Notes under the pieces: model-generated
What the model saw: the letters and a program-made list of their open reading frames with translations, nothing else
Database searches by the model: none
What the model was told of the DNA's origin: nothing
Part shown: positions 1 to 37,382 of the stretch, in pieces
Numbering within the stretch: the stretch's first letter is position 1
Layout of the letters: every line of letters starts with the position of its first letter
DNA from: Pseudomonadota bacterium
GTDB lineage: Bacteria; Desulfobacterota; JAPLJL01
Length of the DNA stretch: 37,382 nt
Direction of reading: 5' to 3'
Assembly: GCA_026388655.1 (NCBI GenBank)
Contig: JAPLJI010000176.1
Span: 1-37,382 of the forward strand
Made by a program: the position numbers and the translations under genes

Positions 1-519
1 AAGCGCCGACAGATCGAACCAGCTTCCGGTCACGAGGAATTTCCCCGCCGCCGGGTCAAAATCAAACGGGGAATTGGCGAAGAGCAGCGGAATTTTCAGG
101 TGAAAGATGCCGATCAGGTTCTGGAAGTATTTCGACCAGCCGTGGGCCACCGAGGCGGCCGCGACGCTGTATTCCAGGATCAGGTCCCAGCCGATGATCC
201 AGGCCATCAACTCCCCGAGCGTCGCGTAGGCGTAAGTATAAGCCGAACCGGCCACGGGGGTCATCGAAGCAAACTCCGCATAGCAGAGCGCGGCGAAAAC
301 GCAGGTTACCCCCGATACGACGAAGGAAACCGTCAGCGCCGGGCCGGCCTTGTAATGGGCGGCCAGGCCGGTGAGGACGAAGATGCCCGCCCCGATGATG
401 CACCCGATTCCCAGGCTGGTCAGGGACCAGGGCCCGAGCACACGGCGCAGCCGGTTTTCACCCTTCATTTCCTCGTGAAATAAACTTAGCGGTTTATGCG
501 CGAACAGGTCTTTCCACAT
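1..519 (-). CDS. APC-family amino acid permease, N-terminal part (cut by window edge)
   Basis: My translation from the ATG at 519 gives 173 codons that run off the left edge. It begins MWKDLFAHKPLSLFHEEM and continues with LGPWSLTSLGIGCIIGAGIF, the glycine-rich first membrane helix typical of the amino acid-polyamine-cation (APC) superfamily, where the backbone of this helix binds the substrate amino group. Further hydrophobic helices follow (AGPALTVSFVVSGVTCVF, then CYAEFASMTPVAGSAYTYAY, another conserved APC segment). Family knowledge suggests a cationic or broad-specificity amino acid transporter in the inner membrane. The start is supported by a GGAAGAAGG stretch just upstream. The C-terminal two thirds lie outside the window. 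The specific substrate cannot be told from this part. Confidence 0.9.
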   Translation of the reverse strand, partial: MWKDLFAHKPLSLFHEEMKGENRLRRVLGPWSLTSLGIGCIIGAGIFVLTGLAAHYKAGPALTVSFVVSGVTCVFAALCYAEFASMTPVAGSAYTYAYATLGELMAWIIGWDLILEYSVAAASVAHGWSKYFQNLIGIFHLKIPLLFANSPFDFDPAAGKFLVTGSWFDLSAL

Positions 520-723
520 GACCTTCTTCCTTCCTCAAAATTTGAATCAATTTATCATAAGAAAACCGGGGAGACAAACCCGGGATTTAAATCTGAGTTC
601 AAGAAGTTAGTAGAGGGTAGACCGGGGTCTTCGGTTTCTTTTCACTATTTTTCCCCCAGAAGGTTCTATTCAATGATACTATAAACCCCTTCAACGGAAA
701 TATAATTTTCTAAGGGGGGCCTG
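520..723. other. Intergenic region between divergent permease and transposase
   Basis: About 200 bases without a gene. It is relatively AT-rich and must carry the promoters of both divergent genes. An AGGGGGG stretch at about 713-719 can serve as the ribosome binding site of the transposase. I see no clear insertion-sequence terminal repeat here and no structured RNA. Confidence 0.4.
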
Positions 724-1917
724 ATGGGTTTGCTCAGATTCGTATTTCTGTTTGTCCAATACCTCGGTTTTTTGATGTTCCTGAAGACCAGCCGGAGAAT
801 CGGGAAACTCGGAAAAGATCGTTCGGAAATTCGTTGGGAAAGGATCATCCGGGAGAATCTTTGTCTAAAATACGAGATTCAGGTCCTCAAGCATAAACTC
901 TCATCCCTCGAAAAACGGCCCCGGTGGATGGCTGGAGAGCGATTGGGGCAGATATTCGTTTACCTTTTCAACCGAGACAATACCGCCTTTCTGAGAAATT
1001 ACCTGCTAACCTCTAAAAGAACCGTGAGAAGATGGATTCAATGGCTGAATCAAAAGGGAATAGGTTCCCTGATTCGTCCACCCTACCCCGGCAGAATTCC
1101 AATATCCCGGGAATTGAGAGAGCTGATCGGAAGGTTAAAAGGTGAAAACCCCCTCTGGGGATCGAAGAGAATCGGGGGAGAGCTTCTTCGCCTGGGAATC
1201 GTCCTTTCGCGGAGCACCATCAGGCGGATCTTGAAAGAAGAAGGACTATGTCCCACTGGACTGATGAGGAAATCCAAATATCAAAACCCCAAGGCCAAAT
1301 ATCCAAACCAGATCTGGAGTATAGATTTCTTCATCCTCAGAATCTTCCATTTGAAAATTCTCTACCTTTTCTTCATTCTCGACGAATACTCCCGCTATTT
1401 TCTCCATTTCTCGGTCTCGATCAAACCTTCTGCTGTTTCCTGCGCTCGGGAGCCGAAAAAAACCATAACAATATTCGGCACCCCCGAAATTATCATCTCC
1501 GACCGAGATTCCCGCTTTAAAGGTGAATTCAGAAAAACCTTGGAACAAATGCGGATAAAGCATCGGAGAATCCCGCCCCGCTGCCCTCTTTTTAATTGCC
1601 GGGCGGAAAGATTTGTCGGATCGGTGAGAAGGGAGCTTCTCAATCACATTCTTCCCTTCAGCCAGAAGGAGACTTTATTTTATCTTTCCGAATATCAACT
1701 CTATTACAACTTTCTCCGCCCCCATCAAGGAATAGACCAGAAAACCCCGGCGGAGATGTACGCCCTTCCTTATCACTCCCCTCCCCATCGAGGGGGGAGG
1801 GCCAGGGTGGGGGTGAATAATCATGAACCTTCACCTTTTCCGTTTCTTCCTAAAATCAACAAAATTAAATTGGCGGGCGGCCTGCTGAATTCTTATTATT
1901 TCAAAAAAGCCGCTTAA
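724..1917 (+). CDS. DDE integrase/transposase of an insertion sequence (IS481/IS3-like integrase core)
   Basis: 397 aa. A hydrophobic N-terminal segment and helix-turn-helix-like region come first. A segment typical of rve transposases follows (GENPLWGSKRIGGELLRLG, then STIRRILKEEG). The integrase core has the acidic triad D201 (in WSIDFF), D260 (in ISDRDSRF) and E295 (in RAERFVGS). The D-E spacing of 34 residues is canonical, so the catalytic core looks intact. RRELLNHI and YYNFLRPHQGIDQKTPAEMY are the usual C-terminal signatures. The family cuts and joins DNA ends during transposition. After PAEMY there is an unusual tail of about 50 residues encoded partly by a GC-rich palindromic repeat (1773-1816). 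The start follows an AGGGGGG ribosome binding site. The gene abuts the eroded end of the Rhs locus. Confidence 0.85.
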   Translation: MGLLRFVFLFVQYLGFLMFLKTSRRIGKLGKDRSEIRWERIIRENLCLKYEIQVLKHKLSSLEKRPRWMAGERLGQIFVYLFNRDNTAFLRNYLLTSKRTVRRWIQWLNQKGIGSLIRPPYPGRIPISRELRELIGRLKGENPLWGSKRIGGELLRLGIVLSRSTIRRILKEEGLCPTGLMRKSKYQNPKAKYPNQIWSIDFFILRIFHLKILYLFFILDEYSRYFLHFSVSIKPSAVSCAREPKKTITIFGTPEIIISDRDSRFKGEFRKTLEQMRIKHRRIPPRCPLFNCRAERFVGSVRRELLNHILPFSQKETLFYLSEYQLYYNFLRPHQGIDQKTPAEMYALPYHSPPHRGGRARVGVNNHEPSPFPFLPKINKIKLAGGLLNSYYFKKAA

Positions 1918-2033
1918 AAATCTCCCTGCTTATAAAAATCTCCCCTCCCTCGATGGGAGCCGACCCCATTTTCTCCCCTCCCTCAGCTTGCCCCGTCAAG
2001 GGCGGGGATGGGAGGGGACTGAGGGGAGGGTGA
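1773..2033. repeat. GC-rich CTCCCCTCC-type palindromic repeats, the first inside the transposase 3' end
   Basis: At 1773-1816, ctccccatcgaggggggag followed by ccagggtgggggtga forms a hairpin inside the transposase C-terminus. At about 1941-2033 two or three further arms of the same kind occur (cctccctcgatgggag; cccctccctcag paired with ctgaggggagg). They belong to the same class as 8203-8242. They are REP/MITE-like by appearance. The part at 1941-2033 could also end transcription of the transposase. Confidence 0.7.
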
Positions 2034-2208
2034 ACTTCCCAGCACGATAGGTAGAAGCTTATCTAAAGGCAGACGTTAAAGTCCAAAATTCAATCTTGAA
2101 ACAACTATTTTTATGGAATTTTATGCAAATTACGGCCGGATTGCTTATCAGATTTTCAAAATTTCTTTTCCGGTCATCCGATCATTCGCTAAAAACTATT
2201 TTGGCCCC
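2034..2208. other. Non-coding junction between IS region and Rhs remnant
   Basis: About 175 bases that I cannot assign. It separates the GC-rich repeat cluster from the stop codon of the Rhs remnant. I found no terminal inverted repeat that would define the end of the insertion sequence. Confidence 0.3.
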
Positions 2209-2418
2209 CTACAAGGTGGTCACGCCAAAGGCGGTCTTCTTCACCCGGCGGCTCTGGGAGTCGTATACATACTGCCCTACTGAATTTCCTTCAACTTTTA
2301 TTTCTTTTAATCGATTATTCACGTCATAAATAAGCGACGTGTTATCCCAGCCCACAATATTTCCATTACCGTCGTAGGCGTAGGTCGTCCCTTCCCGTAT
2401 CGCCGAGGCGATCTTGAT
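2209..2418 (-). pseudogene. Rhs core remnant (truncated cassette start)
   Basis: Translated on the minus strand this gives IKIASAIREGTTYAYDGNGN, a YD-repeat segment, then SQSRRVKKTAFGVTTL and a TAG stop at 2211-2209. It is closely similar to the start of the cassette at 5932 (KIKIAEAMREGTTYAYDGNG, AQSRRVKKTAFNVTTYFIYD). The remnant breaks off just where the intact cassettes continue with the FIYDQF segment, so it is the first 70 codons of a fourth cassette whose core, C-terminal domain and partner are gone. It begins directly after the TGA of the preceding small gene and in the same frame. It has no start codon or ribosome binding site of its own and is probably not translated. Confidence 0.8.
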
Positions 2419-2919
2419 TCACAAATCTTCGATTTTTTCTCTTTCCCATTTATCGATTTTCCAATCTGAACCTTCTTTTATTAAATAAAACCTTATTCGG
2501 GTTTTTTCCTTAAAACCTTCTCCTTCACCTATTGATTCCACAACTGCAATTATCACATTTTCTCCATTTTCTTGAACTTTTTTTATTTTCTGATCATACC
2601 AATGGGTTTCACTGGTTAACCTATAATCTTTGTAAACCTTTGCATTTGTTATCGATATATCCTTACCGGTATTCATATCAGTAACAGTATAAGACTTTAA
2701 TCTTTCTTTAAAATTACTTGAAAGTAATGCGTAGCATTCATCATACTCAACCTTTTCTTCATAATACAAGTATTTTTCAAGAACTTTAGTAGCAATTATT
2801 ATTTCATTTCCACCATTTTCTTTTGTTTTGGCTTTACCATACTGAAGGTTTTTGTTATAGTTACAACATACAACAAATATTATCATTATTACTGAAAGAA
2901 ACGAATTTATTTTCAGCAC
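2419..2919 (-). CDS. Exported NTF2-like small protein, candidate immunity protein of cassette 1
   Basis: 166 aa. The N-terminus (MLKINSFLSVIMIIFVVCCN) is a short basic start plus hydrophobic segment, hence a signal peptide or membrane anchor. Two cysteines end it, but the residues before them do not match a classic lipobox, so a lipoprotein is possible but not certain. The rest (KVLEKYLYYEEKVEYDECYA ... RIRFYLIKEGSDWKIDKWE) has the look of NTF2-like/DUF4878-type exported proteins. A GTG start at 2919 is preceded by GTAGGAG at good spacing, 14 bases after the stop of the Rhs cassette with the peptidase-like end. By analogy with Rhs loci it is likely the immunity partner. An extracytoplasmic location fits a toxin acting on peptidoglycan. 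The role is inferred. Confidence 0.6.
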   Translation of the reverse strand: MLKINSFLSVIMIIFVVCCNYNKNLQYGKAKTKENGGNEIIIATKVLEKYLYYEEKVEYDECYALLSSNFKERLKSYTVTDMNTGKDISITNAKVYKDYRLTSETHWYDQKIKKVQENGENVIIAVVESIGEGEGFKEKTRIRFYLIKEGSDWKIDKWEREKIEDL

Positions 2920-2933
2920 TTTGTTTGCTCCTA

Positions 2934-4145
2934 CTATTTACAAGATTTAACTTCTTTTTTTTCTTCATTCTTTTTACTTTCACCTTCTTTCCGCCATTCT
3001 GGTTCATCCTGAAGTGTTTGACCATTACGTCCGTTCCATTCAGAATCTCTGGTATCTACATGAGTATGGCCTTTATGTTGTTGATCATAAGTGCTTACAC
3101 CATTAAATCCAACCTGCGAAGCCAATTCGGCAGTTTGCTCAGAAGACCATCCAGGAATATAAATATCTGCAGCCTTTCCACCATTGGTTGTGAGATGATA
3201 GCTTCCTGATGCACCCCCAACATCTTCATTCTGTTGAGGTGTCCTATCACCACCAGTTACAATTACATCTCGACTTCCATTCAAAGTATCCAATTCGGTT
3301 AATTTCTGCCTTGTCGTCGAATCAGTAATATTATGATTGCCATAGACAACCTCTAAACCTAAATAATCCCAATGACGTATAGGATTGTTATCAGAGTACA
3401 AATAACTGACTGTACTATACCCAATTGTTACAAGAGGATCTTGAGAAAGATATCTTCCAATTTTAGGACTATAGTATCTATTGATACTGTAATGCAACCC
3501 AGTCTCAGCGTCATAGTACTGCCCAGGGAATCTCAGGTTCTGAGAAATAGTGTTTGGCTCCATGGTCAAAGGCTCTTCCCCAAAGGGACCGTACTGCCAT
3601 GACCAGACCACGTTTTGATTCTGATCCGTCAGCTTGATGGGAGTACCCAAATGATCATTATGATAATAATAGACCACCTCGCCAGTTGTTTGCGCTTGAA
3701 GGCGAGAAGGCTGGAAAGCTAGAAGGCTAATAATAAAAGCCGACCCTAAAAATCCAATTAAAAGAATAAAAGACTTTTTAGAACTTCGGGTAAATTTAAA
3801 AAAGATGACAAAAAGGAAAGGCGATAAAATAAATACATACCCTAAAATCCCTTCCTTCGGGTTCCAGGCGAAGATCGTTCCGCAGCTCCCGCTGACTTGG
3901 CCTGAAATTGTAGGAGGCGGAGCGGAAGAAGGCAACGGCAAATCAATCAGTGCCAGAGCCTGGCCGTTCAGGTAAATATATTCCTTCGTTATATTTCCGC
4001 TTGCATCAGACTCCGCGATTAAATTGCTGAACTGGTCATAGATGGAATAGGTGGTCACGCCGTAGGCAGTTTTCTTCACACGGCGGCCGGAAGCATCATA
4101 AGTATATTCACCCACGGGCTGGCCGTTGACCAACGCCTTCGTCAT
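2934..4145 (-). CDS. Orphan Rhs cassette 1: Rhs core plus M15 peptidase-like C-terminal domain
   Basis: 403 aa. Residues 1-70 are a YD-repeat start nearly identical to cassette 3. Two hydrophobic segments lie at about 100-117 and 125-143. The Rhs-associated core runs about 157-264 (DHLGTP at 165-170, RFPGQYYDAETGLHY, GRYLSQDP) and closes with PIRHWDYLGL (255-264), the PxxxxDPxGL-type boundary of Rhs toxins. The variable end (265-403) resembles zinc D,D-/L,D-carboxypeptidases of the M15/VanY type: TGGDRTPQQN (R301), SYHLTTNGGKAADI (H317, D327) and HKGHTHVDTR (H362), the expected Arg and His/Asp/His ligands. A peptidoglycan-cleaving toxin is therefore likely. There is no convincing ribosome binding site before the ATG at 4145, so it may be a silent cassette that is expressed after recombination with the main gene. 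Confidence 0.8.
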   Translation of the reverse strand: MTKALVNGQPVGEYTYDASGRRVKKTAYGVTTYSIYDQFSNLIAESDASGNITKEYIYLNGQALALIDLPLPSSAPPPTISGQVSGSCGTIFAWNPKEGILGYVFILSPFLFVIFFKFTRSSKKSFILLIGFLGSAFIISLLAFQPSRLQAQTTGEVVYYYHNDHLGTPIKLTDQNQNVVWSWQYGPFGEEPLTMEPNTISQNLRFPGQYYDAETGLHYSINRYYSPKIGRYLSQDPLVTIGYSTVSYLYSDNNPIRHWDYLGLEVVYGNHNITDSTTRQKLTELDTLNGSRDVIVTGGDRTPQQNEDVGGASGSYHLTTNGGKAADIYIPGWSSEQTAELASQVGFNGVSTYDQQHKGHTHVDTRDSEWNGRNGQTLQDEPEWRKEGESKKNEEKKEVKSCK

Positions 4146-4146
4146 C

Positions 4147-4162
4147 CGATTCTGTGAATCGT
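4147..4162. repeat. Inverted repeat at cassette 1 boundary
   Basis: CGATTC-TGT-GAATCG lies immediately before the ATG of cassette 1. The same sequence with one more paired base occurs at 7825-7841 before cassette 3. Similarity between the two cassettes begins at this palindrome and the sequences upstream differ, so it marks a recombination boundary or hotspot. Confidence 0.55.
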
Positions 4163-4163
4163 C

Positions 4164-4260
4164 GCCTCCGGAGAGTGTTAAAAGTTGCTAAATTATCCCA
4201 GCCAATTATAAGCAAGGAATTTTACAATCTTTTAGAATAAAAAATCGAAAATGAAATGTT
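4164..4260. other. Spacer between cassette 1 and the preceding small gene
   Basis: About 100 AT-rich bases. The part near 4164-4200 still encodes a short piece (LLTLSGG) similar to the sequence upstream of cassette 2 (LLTLSGDN), so it is Rhs-derived. A TAG stop interrupts it. No promoter is evident. Confidence 0.4.
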
Positions 4261-4602
4261 TTAATTGAAATGATTTCCAAAAAATGAATTAAGTAGCATC
4301 ATAACATAAAAAGTTATACTTATAAATAAAATTACGATAAATATTGAGATTAAAATTCTTTTGAAAGAAAACTTTTTCTCAGATATTTTACTTCCCAATT
4401 TCTTATTAGTTAGAAAATTACCAATCATTTCAAATAGTAAGAATATTGGTATTCCAATAAAAATTAATACTAACCATCCTATAAAATCTTTAGGAATGTG
4501 AGGATATAAATATAAAATAATAAATAGTAAATAAATAAAAATGAATATAGTAATTCCAATTAAAAGTCTTTTAATCCGTTCTTTTAATGACCCTTTTATC
4601 AT
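4261..4602 (-). CDS. Small integral membrane protein, candidate immunity protein of cassette 2
   Basis: 113 aa from the ATG at 4602; a longer reading from 4647 would overlap the cassette 2 gene. It has a basic start (MIKGSLKERIKRLL) and three strongly hydrophobic segments (around LIGITIFIFIYLLFIILYLY, WLVLIFIGIPIFLLFEMIG and ILISIFIVILFISITFYVMM), so it should sit in the inner membrane. I do not recognise a family. It starts four bases after the TGA of the cassette 2 gene, which suggests translational coupling. Its base composition is far more AT-rich than the flanking genome, a sign of recent acquisition. An integral membrane immunity protein would fit a membrane-active toxin, but this is inference. 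Confidence 0.6.
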   Translation of the reverse strand: MIKGSLKERIKRLLIGITIFIFIYLLFIILYLYPHIPKDFIGWLVLIFIGIPIFLLFEMIGNFLTNKKLGSKISEKKFSFKRILISIFIVILFISITFYVMMLLNSFFGNHFN

Positions 4603-4606
4603 TTTT

Positions 4607-5932
4607 TCAATCGCATGATTTTTGTTCACAAGGTGTAATTGCAGCATTAATTAATGAACCTGCTGCCGCTCCTGCTTCCCATGCAGTACCCATTAAAGCG
4701 AAATTCACAACCCAAGTTCCCCCCGCAACAATTCCTGTTTCCAAACCGGTAAATGTTGCACCACCCATAGAAACACCCTGAAAACCACCTGCCGCCCACT
4801 GCCCAAGAGTAACACTCCCTAAAGCAGAAGAAACATACCCTGATGAATATAAACCTAATCCTGCCGGAGCCAATAATCCTGGAACTGCACTATTTGTAGT
4901 CTTGAAATTTTCCCAAACACGTTGCCAATAAGATTTTTCACACATCAATCCTAATCGATCTATCCAAATAATAGGATTGTTTAAAGCATATCCATATAAA
5001 TCAACGTCTGCTCCTTCGACAATTAAAGGATCAATTTTACATTTTAAAGATAATAAAATAGAATATAAATTCAGCATTTTAATCGGATCCGGGGTGAGAT
5101 ACCTCCCCAGTTTGGGGCTGTAATAGCGGTGGAAATTATAATACAACCCGGTTTCAGCGTCGTAATATTGACCGGGGAATCTTAGATTTTGTGAAATGGT
5201 ATTGGATTCCATCCATGGCGATTCTTCTCCAAACGGCCCATACTGCCACCGCCACACGATATTGATATCGGCGTCGGTCATAACCAAAGGAGTACCAAGA
5301 TGATCCAAATGGAAATAATAGATCTTCTCAGCGCTTTCTTGAGCTCGGACGCTTTCCTCGGTGAAAATAAACGCTGAGCCGAGCACCAGGCACCAGAGCA
5401 CCACGGCACCAGAAAAGGCCAAATAATTCTTTCTCCGGTAAGAGCGGATCAAAATCAAGCCAAAGAAAGGCGATAAAATAAAGAAGAAAAGAATGGCTTG
5501 ATCGCGGGTGGCCCGGCCGAAACCGATAGTTGAACACATCCCGCTGACTTGCTGAGAAATCGTCTGGGGCGGGGCGGAAGAAGGCAAAGGCAGATTAATC
5601 AGAGCCAGTGGCTTGCCATTCATGTAAATATATTCCCTGGTGATATTTCCACTCGCATCAGATTCCGCGATCAAATTGTTGAATTGGTCATAGATGAAGT
5701 AGGTAGTCACGTTAAAGGCGGTCTTTTTCACCCTGCGGCTTTGGGCGTCGTATGAATAAGAAGCAATTTGCAGGGTGCCATCTTCAGGCAAAGGGGAAGT
5801 AACCCCAACAAGACGATTTTGGAAGTCGTATTTGTAATGGATATCATCGGCCGCGATGATGTTCCCATTCCCGTCGTAGGCGTAGGTCGTCCCTTCTCTC
5901 ATCGCCTCGGCGATCTTGATCTTCATCGCCAA
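4607..5932 (-). CDS. Orphan Rhs cassette 2: Rhs core plus Gly/Ala-rich hydrophobic C-terminal domain
   Basis: 441 aa from a TTG at 5932 (ATG alternative at 5926). The open frame actually extends up to a TAG at 6043, reading LLTLSGDNLASFVTKDELGQ, so no real start is evident and the cassette looks like a promoterless fragment. YD repeats occupy 15-85. Hydrophobic segments are at about 146-163 and 171-190, followed by ESVRAQ. The core contains DHLGTP (210-215) and RFPGQYYDAETGLYY, and ends in PIIWIDRLGL (320-329). The last 112 residues (from MCEKSYWQRVWENF) are a Gly/Ala/Ser-rich hydrophobic region ending CEQKSCD. They resemble membrane-inserting or pore-forming domains in composition only. No enzyme motif is visible. 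Its neighbour is a membrane protein, consistent with a toxin/immunity pair. Confidence 0.75.
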   Translation of the reverse strand: MAMKIKIAEAMREGTTYAYDGNGNIIAADDIHYKYDFQNRLVGVTSPLPEDGTLQIASYSYDAQSRRVKKTAFNVTTYFIYDQFNNLIAESDASGNITREYIYMNGKPLALINLPLPSSAPPQTISQQVSGMCSTIGFGRATRDQAILFFFILSPFFGLILIRSYRRKNYLAFSGAVVLWCLVLGSAFIFTEESVRAQESAEKIYYFHLDHLGTPLVMTDADINIVWRWQYGPFGEESPWMESNTISQNLRFPGQYYDAETGLYYNFHRYYSPKLGRYLTPDPIKMLNLYSILLSLKCKIDPLIVEGADVDLYGYALNNPIIWIDRLGLMCEKSYWQRVWENFKTTNSAVPGLLAPAGLGLYSSGYVSSALGSVTLGQWAAGGFQGVSMGGATFTGLETGIVAGGTWVVNFALMGTAWEAGAAAGSLINAAITPCEQKSCD

Positions 5933-6046
5933 TTTTATGAACTGCTTGACCTGCCCCAGCTCATCTTTAGTTACAAAAGAAGCCAGATTATCCCCGGAGA
6001 GGGTTAAAAGCTCCCGTACTATCCCGGCCAGGCTTTCTCGCTATTA

Positions 6047-6625
6047 TCAATCAAGGATGAAATCGACCGATATGACGCGAGGCACGGCTTCATGAGAAAG
6101 GTGAACACCACAAGCATAGTTGCCAAGATTTGGGGTGTTAAAATACAAATCCGTAGGATGTTGCTCGGCGATCTGGAACTCAGACATGATAGCCCGCACT
6201 TCGTTAATGGTTTGTCCCTTCTTTATCGTCTGACACTTGCCGTATAGATACTTTAGCTCATGCGAATCAGAGAAGAAAACGTGTACAGGAGGATAAAAGA
6301 CTTCTAGGTCTATTATCCCAAGTAACACGTGCGGAGAGACTCCAACGACGTAGAAAATAAGTGACAGGCCAAGAAGCCAACCCTCCCAACCTGGCTTGAG
6401 TTTCAATCTCATTCGAAGAAGAAAAACGATGAAGCTCACGCCGGCGAGAAACAGTATGGAGTCTAAGACTATGATAAATATGACAGAGGATCGGGTCACC
6501 TTCGAGAACGGCATGGAGTAATAATGATCGACCCCTACCAAGATGAGAGACGCGAGCACGAACATCGCAATCGCGATCTTGATCACCAAAGGAAGATGTA
6601 TTGGCGTCGATGCCTTGGCCTGCAC
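6047..6625 (-). CDS. Membrane protein with C-terminal soluble domain, candidate immunity protein of cassette 3
   Basis: 192 aa from the GTG at 6625, chosen because GGAGG lies six bases upstream. An upstream in-frame ATG at 6676 would overlap the cassette 3 gene and lacks such a site. It has three hydrophobic segments (around VIKIAIAMFVLASLILVGVD, VIFIIVLDSILFLAGVSFIV and WLLGLSLIFYVVGVSPHVLL) and a roughly 80-residue end containing KCQTIKKGQTINEVRAIMSE, with no recognised family. It begins 22 bases after the stop of cassette 3. Position and topology suggest the immunity partner of the cassette 3 C-terminal domain. The evidence is contextual only. Confidence 0.6.
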   Translation of the reverse strand: MQAKASTPIHLPLVIKIAIAMFVLASLILVGVDHYYSMPFSKVTRSSVIFIIVLDSILFLAGVSFIVFLLRMRLKLKPGWEGWLLGLSLIFYVVGVSPHVLLGIIDLEVFYPPVHVFFSDSHELKYLYGKCQTIKKGQTINEVRAIMSEFQIAEQHPTDLYFNTPNLGNYACGVHLSHEAVPRVISVDFILD

Positions 6626-6647
6626 TGTTAGCCTCCGCCCGAATGCA

Positions 6648-7823
6648 TTAGAAGAAGTACATGAATACCGGACCATAGGCTTGAATGGTATTTAGCATCG
6701 TTTGTCCCGGATTCCGAGTGGTCTGGCCTTCGCTACAAGTCTTCGCGTTCGCGTTCGGATTGATATCGTATTGCGGCAACACATCATTTCCACGAATCCT
6801 ATATGGCGACGAGTTGTAATCAAAGTCGTCTATCGACCCGCCCTTTGGATTCACAAAGTCAACATCCGTGATCTCTTGTCCATCGACGTACACAGGATTC
6901 TCCCAGTTAACCGTCTGCCCTGGTTGAATCCAAAACGTGATTTGCTGATTACCGGACCCTCTTCCAGGACCAGGGTTACCAGAACCCTGCACCGGATATG
7001 GCATATTGTTGGTCACGCTTGCCAGGCCAAGTGGATCCTTCGATTTCACCGGATTGTTCACGGCGTAGGAGTAAGTATTAAAAGGTTGTGGATATCTACT
7101 ATATCTTTTTATAGGATCCGGGGTTAAATACCTCCCCAGTTTCGTGCTGTAGTAGCGATTCATGTTGTAATGCAACCCGGTTTCTGCATCGTAGTACTGT
7201 CCGGGGAAACGAAGATTCTGTGAAATAGCGTTAGGCTCCATCGTCAAAGGTTCCTCGCCAAAGGGCCCGTATTGCCAACTCCAGACCACGTTTTGATTCT
7301 GATCCGTCAGCTTGATTGGAGTGCCGAGGTGATCCACATGATAATAATATATTTCTTCGCCCGTGGTCTGTGCTCGGACGCTGGGAGGCTGGGACGCTAG
7401 GAAGCTAAACACAATAAAAACTCCCAGGCAGCCGAGTAAAATTAAAAATGACTTCTTCGTACTTCTAGTAACTCGGAAGAAAATGGCAAATAAGAAAGGA
7501 GAAAGAATAAAAGCGTAACCAATAATCCCTTCCTGCGGGTTCCAAGCGAAGATCGTCCCGCAGCTCCCGCTGACCTGCTGGGAAATGGTCTGAGGCGGAG
7601 CGGTGGATGGCAAAGGAAGACTAATAAACGCCAAAGGTTTTCCATTTAAATAAATATATTCCCTAGTAATATTGCCAGAAGCGTCAGCTTCCGCGATCAA
7701 ATTGCTGAACTGGTCATAGATGGAATAGGTGGTCACGCCGTAGGCAGTTTTCTTCACACGGCGGCCGGAAGCATCATAAGTATATTCACCCACGGGCTGG
7801 CCGTTGACCAACGCCTTCGTCAT
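6648..7823 (-). CDS. Rhs cassette 3: Rhs core plus unrecognised C-terminal domain (next to main Rhs gene)
   Basis: 391 aa. Residues 1-95 are almost identical to cassette 1. The hydrophobic pair is at about 100-117 and 124-142 and is followed by SVRAQ. DHLGTP is at 164-169, RFPGQYYDAETGLHY and GRYLTPDPI follow, and the boundary is PVKSKDPLGL (258-267), a perfect PxxxxDPxGL motif. The last 124 residues start ASVTNNMPYPVQGSGNPGPG, contain FWIQPGQTVNWENPVYVDG and end AYGPVFMYFF. I do not recognise the fold and see no nuclease or protease motif. The ATG overlaps the stop of the main Rhs gene as ATGA, so translational coupling is possible. It supplies the Rhs-core end that the main gene lacks, so the two may be one gene split by a frame shift or recombination. 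Confidence 0.8.
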   Translation of the reverse strand: MTKALVNGQPVGEYTYDASGRRVKKTAYGVTTYSIYDQFSNLIAEADASGNITREYIYLNGKPLAFISLPLPSTAPPQTISQQVSGSCGTIFAWNPQEGIIGYAFILSPFLFAIFFRVTRSTKKSFLILLGCLGVFIVFSFLASQPPSVRAQTTGEEIYYYHVDHLGTPIKLTDQNQNVVWSWQYGPFGEEPLTMEPNAISQNLRFPGQYYDAETGLHYNMNRYYSTKLGRYLTPDPIKRYSRYPQPFNTYSYAVNNPVKSKDPLGLASVTNNMPYPVQGSGNPGPGRGSGNQQITFWIQPGQTVNWENPVYVDGQEITDVDFVNPKGGSIDDFDYNSSPYRIRGNDVLPQYDINPNANAKTCSEGQTTRNPGQTMLNTIQAYGPVFMYFF

Positions 7824-10800
7824 CCGATTCTGTGAATCGGCACTTTGCCAACAAACTCACCGGCGGTGACCTGAGGAGGGGGCGGGGGAGGGGGACACGG
7901 TTTTCCATGTTCAGGCTTATAGAAACGCCCAGACGGGAGCCTGCAGAGAGGCTCCCCTACATTTGAAGACCCAGACTTAAAAGAGGGAGAAGAAAGCTTA
8001 AGGGCATAAAGTTTGATCTCGATCAGCATTTTGAGATATTTGAGCTGAATCAGAATATCTTCGGGAATCTTATGATGCCATTTGTGGCAGAAGCCATCAA
8101 CCCGATCATGAATATCCGTCCAACCATTTTCATCCAGATCTTCGAAATTATCGGGGACGCTAGGAACGACTCCGACGATTCGTTGCCAATCGGTGGGAAC
8201 CCGCTCACCCTCACCCCTGCCCTCTCCCCTCAAGGGAGAGGGATAAACCCCTGGATTCCCGCTTCCGCGGGAATGACGACCAGGATGGGGAGAGGGAGTA
8301 TTTTTGAAAGAGGGAAAAGAAGGGGAGAAAGCAGGGCTAAAGCCCTGCCCTACATTTTTATGTAAACCAGAAGAACCAGACGAGCCGGGAGAACCACCGG
8401 AATTTGCCGGAGGATCTAAAACCTCTCGGAGGCGGTTGGTGCCGTCGTAGTAGCTGTAGTCGTAGTTCTTGCCGTCGTCTACTTCGGAGATCCGGTTGCC
8501 GGCCAAGTCATAACCAAAATCCAGATCCCCAAGATAAGTACCATCCGCGGAAATCAAGCGATTTAAGGGATCATAACCAAACTGATCGGTTTGCGCAGTA
8601 TTCCCTTGATTCAAATCTTCAAAGGAATCGTATTGATCAAAACCGATAATATTATCCACCGGATCATAACTATAGAATCGTGCCGCCGTTACCTGGGCCA
8701 ACTCTTCACCAGCAAAGGCCCCCACCACAAAAAACCAGGGGTTATAACGGGCGTTGAACCACATCACATATTCCAATCCATTCCCATAAACAAAATGCGT
8801 GGCCTTTCCGGAAAGAAGATTGCCGTCATAGGTAAAATTACTGGCTAAGGTAGTGGAACTGCCATTTAAAGTGGCGTTTACCCCCGAAACCAAACCCGAG
8901 TCATACTGATAATTCACCACCCGGCCGGAGGGGTAGGTAATCGAGCTTACGTTGCCGTTGGCGTCATAAGAATAGCTAAGGGCAAAGGGCAAAGAGCCAA
9001 GGGTCTTATTTTCGTGGGCCAGATTGCCGCGCTGGTCATACGCGTAGCTGGAGGAACCGGATTCATCGGTAACCGTGGAAAGGCGGCCGAGGCCATTAAC
9101 ACCTTGATCGTAGGCGTAGGTCACATCAACGCTGGAAGGCTGGGAAGCTGGAAGGCTGGAAAGCTCAACCAAACGATTAAGAACATCATATGAATAGGTT
9201 GTTTCCTGGCTGTTGGCGTCGAATTTGGCGATCAGATTTCCGGCTTCGTCATATTGGAAGCGGGCTAAACCGGAATCGGGGGAATTGATCTGAACCAATC
9301 TGCCCATGTCGTCATATGAGTAATTAGTCAGGAGTGAGGAGTCGGGAGCGCGGTATGAAGTGACAGAAATGAGATTGTCGTGAGAATCGTACTGGTAAAA
9401 CGCTAGAACGCTGGAAGGCTGGGACGCCGGGACGCCAGAAACCTGAACGAGACGATTTAAAGCATCGTATTCATATGTATTTGCATTACCATTATCATCG
9501 GTAACTGAGGTCCGGTTGCCGTTGGGATCGTAGGCAAATTGGGTATAAGTACCCCAATCGTTATTATAAATACGAAACAAGCGATTATTTTCATCGAAAT
9601 CACGGTCATTAATTCCATCAAGTATCTGATTGCCAAACCAATCATAATCATATTCCACCCACTGGGTTCCGTGGGCGATCCCGAGCAAATGATGGGTATC
9701 ATCCTCATACTGATAATCAATAGTTTCGCCGTTAGGCTGGGTTACCCGTTTGATCGAGCCCAAACCATCCAGGGCATATTGAGTAACCAGGTCGTCTTCT
9801 CCCGAAGGCCCTGCTTCTTTCTGGGTGCTTGAAATCAAGCGGCCCCGGAAATCATATCCGTTCAGAGTCACCCGCCCGTTCGGGTCGGTGATTTTGGTGG
9901 GATTGCCGAAAAGTTTGTAATCATCATATCGGGTAATCCCGCCGGTGGGATCGGCCACGGTTTTCAAACGACCCCGGTTATACCCCTGATCGGGAGAATC
10001 CGAGTAATAAGCAAAGCTGGTGACGTCGGCGACATCCGTCCGGGGGCCGTCAATCGAGACCAACCTCTTGACGCCCGTTCCCATCGACGCATTGGAAGCC
10101 ACGTCCACCCGCCCTTCGGCCGGATCAACATAAGTCAACGGACCGAATTTGCCGTCGCCCACGCCGGGGAAATATTCAATCCCATAATACGATGCCGAGG
10201 CGACGATATCCAAAGCACCGTCGCCGTTAAAATCCATTGTCGCGCCATATCCAATCCCATAATCGCCGGAGGACCCTTCACTATAAGGGTTGGTATCATA
10301 ACCGTATTCGTAACTCCAAGGATCCGCGCAACTAAGACCGATTAAATTAAAATTACCGTTACCATCTCCTAAAAATAAATAAGATTGACCAGCATCATTA
10401 TCGTGAGTCTGGCCGGCCAGCACATCCGTATTGCCATCCCCGTTAAAATCACCCGCGATTACAGCCACGATTTCATGATATCCTCCAAAAGCCGGGCAAC
10501 CGGGTATGCCGGCGCATGAATAAGTGGGGAAATTACCCGCGCCGTCACCGAACATAACGCAAAAAAACCCGCCATAATAACCCAACACCAGATCCAGATA
10601 TTCATCATTATTAAAATAGCCCGATTTTAATTGGGTTGGGACATAACTGGGATTAGGGGGCGAGAAAAATCCCTTCTCTAAGAACTGGATTTCACCGTTT
10701 ATCACACCCAGATTCTCCAGAATGACGATCTGCGGACCGAAAGCGGAGGTCTTAATGGCTATATCCGGAAGATGATTCGGGTCATTGATAAAATCTCCGA

Positions 10801-13561
10801 AATCCCCGGCCGCACCCGTGGCTCCCCAATAATAATCGTTGCTCATAGAAAAACCGGAGGCGATAATCTTCGTAGTAAAATTCAGATTTCCATCGTTTTG
10901 AAGAAGATAAACCTCACTTGTCCCCGTAAGCGCGATATCGAAATTTCCATCCTGGTTATAATCCGCCACCATAGGATAAGGAATCGGGATTCCAAGATTA
11001 GCTACCCATAGTTTGCTGCCGAAGTTTCCGTCGAGCAAATACGGTATCAACCATATGTCACCGTTCAAATCGGATAAAACAATGTTATTCGATTGAAGGT
11101 TTGTCTCACTGCTTTCATAGAAATAACGCGTAACGTAAGTGTAATGGTCGATTTGTCCGGAAGAATTATAAGTAAAACCCTTTTCGATCATTTTGTGGAG
11201 ATAATTTGTCGGCGTCTGATTAAAATCGGTCGGATTGTCGGTTGGATAAGGATCAACAGCCGAGGAGGGGTCGTCATAATCGTAAATGGTGATCTTCTTC
11301 GTTCCGGAAAGACCGAGAACGCTATCCTTAATTATGTAAAGCGGGGTATTCAAAACCGGGTGATAGGCAGAAAAGGTTTCATGACCCAGGGCGTCAATAA
11401 TTTTTCCAGGATTCCCACGGTCATCATAATCCTGGTAATGTGTCTCGTTGCCGTTTTTATCGGTAAATTTTGTCCGATTGAGATTGTTTTCTGAAGAATC
11501 CCATTCGGAGGCACTGCTCCCGCCGCAGCCGCAATCCCCTTCTATCCAAGTCGAAACTCCATACTCGTTATAGTGAACTTTATAAGGCTCTTTTCCTCCT
11601 ACATCCTGAACATAAGCTTGAATTTGTGTATATTGCGACTCCGGATAATAATTAAATCGTAATATTTCCCACCCTCTGCGTAAGCTCTCAACTCTATCCA
11701 AACTATCATAACCTATACTTTGGTAACTCAAAATACTCCCTGAAGAATCTTCTTCGGAAATTCCGGTCAGATTGTGAATATCACCGTAGTAATCATCATA
11801 GAAATAATTAATAAAAGAATTGTCGGGATATGCCACATGTATTAGATTATTCGCTTCATCATACTGGTAAGTGACCAAAACTTCATCGTCAGGTCCAACA
11901 ATCTCGGATATTTTTCCGTTTAAATAGCTCAATTGCACTGCAATATTACCTGACCTTATTTTTGAAATTTGACTTTCCGAGTTATAATCAAATTCCAGGA
12001 TTCCTCCCGCCGGGTTCGTAATTTTATTTAATTTTCCCAAGTCATTGAAAAAATATATCTGCCCATCCGGATTTATCAGACTCCATTCTGTTTGAATTCG
12101 GTTTAGTTTATAATTTAAACCTCTCGGAGGAAAATACCCGCCTTGACCATCGGGGGTGAAATAAAGTCCCTTGCCTCCGCCAAGCAATACTTTAATACTT
12201 TCGTCAGGGAGATTAATTAAAAAAATGTTGTAGCTATATGTCCAGCCGAATCCGATTGGACCATCATAAATCTTTTGGGAATTATAAAACCTGGAGAAAT
12301 TTATATCCATCAAGTCACTCTTAATAAAGAAATCCTGCAATGGATGTGTATAATAATTTCCTGTAACAATATTTACAGGATCTTCTCCTTGGCCTATTCC
12401 ACAGTCTTTTATGTTTTGGTCCTGTTGATCATCCGTATCATTGCAGCCTTCATCAATAAAATTGTTACAATTGTCATCAACTCCATTACATGCTTCGGTA
12501 ATATTTATGTCGTCAACAATGCCATTACAATTATCATCCACATTATTGCATAATTCGGGCAGGGGCGTCTGCTCGCCTTCGCATGGATCATACTCTCGAC
12601 AAACATTCTTCGTTCCACCATGGCATATTCCAGTATTTTCAGTGCCAGAAGGACCATCATAACAATTAACAAGATCTATAATCCCATCGCAGTTATTATC
12701 AATACCATCACATTGTTCCGCAGCCCCAGGATGTGCACTTGAATTGTAATCATTACAATCACCTTCACATGGGGACCATCCATCGCAATCATAATCATAG
12801 GTATTGCTGCCGCAACCATCCGCGTAAAATACGTAATTATCAGTGTAACAATGATAATTACCAAATACTTCACCGTCAGCCAAGCTTAAACTAAAATTGA
12901 ATTCATCCCATTTTTCTTCCCCATTGGAATCATGATATTTTGTTTTAATAACGAATTCCAACGTAGCACTGCCTCCCGTTGCCTGCACGGTAGGGATAAA
13001 GAAAGGTAGATAATAGTTGCCATATCCCGGTGAATACCATCTGAGAAAAGAACCACCCTCACCCGGCTCCAGCAAATGATCGGATAATTCCGAGTAAGGA
13101 TCATAAAACCAAATACGATAATATGCTGGCTTAAAATGTATTGAATAAATCCATACGCTTCCTAAACTAGAAGGAGAGTTCGTGATTGAAACATAATGAG
13201 ATCCATCTTCTGAATACAATGGATTACACGAACAAATCGAACTACTATTTAACATTACATCTTTAACGTTCATATTAAAATCACTTCCAGCCTGGACAAG
13301 CTCGGAACCTGCCTCGACTAATTTCGTCTGCACGGGACCGGATGCCAAACTCTCGGCAAACAAATGAGAAGAGAAAAAAACATAAATGAGAAACAAGCAC
13401 CCTAATCCGCCGAATACTCTTCGGACAGAGCGAGCAATGAATAAAAAACCGCTGGAAGGTAAAATATTTCGATCTGCAGCAAATGAATGCCCCATCAGAA
13501 GAGATTTTCTGATGAAAGAAGACCTAAAAGGGCTTTTCCAAAAAGCTTTTTCCGGTTTCAT
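7820..13561 (-). CDS. Main Rhs-family protein with MopE-like, FG-GAP/VCBS and YD repeats
   Basis: About 1,913 aa from the ATG at 13561 (AAGGGGG five bases upstream; a GTG lies at 13567). The order is: a long basic N-terminus, a signal/anchor helix near 50-70 (VFGGLGCLFLIYVFFSSHLF), and Cys/Asp-rich MopE-like repeats at about 256-382 (DNNCDGIID, DDNCNGIVD, DDNCNNFID). An Rhs N-terminal domain at about 400-560 follows (NIVTGNYYTHPLQDFF, RFYNSQKIYDGPIGFGWTYS), then YD repeats to about 820. An FG-GAP/VCBS block lies at about 826-1156 (DYNQDGNFDIAL, DFNGDGNTDVLAG, DFNGDGALDIVAS), then YD repeats again to about 1711. The tail (about 1720-1915) includes translated genomic repeats, a calcium-binding-like DLDENGWTDIHD and a proline run. 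There is no Rhs-core end in frame; the next gene supplies it. Likely a large secreted shell protein delivering a C-terminal toxin, or a surface polysaccharide-binding protein. Confidence 0.85.
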   Translation of the reverse strand: MKPEKAFWKSPFRSSFIRKSLLMGHSFAADRNILPSSGFLFIARSVRRVFGGLGCLFLIYVFFSSHLFAESLASGPVQTKLVEAGSELVQAGSDFNMNVKDVMLNSSSICSCNPLYSEDGSHYVSITNSPSSLGSVWIYSIHFKPAYYRIWFYDPYSELSDHLLEPGEGGSFLRWYSPGYGNYYLPFFIPTVQATGGSATLEFVIKTKYHDSNGEEKWDEFNFSLSLADGEVFGNYHCYTDNYVFYADGCGSNTYDYDCDGWSPCEGDCNDYNSSAHPGAAEQCDGIDNNCDGIIDLVNCYDGPSGTENTGICHGGTKNVCREYDPCEGEQTPLPELCNNVDDNCNGIVDDINITEACNGVDDNCNNFIDEGCNDTDDQQDQNIKDCGIGQGEDPVNIVTGNYYTHPLQDFFIKSDLMDINFSRFYNSQKIYDGPIGFGWTYSYNIFLINLPDESIKVLLGGGKGLYFTPDGQGGYFPPRGLNYKLNRIQTEWSLINPDGQIYFFNDLGKLNKITNPAGGILEFDYNSESQISKIRSGNIAVQLSYLNGKISEIVGPDDEVLVTYQYDEANNLIHVAYPDNSFINYFYDDYYGDIHNLTGISEEDSSGSILSYQSIGYDSLDRVESLRRGWEILRFNYYPESQYTQIQAYVQDVGGKEPYKVHYNEYGVSTWIEGDCGCGGSSASEWDSSENNLNRTKFTDKNGNETHYQDYDDRGNPGKIIDALGHETFSAYHPVLNTPLYIIKDSVLGLSGTKKITIYDYDDPSSAVDPYPTDNPTDFNQTPTNYLHKMIEKGFTYNSSGQIDHYTYVTRYFYESSETNLQSNNIVLSDLNGDIWLIPYLLDGNFGSKLWVANLGIPIPYPMVADYNQDGNFDIALTGTSEVYLLQNDGNLNFTTKIIASGFSMSNDYYWGATGAAGDFGDFINDPNHLPDIAIKTSAFGPQIVILENLGVINGEIQFLEKGFFSPPNPSYVPTQLKSGYFNNDEYLDLVLGYYGGFFCVMFGDGAGNFPTYSCAGIPGCPAFGGYHEIVAVIAGDFNGDGNTDVLAGQTHDNDAGQSYLFLGDGNGNFNLIGLSCADPWSYEYGYDTNPYSEGSSGDYGIGYGATMDFNGDGALDIVASASYYGIEYFPGVGDGKFGPLTYVDPAEGRVDVASNASMGTGVKRLVSIDGPRTDVADVTSFAYYSDSPDQGYNRGRLKTVADPTGGITRYDDYKLFGNPTKITDPNGRVTLNGYDFRGRLISSTQKEAGPSGEDDLVTQYALDGLGSIKRVTQPNGETIDYQYEDDTHHLLGIAHGTQWVEYDYDWFGNQILDGINDRDFDENNRLFRIYNNDWGTYTQFAYDPNGNRTSVTDDNGNANTYEYDALNRLVQVSGVPASQPSSVLAFYQYDSHDNLISVTSYRAPDSSLLTNYSYDDMGRLVQINSPDSGLARFQYDEAGNLIAKFDANSQETTYSYDVLNRLVELSSLPASQPSSVDVTYAYDQGVNGLGRLSTVTDESGSSSYAYDQRGNLAHENKTLGSLPFALSYSYDANGNVSSITYPSGRVVNYQYDSGLVSGVNATLNGSSTTLASNFTYDGNLLSGKATHFVYGNGLEYVMWFNARYNPWFFVVGAFAGEELAQVTAARFYSYDPVDNIIGFDQYDSFEDLNQGNTAQTDQFGYDPLNRLISADGTYLGDLDFGYDLAGNRISEVDDGKNYDYSYYDGTNRLREVLDPPANSGGSPGSSGSSGLHKNVGQGFSPAFSPSFPSFKNTPSPHPGRHSRGSGNPGVYPSPLRGEGRGEGERVPTDWQRIVGVVPSVPDNFEDLDENGWTDIHDRVDGFCHKWHHKIPEDILIQLKYLKMLIEIKLYALKLSSPSFKSGSSNVGEPLCRLPSGRFYKPEHGKPCPPPPPPPQVTAGEFVGKVPIHRIG
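7825..7841. repeat. Inverted repeat at main Rhs / cassette 3 junction
   Basis: CCGATTC-TGT-GAATCGG, a perfect 7-bp inverted repeat directly beside the ATGA overlap. Sequence shared with cassette 1 starts here, and the main gene reads the shared bases in another frame (HRIG then stop, instead of SQNRMTKAL). Confidence 0.6.
7935..7960. repeat. Palindromic GGGAGCC...GGCTCCC(CTAC) repeat inside main Rhs gene
   Basis: gggagcc and ggctccc arms flank a short loop, ending in ctac. The same palindrome type occurs between genes at 17397-17422. Here it is translated as part of NVGEPLCRLPSG in the Rhs tail. Confidence 0.7.
8203..8242. repeat. CCTCACCC / CCCTCTCCCCTCAAGGGAGAGGG palindromic repeat inside main Rhs gene
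   Basis: The hairpin ccctctcccctc-aagggagaggg preceded by ctcaccctcacccc is of the same class as 1773-2033. It is read in frame as PLRGEGRGEGERV. Confidence 0.7.
8251..8277. repeat. Palindromic GATTCCCGC-GCGGGAAT repeat inside main Rhs gene
   Basis: A 27-base unit starting ctggattcccgc and ending gcgggaatgac. It is identical base for base with the intergenic copy at 17466-17492 and related to 13784-13811. It is translated in frame as RHSRGSGNPGV. Confidence 0.85.
8331..8354. repeat. GCAGGGCTAAAGCCCTGC palindrome inside main Rhs gene
   Basis: A perfect inverted repeat gcagggct-aa-agccctgc followed by cctaca. It is translated in frame as NVGQGFSPA. It is one of four different palindromes stacked in the Rhs C-terminal tail. 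Confidence 0.75.
9131..9165. repeat. GCTGGAAGGCTGG low-complexity repeat within YD repeats
   Basis: A tandem-like gctggaaggctgggaagctgg stretch. Related stretches lie at 9402-9438, 7378-7405 and 3697-3730, all in Rhs genes. In the main gene both copies are read in the same frame and give (V/L)PASQPSSV. Confidence 0.6.
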
Positions 13562-13567
13562 CCCCAC

Positions 13568-13844
13568 CCCCTTGGTAAGAAATTTTTCGGAATTTAGATA
13601 ATTTTTTTACACCAGAAGGTATTTAATGTCAAGAAATATTTTATGGCATTTGCATGAAATTTTTATAGTGACTTCAACATATCAATATGACTGAAAAATT
13701 TAGCAATAAAGGTAAAAATTTGGCTATTTAAATATCGGGAATTCTTGAAGATCTTTTTTCAGGAGAATAACGGAAAAATGATTCTGGATTCCGGGTCAAG
13801 CCCGGAATGACATAAAAAAGTGAAGGAAATTATTATGAAGTACG
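13568..13844. other. Rhs upstream region with an interspersed palindrome
   Basis: An AT-rich region of about 275 bases between the TRAP DctM gene end and the Rhs start. It should hold the Rhs promoter. A palindrome (ctggattccggg...cccggaatgac) at 13784-13811 belongs to the same repeat class as 8251-8277 and may also act as a hairpin upstream of the Rhs transcript. I see no other structure. Confidence 0.45.
13784..13811. repeat. GATTCCGGG-CCCGGAAT interspersed palindrome
   Basis: attccggg and cccggaat arms around tcaag, with the same ctgga/atgac borders as the copies at 8251 and 17466 but a different stem. Confidence 0.7.
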
Positions 13845-15107
13845 CTAGTGGATGAGGAGCAGGCTCAGCTGGGGAATATAGGTGATCAGCATGAGGGCGA
13901 TGATCAGGATGCCCACGAAGGGGAGCGCGGCCGAGAAAAGCTTCCCAATAGGCTGTTGGAAGCGGAAGCTCGAAATGTAAAGATTGATCCCGAAGGGCGG
14001 GGTCAGGTAACCGATTTCCAGGTTGGCGATAAAAATGATTCCCAGGTGAATCGGGTTGATCCCGAACCCGTGGGCGATCGGAATGATCAGGGGAACGATG
14101 ACGATAATGGCGGAGAAGATCTCCATGAGGCCCCCGACCATGAGGAGGAACAGGTTGAGGATCAGGAGGAAGGTCAGCTTGCTGTGGACGAACTGCTGGA
14201 TAAAGGCCAGGGCCTTCATCGGGATCTGCATGTCGATGAGGAAATTGGTCAGGCCCAAGGCCGTTCCGATCAGGAGGAAAATCGCTCCGACGAGGAGCAT
14301 GCTCCCCACCATGATTTTCGGGAGGGCCCCGACTTTGATGTCCCGTTTGATCAGAACCTCGACGAGAATAACATAAAAGGCCGTAACCGCCGCCGATTCG
14401 CTGGCGGTGAACAAGCCGGAATAGATCCCTCCCAGGATGATGATCGGGATCGGGATTTCAAAGGCCACGTCCTTCAGCGCCTTCAGGGATTCCTTGACGT
14501 TCGGGCGGACCCGGCCCCGGTAGAATTTAAGCCCCTTGATCACCCCGTAAGCGGACAGGATCAGGACTAGTACGATCCCGGGAATAATCCCGGCGATGAA
14601 CAACTGATCCACGCTGACCTGTGATACCACCCCGTAAATGATTATGGAGAGGGCGGGCGGGAACAGGAACCCCAGACTTCCCCCGCAGGTCAAAAGGCCC
14701 AGGGTGAATTTTTCGTCGTACCCCTCTTCCCTCAGGGCGGGGTATAAAAAGGCTCCCAGGGCGATAATCGTAACCCCCGAGGCCCCGGTCAGGGCCGTGA
14801 AGATGGCGCAGGCCACCAGGGCGACGATGGACACCCCTCCGGGCATCCACCCGAAAAAGGCCCGGGTGATGTTCACCAGGCGGATCGGGGCTTTGCTCTC
14901 CGCCAGTATGTAGCCCGCGAAAATAAAGAGCGGGAGGGTAATCAGGCCGGGGGCGGAGGCCAGGCGGTACATCTCCCCGAAGATAACGGCCGGGTTCAGC
15001 ATGGACACGAAAACGAACCCCACCAGGGCCGCGCTCCCGATCACCACGAAGAGGGGCATCCCGAAGACGGCCGCCGCGAGGCAAAGAATGAAGGCTAAGG
15101 TCACCAT
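13845..15107 (-). CDS. dctM: TRAP transporter large permease subunit DctM
   Basis: 420 aa, nearly all hydrophobic with about 12 membrane helices, the usual DctM length. It contains signatures seen in this family: PLFIFAGYILAES, a glycine-rich TGASGVTIIALGAFLYPALR, GGSLGFLFPPALSIIIYGVV, SESAAVTAFYVILVE and GYLTPPFGINLYISSF near the end. It forms the ion-coupled channel of a tripartite periplasmic transporter in the inner membrane, usually importing carboxylates with sodium. It starts six bases after the DctQ stop with GAGGAAT upstream, so the two are co-translated. No DctP binding protein is found next to it. The substrate is unknown, but the flavoprotein genes on the same strand suggest an organic acid. 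Confidence 0.93.
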   Translation of the reverse strand: MVTLAFILCLAAAVFGMPLFVVIGSAALVGFVFVSMLNPAVIFGEMYRLASAPGLITLPLFIFAGYILAESKAPIRLVNITRAFFGWMPGGVSIVALVACAIFTALTGASGVTIIALGAFLYPALREEGYDEKFTLGLLTCGGSLGFLFPPALSIIIYGVVSQVSVDQLFIAGIIPGIVLVLILSAYGVIKGLKFYRGRVRPNVKESLKALKDVAFEIPIPIIILGGIYSGLFTASESAAVTAFYVILVEVLIKRDIKVGALPKIMVGSMLLVGAIFLLIGTALGLTNFLIDMQIPMKALAFIQQFVHSKLTFLLILNLFLLMVGGLMEIFSAIIVIVPLIIPIAHGFGINPIHLGIIFIANLEIGYLTPPFGINLYISSFRFQQPIGKLFSAALPFVGILIIALMLITYIPQLSLLLIH

Positions 15108-15113
15108 GCCCGC

Positions 15114-15647
15114 TTATTCCTCTTTCCGGTAATAAATCTCCACCAGCTTGATCGTGAACCTGATCGCGAGCAGGGCAAAGGTAATCGGAAAAACAAGTTC
15201 CATTATCCAGAGCGGCGTATGCAGCGGCGCGGACATCTGCCCGTATTCCTTCTCGACCGCCACGAAATGTAAGGAGGTTTTAAAGAGAAAGGCGGAAAAC
15301 AATATGGCACCGGCGGTCAGAATCATTTCGTTCCATTTTCTCATGTTCTTGGGAAGCGTCCGGGACATGACGTCGATGGCAATGTGCCGGCCCTGCTTGG
15401 TCACCATGCTGCCGGCGATGAAACCGGTCCAGAGAACCAGGTGGCGGAGTAACTCGTCGGCCCAGACGAGCCCGATGGAGAAGAAATCCCGCATGATCAC
15501 CTGGATGAAGGCCAGGATGACCATGACGGCCAGGGCCAAGACGACGAACCCCTCCTCCAGGTAAGAGAGGACCCGGTCGACGGGCCTGATCAGCCGCATG
15601 GCCTGGTGGCCTGGTTCCTGCTGGTGGTGTGATTTCCTGGTCGGCAT
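15114..15647 (-). CDS. dctQ: TRAP transporter small permease subunit DctQ
   Basis: 177 aa with four hydrophobic segments, as expected for DctQ (for example EEGFVVLALAVMVILAFIQV). VWADELLRHLVLWTGFIAGS followed by TKQGRHIAIDV is the characteristic family signature. It partners DctM in the inner membrane. The ATG at 15647 has no obvious ribosome binding site; the ATG at 15599 (MRLIRPVDRVLSYLEEG) matches the usual family start better and is preceded by AGGAACCAGG, so the true protein may be 16 residues shorter. Confidence 0.92.
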   Translation of the reverse strand: MPTRKSHHQQEPGHQAMRLIRPVDRVLSYLEEGFVVLALAVMVILAFIQVIMRDFFSIGLVWADELLRHLVLWTGFIAGSMVTKQGRHIAIDVMSRTLPKNMRKWNEMILTAGAILFSAFLFKTSLHFVAVEKEYGQMSAPLHTPLWIMELVFPITFALLAIRFTIKLVEIYYRKEE

Positions 15648-15914
15648 CGAAAAAATTAATTTGGGAAAAACCCTTCTTTTATGTCATTAAAGACCGGAGA
15701 AGTCAAGATGCTCCCGGGGATTGGAAAAATAAGTTACGGTCCCCGGCTTTATCCCGTTTTCCGACCCTCATTATTTGCAATAACCGGCCGCATGTACTAA
15801 TGGTTATTTCTCCTTGTCTCTTTTCTGCCGGTTCAAGTCCCCGGGGAATATCTACACATTTGGTTAATGTATAATTTTTTTGCCCGCAAATGTACCGTTC
15901 TGGATTTGCAACAT
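15648..15914. other. Intergenic region upstream of dctQ
   Basis: About 265 bases without a gene. Probably the promoter region of dctQM. I looked for a DctP gene and for a tRNA and found neither; a T-arm-like GGTTCAAGTCC at about 15829 has no matching tRNA body. Confidence 0.4.
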
Positions 15915-17342
15915 TCATTGTGGCGTCAGAATGTCCCGTGGGCGGCCGCCCAGGTTGCCGGTCTTTTTATCCCCCACTTTTATGACAAGCGGGTTGGCGG
16001 AAATATCCAGAATTTCTTTCAGCAACTTGAGGTTTAACCCTTCCGGGCTGTAGTAGTCATAAGGAATGCAACCGAAGGTTCTAATCCGGTAAGTCCCGGA
16101 GGAAAGGCCCTTGATGACCAGCTGGTCCGCGGCGGAACCGATATCGCCCGGGAAATTCTCAGGTGGATGGGGATCGTTTTCATTATCGTTGTAAGTCGAA
16201 AAAGATTTTCCCTTGACCAAAAACTTGGGGTCGAAATCGGTTTTTTGAATCTGGGTGCCCTGCGGCCCGGTGATCAGGCGCCATTCCTCCTTGTCGGTGT
16301 TGAATTTTTTCTCGATTTCGTCCATCCGGCCATCCACGATGAAACCCAGGCGGTTAACCGAGTCGTAAAACCGCATTCCCTTGGCCGCCGGGGTCAGGTC
16401 CGTGCCGAAAGACAGGGCCATATCGTGGATCAGGTATCCCGGGTCAAAGGGCACATCCACGATGGTGGTGGTCAGGGTCAAAGTGTCAACCATGATCGAA
16501 TCCAGATAAAATTTCGGTCCCTTAATCCCCATGGGAAAAACCGGATACATACAGGAATGGGTCAGGATCCGGACCGGACCTGGCTGATAGGCGACCACCC
16601 CGCCGCTGACGATGCTTTCGTTAAAGGGAACCTTGATCAGGCCGCCCAGGAAGCGAATCGTCCCCCGGATCTTCTGCCGATCGATGATGTTTTCCCCGTT
16701 CCCCCCCGCCTCGGGCAGGACGCGCAGCTGGTTGATGAAGATGGTGGGGATCGTCGTTTTTCCGCGGTGGTTTACCAGCGCGCGGTAATCGTAGGTGGGA
16801 AACTTTAAAAAGAAACCTCCCTCCCTTTCGCTCAAATCGGATATGGGCGGGAGCGGGAGGGCCTGGGCTTCATTTTTGAATAATACCGGGTATACCCAGG
16901 ATTGTCTTCCGGAAACCGGATCTTCCAGCTCCACCGGGACTATCTGTTCCGCGCCCTCGGGCACTTTCCCCGCCGGGGCTTTCTCTCCCGAATCCCTGGC
17001 CATAAACACCAGCAGGTCTTGCGGGTCAAAGAGTCCGTCGGCCAGACCGGCGTTGGCTTCCGGCCCCCGGGTCAGGATGAATTGCCCGGCGGGGGTGCGT
17101 TCGTCCACCTGGGAAAGAACCGGTTTCCACGCTCCTCCCTGCCAGGAAAAAACGGCCAGGCGGTTAATCTTCTGGCCCAGCAGGGGGGCCAGCATCTCGC
17201 CCGGAACCTCGACCGGCTCGTAATAGTGTCCGCCCCACTTTTCTCTCTCGGAGTCGCCGGCGTAGGCCGGGCCGGATAATACCCCAGCGGAAATAGCTAG
17301 GAACAAGCTTGCCCGCCAAATGTATTTCTTAGTTTTGCTCAT
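15915..17342 (-). CDS. Secreted protein of unknown family
   Basis: 475 aa. It has a clear Sec signal peptide (MSKTKKYIWRASLFLAISAG, cleavage likely after AYA near residue 28). The mature part is soluble, rich in beta-type segments, with only two or three cysteines and no catalytic motif I recognise. Features include GKTTIPTIFINQLRVLP, DRQKIRGTIRFLGGLIKVPF and a C-terminal stretch around GCIPYDYYSPEGLNLKLLKE. It likely acts in the periplasm or at the outer membrane. It lies between the TRAP genes and the FixX/FixC genes on the same strand, so a link to uptake or oxidation of the same substrate is possible but unproved. A repeat-rich gap upstream separates it from fixX, so it may have its own promoter. 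Confidence 0.75.
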   Translation of the reverse strand: MSKTKKYIWRASLFLAISAGVLSGPAYAGDSEREKWGGHYYEPVEVPGEMLAPLLGQKINRLAVFSWQGGAWKPVLSQVDERTPAGQFILTRGPEANAGLADGLFDPQDLLVFMARDSGEKAPAGKVPEGAEQIVPVELEDPVSGRQSWVYPVLFKNEAQALPLPPISDLSEREGGFFLKFPTYDYRALVNHRGKTTIPTIFINQLRVLPEAGGNGENIIDRQKIRGTIRFLGGLIKVPFNESIVSGGVVAYQPGPVRILTHSCMYPVFPMGIKGPKFYLDSIMVDTLTLTTTIVDVPFDPGYLIHDMALSFGTDLTPAAKGMRFYDSVNRLGFIVDGRMDEIEKKFNTDKEEWRLITGPQGTQIQKTDFDPKFLVKGKSFSTYNDNENDPHPPENFPGDIGSAADQLVIKGLSSGTYRIRTFGCIPYDYYSPEGLNLKLLKEILDISANPLVIKVGDKKTGNLGGRPRDILTPQ

Positions 17343-17396
17343 CTTTAAGAACGTTCCGCACCCAGAAGGGGCGGCCCTCCGCGGTCGCCCGAAGAA

Positions 17397-17570
17397 GGGA
17401 GCCCGCGGAGGGGCTCCCCTACGAAAACATTACTTCAGTAGGGATCCATAAAATCCCAGGAAACCCTGGATTCCCGCTTCCGCGGGAATGACAAGAATTT
17501 GGAACTTTGAACCTTGAACATTGAACTTGGAACCCATGTCCTCCGTAGCTTTAGCGAAGGAGGATTGAAC
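17397..17570. repeat. Mosaic of four interspersed repeats between secreted protein and fixX-like gene
   Basis: In order: the GGGAGCC/GGCTCCC palindrome (17397-17422), the 27-base GATTCCCGC palindrome (17466-17492, identical to 8251-8277), a low-complexity tttgaaccttgaacattgaa run (about 17501-17533), and an inverted repeat tcctccgtagc...gcgaaggagga (about 17537-17562). There is no gene in 17343-17579. Such stacks could also end transcription of the fixCX operon. Confidence 0.75.
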
Positions 17571-17579
17571 TTTGTCGGT

Positions 17580-17858
17580 TCAGCCTCTTTCGTAAACCAC
17601 TCCGTACCCGGCCGGGGGGAAGGTGAACTCGATCGCGTCGAAGTCGCACACGGTGAAGCAGGAAGCGCACTCCGTGCAGAATTTCTTGTAATCTTTATCC
17701 AGCGCCGCCTTCCCGTTGCGGACCTTCCACAAGTTCATCCCGCAGATAATCGCGCAATTCTTGCACCCCACGCACTTCTCCCGGTCGACCTTGATAAAAT
17801 CGACCGGGGACTCAATCACCTTTACCAGTTTCTTTTTATCGATGGGATATTCCGCCAT
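17580..17858 (-). CDS. fixX: FixX-like 2x[4Fe-4S] ferredoxin
   Basis: 92 aa. It has two four-cysteine motifs, CVGCKNCAIIC and CTECASCFTVC, and the end CDFDAIEFTFPPAGYGVVYERG. This matches the FixX/ETF-QO ferredoxin-like family, which carries electrons between ETF-type flavoproteins and the quinone pool together with FixC. It starts two bases after the FixC stop, with a perfect AGGAGGT inside the end of fixC, so the two are translationally linked. The presence of eight cysteines suggests two clusters, whereas classic FixX is often drawn with one. The symbol is by family similarity. Confidence 0.85.
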   Translation of the reverse strand: MAEYPIDKKKLVKVIESPVDFIKVDREKCVGCKNCAIICGMNLWKVRNGKAALDKDYKKFCTECASCFTVCDFDAIEFTFPPAGYGVVYERG

Positions 17859-17860
17859 GG

Positions 17861-19252
17861 TTATTTACCTCCTGAGGTTTGGTTCATCATGCCCTGAAGC
17901 ATGGGAGCCATCGTCTTCATCCCGGTAATGAAATTAGTAACCTTGTCCCGCGCGGCTTCCTCGGCAATGGGAAAATAGTAACGGGACAGGAAACCAATCT
18001 GGGGCAGCATCTCGAGCAGGATCCCCGGCACCCGGAGCATCCCCTCCGCATGGGGCTCGGCCATGGTGAGCATGCCGTAGAACATGACATCGGCCAGGTT
18101 ATCAAAAAGCTGGTAGAAGGTATCCGAGGTCCACTGTTCAAAGAAATCCCGGAGGATGGGGCCGGAGGTGAAATCCACCCCCACCGGTGAAACCTTGAGC
18201 TCCTCCATATACTGCTTCAGGAAGGCCGAGGAGAAATCCTTTTCCTTATGGGCCCGGACCGCCACCTGAGCGGCCAGGCGCGAGGAATACATGGCCTGCC
18301 AGACCCCTTCGGCCATAAACGGCTCCGGAACCCCCGCCGCGTCGCCGGAAAGCATCAGACCGCCGGCGTAAATCCTTTCGTTGAATCTTTTCAGCCAGGG
18401 CAGGAAATGGAGTTGAAATTCCGCGGGCTTGGCGCGGGTGGCCTTGATCAGTTTCTGGATAAAGTCGAGCTGGACATTCTCCATCACCGAGCGGGTGGAA
18501 AGGTTTTTGCCCGCCTCGATCTCGCTCTGCAGGGTTTTGGCGGGGCGGGAACCGACATGGAAACCATCGCGGAAAGCACATACATAGCCGCCCCGGTCCG
18601 GGCCCATGAAAACATGGATGTTGGTATCCCCGCAGTATTCCGCGATCCTTTCCGGATTGGCCTTGAAGTCCAGGGTGGCCAGGACCGTAACCTGATCCTT
18701 CTCCCACCGCTTCCGGAGCCCGGCCTTCTGGGCAATGAGGGAATGCGCGCCATCCGCCGCGATCACCACCGGGGCCCGGTATTCCCGGCCCTTCCCATCG
18801 ATCACCCCGACGATATTTTCTCCCTCCCGGATCACCCCGGTCGCCAGGGTGGCGAGCTTGAGCTCCGCTCCGGCTTTCCGGGCCCGGCCGGACATCCATT
18901 GGTCGAACTCCGGCCGGTACATCATCTGCACCATGTATTCGCTGGCCTGCGGGTAGCTGTTTCTCCGGGGCGGGGTGAAACCCCAGATCATCCGGTCCTC
19001 GTTGGACGGCTTGGGCTTGACGATGTGCATCACCCCGAACTTGGTGGGCCAGAGCGAAGGCACATCCAGATCTTTGATGTAGTCAAAATCTCGCGCGGCC
19101 TTGGGGGAAAGTCCGAAACCGGAAGAATTTTTCTCCCCGCAGAACCGCCCGCGCTCCAGGATGACGGTTTTCAGACCGGCATCCGCAGCCTCCTTGGCGG
19201 CGGCGCTGCCCCCCGGGCCGCCGCCCACGACGATCAAATCATAACTCTTCAT
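17861..19252 (-). CDS. fixC: FixC-like FAD-dependent oxidoreductase (ETF-quinone oxidoreductase family)
   Basis: 463 aa. It opens with the Rossmann motif DLIVVGGGPGGSAAAKEA and an acidic-end strand (TVILERG). It contains VVIAADGAHSLIAQKAG and the second FAD motif GGLMLSGDAAGVPEPFMAEG, as in FixC and geranylgeranyl-reductase-type flavoproteins. Family role: passes electrons from a soluble donor to membrane quinone, with the partner ferredoxin FixX encoded next. GGAGGGAGGG lies just before the ATG. No FixA/FixB (ETF) genes are in the window, so its donor is probably the flavoprotein/Fe-S set upstream or an ETF elsewhere. The extended hydrophobic end (PQIGFLSRYYFPIAEEAA) may help membrane contact. 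Confidence 0.88.
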   Translation of the reverse strand: MKSYDLIVVGGGPGGSAAAKEAADAGLKTVILERGRFCGEKNSSGFGLSPKAARDFDYIKDLDVPSLWPTKFGVMHIVKPKPSNEDRMIWGFTPPRRNSYPQASEYMVQMMYRPEFDQWMSGRARKAGAELKLATLATGVIREGENIVGVIDGKGREYRAPVVIAADGAHSLIAQKAGLRKRWEKDQVTVLATLDFKANPERIAEYCGDTNIHVFMGPDRGGYVCAFRDGFHVGSRPAKTLQSEIEAGKNLSTRSVMENVQLDFIQKLIKATRAKPAEFQLHFLPWLKRFNERIYAGGLMLSGDAAGVPEPFMAEGVWQAMYSSRLAAQVAVRAHKEKDFSSAFLKQYMEELKVSPVGVDFTSGPILRDFFEQWTSDTFYQLFDNLADVMFYGMLTMAEPHAEGMLRVPGILLEMLPQIGFLSRYYFPIAEEAARDKVTNFITGMKTMAPMLQGMMNQTSGGK

Positions 19253-19455
19253 TTTTTCCCTCCCTCCCTTTTTCTTTCAGAATAATGATAATTCTGATAC
19301 CCAGGCTATTTATCCTGTAAGGAAAGCCTGCGGTTACCGGTTTGGTCTATATGGTCAATTTGGTTTCTTTCGCCAATCCCGTTTGGTTCGCTGGGATCGT
19401 CATTTCTTTTTTCCCTCTAGCCACCTAACCACCTAACTACCCAACCATCTTATTC
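19253..19455. other. Non-coding gap upstream of fixC-like gene with low-complexity DNA
   Basis: About 200 bases. There is a short inverted repeat agaat...attct near 19279-19296, then low-complexity runs (tggtctatatggtcaatttgg; ccacctaaccacctaactac near 19421-19440) like those seen in other gaps of this window. It may carry a promoter for fixCX. Confidence 0.4.
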
Positions 19456-21018
19456 TTATTCCGGCTCCGTATACGCGGTCGGATCCCCGGTGTTGTTCGG
19501 ATCAAAAGCCTTCTTGATTTTCTTCTGCCACTTGTCGTAATCGCCGCAGGCCGGGCTGAAGGCCCCGTGCTTGCCCGTCCCCACCTGGGAGAGCTGGAAG
19601 ATGGGCAGGCCCAGGGCCTGGTTCAGGCAGGCCTTGTTGGAATCCGCAAGATAAGCCATGGCCCCTCCGGTGGATTCATCGTCATGATTATCATACATCA
19701 GGAGAACCTCGGTGTAAGCTAGGTGGCCCTGGTCGAAAACCAGGGTGGCGGAATTGTCTCCGCCATCCTCCATGAGCACGCCCTTCTGGATATAGCGGTT
19801 CTTGAGCTCCGTGCCGGCCTTGATTTGATTCATGGCCAGGTCGATCGTATCCATCGAGCCGAATGAGGTGTTGAATCCCCCCGCGCTCCGGAAGCAGGAG
19901 CGGGTCACCGCGTCGACCTTGATCACCGAGGTGGCGGTCAGTTCCTGCATTTCCTCGGTTTCGGCCAGCGGGGAGGCCTGCCCCCCGGTTTCTTCCAGGA
20001 TCTGCTCCAGAACCTTTTTCTGAAAGGCGAATTCCCCTTCAGAATTGGCGAAAATAACAAACAAAAAAGCGTATTTCAGCATCTGCTGGGGCATCCCCGA
20101 CTCCCACAAATTCACGTAATTCTGCCCGCCCGCCATCTGCAGTCCGACAAAGGCCGGGCTGAGCCGGGAAATGAAATACCCGACTTCCGATTCCCCCAGT
20201 TTGTAGGCCGCCTCCGCCAGGCTTTCCAGGCTGGGGAAGTTGAAAAGCGAGGCCCGAAAATATTTGAGCGGCTCCTTGAGCACGTAGTTGGGTGGGACGT
20301 TTTTCATTTCCAGTTTCGGCGGGCCGTTCCAATGAAAGAGCTTGACCGCGCACTTGGTGATCACCCCCAGCCCGCCCCAGGCGCCCTCCCAGCCGCGGAG
20401 GATGCCCCGGAGGGAAGGCCCCGGCCCGTCCCCAGAGAACCAGCCCGCGCCGGAGCCGAGGGAACCGAGTTTGAGCACTTCCCCGGTCGGGAGCACCCAT
20501 TCGACCCCCAGCAGGTTTCGTCCGGAAAAACCCATGGATAACCCGTCCGGGCCGTACCCCACTACCGAGGTGGCGCTGGCCAGGACCGAGGTGTTGGAAC
20601 CGGCTCCGATGATGTGGCAGTTGAGGCCCTTTCTCAGGGCTTCCACCTGGAGCTGCATGCAGATCACGTGCGGCTCCACCACCGCGAACATGTTTTTCTC
20701 GTCAATCTCGAGGATGCGGTTCATCCGGCGCAGGTCCAAGAGGATCGCACCCTTGACCCCGGGCAGGTTATGGATGCCCCAGCCGGTGCTCATCGCCTTG
20801 AAAACAATATGGTGCCGGTTGCAGATCTTGGCGATGGCCACAATTTCTTCCGTGCTTTGCGGTAAAAGCACGGCCTCCGGCATGATTTCGGCCCAGACCC
20901 CCTTGGTATTGCCGAAGGGCTGATACATATAGGACCACAAAACCGCCTGATTGCCGGAAATATTTTCCGGACCAACCACGGCTTCTAACTGTTGATAGAT
21001 ATCTTTTTCCAGGGCCAT
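19456..21018 (-). CDS. FAD-binding oxidoreductase, VAO/GlcD type
   Basis: 520 aa. The FAD-binding PCMH half occupies about 30-230: LPQSTEEIVAIAKICNRHHI, LDLRRMNRILEIDEKNMFAV, then GAGSNTSVLASATSVVGYGP and VEWVLPTGEVLKLGS. A substrate (cap) half follows and ends with KIKKAFDPNNTGDPTAY, the usual end of GlcD, lactate and 4-cresol dehydrogenase relatives. The enzyme oxidises an organic substrate and passes electrons on. GGGGAGG precedes the ATG and the gap to the Fe-S gene is 20 bases, so they are one operon. The substrate is not predictable. Its pairing with a second, distant flavoprotein and a two-CCG Fe-S protein resembles GlcDEF-like complexes. Confidence 0.88.
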   Translation of the reverse strand: MALEKDIYQQLEAVVGPENISGNQAVLWSYMYQPFGNTKGVWAEIMPEAVLLPQSTEEIVAIAKICNRHHIVFKAMSTGWGIHNLPGVKGAILLDLRRMNRILEIDEKNMFAVVEPHVICMQLQVEALRKGLNCHIIGAGSNTSVLASATSVVGYGPDGLSMGFSGRNLLGVEWVLPTGEVLKLGSLGSGAGWFSGDGPGPSLRGILRGWEGAWGGLGVITKCAVKLFHWNGPPKLEMKNVPPNYVLKEPLKYFRASLFNFPSLESLAEAAYKLGESEVGYFISRLSPAFVGLQMAGGQNYVNLWESGMPQQMLKYAFLFVIFANSEGEFAFQKKVLEQILEETGGQASPLAETEEMQELTATSVIKVDAVTRSCFRSAGGFNTSFGSMDTIDLAMNQIKAGTELKNRYIQKGVLMEDGGDNSATLVFDQGHLAYTEVLLMYDNHDDESTGGAMAYLADSNKACLNQALGLPIFQLSQVGTGKHGAFSPACGDYDKWQKKIKKAFDPNNTGDPTAYTEPE

Positions 21019-21038
21019 TTTCGCCTCCCCGCCGGTTG

Positions 21039-22325
21039 TTACCGAGCCTGTTTAACCAATTCCACGATATCCAGAACCTGCATTCTATTTCCCTGCGCGG
21101 AAACCGCGTCCTTCAGATTCCGTTCGCACCAGGAGCAGGCCGTCACGATGGCCTCCGCCCCCACCGACTGGGCCTCCGCGATCCGCTCCGAGGCGGTCCA
21201 GAGGGCAAAATCATCTATGGTGGTCTTCACCCCTCCCCCGGCCCCGCAGCACCAGGCGTATTCCCGGATTCTTTCCATTTCCACGAACTTGATCCCGGGA
21301 ACGGCCCGGATGACGTCCCGGGGCGGATCGTAAACCCCCTCCCAGCCCCGGCGGACCGTCTTCTCCGGCTCCCGGATAATCAGCTGTCCCAGGACCTTTT
21401 TCTCGATCCCCTTCCAGGGCACGTACTCCTCGGAATTCCGGCCCAGGTTGCAGGGATCGTGGTAGGTGACCCGGAGGGGAATTTTTTTCGAGAGCTGGAG
21501 CCGGCCCTCCCGGATCAGCTCGTCCAGGTACTGGCTGATATGGAGGATCTGGAACTTCATTTTCTTTCCCAGCAAGGGGTAGACCGCCTTCATGATCCCG
21601 AACCCGCAGGCGCAGGAGGTGACCACCTTCCGGGCGCCCAGGGCGTTCCAATCGTCGATATTGCTCTCGGCGAACTTGATAAACTCCCCCTGGAACCCGA
21701 GCTGGAAAGCCATGCTCCCGCAGCAGGATTCCTGCTGGCCCCGGATCCCGACCTCCACACCCGCCTGGCGGAGCAGGGTCACCGTGTCCCGGGCCACCGC
21801 CGAAAGCTCCGGATCGAAGGAGTAAAGGCAGCCGGCGTGGTAAATGACATCCGCCTGCCCTCCCCGGGAGAGGTCCTTCACGTCCAGGCCCTGGGCCCAG
21901 AGGCCGCGCTCGGCCTTGGGTTTCGAGAGGGGATTGTCTTCCCGGCGCAGGCTTTCAATGATCGGACCATGTTCCTCCCGGAAACAGCCGGCGCCCACCA
22001 GGCGGGCCCGGGTGGCGTAAATCGGCCAGAGGACCTCCAGCTCCGAATTGTACTTGCAGGAGGAATCGCAGGCCCCGCAGGCGGTGCAGCGATAAACGAT
22101 ATTTATGAGTTCCTCGTCGGTCTCATCCAGCTTGCCCTCGGCCAGGGCCAGGCCCAGGGCCATTCTTCCCCCTCCGGAGTAGGCATGAAAGTTGTAACGG
22201 GAAACGCTGGGGCAATTTTGGGAAAACCTCCAGCTTTTCATCTGGGCCAGGGGCGGCCATTTGCAGATGGAACATCTCGCGCACCTCTTCATGTCCCCCA
22301 GGTAATCTTTCAGCTCCAGCAGCAT
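21039..22325 (-). CDS. Fe-S oxidoreductase with two CCG domains (GlcF/HdrD/GlpC-like)
   Basis: 428 aa. An N-terminal ferredoxin-like part has two cysteine clusters, C15/C18/C21 with C38, and C80/C83/C86/C90 (CTACGACDSSC). Two CCG domains follow: YHAGCLYSFDPEL with QQESCCGSMAFQLG (about 165-215) and YHDPCNLGRNSEEYVPW with YAWCCGAGGGVKT (about 290-370). CCG domains bind Fe-S centres for electron transfer or disulfide chemistry in HdrB/HdrD, GlpC and GlcF. Here it most likely links the two flanking FAD enzymes to the quinone pool or to FixX/FixC. AAGGAGA precedes the ATG. The spacing to both neighbours is short (20 and 34 bases), so this is the centre of the operon. Confidence 0.88.
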   Translation of the reverse strand: MLLELKDYLGDMKRCARCSICKWPPLAQMKSWRFSQNCPSVSRYNFHAYSGGGRMALGLALAEGKLDETDEELINIVYRCTACGACDSSCKYNSELEVLWPIYATRARLVGAGCFREEHGPIIESLRREDNPLSKPKAERGLWAQGLDVKDLSRGGQADVIYHAGCLYSFDPELSAVARDTVTLLRQAGVEVGIRGQQESCCGSMAFQLGFQGEFIKFAESNIDDWNALGARKVVTSCACGFGIMKAVYPLLGKKMKFQILHISQYLDELIREGRLQLSKKIPLRVTYHDPCNLGRNSEEYVPWKGIEKKVLGQLIIREPEKTVRRGWEGVYDPPRDVIRAVPGIKFVEMERIREYAWCCGAGGGVKTTIDDFALWTASERIAEAQSVGAEAIVTACSWCERNLKDAVSAQGNRMQVLDIVELVKQAR

Positions 22326-22359
22326 GGTTTTTCTCCTTTATTATTTTCGGTCCATTCTT

Positions 22360-23919
22360 TTAGAAAAAAAGTTTTCCCGGGTTCATCACCTTATTGGGAT
22401 CAAAAATCTTTTTCACCTTTTGCAGCGCTGCCACGCTCTCCGCATCCTGGTTGCGAATCATTTCCGCCCAGGTTCCGTAGGGCCGGGAGAAAAAGGCCCC
22501 CTGCTTTAACAGGGCCTCGCTGGCCCGGTCAAATGTCGCCCGGGCACGGCTCACCTCGGCCGGGTCATCCGGGGCAAAGGCGAGGCTGAACTCGAGGTGA
22601 CAGGACCGGCCCTGCTGGATAGGCTGGAGATAGACGCCCAGGTCGGAGGCCGGGAAGCCGGTTTTTTCCAGAACCTCACTCATAACCTTGATGAAGCCGG
22701 GGGTGCGATCGAGGGTGGTCAGGAAAAAGATGTCGGCGCAGTTCCCCCGAGGCCGAAGTTTCCAATAGGGCTCCGCGCTGGGGCCGGAAATCGCCCGCAG
22801 CAGTTTTCCCCCGTCCACCCCGGGGAGACCGGTGACCGGCTGGACCCCGTGTTTTCGGGCCAGCGCCATTATGTCGTTGGTCTGGTAATCCACCCGCTCC
22901 TCGGGGAACCGGTCGTAGCCGGCCACCACGAAAATCAGGATGTAGGGGGGAAACCCGGCCATGAGCTTTTTGATTGCCGCCGGCTTGGTCTCGAGGATCG
23001 CGGCCAGATCCATCCGGTTGAGGATCAGGCACTCGTCCCCCAGTTTCAGGCGCTGCATCCCGTAGACCAGGTCGATAAATTCCTCCACCTTCTGGCCGCC
23101 CGCCAGATAAACCTTCTGGATGGAAGGCAGGAGCTCCAACCTCACCGTGGCCCAGGTCAGGATTCCCAGGGTACCCTGCGCCCCCTGCACCACCCGGAAA
23201 AGGTCGCTCTGGCCGGGCCCGAGGGGACTCTTCTGGGCCTGGCCCGAGGCCCACTGCTCCTCCAGCGTGCCCGGTCCGGCGGCGGCGCCGGTCCGGAAGA
23301 GGTCCCCCGTCCCGAAAATCACCTCCGTGCAGCAGAGCGGGTCGGACATGTCCCAGTGGTACTTGGGCACCAGGATGGGTTCGCGCTCCAGGCAGCTGCC
23401 GATCACCGATTTGGTCGCGCGGGGGACCAGCGGCATCATCAGTTTCATTCCCTGTTTTTCTACTTCGGGCTTTAGCTCCTGGAAGGTCACCCCGGGTTCG
23501 ATCATGGCCACCCGGTTCCGTCGGTCGAGGCGCAGGATTTTCTTCATCCCCGAAAGATCGACCACTACCCCTCCGTGCCCGGGAACCGTATCGCCCCGGA
23601 AATGTGGGGGGCCGGAGCTGACCGGGACCAGGGGCGTCGCTGTCCGGTTGGCCCATTTTATCAGGGCTTTAACTTCTTCGGCCCGGTCCGGGCGCACCAC
23701 GAAATCCGGCGACTTCGCCGGCGAGAAGCTCAGGTCGCCCGCGTACTGCTTCAAGACCGTGGGATCATTTATTACCCGGCCGGCCCCGAAGATTTTCTTC
23801 AGCTGGTCCTGGCCCACCGGCTGGCGGACCTTCTTTTGTTTTACCGCCGGCTGGCGGGTTTTCTCCGGTTTAGCCGCCGGCTGGCGTTTCTTCTTCGGTT
23901 TTGCCTCCGCTTTGCCCAT
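22360..23919 (-). CDS. Second FAD-binding oxidoreductase (VAO/GlcD type) with basic N-terminal repeat
   Basis: 519 aa from the ATG at 23919, chosen because AGGAAGG lies seven bases upstream; a TTG two codons earlier overlaps the TetR stop. Residues 1-38 are a low-complexity basic extension with three RQPA/RQPV units (tandem 30-base repeats in the DNA). The FAD-binding part follows: VRPDRAEEVKALIKWANRTA, VPVSSGPPHFRGDTVPGHGG, MIEPGVTFQELKPEVEKQG and TEVIFGTGDLFRTG. The end KVKKIFDPNKVMNPGKLFF is typical of the GlcD family. It is clearly different from the GlcD-type enzyme two genes downstream, so the operon has two flavin subunits around one Fe-S subunit. First enzyme gene after the regulator. 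Confidence 0.87.
   Translation of the reverse strand: MGKAEAKPKKKRQPAAKPEKTRQPAVKQKKVRQPVGQDQLKKIFGAGRVINDPTVLKQYAGDLSFSPAKSPDFVVRPDRAEEVKALIKWANRTATPLVPVSSGPPHFRGDTVPGHGGVVVDLSGMKKILRLDRRNRVAMIEPGVTFQELKPEVEKQGMKLMMPLVPRATKSVIGSCLEREPILVPKYHWDMSDPLCCTEVIFGTGDLFRTGAAAGPGTLEEQWASGQAQKSPLGPGQSDLFRVVQGAQGTLGILTWATVRLELLPSIQKVYLAGGQKVEEFIDLVYGMQRLKLGDECLILNRMDLAAILETKPAAIKKLMAGFPPYILIFVVAGYDRFPEERVDYQTNDIMALARKHGVQPVTGLPGVDGGKLLRAISGPSAEPYWKLRPRGNCADIFFLTTLDRTPGFIKVMSEVLEKTGFPASDLGVYLQPIQQGRSCHLEFSLAFAPDDPAEVSRARATFDRASEALLKQGAFFSRPYGTWAEMIRNQDAESVAALQKVKKIFDPNKVMNPGKLFF
23816..23900. repeat. Short tandem repeat coding the basic N-terminus of the FAD oxidoreductase
   Basis: The block ccggctggcg recurs three times at about 30-base intervals. 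It encodes repeated RQPA/RQPV units and makes a flexible positively charged leader absent from relatives. Confidence 0.6.
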
Positions 23920-23921
23920 GT

Positions 23922-24584
23922 TCAACCCTTCCTTCCTGATGACCGGAATTCGCTCTTTCTCCCGAGAATCCGGGAGGTCACTTCCTTGGTATGGATTTTC
24001 AAACGTTCGAAATAGTCCGGGGATTCGGGATCCAGATCGAGAAACTTCCCGATGAAAACCGGGTTGGAAAACAAACCCCAGTAAATAAAACTCAGGGAGA
24101 TGAAAGCCAGCGGCAGGTCAATGCCCCGGCGCCTTTTCGCGTCCACCCTTCCTTCCACCTCTTTAATCCATTTCCGCAAAAAGGGAACCAGCTGCTCCCA
24201 TTCCACCCGGCGCAAACTCGGATCCCGCTCCAGCCATTGGCGGAAAAAAAGCAGGGGAAAATTGGGATTCTGATGGAGAACCTCGAGAAGTTCATCCATG
24301 AGTTTTTCCAGGGATTCCTGCATGGCTCCATCATCGTTTAAATCCCCGGTCATCATGTTCTCAATGTGACGGTTAATCATTTTTGTGACGGGAACGATGG
24401 ATCTCTGCAGCACCTGGCTGTAGAGATTTAACTTGTTCCCGCCGTGATAATGCAGGGTCTGGATGGATATGCCCGCGGCCGAGGCGATCTGCCGGGTGGT
24501 GGTTCCATCGTAGCCGTGCTGGGCGAAAAGGGCCTCGGCGGCGTCGAGCACCTTATCCGAGGTATCTTTTTTCTTCTTTTTCAT
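23922..24584 (-). CDS. TetR-family transcriptional regulator
   Basis: 220 aa from the ATG at 24584. The N-terminal DNA-binding domain is clear: KVLDAAEALFAQHGYDGTTT then RQIASAAGISIQTLHYH, a helix-turn-helix followed by the (Y/F)HG.K motif. The rest is a helical ligand-binding domain. An upstream TTG at 24614 would lie inside a 16-bp palindrome that looks like its operator, so the internal ATG is preferred, although no strong ribosome binding site is visible. It ends a few bases before the FAD oxidoreductase start, so it is the first gene of that operon and likely represses it, relieved by the substrate or its CoA ester as in fatty-acid and aromatic-acid TetR regulators. The ligand is unknown. 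Confidence 0.88.
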   Translation of the reverse strand: MKKKKKDTSDKVLDAAEALFAQHGYDGTTTRQIASAAGISIQTLHYHGGNKLNLYSQVLQRSIVPVTKMINRHIENMMTGDLNDDGAMQESLEKLMDELLEVLHQNPNFPLLFFRQWLERDPSLRRVEWEQLVPFLRKWIKEVEGRVDAKRRRGIDLPLAFISLSFIYWGLFSNPVFIGKFLDLDPESPDYFERLKIHTKEVTSRILGRKSEFRSSGRKG

Positions 24585-24608
24585 TAGGAGTAATTCGGCA
24601 CAATATTC

Positions 24609-24624
24609 AATCAATCGATTGATT
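24609..24624. promoter_or_regulatory. Palindromic candidate operator for the TetR regulator
   Basis: AATCAATCGATTGATT is a perfect 16-bp palindrome ending 24 bases before the regulator's ATG. Its size and place fit a TetR-family operator for autoregulation of the whole flavoprotein operon. Confidence 0.6.
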
Positions 24625-24713
24625 TATAAATTATCGGAAATTTGATGTCAAGCGAAATTTTTATTATCTGGATTAAATCTGCCGGGGTGGATCTGCCGGG
24701 AAAGGAAGAAGCT

Positions 24714-25325
24714 TCAATTCTTTTTTATCGATACAAAAAAGGTATAGAGCCGGCCAATTTTAATTTCTTCAATTAATTTCATCCGGGATTCTTCGATCCC
24801 CCGCTGGATGGCCTCCCTCGTCGCCCGGGGCGCGAAGCGCGGGATAATCCCCGTCTCTGAAAGAACGATAGTTTTACCTCCCGGCCGCAGGACCCGCGCC
24901 GCCTCCCGGAAAAAATCCTTCGGATCGACGCAATGGATCGCGCCTAGGGAGACGCAAAGATCAAACGCGCCAGGCTTGAATGGCACCCGGGTCATATCCC
25001 CCACTACATAAATGACCCGGCCTCCATAATGGGAAGCCTTTTTCAGCATCGGCTTCTCCAGTTCCAGCCCCGCCATCATCCCCGCCCGGCGGGACAGCCG
25101 GCGGGACAAGTACCCGGTGCCGGATCCCAGTTCCAAAACCCGGTCTCCCGGATTCACTGTTTTTTCAAAGTAATCCTCGCCGAAATAGAAAAACGGCCGC
25201 CCCAGCTGGTAAACCGAAGACATCTTCCGGTAAAGATCCCGGGCGAAACCGTGGCGAACCGAAAGCCCTTCCAGGGCATGGATCGGGACCATCAATATTT
25301 CGGTGGTGAGTAAACGAAGGTTCAT
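24714..25325 (-). CDS. Class I SAM-dependent methyltransferase
   Basis: 203 aa. It carries the SAM-binding motif I VLELGSGTGYLSRRLS (about 62-77), motif II LELEKPMLKKA, GDMTRVPFKPGAFDLCVSLG (motif IV region) and AARVLRPGGKTIVLSETG (post-motif), all as in Methyltransf_11/UbiE-like enzymes. The acceptor is unknown. The N-terminus VHALEGLSVRHGFARDLY-like region is not diagnostic. It stands alone between the TetR regulator and aspS, with only a weak ribosome binding site. Confidence 0.85.
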   Translation of the reverse strand: MNLRLLTTEILMVPIHALEGLSVRHGFARDLYRKMSSVYQLGRPFFYFGEDYFEKTVNPGDRVLELGSGTGYLSRRLSRRAGMMAGLELEKPMLKKASHYGGRVIYVVGDMTRVPFKPGAFDLCVSLGAIHCVDPKDFFREAARVLRPGGKTIVLSETGIIPRFAPRATREAIQRGIEESRMKLIEEIKIGRLYTFFVSIKKN

Positions 25326-25413
25326 TTTTTATTTAGATGGATTGGTTCTTTCAAACCGGCCTAATTATCAGTTTGCCTTGGAAAAATGAAGGCGCCTTTT
25401 TCGGGGAGGATGG

Positions 25414-27171
25414 CTAACGTTTCCGAATATGCGATTCCCGGAGTTGCTGCTCGGTAACGTCGGAGGGGGCGTCCGTCATCAGGCAGACCGCCTTCTGGGT
25501 CTTGGGAAAAGCGATTACCTCGCGCAGGGAATCGGCCCCGGAGAGGATCATCACCAGGCGGTCAAAGCCCAGGGCCAGGCCGCCGTGGGGAGGGGCCCCA
25601 TACTGCAGGGCCTCAAGTAAAAACCCGAATTTTTCCTTTGCTTCCTCCGGGCCGATGCCCAGCAGCTTGAACACCCGGCTCTGGATCTCTTCCCGGTGAA
25701 TTCGAATCGACCCGCCGCCGATCTCCATCCCGTTCAGAACGATATCGTAAGCCTTGGCCTTAACCCCGCCGGGGTCGGACTCGAGCTTTTCCAGGTCTTC
25801 GTCCCGGGGAGAGGTGAAGGGGTGGTGCATCGCCATGAACCGTTTTTCCTCCTCGCTCCACTCGAGCAGGGGGAAATCGTTAACCCAGAGAAACTTAAAG
25901 TCGCCGGCCGGAACCAGCCCCAGCTTTTCGGCCAGGTGGATCCGGAGTCGACCCAGGGCTTCCAGGGCGACCTTCGGGTTTATGTCCGCAACCAGGACCA
26001 GGAGATCCCCTTCCCCCACCCCCATTTTCTGGAAGACCGTGCCGACTTCGGATGGCTCCAGATACTTGAGAATCGGGGAAACCGGCTTTCCCCCCTCGGA
26101 TTTTATCCAGCCCATCCCCTTGGCACCGAACTGCCCGATCCAGGCGGTCAGGTCATCGAGGTCCTTGCGGGAAAACCGGCTCCCGCCCGGGACATTCAGG
26201 GCTTTGATTCGACCGCCCCCGTTGACTACCTCGGTGAACCGGTTGAAGCTGCTCCGGGGAAAATCCCGGGTCAGATCTGAGATTTCCAGGCCGTAGCGGA
26301 GGTCTGGCTTGTCGCTCCCGAAACGCTCCATCGCCTCGCGGTAAGAAAGGCGGGGGAAGGGCAGGTTCACCTTCACCCCCAGGGCCCGCTCAAAAACCCG
26401 GGCGACCAGGCCTTCGACGACCTGGTACAGGTCCTCCTGTTCCACAAAGGAAAGCTCCAAATCGATCTGGGTGAATTCGGGCTGGCGGTCGGCCCGGAGA
26501 TCCTCGTCCCGGAAGCAACGGACAATCTGGAAATAACGGTCAAAACCAGCCACCATCAAAATCTGCTTGAAGAGCTGGGGTGATTGGGGCAGGGCATAGA
26601 ACTTGCCCGGGTTCAGGCGGGAAGGCACCAGAAAGTCCCGGGCCCCTTCCGGGGTACTCTTGGTCAAAAACGGCGTCTCGATTTCCACAAACCCCTGCTG
26701 GTCCAGATACTCCCGGACCACCATGGCCGCGCGGTGCCGGAGGATGAGATTGGCCTGGAGCTTGTCCCGGCGCAGGTCCAGATAACGGTAACGCAGACGG
26801 ACCTGCTCATCCACCTCCGCTTTCCCGTCCAGTAAAAACGGCGGGGTTTTGGCGGGGTTGAGAACCTCGATCCCCTCCGCGGAAACCTCCACCTCCCCGG
26901 TCTTGATCTCCGGGTTTTCCGTCCCGGCCGGGCGCATCCGGACCAGGCCCCAGGCCGCCAGCACATACCCGGCCCGTAACTCCTTGGCCTGCTCGTAAGC
27001 CGCCTGGTTCTGCTCGGGGCTGAGCACGACCTGGATGAGTCCCTCCCGATCACGCAGATCCACGAAAATCAGGCCCCCGTGATCGCGCTGTCTCTGCACC
27101 CATCCCTGGAGGTATACCTTCCTCCCGAGGTCCCGGGCGGTGACCTGTCCGCAAAAATCAGTTCGTTTCAT
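25414..27171 (-). CDS. aspS: Aspartyl-tRNA synthetase
   Basis: 585 aa from the ATG at 27171 ([20 protein letters not shown]), the normal start; a longer frame upstream adds 26 unrelated residues. The N-terminal OB-fold anticodon-binding domain has [20 protein letters not shown]. The class II catalytic core follows: [59 protein letters not shown] (motif 2) and [18 protein letters not shown] (motif 3). The bacterial GAD insertion domain lies between motifs 2 and 3. It charges tRNA-Asp (and possibly tRNA-Asn in lineages lacking AsnRS) in the cytoplasm. Complete and unremarkable. Confidence 0.97.
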
Positions 27172-27454
27172 GAGCGCTATTTTCGAAAGAATTGGAGGGG
27201 TGGCATTATAAACCGATTTCCTTCGTTTGCCGTTTATCGTTTCCCGCAAGGCTGACTTGTCCTGCCTGCCCCGAGTCTTATCGAGGGAAGCGCAGCCGAA
27301 GGAAGCCTTGCCCTCTCCGAGCCGTAGGCTCTTCCGAGCCGGAGGCTACATTCGGGTTCATTTGATTTCTTTATTTTCTCTGGTTTCTTTAATTTAACTC
27401 GAAACTATAAACTCGAAACTCGAAACTTTTTATATTCCGCATTCGTTTTTATTG
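27172..27454. other. Repeat-rich gap upstream of aspS
   Basis: About 280 bases. It holds a palindromic tccgagccgtaggctc...gagccggaggct stretch (about 27317-27348) and a low-complexity aactcgaaactataaactcg run (about 27398-27427). No gene is visible. The hairpin may also lie at the end of the preceding EF-G-like transcript. Confidence 0.45.
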
Positions 27455-29524
27455 CTACTTTTCCTGCTCTTTTTCCTTCTTGTGCACCTCGATGATCCGG
27501 TTGGCGATCTGGGCGGGAACCTCCTCGTAATGGGAAAACTCATGGGTGAAAGTCCCCCGGCCCTGGGTGATCGAGCGAAGGTCGGCCGCGTACTTGACCA
27601 CCTCGGCCATCGGAACCACCGCCTTGATCACCTGGGAAGAAGCCTCCACTTCCATTCCGGCGATCCTTCCCCTCCGGCTGTTCAGGTCGCCGATGACATC
27701 CCCCATGTACTCGTCGGTAACGTAAACCTTGATTTTCAAAATCGGTTCCAGGAGCACCGGATCGCCTTCGGAAAAGGCCTTCTTGAAACCCATCGAGGCC
27801 GCGATCCGAAAGGCCATGTCGGAGGAATCCACCACGTGGAAAGAACCGTCGTAGAGCGAGGCCCGGAGGTCCACCACCGGGAAACCCGCGATCTGCCCTT
27901 CCTCGCAGGCCTCGACGATCCCTTTCTCGACGGCCGGGATGAAATTCCGGGGGATCGCGCCGCCGGTGATCTTGTCCGCGAACTCAAAACCCTTCCCCCG
28001 CGAGAGCGGCTCGAGCTCGATCCAGGTGTCCCCGAACTGGCCCCGGCCTCCGGACTGGCGCTTGTATTTGCCCTGGGCGCTGGATTTCTTGCGGATGGTT
28101 TCCCGGTAGGGAATCAGGGGGGTCAGGAGGTCCACCGACACCTCGTATTTCCGCTGCAATTTCTCCGCGGCCACGTCGATATGGGTCTGGCCCATTCCGG
28201 AAATGATAAGCTCCTTGGTCTGCGGCTCCCGTTTGAACTCCAGGGAAGGATCCTCTTCAATCAGCTTGGCCAGGGCGGGGGAGATGTGCTCTTCGTCCTG
28301 ACGCGTTTTCGGTTTCAGGGAATAGCTGATCAGACGCTGGGAAGGCAGGTAGCCCTGCAGGCGAATCGGGCTGGATTCATCGGTCAGGGTGTCCCCGGTT
28401 TGAGCTTCCTTCAGCTTGGACAGAATCAGGATCGTTCCGGCCTCGCCGGTGCCCACCGAGTGCAGGTCCTTTCCCTGCGGACGGGAAATTACGCTGATTT
28501 TTTCCTTGAGGCCCCTCCCGTTGTTGAAAACCGTGGTCTCCGACTGCAGGGTCCCGGAGATAACCTTCAGGAAGCTCAGCTTCCCGGTGAAATGCTCCAC
28601 CTGGGTTTTGAAAATGAATCCGGCAAAGGGGGCCTCGGGGGCGCGGACGACCTCCTTGCCGGTAGCCGGCTCGATCCCCTTCCACTGCCGGCCTTCCCGG
28701 GGAGCGGGAAAGACCTTGAAAATCATATCCAGGAGAACGGTGACCCCGATATTTTTCGTGGCCGCGCCGAAAATTATCGGAGCGGTTTTCCGGTTCCGAA
28801 CCCCCGCCTGGAGGGCCTGCTCCACCTCGGCCTCGCTGACTTCGCCCTTTTCCAGGTATTTCTCCAGAATCTGGTCATCCTCCTCCACAATCGTTTCCAG
28901 GATTTGGGCTTGAATCTCCTGGACCTTCTTCTGCAGATCCGCGGGGATATCTTCCTCGCTGACCTTGCCTTTACCGTCGGCGGAGAAGATCAGGGCCTTC
29001 TTCCGCAGGAGATCCACCGCCCCGCGGAATCCGGCTTCCTTCCCGACCGGGTACTGAACCAGAACCGGCTTGGCCCCCTTGAAGCTTTCCAGCTCGGCCA
29101 GTAGTTCGTCCAGGTCCGCTTTCTCCCGATCCATCCCGTTGACGAAAATCACGCGGGGAACCCCCAGTTCCTCCATGATCTGCCAGGCCTTGAGCGCTTC
29201 GAAACGCAAGGGGGGAACCGGGTTCAGGACCAGGACCGCCCCATCCGCCACCAGGAGCGAATTGTGCAAATCAAAAGCAAAATCCACCTCTCCCGGGGTA
29301 TCGATCAGGGTCAGGTCCCCCTTTTTCCACTTGGTCCCGAATACCGCCGAGCTTAGGGTTAATCCCCGCTTGGCTTCTTCCGGATCGGTGCCTAGGATGG
29401 GCGGGCCTCCCTCCACCGGCCGGAAACGACTGATGGCTTTTCCGTTGTATAAAGCGGCCTCCACCAGGGTGGTTTTCCCGCTCCCGTCCGCGCCCACTAT
29501 CGCCACATTCCGAATTTCATCCAT
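27455..29524 (-). CDS. Divergent EF-G-like translational GTPase (FusA2-type paralogue)
   Basis: 689 aa with all five EF-G domains. The G domain has P-loop GADGSGKTT (11-19), RGLTLSS as G2, DTPGEVDF as G3 (75-82) and NGMD as G4 (129-132). Domain II includes TGEAGTILILSKL, domain IV includes YKRQSGGRGQFGDTWIELE, and domain V ends AEVVKYAADLRSITQGRGTF. Two key residues differ from true EF-G: the catalytic His of DTPGH is Glu (E79), and NKxD is NGMD, losing the guanine-contacting Lys. It therefore belongs to the EF-G-like paralogues (as in mycobacterial FusA2) rather than the elongation factor. Its cellular role is unsettled; ribosome binding with weak or altered GTP turnover is expected. Confidence 0.9.
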   Translation of the reverse strand: MDEIRNVAIVGADGSGKTTLVEAALYNGKAISRFRPVEGGPPILGTDPEEAKRGLTLSSAVFGTKWKKGDLTLIDTPGEVDFAFDLHNSLLVADGAVLVLNPVPPLRFEALKAWQIMEELGVPRVIFVNGMDREKADLDELLAELESFKGAKPVLVQYPVGKEAGFRGAVDLLRKKALIFSADGKGKVSEEDIPADLQKKVQEIQAQILETIVEEDDQILEKYLEKGEVSEAEVEQALQAGVRNRKTAPIIFGAATKNIGVTVLLDMIFKVFPAPREGRQWKGIEPATGKEVVRAPEAPFAGFIFKTQVEHFTGKLSFLKVISGTLQSETTVFNNGRGLKEKISVISRPQGKDLHSVGTGEAGTILILSKLKEAQTGDTLTDESSPIRLQGYLPSQRLISYSLKPKTRQDEEHISPALAKLIEEDPSLEFKREPQTKELIISGMGQTHIDVAAEKLQRKYEVSVDLLTPLIPYRETIRKKSSAQGKYKRQSGGRGQFGDTWIELEPLSRGKGFEFADKITGGAIPRNFIPAVEKGIVEACEEGQIAGFPVVDLRASLYDGSFHVVDSSDMAFRIAASMGFKKAFSEGDPVLLEPILKIKVYVTDEYMGDVIGDLNSRRGRIAGMEVEASSQVIKAVVPMAEVVKYAADLRSITQGRGTFTHEFSHYEEVPAQIANRIIEVHKKEKEQEK

Positions 29525-29857
29525 AAGTGACTTACCCCCTTATCTTGCCGAACTGGTTATTCCGAACTTTGACTCAAACGCGGATAAATAATCTCTTTTC
29601 TCCGATTCCTTGGCAAGCCCATCCGAAACCACGTGAACCGCTGGCCGGGAAATTTCTAATTTCTAATGACGAATTTCTAATCAATGCCCAGCATAGAAAT
29701 TGCTAATGACCAATTTCCAATTCCTAATCAATGATCAATGTCGAATTTCTAATTTCTAATTTTTTGAGTTGGTCATTGGTAATTGGAATTTGGGATTTCA
29801 TTAGACATTAGAAATTAGGAATTAGTCATTTCCAATTGATTGGGTATTGCAGGCTAT
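29525..29857. other. Gene-free AT-rich stretch upstream of the EF-G-like gene
   Basis: About 330 bases without a gene. The first 120 bases are the probable promoter region of the EF-G-like gene. The remainder (29650-29846) is copy A of the AATTTCTAAT repeat element described separately. Confidence 0.6.
29650..29846 (-). repeat. AATTTCTAAT interspersed repeat element, copy A
   Basis: About 190 AT-rich bases built from variants of aatttctaat, gaccaatt and caatgatcaatg. Its reverse complement aligns over most of its length with copy B at 37014-37156, sharing blocks such as taattcctaatttctaat and aatgaaatcccaaat. The element can fold back on itself since both arms carry the complementary motif. 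Confidence 0.75.
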
Positions 29858-31723
29858 TTATCGTCCTGCTCTCCTTGATCTTCTCAACCAATAAAAACCG
29901 ATCATCCCGAGCGGCAGGGACCCGAACCCCTCCAGGGAGTTGCAGCCGCAACCCTGGCTTTTTTCCTCCCCTGTGGGCGGAGCGTAGGTAACGGTGACGT
30001 CCCATTCCTGGGCATCCGTACCCCGGCAATTTTCCGCCTCGACCTTCAGATGATTGACCCCGATCTGGGTGTCATTCGGAACCCAGGTTAAAAGCCCGGT
30101 CCCGGACTCCACTGAAACCCCGGTCGGGTAATCCCGCAGGCGATATTCCAGGGGCGGATTCCCCTGGGCCGCCAGCTGGTACCGATAAGGTTCTGCCATC
30201 GGGGCTTCCACCCCGGGGATCGAGGTAATCATTGGAGCGATGATCGGATTGGTGCCGGGATCCACCGTCAGGGAAAAAAGCAGGCGTCCCGGGTTGGAAG
30301 GGTCAACCTTGATATTGTCGAGGGAGATGCCACTGCCGCCGCCGCAATAGGTCTGGCTCGCCGGGGCGGTATTTTCGTTAAAGGAAGCCCCCCCGTTCCA
30401 GTAATCCAGAGAATCACAGTAATATCCGGTACTGCTGGGACAGGGGTGGGAGGCACTCGCGATCGGGTAGCTGCCGGGTATTTCCAGATTATAGGCGGCA
30501 TCCGCCTGCTCGAGTGCCACCAGAAAATGCTGGGTACAGCAGTCGGTGCTGGTGGCCGGGTAACAGGGTTCGTCGTTGGGAGTCCCATAGGCCTCTCCGG
30601 CCCACTTGTTCTCATCCACATGCCAGATCAAAAGGCCGCGGGCCGGGAGCAGCTCGTCATTCCCCTCGGCGGTATTGAAGGTGGCCAGGAAATATTCGTT
30701 TCCCGGGGCGCGGTTGGGATAAAGAAGATACCCTTCCCCCGAGGTCTCCACGGGCGAAAGCTCCGCCGGGCAGAGATTGGCGTCAGCCGGTTTTTCCTTC
30801 AGCCAGCCGAGCTTATGCCGCGGCCAGGCGGAGAGATAAACCGGGGGGTTGAGGTAAAGACCGTAGGCCATCAGGTCATAAAATCCGAGCCCCCGTGATT
30901 GTTCCAAATTGGGATCGTAAAGGTCGGGAACACCCCAGACGTGGCAATATTCGTGGGCGAAAACCCCAATCCCGCTTTTCCCGAGGACCTGGTCTTTTTC
31001 CGGCCCCATCGCGTACTTGATTCCGACCCCATCCACGATGAAGTTGTCCAGCTCGACGCTGTGCGACCAGATATCCCCGCAACCTGACTTCTGTTGACAC
31101 TGCTCCTCCCCGTAACCGGGATGAATGACAATGATGGACTCGGCGACACCGTCACCGTTGTTGTCAAATTTAGAAAGGTCAAGACTGGAAAGGTTAGGAC
31201 CACCTTTATTGTGTGCGCATATGACCGCTTCTTTAGCGAACTCTGGCCCCTGGTGGGCCTGGGGAATCCCCCCCTTCCCGTAATCGGAATGCGTCCCGGT
31301 GGCCGTATCCGGGCATAAAAACAATTCGCTGCTGCCATTCTGCTCCCCGGGACGATTGAACCGAAACTGGCCGGCGGCCATGTCCTCAAAAAAGAGAACA
31401 AAAGATCTCCCGGCGTAAGCCCCGCTGCCGCCGTTTCCGAAATAGAGATCCGAGAAATAAGCCTGGGCGTCGGCGGAAAAGGCGACATCCGAAAAACTCA
31501 TCATTATCACCAGCAGATTGTAACTGCCCTGGGGTTGGATTATAGCCTCGGGGAAGAAACCCTTTAACCCGACCGCGGCGGCGTGGGATTTTAAATAATT
31601 CAGCTCAAAACCGATTCCCGCCTCCGGAAAACGGGGGTCGGGAGGCGGCAGGGCCCGGGCCGGGGCGGGAAAACTAAAGACCAGGAAACTCAAGATCAAT
31701 CCCTTGATAATACTATTTTTCAA
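29858..31723 (-). CDS. Secreted M6-family zinc metalloprotease with C-terminal anchor tail
   Basis: 621 aa from a TTG start at 31723 (AGG seven bases upstream). A signal peptide covers about 1-24 (LILSFLVFSFPAPARA). The peptidase core carries HEYCHVWGVPDLYD near 257, the HExxHxxGxPDLYD zinc site of M6 (immune inhibitor A-like) proteases, with SKFDNNGDGVAESIIVIHPG and GLGFYDLMAYG around it. An Ig-like domain (about 500-585, PPLEYRLRDYPTGVSVESG) follows. The end, GCGCNSLEGF then a hydrophobic stretch and RRSRRAGR, has the Cys-hydrophobic-Arg layout of MYXO-CTERM-like sorting signals. It is probably anchored at the cell surface or released. It degrades extracellular protein. Confidence 0.9.
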   Translation of the reverse strand: MKNSIIKGLILSFLVFSFPAPARALPPPDPRFPEAGIGFELNYLKSHAAAVGLKGFFPEAIIQPQGSYNLLVIMMSFSDVAFSADAQAYFSDLYFGNGGSGAYAGRSFVLFFEDMAAGQFRFNRPGEQNGSSELFLCPDTATGTHSDYGKGGIPQAHQGPEFAKEAVICAHNKGGPNLSSLDLSKFDNNGDGVAESIIVIHPGYGEEQCQQKSGCGDIWSHSVELDNFIVDGVGIKYAMGPEKDQVLGKSGIGVFAHEYCHVWGVPDLYDPNLEQSRGLGFYDLMAYGLYLNPPVYLSAWPRHKLGWLKEKPADANLCPAELSPVETSGEGYLLYPNRAPGNEYFLATFNTAEGNDELLPARGLLIWHVDENKWAGEAYGTPNDEPCYPATSTDCCTQHFLVALEQADAAYNLEIPGSYPIASASHPCPSSTGYYCDSLDYWNGGASFNENTAPASQTYCGGGSGISLDNIKVDPSNPGRLLFSLTVDPGTNPIIAPMITSIPGVEAPMAEPYRYQLAAQGNPPLEYRLRDYPTGVSVESGTGLLTWVPNDTQIGVNHLKVEAENCRGTDAQEWDVTVTYAPPTGEEKSQGCGCNSLEGFGSLPLGMIGFYWLRRSRRAGR

Positions 31724-31786
31724 ATATTACCTTTTTCCTTTTTCACCGAAAGTTTGCCCTACTCCCCAGCCTTTATCAACCACCGC

Positions 31787-32470
31787 TTAACTTATTGAGA
31801 ATACCCGGTCTCTTATTATGGGGCAACCCTCACAGCGGGGTACCTTGCGACAATGGGTTTTCCCCAGCCGGACCAGAAGGGCGTGAAACTCATTGAAAAA
31901 ACGCTCATCCGGTTCCAGGCTGGCCATCACCATTTCCTGGACCTCCCCATAGCTGGCCTTTTCCGCGATCAAACCCTGGCAGCGGAAAATCCGGCCGGTA
32001 TATGCGTCGACAACAAAAATGGGATAATGACCGGCGTATAAAACAATTGAATCCGCGGTTTCCGGTCCGATTCCCCGCACCCCTAAAAGCCCCTCCCGGA
32101 GATTTTCCCGGCCGGAAGCCAGCATTTTTTCGAGATCCCCGCCGTAATCCGCCCGCAAAAACCGGAGAAATTCCATCAGGGTCCGGGATTTCTGCCGGAA
32201 ATACCCGGCCGGCCGGATATATTCGGAAAGCTCCCCGGCCTCCAGCTCTCCCATCTTTTTCGGGTCCAGAAGCTTCACCCGTTTGAGATTATCCAGCGCC
32301 CGGGTGACATTGGCCCAGTTAGTATTCTGGGTGAGGATCGCCCCCACGATCATCTCAAAAGCCCCCTCCGCCGGCCACCAGCCCTGGGGTCCATAGGCTC
32401 CGGCCAGACGGCGATAAATTCTCAATAATTTTTCCCGGGGCCGCCCGGACCGGCCGGTTTTTAGCTTCAT
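31787..32470 (-). CDS. Endonuclease III-like DNA glycosylase
   Basis: 227 aa of the HhH-GPD superfamily. It has AFEMIVGAILTQNTNWANVT, the helix-hairpin-helix LLGVRGIGPETADSI (128-142) and the catalytic Asp in FVVDAYTGR (D155). Canonical endonuclease III has a Lys in the hairpin (GxGRKTAN) that makes it a lyase; here it is Glu (E137), so this should be a monofunctional base glycosylase, as in MagIII-type enzymes. Only three cysteines (C207, C213, C216) are seen where a 4Fe-4S site needs four, so the cluster may be lost. It repairs damaged (perhaps alkylated) bases. Confidence 0.87.
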   Translation of the reverse strand: MKLKTGRSGRPREKLLRIYRRLAGAYGPQGWWPAEGAFEMIVGAILTQNTNWANVTRALDNLKRVKLLDPKKMGELEAGELSEYIRPAGYFRQKSRTLMEFLRFLRADYGGDLEKMLASGRENLREGLLGVRGIGPETADSIVLYAGHYPIFVVDAYTGRIFRCQGLIAEKASYGEVQEMVMASLEPDERFFNEFHALLVRLGKTHCRKVPRCEGCPIIRDRVFSIS

Positions 32471-32731
32471 TAATTAATAAATCTGAATTTCAGGCGGGTC
32501 GGAGCGAAACAAAATAAATCAGACCGTTACAACATACTTAAAATGTCACCCTGAGCGCTAGCGAAGGGTCTGGTTTTCCTGGCTTCTCCTTCGGAAGAGA
32601 GATTCTTCTCCCCCGCCACAGGCGGGGGCTCAGAATGACAAAGTGGGTATTTTTCAACGGTCTCTAATATTAAAATTGTCCAGATTTTTCAATTAAAATC
32701 CGGGCTTAAAATATTTGACTTCGGACTTTTT
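32471..32731. other. Gap between the argS operon end and the glycosylase, with MITE-like repeat
   Basis: About 260 bases without a gene. The repeat at 32545-32640 fills the middle; AT-rich DNA flanks it. A terminator for the argS operon may lie here but I cannot place it. Confidence 0.45.
32545..32640. repeat. MITE-like repeat with GTCANNCTGAG ends
   Basis: About 96 bases bounded by gtcaccctgag and ctcagaatgac, inverted ends matching in 9 of 11 positions, with an internal hairpin cccccgcc-aca-ggcggggg. It resembles small non-autonomous elements common in deltaproteobacterial-type genomes. Confidence 0.65.
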
Positions 32732-32938
32732 TTACCCCGGCTTCACTTCCACCCGGAATTCGGAGGTGATGGGGTCATAAACCAGGTAGTAACTTCTCTG
32801 GTTATCGATGCTTTTGAACTCCATTTTCCGGTCGAAATTGGTCTTGGCGCTGGTGATCAGGAACTTCAGGTATTCAACCTTCTTTTCCTTGATTTCCCGG
32901 AGATCCTCGAGTCCCCGGGGGTCGCCGGTAAGCTTCAA
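32732..32938 (-). CDS. Small protein downstream of SPOR gene
   Basis: 68 aa from a TTG at 32938, chosen for AGGAG five bases upstream; it starts eight bases after the SPOR gene stop, so it is the last gene of the argS operon. It is Lys/Glu-rich at the start (LEDLREIKEKKVEYLKFLI) and ends RSYYLVYDPITSEFRVEVKPG. It is soluble, with no signal peptide and no family I recognise. A longer frame reading upstream to 33121 is only a shadow of the SPOR gene in another frame. Confidence 0.6.
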   Translation of the reverse strand: MKLTGDPRGLEDLREIKEKKVEYLKFLITSAKTNFDRKMEFKSIDNQRSYYLVYDPITSEFRVEVKPG

Positions 32939-32946
32939 GCCCGCTC

Positions 32947-33744
32947 CTAATCCATCTGAGCGACAAACCCGCGAAGATGGATCTGCGTTTCCAGTTCCTT
33001 CTGGTACCTGGTGGCGATCTCCTTGGTGGTAAAACGGCCCACCCGGACACGGTGCCAGGTTCCTTTCCCGGGGATTTCCGCGGAGGTGAGGAAAGCCGGA
33101 TACTTTCTTTCCCGGAGCCACCGGACCAGGTTCTGAGCCTGATCCCGCTCCAGAAAAGAGGAAATCTGGATGGTGTATTTGCCTTCATTCGCCGGCTCGG
33201 CGGCTTTCGGTTTCCGTGCCGTCGCCACCTTGGTGGAAGCCGGTTTGGCCTTCTTCTGGGTCTTGGCGGCGGGGGCCGGGGCCGCTTTCTCGGCTTCGGC
33301 CGGGACCGCGGGGGCGATCTCCTCGGGCTGGCTTTCCGGTTGGCCCTGGGGCTGGGCCGGGGCCTGGATCCCGACTCCTTTTCCCTTTACCAGGGAATCA
33401 TAATAAGTGTATTGCATCTTTTCCTGCCCGGTTGGAGGTTTTCCCATCCCTTCCGGAGCGTTCACGGCAGGTTCCTCCCCGGCGGGGGCGGGGTGCAGGG
33501 CCGCTTCGGTTTCCGCGCCCGGATAGGCCCCGGAATCCCCGGCTTCGGCCTTTTCCCCTTCGGGTGAAGCCGTCTCGGAAACCGCCGCCGGCGGGGCCTG
33601 GGATCTCTCGATTCTCCGGCCCACAAAGACCCCCAGGATGAAGACCAGGATTGCGAATAACAGTAAGCCGGCGATGATCAGGTATAGCTCCCTCGCCTCC
33701 AAGCTGACTTCATACTGATTGCCCATTTTCTTTGCCCCATCCAT
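32947..33744 (-). CDS. SPOR-domain membrane protein
   Basis: 265 aa. A cytoplasmic start is followed by one membrane helix at about 20-42 (LYLIIAGLLLFAILVFILGV), then a long Pro/Ala/Glu-rich periplasmic linker, then a SPOR domain at about 188-262 (YTIQISSFLERDQAQNLVRW, WHRVRVGRFTTKEIATRYQK). SPOR domains bind denuded glycan strands of septal peptidoglycan, so it should sit at the division site as a bitopic inner-membrane protein. GGAGG precedes the ATG. It follows argS by 37 bases, an arrangement also seen in deltaproteobacteria. Confidence 0.88.
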   Translation of the reverse strand: MDGAKKMGNQYEVSLEARELYLIIAGLLLFAILVFILGVFVGRRIERSQAPPAAVSETASPEGEKAEAGDSGAYPGAETEAALHPAPAGEEPAVNAPEGMGKPPTGQEKMQYTYYDSLVKGKGVGIQAPAQPQGQPESQPEEIAPAVPAEAEKAAPAPAAKTQKKAKPASTKVATARKPKAAEPANEGKYTIQISSFLERDQAQNLVRWLRERKYPAFLTSAEIPGKGTWHRVRVGRFTTKEIATRYQKELETQIHLRGFVAQMD

Positions 33745-33781
33745 ATCTTTCCTCCTTATTTTTTTTCCTAGCTAACCCATT

Positions 33782-35665
33782 CTACATCTTTTCCGGCGCT
33801 TGGATACCCAAAATATCCAAGCCTTTCTTGATCACCACCTGGATGGAATCGCAAAGGGCCAGGCGGGCATAAGTTAATTTTAACTCCCCCGGTTCGAAAT
33901 TCCTTTCCCTTTCATCTTGATTGCTGATTTTCTCTGGTTCCAGATCCTTTTCTCCCCGATCATTCTGACTTTGACCTTCGACCTTTGACCTTTGACCTTC
34001 CCCTGACCTTTGAACTTCCCTCGTTTTTTTTGAGGGGAGCACCCGGTGATCATGGTAATAACGGTGAAAATTCCCGGCCAGTTCCAGGAGGTAAGCGGTC
34101 AGGTGATGAGGCTCCAGCGCCCGGGCGCTTTCCCGGACCAGGTTGGGAAACCAGGCCATCTGCCGGAGCAAGACCTGTTCTTCCGGAAGGGTGAGCAGGC
34201 CCAGGTCCCATTCCGGGAACGGAAAGGATATCCCCATCCGGCGGGCTTCTTCGCGGATACTGGCAACCCGCGCGTGGGCGTACTGCACGTAATAAACCGG
34301 ATTCTCCGGCGCCTGCTTTTTCGCGAGCTCGAGGTCGAAATCCAGATGGCTGTCCGCCTTCCGGAAGAGGAAGAAAAAACGGGCGGCGTCGCGGCCCACC
34401 TCCGCCACGAGTTCGGCGAGCGTGATGAATTCCCCCGAGCGCGTGGACATGGAGACCGGTTTCCCCGCCCGCAGAAGATTGACGAACTGGATCAGGATCA
34501 CCTTTAAATTTTCGGCCGGATAACCCAGGGCCTGGATCGCGGCCCGGACCCGGGGAATATACCCGTGGTGATCCGACCCCCAGATATTGACGATCTGGTC
34601 AAAACCCCGCGCGAATTTTTCCCGGTGGTAGGCGATATCGGAGGCGAAGTAGGTTTTTTCGCCCGTGCTCCGGATCAGGACCCGGTCTTTCTCTTCCCCG
34701 AAGGCATCCTTGGATTTGAACCAGGTGGCCCCCTCGCGTTTTTCCAGATAATCTTTTTTCTCCAGTTCGGCCAGAACCTGGTCCACTTTCCCGGAGCGAT
34801 AGATCTCCTCTTCGCTGACCCACCGGTCAAAAACAACCCCGAACCGTTCCAGGTCATCCTTGATCCCCTGGAGAACGCTCTGGCCGGCGTAAACCCCGAT
34901 GGCTCGAATCCATTCCTCCCGGGCCCGCTCCGGGGGGGGCCAGAAATCGGCCGGCTGCTTGGTCAGATTCCGGGCCAGGTCCAGAATATAACTTCCCTGA
35001 TAGCCATCAGCGGGAAACTCGACCGCGGGCATACCGTTTATTATTTCATCCAATCCTGAGCCCGGATAGAACCTTTCCTGGAAACGCGCGAGCACCGACT
35101 GCCCCAGCAGGTTGATCTGTCTCCCGACATTATTGATGTAATATTCCTTCCAGACCTGGAAGCCGCTGACCGAGAGGAGGTTGGCCAGGCTGTCTCCGAC
35201 CGCCGCTCCCCGGCCGTGCCCGACGTGGAGGGGCCCGGTGGGGTTGGCGCTGACAAACTCGATCATCACCCGCTGCCCCGCTCCCAGGCTGGAATCGCCG
35301 TAAGCCCCGCGCTCTTTCTGAATCCGCCCGAGAACCGAACCCCAGACCCGCTTTTTCAGAAGAAAATTCAGGAAACCGCCCCCGGCGGCCTCGACCCGGT
35401 CCAGTTCGCCTTCCGGATCCAGCTCGATCCAGGCAGCGATTTTTTCCGCCAGCTTCCGGGGGGGCATCCGGAGCTTTCCGGCCAGGCGGAAAGCCACGTT
35501 GCAGGCCAGATCCCCGAATTCCGATCTCCGGGGAAGCTCAATGGTCACCTCGTATTCCGGGAGCTCGGCCGGGATCGACCCTTCCGCCTGGCCCCGGGCC
35601 AGGGCGTCCCGGATTAACCCGGCAATTTTTTCCCTGAGAATTTCCAGATCGAATTGCGATCCCAT
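33782..35665 (-). CDS. argS: Arginyl-tRNA synthetase with repeat-encoded insertion
   Basis: 627 aa, about 50 to 60 longer than usual. It has the N-terminal domain (LPRRSEFGDLACNVAFRLAG), class I HIGH motif ANPTGPLHVGHGRGAAVGD and the KMSKS-equivalent VSMSTRSGEFITLAELV. The C-terminal anticodon (DALR) domain includes LTYARLALCDSIQVVIKKGL and ends LGIQAPEKM. Between HRVLPSKK and LTYARLAL is an extra stretch of about 50 residues (roughly 546-595), rich in Glu, Gln, Arg and Ser (REVQRSGEGQRSKVEGQSQ). It is encoded by low-complexity DNA of the intergenic tttgacctt family (about 33893-34030). It charges tRNA-Arg. The insertion sits in an exposed loop and the reading frame is kept, so the enzyme is probably active. 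Confidence 0.95.
   Translation of the reverse strand: MGSQFDLEILREKIAGLIRDALARGQAEGSIPAELPEYEVTIELPRRSEFGDLACNVAFRLAGKLRMPPRKLAEKIAAWIELDPEGELDRVEAAGGGFLNFLLKKRVWGSVLGRIQKERGAYGDSSLGAGQRVMIEFVSANPTGPLHVGHGRGAAVGDSLANLLSVSGFQVWKEYYINNVGRQINLLGQSVLARFQERFYPGSGLDEIINGMPAVEFPADGYQGSYILDLARNLTKQPADFWPPPERAREEWIRAIGVYAGQSVLQGIKDDLERFGVVFDRWVSEEEIYRSGKVDQVLAELEKKDYLEKREGATWFKSKDAFGEEKDRVLIRSTGEKTYFASDIAYHREKFARGFDQIVNIWGSDHHGYIPRVRAAIQALGYPAENLKVILIQFVNLLRAGKPVSMSTRSGEFITLAELVAEVGRDAARFFFLFRKADSHLDFDLELAKKQAPENPVYYVQYAHARVASIREEARRMGISFPFPEWDLGLLTLPEEQVLLRQMAWFPNLVRESARALEPHHLTAYLLELAGNFHRYYHDHRVLPSKKTREVQRSGEGQRSKVEGQSQNDRGEKDLEPEKISNQDERERNFEPGELKLTYARLALCDSIQVVIKKGLDILGIQAPEKM
33960..34025. repeat. 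Low-complexity TTTGACCTT repeat inserted in argS
   Basis: A run of variants of tttgaccttcgacctttgac and cctgacctttgaacttccc. The same style of run lies between genes at 17501-17533 and 35718-35738. Here it is translated in frame inside argS. Confidence 0.7.
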
Positions 35666-35701
35666 TGGTTTGATTCTAACAACGGTGGTTTCCCTGTCAA
35701 T

Positions 35702-35753
35702 TTAACCATTTTTCTCCCTCGAACCCTTGAACCCCTGAAGGAAAAATGGTTAA
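35702..35753. repeat. 13-bp inverted repeat between argS and the MFS gene
   Basis: TTAACCATTTTTC (35702-35714) and GAAAAATGGTTAA (35741-35753) are exact reverse complements around a 26-base spacer made of gaacccttgaacccctgaa-type sequence. It ends nine bases before the MFS start and lies between two divergent genes, so it may be an operator, an mRNA hairpin or a mobile repeat unit. Confidence 0.6.
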
Positions 35754-35762
35754 TTTCTACAA

Positions 35763-36950
35763 ATGACCGAAGTAGACTCACGATTATTCAGCCGGGAGGA
35801 GGTTCGTTCCATCATCGGAACCAGTTCGGTCCTCGGGCTGCGCATGCTGGGAATGGCCATGGTTCTCCCGGTTTTCACCCTTTTCTCCGGCCAGCTGGCC
35901 GGAGCGAATCATTTCCTTTCCGGGCTGGCCCTGGGCGCTTACGGCCTGACCCAGGCCATAACCCAGGTACCCCTGGGCCGTTGGAGCGACCGCCTGGGGC
36001 GCAAGCCGGTGGTGCTCATCTGCCTTTCCATTTTCTGCGGCGCCAGCGTCCTGGCCGCCCTGGCCGATAACATTTATCTCCTGATTTTCGCCCGGCTCCT
36101 GCAGGGGGCCGGGGCCATCTCCTCGGTGGCCTACGCCTGGATCGCCGACGCGATCGAGGAAAATCGCCGGAACCGAGCCATGGCTTACATCGGGATGGGC
36201 ATCGGGATCGCCCTGGCTTTCGGCCTGATCGTGGGTCCGATCATCGGAGGAACCATCGGCCTGCGCTCGCTTTTCTGGATCTGCGCCCTGACCTCTTTTC
36301 TCTCCATTCTCTACATGATCCTTTTCATGGAAGACCCGCCGAGAAAAGAACCTCACCGGGAGATCGATTTTGACTCCGCCCAGTTCCGCTCGGTTCTCGG
36401 AAACCGGGATCTCTGGGCCCTCTACCTCTGCGGCTTTTTAAGCTATACCACCCTGACCGCGGTCTTTTTCATGCTTCCCCTCCTCCTGCAAAATTACCTC
36501 GAACCGGTAAACTTCTGGATGCTCCTGCTCCCGCTCTCCGCCCTGGGAATGGTGACCATGATTTCCAGCTCGCGCCTGGCCGACCAGGGAAAAACCCGGA
36601 CGGTACTGATGGTGGGATTCTTTCTGGTTATTTTCACCGGGACCTCGCTGATTTTCAGTGGTTCCTACCTGATCGTCTACCTGGCCATTTTCGCCTATTA
36701 CCTCGGCTACTCCATTCTCGAACCCATCCTGGCCACCGCGGTAACCAAATTCGCCCGCCCGGACATCCGCGGAACCACGGTGGGGGTCTTTAACATGTTC
36801 CAGGCCATCGGAAATTTTTTCGGCGGAATCCTGGCCGGGGGGCTTTACTTCCTCCACCGGGAACTGCTCTTCGGTGCCATCGCCTTTATTGGGTTTTTGG
36901 GACTCCTCGCGATCCTCTCCCTCCGGCTCAAGCACAAGCCTGGTTTTTAA
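35763..36950 (+). CDS. MFS transporter (drug/metabolite exporter type)
   Basis: 395 aa with about 12 hydrophobic helices. The loop 2-3 signature is clear (QVPLGRWSDRLGRKPVV, motif A), and LLQGAGAISSVAYAWIAD resembles motif B of the drug:proton antiporters, with GPIIGGTIGLRSLFWICAL as the motif C region. Such proteins export small molecules from the inner membrane using the proton gradient. The substrate is unknown. It is divergent from argS with only 97 bases between, and the start is preceded by a long inverted repeat but no strong ribosome binding site. Confidence 0.88.
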   Translation: MTEVDSRLFSREEVRSIIGTSSVLGLRMLGMAMVLPVFTLFSGQLAGANHFLSGLALGAYGLTQAITQVPLGRWSDRLGRKPVVLICLSIFCGASVLAALADNIYLLIFARLLQGAGAISSVAYAWIADAIEENRRNRAMAYIGMGIGIALAFGLIVGPIIGGTIGLRSLFWICALTSFLSILYMILFMEDPPRKEPHREIDFDSAQFRSVLGNRDLWALYLCGFLSYTTLTAVFFMLPLLLQNYLEPVNFWMLLLPLSALGMVTMISSSRLADQGKTRTVLMVGFFLVIFTGTSLIFSGSYLIVYLAIFAYYLGYSILEPILATAVTKFARPDIRGTTVGVFNMFQAIGNFFGGILAGGLYFLHRELLFGAIAFIGFLGLLAILSLRLKHKPGF

Positions 36951-37192
36951 ACTTGATCAGGTATAGATTATTAATAAATCCCAATAACCAAGCACCAATT
37001 ACCAAACAATGACCAGCCAATTGAAAATTACTAATTCCTAATTTCTAATATCTAATGAAATCCCAAATCCAAATTATCAATAATCAATTCAGAAATTTAG
37101 AAATTAGGACTTCGACATTGGTCATTGATTAGAAATTAGAAATTAGTCATTAGAAATTTAGGAGTTTGGGTTCGCCAGGAAATAATCAGATT
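36951..37192. other. Gap between the MFS gene and the Memo-family gene, filled by repeat
   Basis: No gene. The first 60 bases are low-complexity (ccaataaccaagcaccaatt), then copy B of the AATTTCTAAT element. The ribosome binding site of the next gene (AGGAAA at about 37178) lies at the end. Confidence 0.5.
37014..37156 (+). repeat. AATTTCTAAT interspersed repeat element, copy B
   Basis: About 140 AT-rich bases, similar to the reverse complement of 29650-29846. Relative to the genes around it, it has the same orientation as copy A: downstream of one gene and upstream of the next on the same strand. Confidence 0.75.
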
Positions 37193-37382
37193 ATGCTTCG
37201 GAATCCCGCCGTCGCCGATCGTTTCTATCCCGGGAAACCGGAAGCCCTGACCCGGGAACTGAAAACCCTGGTCGAGCCCGCGGATAAAAAGGGGGAAAAA
37301 GAACCCGCCCTGGGCATAGTGGCCCCGCATGCCGGGTATGTTTATTCGGGCCGCGTGGCCGGCCAGGTATATTCCCGGATCG
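37193..37382 (+). CDS. Memo-family protein (AmmeMemoRadiSam protein B-like), N-terminal part
   Basis: 63 residues run off the right edge. My reading gives MLRNPAVADRFYPGKPEALT then a Lys/Glu linker and LGIVAPHAGYVYSGRVAGQV, the N-terminal signature of the Memo/AmmeMemoRadiSam B family (AGrFYP...; aPHAGY.YSG, with the conserved His of the metal site). In bacteria this family is often beside an AMMECR1-domain protein and a radical SAM protein. Its biochemical role in bacteria is not settled. AGGAAA precedes the ATG. Confidence 0.85.
   Translation, partial: MLRNPAVADRFYPGKPEALTRELKTLVEPADKKGEKEPALGIVAPHAGYVYSGRVAGQVYSRI

Follow-up and report, generated by a model that had tools for sequence, protein, structure and literature searches.

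The window analysed here, a stretch of DNA of 37,382 nucleotides, very probably carries a polymorphic-toxin locus: a promoter-bearing, Sec-exported Rhs gene (main plus c1), followed by displaced modules (c2, c3 and a remnant, c4) with presumed envelope toxins and presumed immunity proteins. It appears to be an Rhs orphan CT/immunity array of a kind already described. As we read it, the displaced orphans are c2, c3 and c4 only, while c1 appears to be the main gene's own tail, broken off from it. In this assembly the weapon looks disabled; the immunity genes look still usable.

Anatomy of the locus

Contig C88, one of 194 in a genome that is 94% complete, makes up the window. All parts of the locus are on the minus strand, the main open reading frame first, then c1, c2 and c3 with their small genes. 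The features, with their flank, are these.

13604..13632 (-): promoter-like TTGACA-N17-TAAAAA, 5' of the main ORF, read by eye
7820..13561 (-): main Rhs ORF, core excluded (ORF calling, Pfam)
13358..13426 (-): hydrophobic segment resembling a Sec-type signal peptide (hydropathy)
7824..7840 (-): putative deletion and frame-break junction; 7-bp perfect inverted repeat CCGATTC-ACA-GAATCGG, overlapping the c1 head
7023..7823 (-): c1 core, including a two-helix hydrophobic hairpin, RFPGQYYDAETG and PVKSKDPLGL (RHS 6e-13, Rhs_assc_core 1e-22, hydropathy)
6648..7022 (-): CT1, 124 aa, a domain in the toxin position
6047..6625 (-): Im1, membrane protein with hydrophobic helices, presumed CT1 immunity (RBS GGAGG before GTG 6625)
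4946..6030, start approximate (-): c2 orphan core, which keeps the most upstream sequence (from LAGIVRELLTLSGDN... on; RHS 1e-12)
4607..4945 (-): CT2, 112 aa, Gly/Ala-rich, presumed membrane-acting toxin (47% identical to the Rhs tail of genome G340)
4261..4647 (-): Im2, three-helix membrane protein, 20% G+C, presumed CT2 immunity (overlaps the CT2 end)
3354..4204 (-): c3 orphan core (RHS 4e-13)
2934..3353 (-): CT3, 139 aa, M15-type zinc peptidoglycan peptidase domain (Peptidase_M15_3 1.7e-11)
2419..2919 (-): Im3, lipoprotein-like, N-terminus VLKINSFLSVIMIIFVVCC, presumed periplasmic CT3 immunity (RBS AGGAG, GTG 2919)
2214..2418 (-): c4, truncated fourth core start (KIASAIREGTTYAYDGNGN...VKKTAFGVTT; 87% nucleotide identity to c2, in two pieces)
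1939..2213 (no strand given): dispersed repeat; copies on contigs C148 and C2 end at the same base as 2213
724..1917 (+): transposase/integrase (rve domain 2.6e-14)

The main ORF matches RHS_repeat (3e-56), DUF6531 (7e-12), MopE (2e-11) and FG-GAP_3 (9e-10) and contains nine RHS repeats; with Pfam and NCBIfam profiles neither PF03527 nor Rhs_assc_core was found in it, and it terminates at the head of c1, which lies in a different frame. A ribosome-binding site, AAGGGGG, precedes its ATG at 13561 (alternative start, GTG 13567). The promoter-like element escaped our promoter scan because its -10 lacks the final T. Hydropathy of the protein is maximal at residues 49-63, with Arg before. Equivalent signal-like segments occur in both Rhs proteins of G002, a genome of the same genus, and thus at the N-termini of 3/3 Rhs proteins. 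Near its end (8340-8210) the main ORF encodes an in-frame palindromic repeat-like stretch (SPHPGRHSRGSGNPG...SPLRGEGRGEGE), and a similar insert is present in one G002 Rhs gene.

The earlier note had described three repeated cores with unrelated ends and different small genes, and this description holds. The direct repeats D1-D3 are the three core copies, at 7823-7023, ~6030-4946 and 4145-3354. Each contains the YD start, a hydrophobic pair, DHLGTP, the RFPGQYYDAETG segment and PxxxxDxLGL, the last in the versions PVKSKDPLGL (c1), PIIWIDRLGL (c2) and PIRHWDYLGL (c3), the second Pro being gone in c2 and c3. In the profile search Rhs_assc_core matches the copies at E values of 1e-19 to 1e-23, far beyond chance. 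The tails that follow (124, 112 and 139 aa) are mutually unrelated, and a different small gene lies behind each. The truncated fourth start beside a transposase was likewise recovered: c4 begins at the stop codon of Im3, the dispersed repeat cuts it off at 2213, and the rve-domain gene is its neighbour. Tens of partial copies of the dispersed repeat family are present in the genome, with a sharp end at 2213.

How well does this anatomy agree with the described classes? RHS/YD repeats followed by an Rhs-associated core, the mark of an Rhs/YD polymorphic toxin, are present, in two frames at main/c1. A conserved core end with a variable C-terminal domain is found in c1, c2 and c3. The description of an orphan array (partial cores without start signals, each with its own CT and partner) fits c2, c3 and c4; it fits c1 only partly, c1 being contiguous with main. 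An intact full-length main gene, usual in such arrays although not strictly defining, is absent here, main and core lying in different frames. The orphan CT/immunity logic invoked in the earlier note stands, and the anatomy matches published arrays (PMC3150448, PMC2935791, PMC3967940).

Could the cassettes instead be independent, complete genes with their own promoters, members of a paralogous family? In favour of this, none of the three open frames is interrupted, and the cores have a dN/dS of 0.11-0.18. But inspection of the upstream sequence gave no convincing ribosome-binding site at the orphan heads, no signal peptide was seen at the cassette heads, and the promoter-like matches of the scan are not concentrated there. 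Moreover, the heads of c2, c3 and c4 correspond to different internal points of one ancestral gene, and the intact G002 genes reach about 1,450 to 1,900 residues further upstream than the cassettes. We regard independent genes as scarcely credible. That the cassettes lack good start signals had been noted before and is upheld for the orphan heads; Im1 and Im3, on the other hand, do have ribosome-binding sites.

The break between the main gene and c1

If c1 is the tail of the main gene, why does it stand in another frame? The main ORF reads ...QVTAGEFVGKVPIHRIG-stop, and the core resumes in the other frame as DSQNRMTKALVNGQPV.... Both full-length G002 Rhs genes are uninterrupted here, from N-terminus through core to tail, with ~90 more residues. 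The BLAST pieces are separated by 274 nt in G002 and by 3 nt in the window, a net loss of ~271 nt, and therefore a frame shift between main and c1. Since the G002 counterparts are continuous and ~90 codons longer, main and c1 appear to be one Rhs gene broken by a ~271-nt deletion. The frame break may reflect degeneration or assembly. Of the inverted repeat at the junction, a 15-nt core (CGATTC-ACA-GAATCG) recurs at the c3 head (4147-4161) and nowhere else in the window; c1 and c3 share one breakpoint at this same repeat.

The stop of main and the ATG of c1 overlap as ATGA (7823-7820). Might ribosomes restart on c1, so that a split gene still works by way of two proteins? We consider this very unlikely. 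The overlap lacks a ribosome-binding site and the RNA at the junction folds in no unusual way (z = -0.2); some 90 conserved codons have been lost, the c1 half would have no signal peptide, and the same ATG heads the orphan c3, into which no gene reads. A programmed frameshift or RNA element at the junction was rejected on the same folding result.

A sub-variant of our preferred explanation deserves more weight, being possible though not probable. Here c1 would itself be an orphan, and a larger deletion would have removed the native tail and its immunity gene, fusing main to c1 out of frame. The finding that c1 and c3 start at exactly the same core base, like modules with a common head, would be explained, and there is a precedent in Yersinia pestis Microtus 91001, where a deletion fused an orphan onto cdiA (PMC3150448). 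Against this, one internal deletion of 271 nt relative to G002 is enough, and the window holds no proof that a tail was lost. Either way c1 sits in the place of the main gene's own core and tail, and of the three displaced cassettes claimed in the earlier note only two (c2 and c3) survive, c1 being the main gene's own or fused tail, frame-broken.

Divergence of the cores

In the nucleotide alignment of the cores that the earlier note had proposed, c1 and c3 are 79% identical overall and c1 and c2 69%. The heads of c1 and c3 share a 141-nt identical tract, the rest being about 74% identical. Its statement that the same core is repeated, with unrelated ends, is thus borne out for the ends, but the cores are not near-identical save for this tract. 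At the amino acid level core identity is 54-76%, and synonymous sites are near saturation. The c2 core is homologous to G002 Rhs (57% over 369 aa).

Have the orphan cores been decaying neutrally in place? The c1-c3 dS is 1.6, and no simulated frame stays open at such a dS under neutral drift. Neutral decay in place was rejected, as the frames would have closed. Since they are open despite this dS, the cores would have diverged inside expressed genes and been orphaned later. Probably, then, the array was fed from diverged Rhs genes.

The 141-nt tract bears on an assembly artefact, in which the tract was mis-resolved and the choice of tail behind the main gene, or even the frame break, may be unreal. 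The source is a fragmented metagenome-assembled genome (194 contigs), the tract is identical between copies otherwise only about 74% alike, and both copies end at the same right breakpoint. However, the intact G002 locus shows the same kind of identical-then-decaying tract, so that such tracts arise without misassembly, and an overlap assembly would presumably need reads across the main/c1 junction. We hold an artefact to be unlikely.

Relatives of the locus

In G002 an intact Rhs gene ends in a Tlde1 tail; an immunity-like gene comes next, and behind it lies an orphan core that has a Tlde1 tail of its own. The small genes after the Tlde1 tails are signal-bearing or membrane genes. The orphan core starts a few nucleotides past the preceding stop. 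Its first 199 nt match the main core without a difference; from there toward the CT the identity falls off. This is an independent parallel of the same layout, and c1/c3 show the same identical-then-decaying signature. Compared with the two G002 Rhs genes, G2a and G2b, our locus is a mosaic: the main N-terminus is nearest G2b (52%), while the tail and the cores are nearest G2a (54-58%).

Tandem cores occur in four more genomes of the same phylum (G015, G007, G055 and G040). Finding such a locus in this genome type is thus nothing unusual. In G015 (L034) we observed seven core matches within about 13 kb, a tandem array longer than that of the window. G340, of another family, carries a CT2-like tail on its Rhs. 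Upstream of that tail the G340 Rhs has a frame change in the YD region (L055 2858-2877), and an orphan core remnant lies behind.

Tails and partner genes

What might the tails do? CT3 is the only one with a recognised enzymatic family. Aligned with the muramoyl-pentapeptide carboxypeptidase 1LBU, it keeps the H...D...H pattern of what we take to be the zinc-binding residues (His, Asp and His ligands) of that enzyme. A lipoprotein-like Im3 behind CT3 fits, because a peptidoglycan target would be periplasmic.

A profile search of 395 same-phylum genomes with the CT2 pair gave, beyond the window, only G340 as a convincing match, with two weak matches (E about 6e-4 to 8e-4); tblastn found no match in plasmids. 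CT2 perhaps acts on the membrane, a guess from its composition and its membrane-protein partner. Im2 has a homologue in G001, of the same genus (39% over 82 aa, at a contig edge). In G340 the CT2 homologue is followed by a membrane gene with no detectable relationship to Im2.

CT1 matched no Pfam or NCBIfam profile, nor any plasmid sequence by tblastn. Structure models of CT1 (pLDDT 32) and CT2 (pLDDT 34) were uninformative. Neither CT1 nor Im1 nor Im3 has recognisable relatives in the 395 same-phylum genomes; the roles given to them consequently follow from position. G+C falls to 20% in Im2 and 29% in Im3, against 57% in the flank.

A proposed history of the array

How might the array have arisen? 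Incoming core-CT-immunity segments from diverged Rhs genes would recombine into the shared core, pushing older tails downstream as displaced modules, of which there would be at least two (c2 and c3); we infer both this displacement and its direction. The main gene would then have been split from its tail c1 by the deletion that breaks the frame. We presume that the CTs are antibacterial toxins directed at the cell envelope, with peptidoglycan as the substrate of CT3 and the membrane perhaps as the target of CT2; the orphan toxins would be silent. The small genes would be immunity proteins, two of them (Im1 and Im3) with usable start signals.

The word 'reservoir', by which the earlier note meant that orphans can recombine onto the main gene, finds weak support in the assembled sequence. 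The c1 head lies downstream of the break, and c2 begins only past the point at which the main ORF ceases to match, so that we see no homologous stretch by which a local orphan could be joined to main in frame. A graveyard for toxins, possibly a live store of immunity genes, is the description that fits better.

Export and the hydrophobic hairpin

If the main protein is exported, how would its toxin be delivered? The T6SS sheath gene VipB (PF05943), the one T6SS family searched, was found in none of G000, G001 and G002 (genomes 82-94% complete), while the E. coli control was positive. We count the lack of a sheath gene in these genomes as evidence against our reading.

In every core of the genus a pair of hydrophobic helices precedes DHLGTP, and the turn contains four or five Arg/Lys residues. 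Outside the genus the pair is missing: the alignments of relatives skip that part of the query. At the hairpin position, upstream of DHLGTP, two gammaproteobacterial relatives (L025 and L026) have, by eye, a dockerin-like segment. This suggests that the hairpin site is an insertion-tolerant point of the core. Hypothetically, a Sec-inserted hairpin would leave both of its flanks in the periplasm. We offer, as a rather doubtful proposal, that in a lineage that would lack a T6SS a Sec-exported Rhs protein carries a membrane hairpin with an Arg/Lys-rich turn, which would place the closing core and the toxin in the donor periplasm or aid insertion into the target membrane, the wall- or membrane-directed tails being exchangeable. 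If true, this would be an envelope-targeted mode of Rhs delivery not yet described. The shared hairpin would in any case be a clue to how Sec-exported Rhs toxins get to the envelope when there is no injection machine.

Comparison with known systems

The modules of Dickeya dadantii and Salmonella Typhimurium (PMC3150448, PMC3967940) likewise consist of start-less core fragments behind a main rhs gene, each with its own CT and partner and with core homology for recombination. Orphan modules without start signals have been functional when tested, and a CDI orphan immunity gene is expressed (PMC3150448); recombination between main gene and orphan has been demonstrated in Salmonella (PMC3967940). 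In Salmonella, however, main and orphan are 95% identical over 522 bp, with a full-length main gene, whereas our main gene is frame-broken and the cores are 54-76% identical in amino acids.

Tip displacement in Serratia marcescens and at E. coli clade IV rhs (PMC2935791) also leaves strings of partial cores that vary in length and carry unrelated tips; these arrays lie in a low-G+C trough behind the rhs gene and include frameshifted members. In those arrays all cores of a locus belong to one clade and are nearly identical; ours are old and divergent, with one short identical tract linking them, and this far greater divergence counts against the orphan-array reading.

WapA-type Sec-exported Rhs/YD toxins, as outlined in PMC12704120, and bacterial teneurin-like proteins (PMC13018210) share with the present protein a signal, a YD shell and a polymorphic C-terminus, without an obvious injection machine. 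Set against these two, our locus differs in the core hairpin of all genus members and in the orphan array. Peptidoglycan-directed tails like those of Tlde1 (PF10908) and M15 effectors sit on Rhs cores of the genus (CT3; both tails of one G002 locus), but here their carriers are Rhs proteins of genomes that yielded no T6SS sheath gene.

With this locus, orphan Rhs CT/immunity arrays now reach a lineage in which no T6SS sheath was detected. A delivery gene that looks broken beside intact immunity-like genes bears on whether orphans are spare weapons or stores of immunity.

Follow-up and report, generated by a model that had tools for sequence, protein, structure and literature searches.

M15 peptidases directed against rival bacteria have been published as effectors of the type VI secretion system (T6SS), namely Tpe14 of A. 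baumannii, a VgrG-linked M15 protein of Neisseria and WHIX-M15 (PMC6833914, PMC10210955, PMC12135965), and VanY-like toxins with a Cystatin-like carrier and a membrane-anchored (BamE-like) immunity protein were reported in eLife in 2025 (PMC12419801). For Rhs proteins, the searched text of a polymorphic toxin survey from 2012 names L,D-peptidase and NlpC/P60 tips and no M15 tip; in that same text the NTF2-type immunities are paired with a nuclease and with a JAB peptidase, and Imm65 is the sole lipoprotein immunity of the set (PMC3482391). In Salmonella, orphan Rhs tips become active by recombination (PMC3967940). A report of an M15 tip on a Rhs protein was not found in the searchable literature. 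Here we describe a Rhs locus in a window of 37,382 nucleotides (the whole stretch of DNA that was analyzed), in which one Rhs tail ends in an M15-type domain and is followed by a small gene with an export-type N-terminus. We consider it likely that the domain is an M15_3 zinc peptidase serving as a C-terminal Rhs toxin and that the downstream gene encodes its exported cognate immunity protein.

An M15 domain at the end of a Rhs tail

The tail and its neighbor, referred to as cassette 1, consist of the following features.

2934..4145, minus strand: Rhs tail ORF of cassette 1, 403 aa, with the last YD repeats, a TM hairpin, the RHS motif, the core end and the M15 tip (PF03527, TIGR03696)
3714..3848, minus strand: TM segments predicted at residues 100-118 and at 126-144, an insertion ahead of the RHS motif in the core
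2937..3353, minus strand: putative toxin tip, residues 265-403, Peptidase_M15_3 by PF08291 and by fold (profile match 3054-3317)
3243..3245, minus strand: codon of R301, aligned with R138 of 1LBU
3195..3197, minus strand: codon of H317, predicted zinc ligand, aligned with H154 of 1LBU
3165..3167, minus strand: codon of D327, predicted zinc ligand, aligned with D161 of 1LBU
3060..3068, minus strand: codons of H360-T361-H362; H362 is a predicted zinc ligand aligned with H197 of 1LBU, and H360 is aligned with H195
2928..2933, minus strand: TAGGAG ribosome-binding site of the downstream immunity candidate
2419..2919, minus strand: immunity candidate of cassette 1, 166 aa, with a GTG start, an export signal and a Cys-Cys lipobox-like site

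Residues 1-264 of the 403-aa ORF are the end of a Rhs shell, comprising an RHS repeat, the RHS motif and Rhs_assc_core. The RHS profile PF03527 matched the ORF at 3.8e-13 and TIGR03696 (Rhs_assc_core) matched residues 185-264 at 3.6e-19, with the tip beginning immediately behind at residue 265, so that the core end lies directly before a variable C-terminal domain as in Rhs polymorphic toxin cassettes. A full-length Rhs shell and an export signal are absent from this protein, which as assembled is a 403-aa tail only; the preliminary description was silent on this point, that cassette 1 as assembled is a displaced tail lacking a delivery part of its own. The ORF starts at an ATG without a good ribosome site nearby, a GGAGG lying about 20 nt upstream. 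As a separate observation on the shell, a two-helix TM hairpin was present between the last YD repeat and the RHS motif in every checked Rhs tail of the genus (cassettes 1, 2 and 3 of the window, and L118/L119), which is an unusual position for membrane segments in a Rhs shell.

The tip had been proposed to be M15-like from its residue pattern. PF08291 (Peptidase_M15_3) matched it with 44.7 bits (E = 1.7e-11; gathering cut-off 23.2), and the PHROG endolysin profile phrog_894 matched with E = 4.9e-13. The four residues on which the proposal was based were confirmed in both coordinate and identity, their contexts in the translation being GGDRTPQ (R301), GSYHLTT (H317), KAADIYI (D327) and GHTHVDT (H362), and all four were invariant across 39 relatives; together with the two profile matches, this lies well beyond chance. 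In the 40-row alignment of the tip with these 39 viral and phage-contig relatives, 11 columns were invariant (R, N, G, G, A, S, H, A, D, H and D), and the tip kept every one of them. A search of PDB sequences returned a single chain with E <0.01, 1LBU, the zinc DD-carboxypeptidase of S. albus, and the alignment paired its R138, H154, D161, H195 and H197 with R301, H317, D327, H360 and H362 of the tip, respectively. We take H154, D161 and H197 to be the known zinc ligands of 1LBU.

Structure prediction of residues 265-403, which had been put forward as a check against the M15 peptidases, yielded an AlphaFold model with pLDDT 86.2 and pTM 0.78 whose best Foldseek match was again 1LBU (9e-5). The superposition of the model on 1LBU covered 108 aligned residues with Z 12.1 and rmsd 3.0, and the further structural matches were Hedgehog domains (Z 9.7), LysECD7 (7.8) and ChiX (7.4), placing the model in the M15/Hedgehog fold. 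The profile match, the residue conservation, the predicted fold and the alignment with 1LBU strongly support the assignment of the tip to M15, and the tip looks like an active M15_3 zinc peptidase. Because the tip has the HxxHxH pattern of 1LBU, its middle His (tip position 96) being replaced by Phe in the phage relatives, it may lean toward a DD-carboxypeptidase/endopeptidase rather than the phage L-Ala-D-Glu type, although we hold this with low confidence. In the mechanism that we propose, the tip, once outside the producer, would cleave the stem peptides of a neighboring cell's peptidoglycan, most likely as a D-Ala-D-Ala carboxypeptidase or endopeptidase.

Displaced Rhs tails and an exact 141-bp repeat

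The host MAG is 3.56 Mb in size, in 194 contigs, and 94% complete, the window being contig C88; the analysis covered three genomes of the host class, all from one genus of a poorly sampled lineage. Upstream and downstream of cassette 1 the locus continues as a head-to-tail array of three Rhs tails in all, each with a different tip and partner, plus a fourth core remnant.

2212..2418, minus strand: fourth Rhs core remnant, adjoining the stop codon of the M15 partner gene without a gap
4261..4647, minus strand: immunity candidate of cassette 2, 128 aa, 3 predicted TM segments
4607..5932, minus strand: cassette 2, Rhs tail with a glycine-rich hydrophobic tip
6047..6676, minus strand: immunity candidate of cassette 3, 209 aa, several predicted TM segments
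6648..7823, minus strand: cassette 3, Rhs tail with a tip without an assigned fold
7820..13567, minus strand: main Rhs-like ORF, 1915 aa, with a Sec-like N-terminus, MopE motifs, FG-GAP and 11 RHS repeat stretches; out-of-frame end before cassette 3
4021..4161, no strand assigned: exact 141-bp repeat, identical to 7699-7839
7699..7839, no strand assigned: other copy of the exact repeat of 141 bp, located where the main Rhs ORF ends out of frame

Cassettes 2 and 3 have the core in common with cassette 1 and not the tips, and core repeats and core remnants sit between the cassettes. The GC content of cassette 1 was 0.287 in the immunity gene, 0.398 in the tip and 0.438 in the core, while the immunity gene of cassette 2 was at 0.21, the cores at 0.44-0.47 and the flank outside the Rhs locus at 0.57; an AT-rich immunity gene together with a tip of lower GC than its core is as expected for imported cassettes. 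By analogy with Salmonella, the locus looks like a typical case of displaced tips and orphan cassettes. Other features of the array include an IS-type transposase with an rve integrase core at 724-1917, which adjoins the last Rhs remnant, and the repeat-like inserts HSRGSGNPG and SPLRGEGRGEG at 7820-8100 of the main Rhs ORF, shortly upstream of its out-of-frame end. In cassette 2 (4261-5932), the glycine-rich hydrophobic tip and the three-TM partner suggest a membrane-active toxin.

The arrangement has to be read with some caution at the 141-bp block. Cassettes 1 and 3 share about 76% identity in their core DNA apart from the exact block, and the left flanks of its two copies diverge at one and the same position. 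The counterpart of the repeat stretch in the same-genus genome G002 runs on with residues that are missing at both places in the window, and the main ORF goes out of frame at the block. The block is either a recent recombination copy or a segment on which contigs were misjoined; 141 is the largest default k-mer of MEGAHIT, a common assembler. Since the repeat and the out-of-frame main ORF may mark a misjoin, the orphan status of the M15 tail is not certain, and a full-length Rhs gene may in fact end in this tail. In our proposal, cassette 1 as assembled is one of several displaced tails lined up after a full-length Rhs gene of Sec type. It would be either a tip in storage, available for recombination with the main gene, or the genuine end of a gene that the assembler misjoined.

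With an ORF that lacks the Rhs shell and an ATG that lacks a good ribosome site nearby, cassette 1 may not be expressed as it stands. The core remnants and the transposase around it, together with these two features, would also suit a silent remnant: the displaced tail would not be produced, and the cassette would be kept for immunity against relatives using the same tip, or would not yet have been lost. We regard this explanation as rather unlikely, as decay would not favor an open frame with every invariant catalytic position intact, the immunity gene retains a good ribosome site, and an assembly error at the 141-bp repeat may account for the lack of an upstream part.

The downstream gene and the partners of related Rhs tips

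As the preliminary description had it, a small gene follows the tip by 14 bases with a strong ribosome binding site: its GTG start lies 14 nt past the TAG stop of the tail ORF, and the TAGGAG precedes the GTG by 8 nt. The gene (2419-2919, minus strand) has 166 codons, and the encoded protein begins with a 19-residue hydrophobic segment, VLKINSFLSVIMIIFVVCC (mean hydropathy 2.42), and continues as a soluble domain of about 145 residues. Compared with the lipobox consensus [LVI][ASTVI][GAS]C, the sequence V-V-C-C-N is a partial fit, as the Cys at -1 is off the consensus Gly/Ala/Ser. Of the earlier suggestion that this is an exported NTF2-like protein, the export-type N-terminus was borne out, while for the fold no family reached its cut-off, the best Pfam trace being DUF3828 at 14-16 bits (cut-off 26) over the last 21 residues only. 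The phrase FYLIKEGSDWKIDKWE resembles what we take to be the end of NTF2-like lipoproteins, and an NTF2-like fold is possible but unproven. The single-sequence AlphaFold model of the protein was poor (pLDDT 54.6), with no match at Z >= 5. IseA, which in Bacillus inhibits the DL-endopeptidases of the cell wall, left a very faint trace at 13.1 bits against a cut-off of 29.9, and this is not relied on here.

Relatives of the protein were not found in GTDB contigs, plasmids, 395 genomes of the phylum or viral contigs, and members of DUF3828 and DUF4878 in the phylum were too few or none for a profile comparison. The single weak match among the 395 phylum genomes (L008) fell in a frame without a likely gene and was rejected. 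The gene qualifies as a candidate immunity gene by its position only, directly downstream of the tip.

The Rhs genes of G002 are homologous to those of the window (61% and 50% identity over the shell end). In G002, one full-length Rhs gene and one displaced tail end in Tlde1 (L,D-peptidase; PF10908, 38.4 and 45.5 bits, cut-off 30.1). One of the Tlde1 partners is a 236-aa protein with a signal-peptide-like N-terminal hydrophobic segment ending in VNDLFA and the other is a membrane protein, and a third Rhs of G002 pairs a glycine-rich tip with a membrane partner. Taken over the host and G002, export or TM segments occur in every one of the six partner candidates, and known cell-wall peptidase families account for three of the six tips, which gives independent support to an M15 tip that acts in the envelope. 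The partners are not all of one family, P0002 and the 236-aa protein of G002 being unrelated by BLASTP. Two further observations concern these loci: L119 of G002 (4119-12705) carries two different Tlde1 tips in tandem, and the soluble parts of the proteins at 6047-6676 of the window and 5085-5795 of L119 show, by eye and without profile support, a BamE-like 'KKGQTINEVRAIMSEF' or 'NKNTFKDVMEKFG' pattern.

On the strength of its position, its ribosome site, its N-terminus and the genus-wide partner pattern, the downstream protein is probably the cognate immunity protein of the M15 tip. After export it would stay anchored in the envelope of the producing cell and there inhibit the peptidase by binding it. 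That the neighbor is instead an unrelated lipoprotein gene, with the tip neutralized otherwise or not at all, would agree with the lack of a homologue linking the two and of a family assigning a function; we judge this distinctly improbable given that the gene follows the tip by 14 nt within one AT-rich island and directly precedes the next Rhs remnant, which is the partner position in the other cassettes. It is most improbable that the tip is an M15/Hedgehog fold without cell-wall activity, such as a zinc-binding ligand domain or an enzyme on another substrate: Hedgehog domains are the second-best structural group and position 96 departs from the Phe of the phage M15_3 enzymes, but the HxxHxH there is the 1LBU pattern, all invariant columns are kept, the nearest sequence relatives are phage endolysins and the genus carries Tlde1 cell-wall enzymes as sister tips.

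Delivery and comparison with known systems

The T6SS sheath protein TssC (PF05943) had no match in the host genome (94% complete), the E. coli control being positive, and delivery of the host Rhs proteins by a T6SS, which was dropped for this reason, is unlikely. In the phylum, PF08291 matched in 110 of 395 genomes; no Rhs core stood beside it in the 13 inspected cases with the most Rhs-like or otherwise doubtful frames, and no second Rhs-M15 pair was found in the 395 genomes, where frames were judged mainly by length. None of the plasmid Rhs genes spans core and tip together.

The M15_3 domain would add a cell-wall peptidase of the M15 family to the tips known on Rhs proteins, and its partner may represent a new family of immunity proteins that block peptidases, possibly as its first member. 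With the sister Tlde1 tips, one Rhs lineage working in the envelope and not in the cytoplasm is suggested. More tentatively, and with considerable doubt, the class may hold a Sec-exported, non-T6SS Rhs lineage with a TM hairpin in the shell and exchangeable tips that mostly attack the envelope (M15_3, two Tlde1 and hydrophobic), whose partners would guard the periplasm or membrane and of which the M15 partner would be the first member of a new immunity family. As a matter of speculation, a natural M15 inhibitor would be of interest for the VanY/VanX-type resistance enzymes, which have the same fold. The pairing of an M15 Rhs tip with an NTF2-like immunity had been thought new; the exact pair is plausibly so, while M15/VanY-like interbacterial toxins and membrane-anchored or lipoprotein immunities are already published (PMC6833914, PMC10210955, PMC12135965, PMC12419801).

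Among characterized enzymes, the zinc DD-carboxypeptidase of S. albus (1LBU, M15A) shares with the tip its fold and the R/H/D/H/HxH positions at about 29% identity, but it is a free secreted enzyme with a peptidoglycan-binding domain and not a toxin tip. The phage M15_3 endolysins (K1-5 type, Agrobacterium phage Atu_ph02) are closest in sequence (35-41% identity) and have the same invariant residues; they differ in being lysis genes without an immunity partner and in having Phe for the tip's His before the last zinc-binding His-x-Val-Asp. The T6SS M15 effectors resemble cassette 1 in directing an M15 domain against rival bacteria and in having linked immunity genes, whereas their carriers are LysM, VgrG or WHIX and their delivery is by T6SS, in contrast to the Rhs carrier of the window tip and a genome without a TssC match. 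The VanY-like toxins likewise differ in their carrier, which is Cystatin-like rather than Rhs (PMC12419801). In the orphan rhs-CT/rhsI modules of Salmonella, a displaced tail and immunity gene lie behind the main rhs gene with shared core DNA, as in the window; the toxin there is a different one and the main gene is intact, whereas the main gene of the window ends out of frame in the assembly (PMC3967940). Finally, Tlde1/Tldi1 and the Rhs-borne Tox-LD-peptidase (PMC3482391) are like cassette 1 in their peptidoglycan peptidase tips, their carriage on Rhs and their exported or membrane partners; the Tlde1 tips have a cysteine L,D-peptidase fold unrelated to M15, and they are present on the homologous Rhs genes of the same genus.
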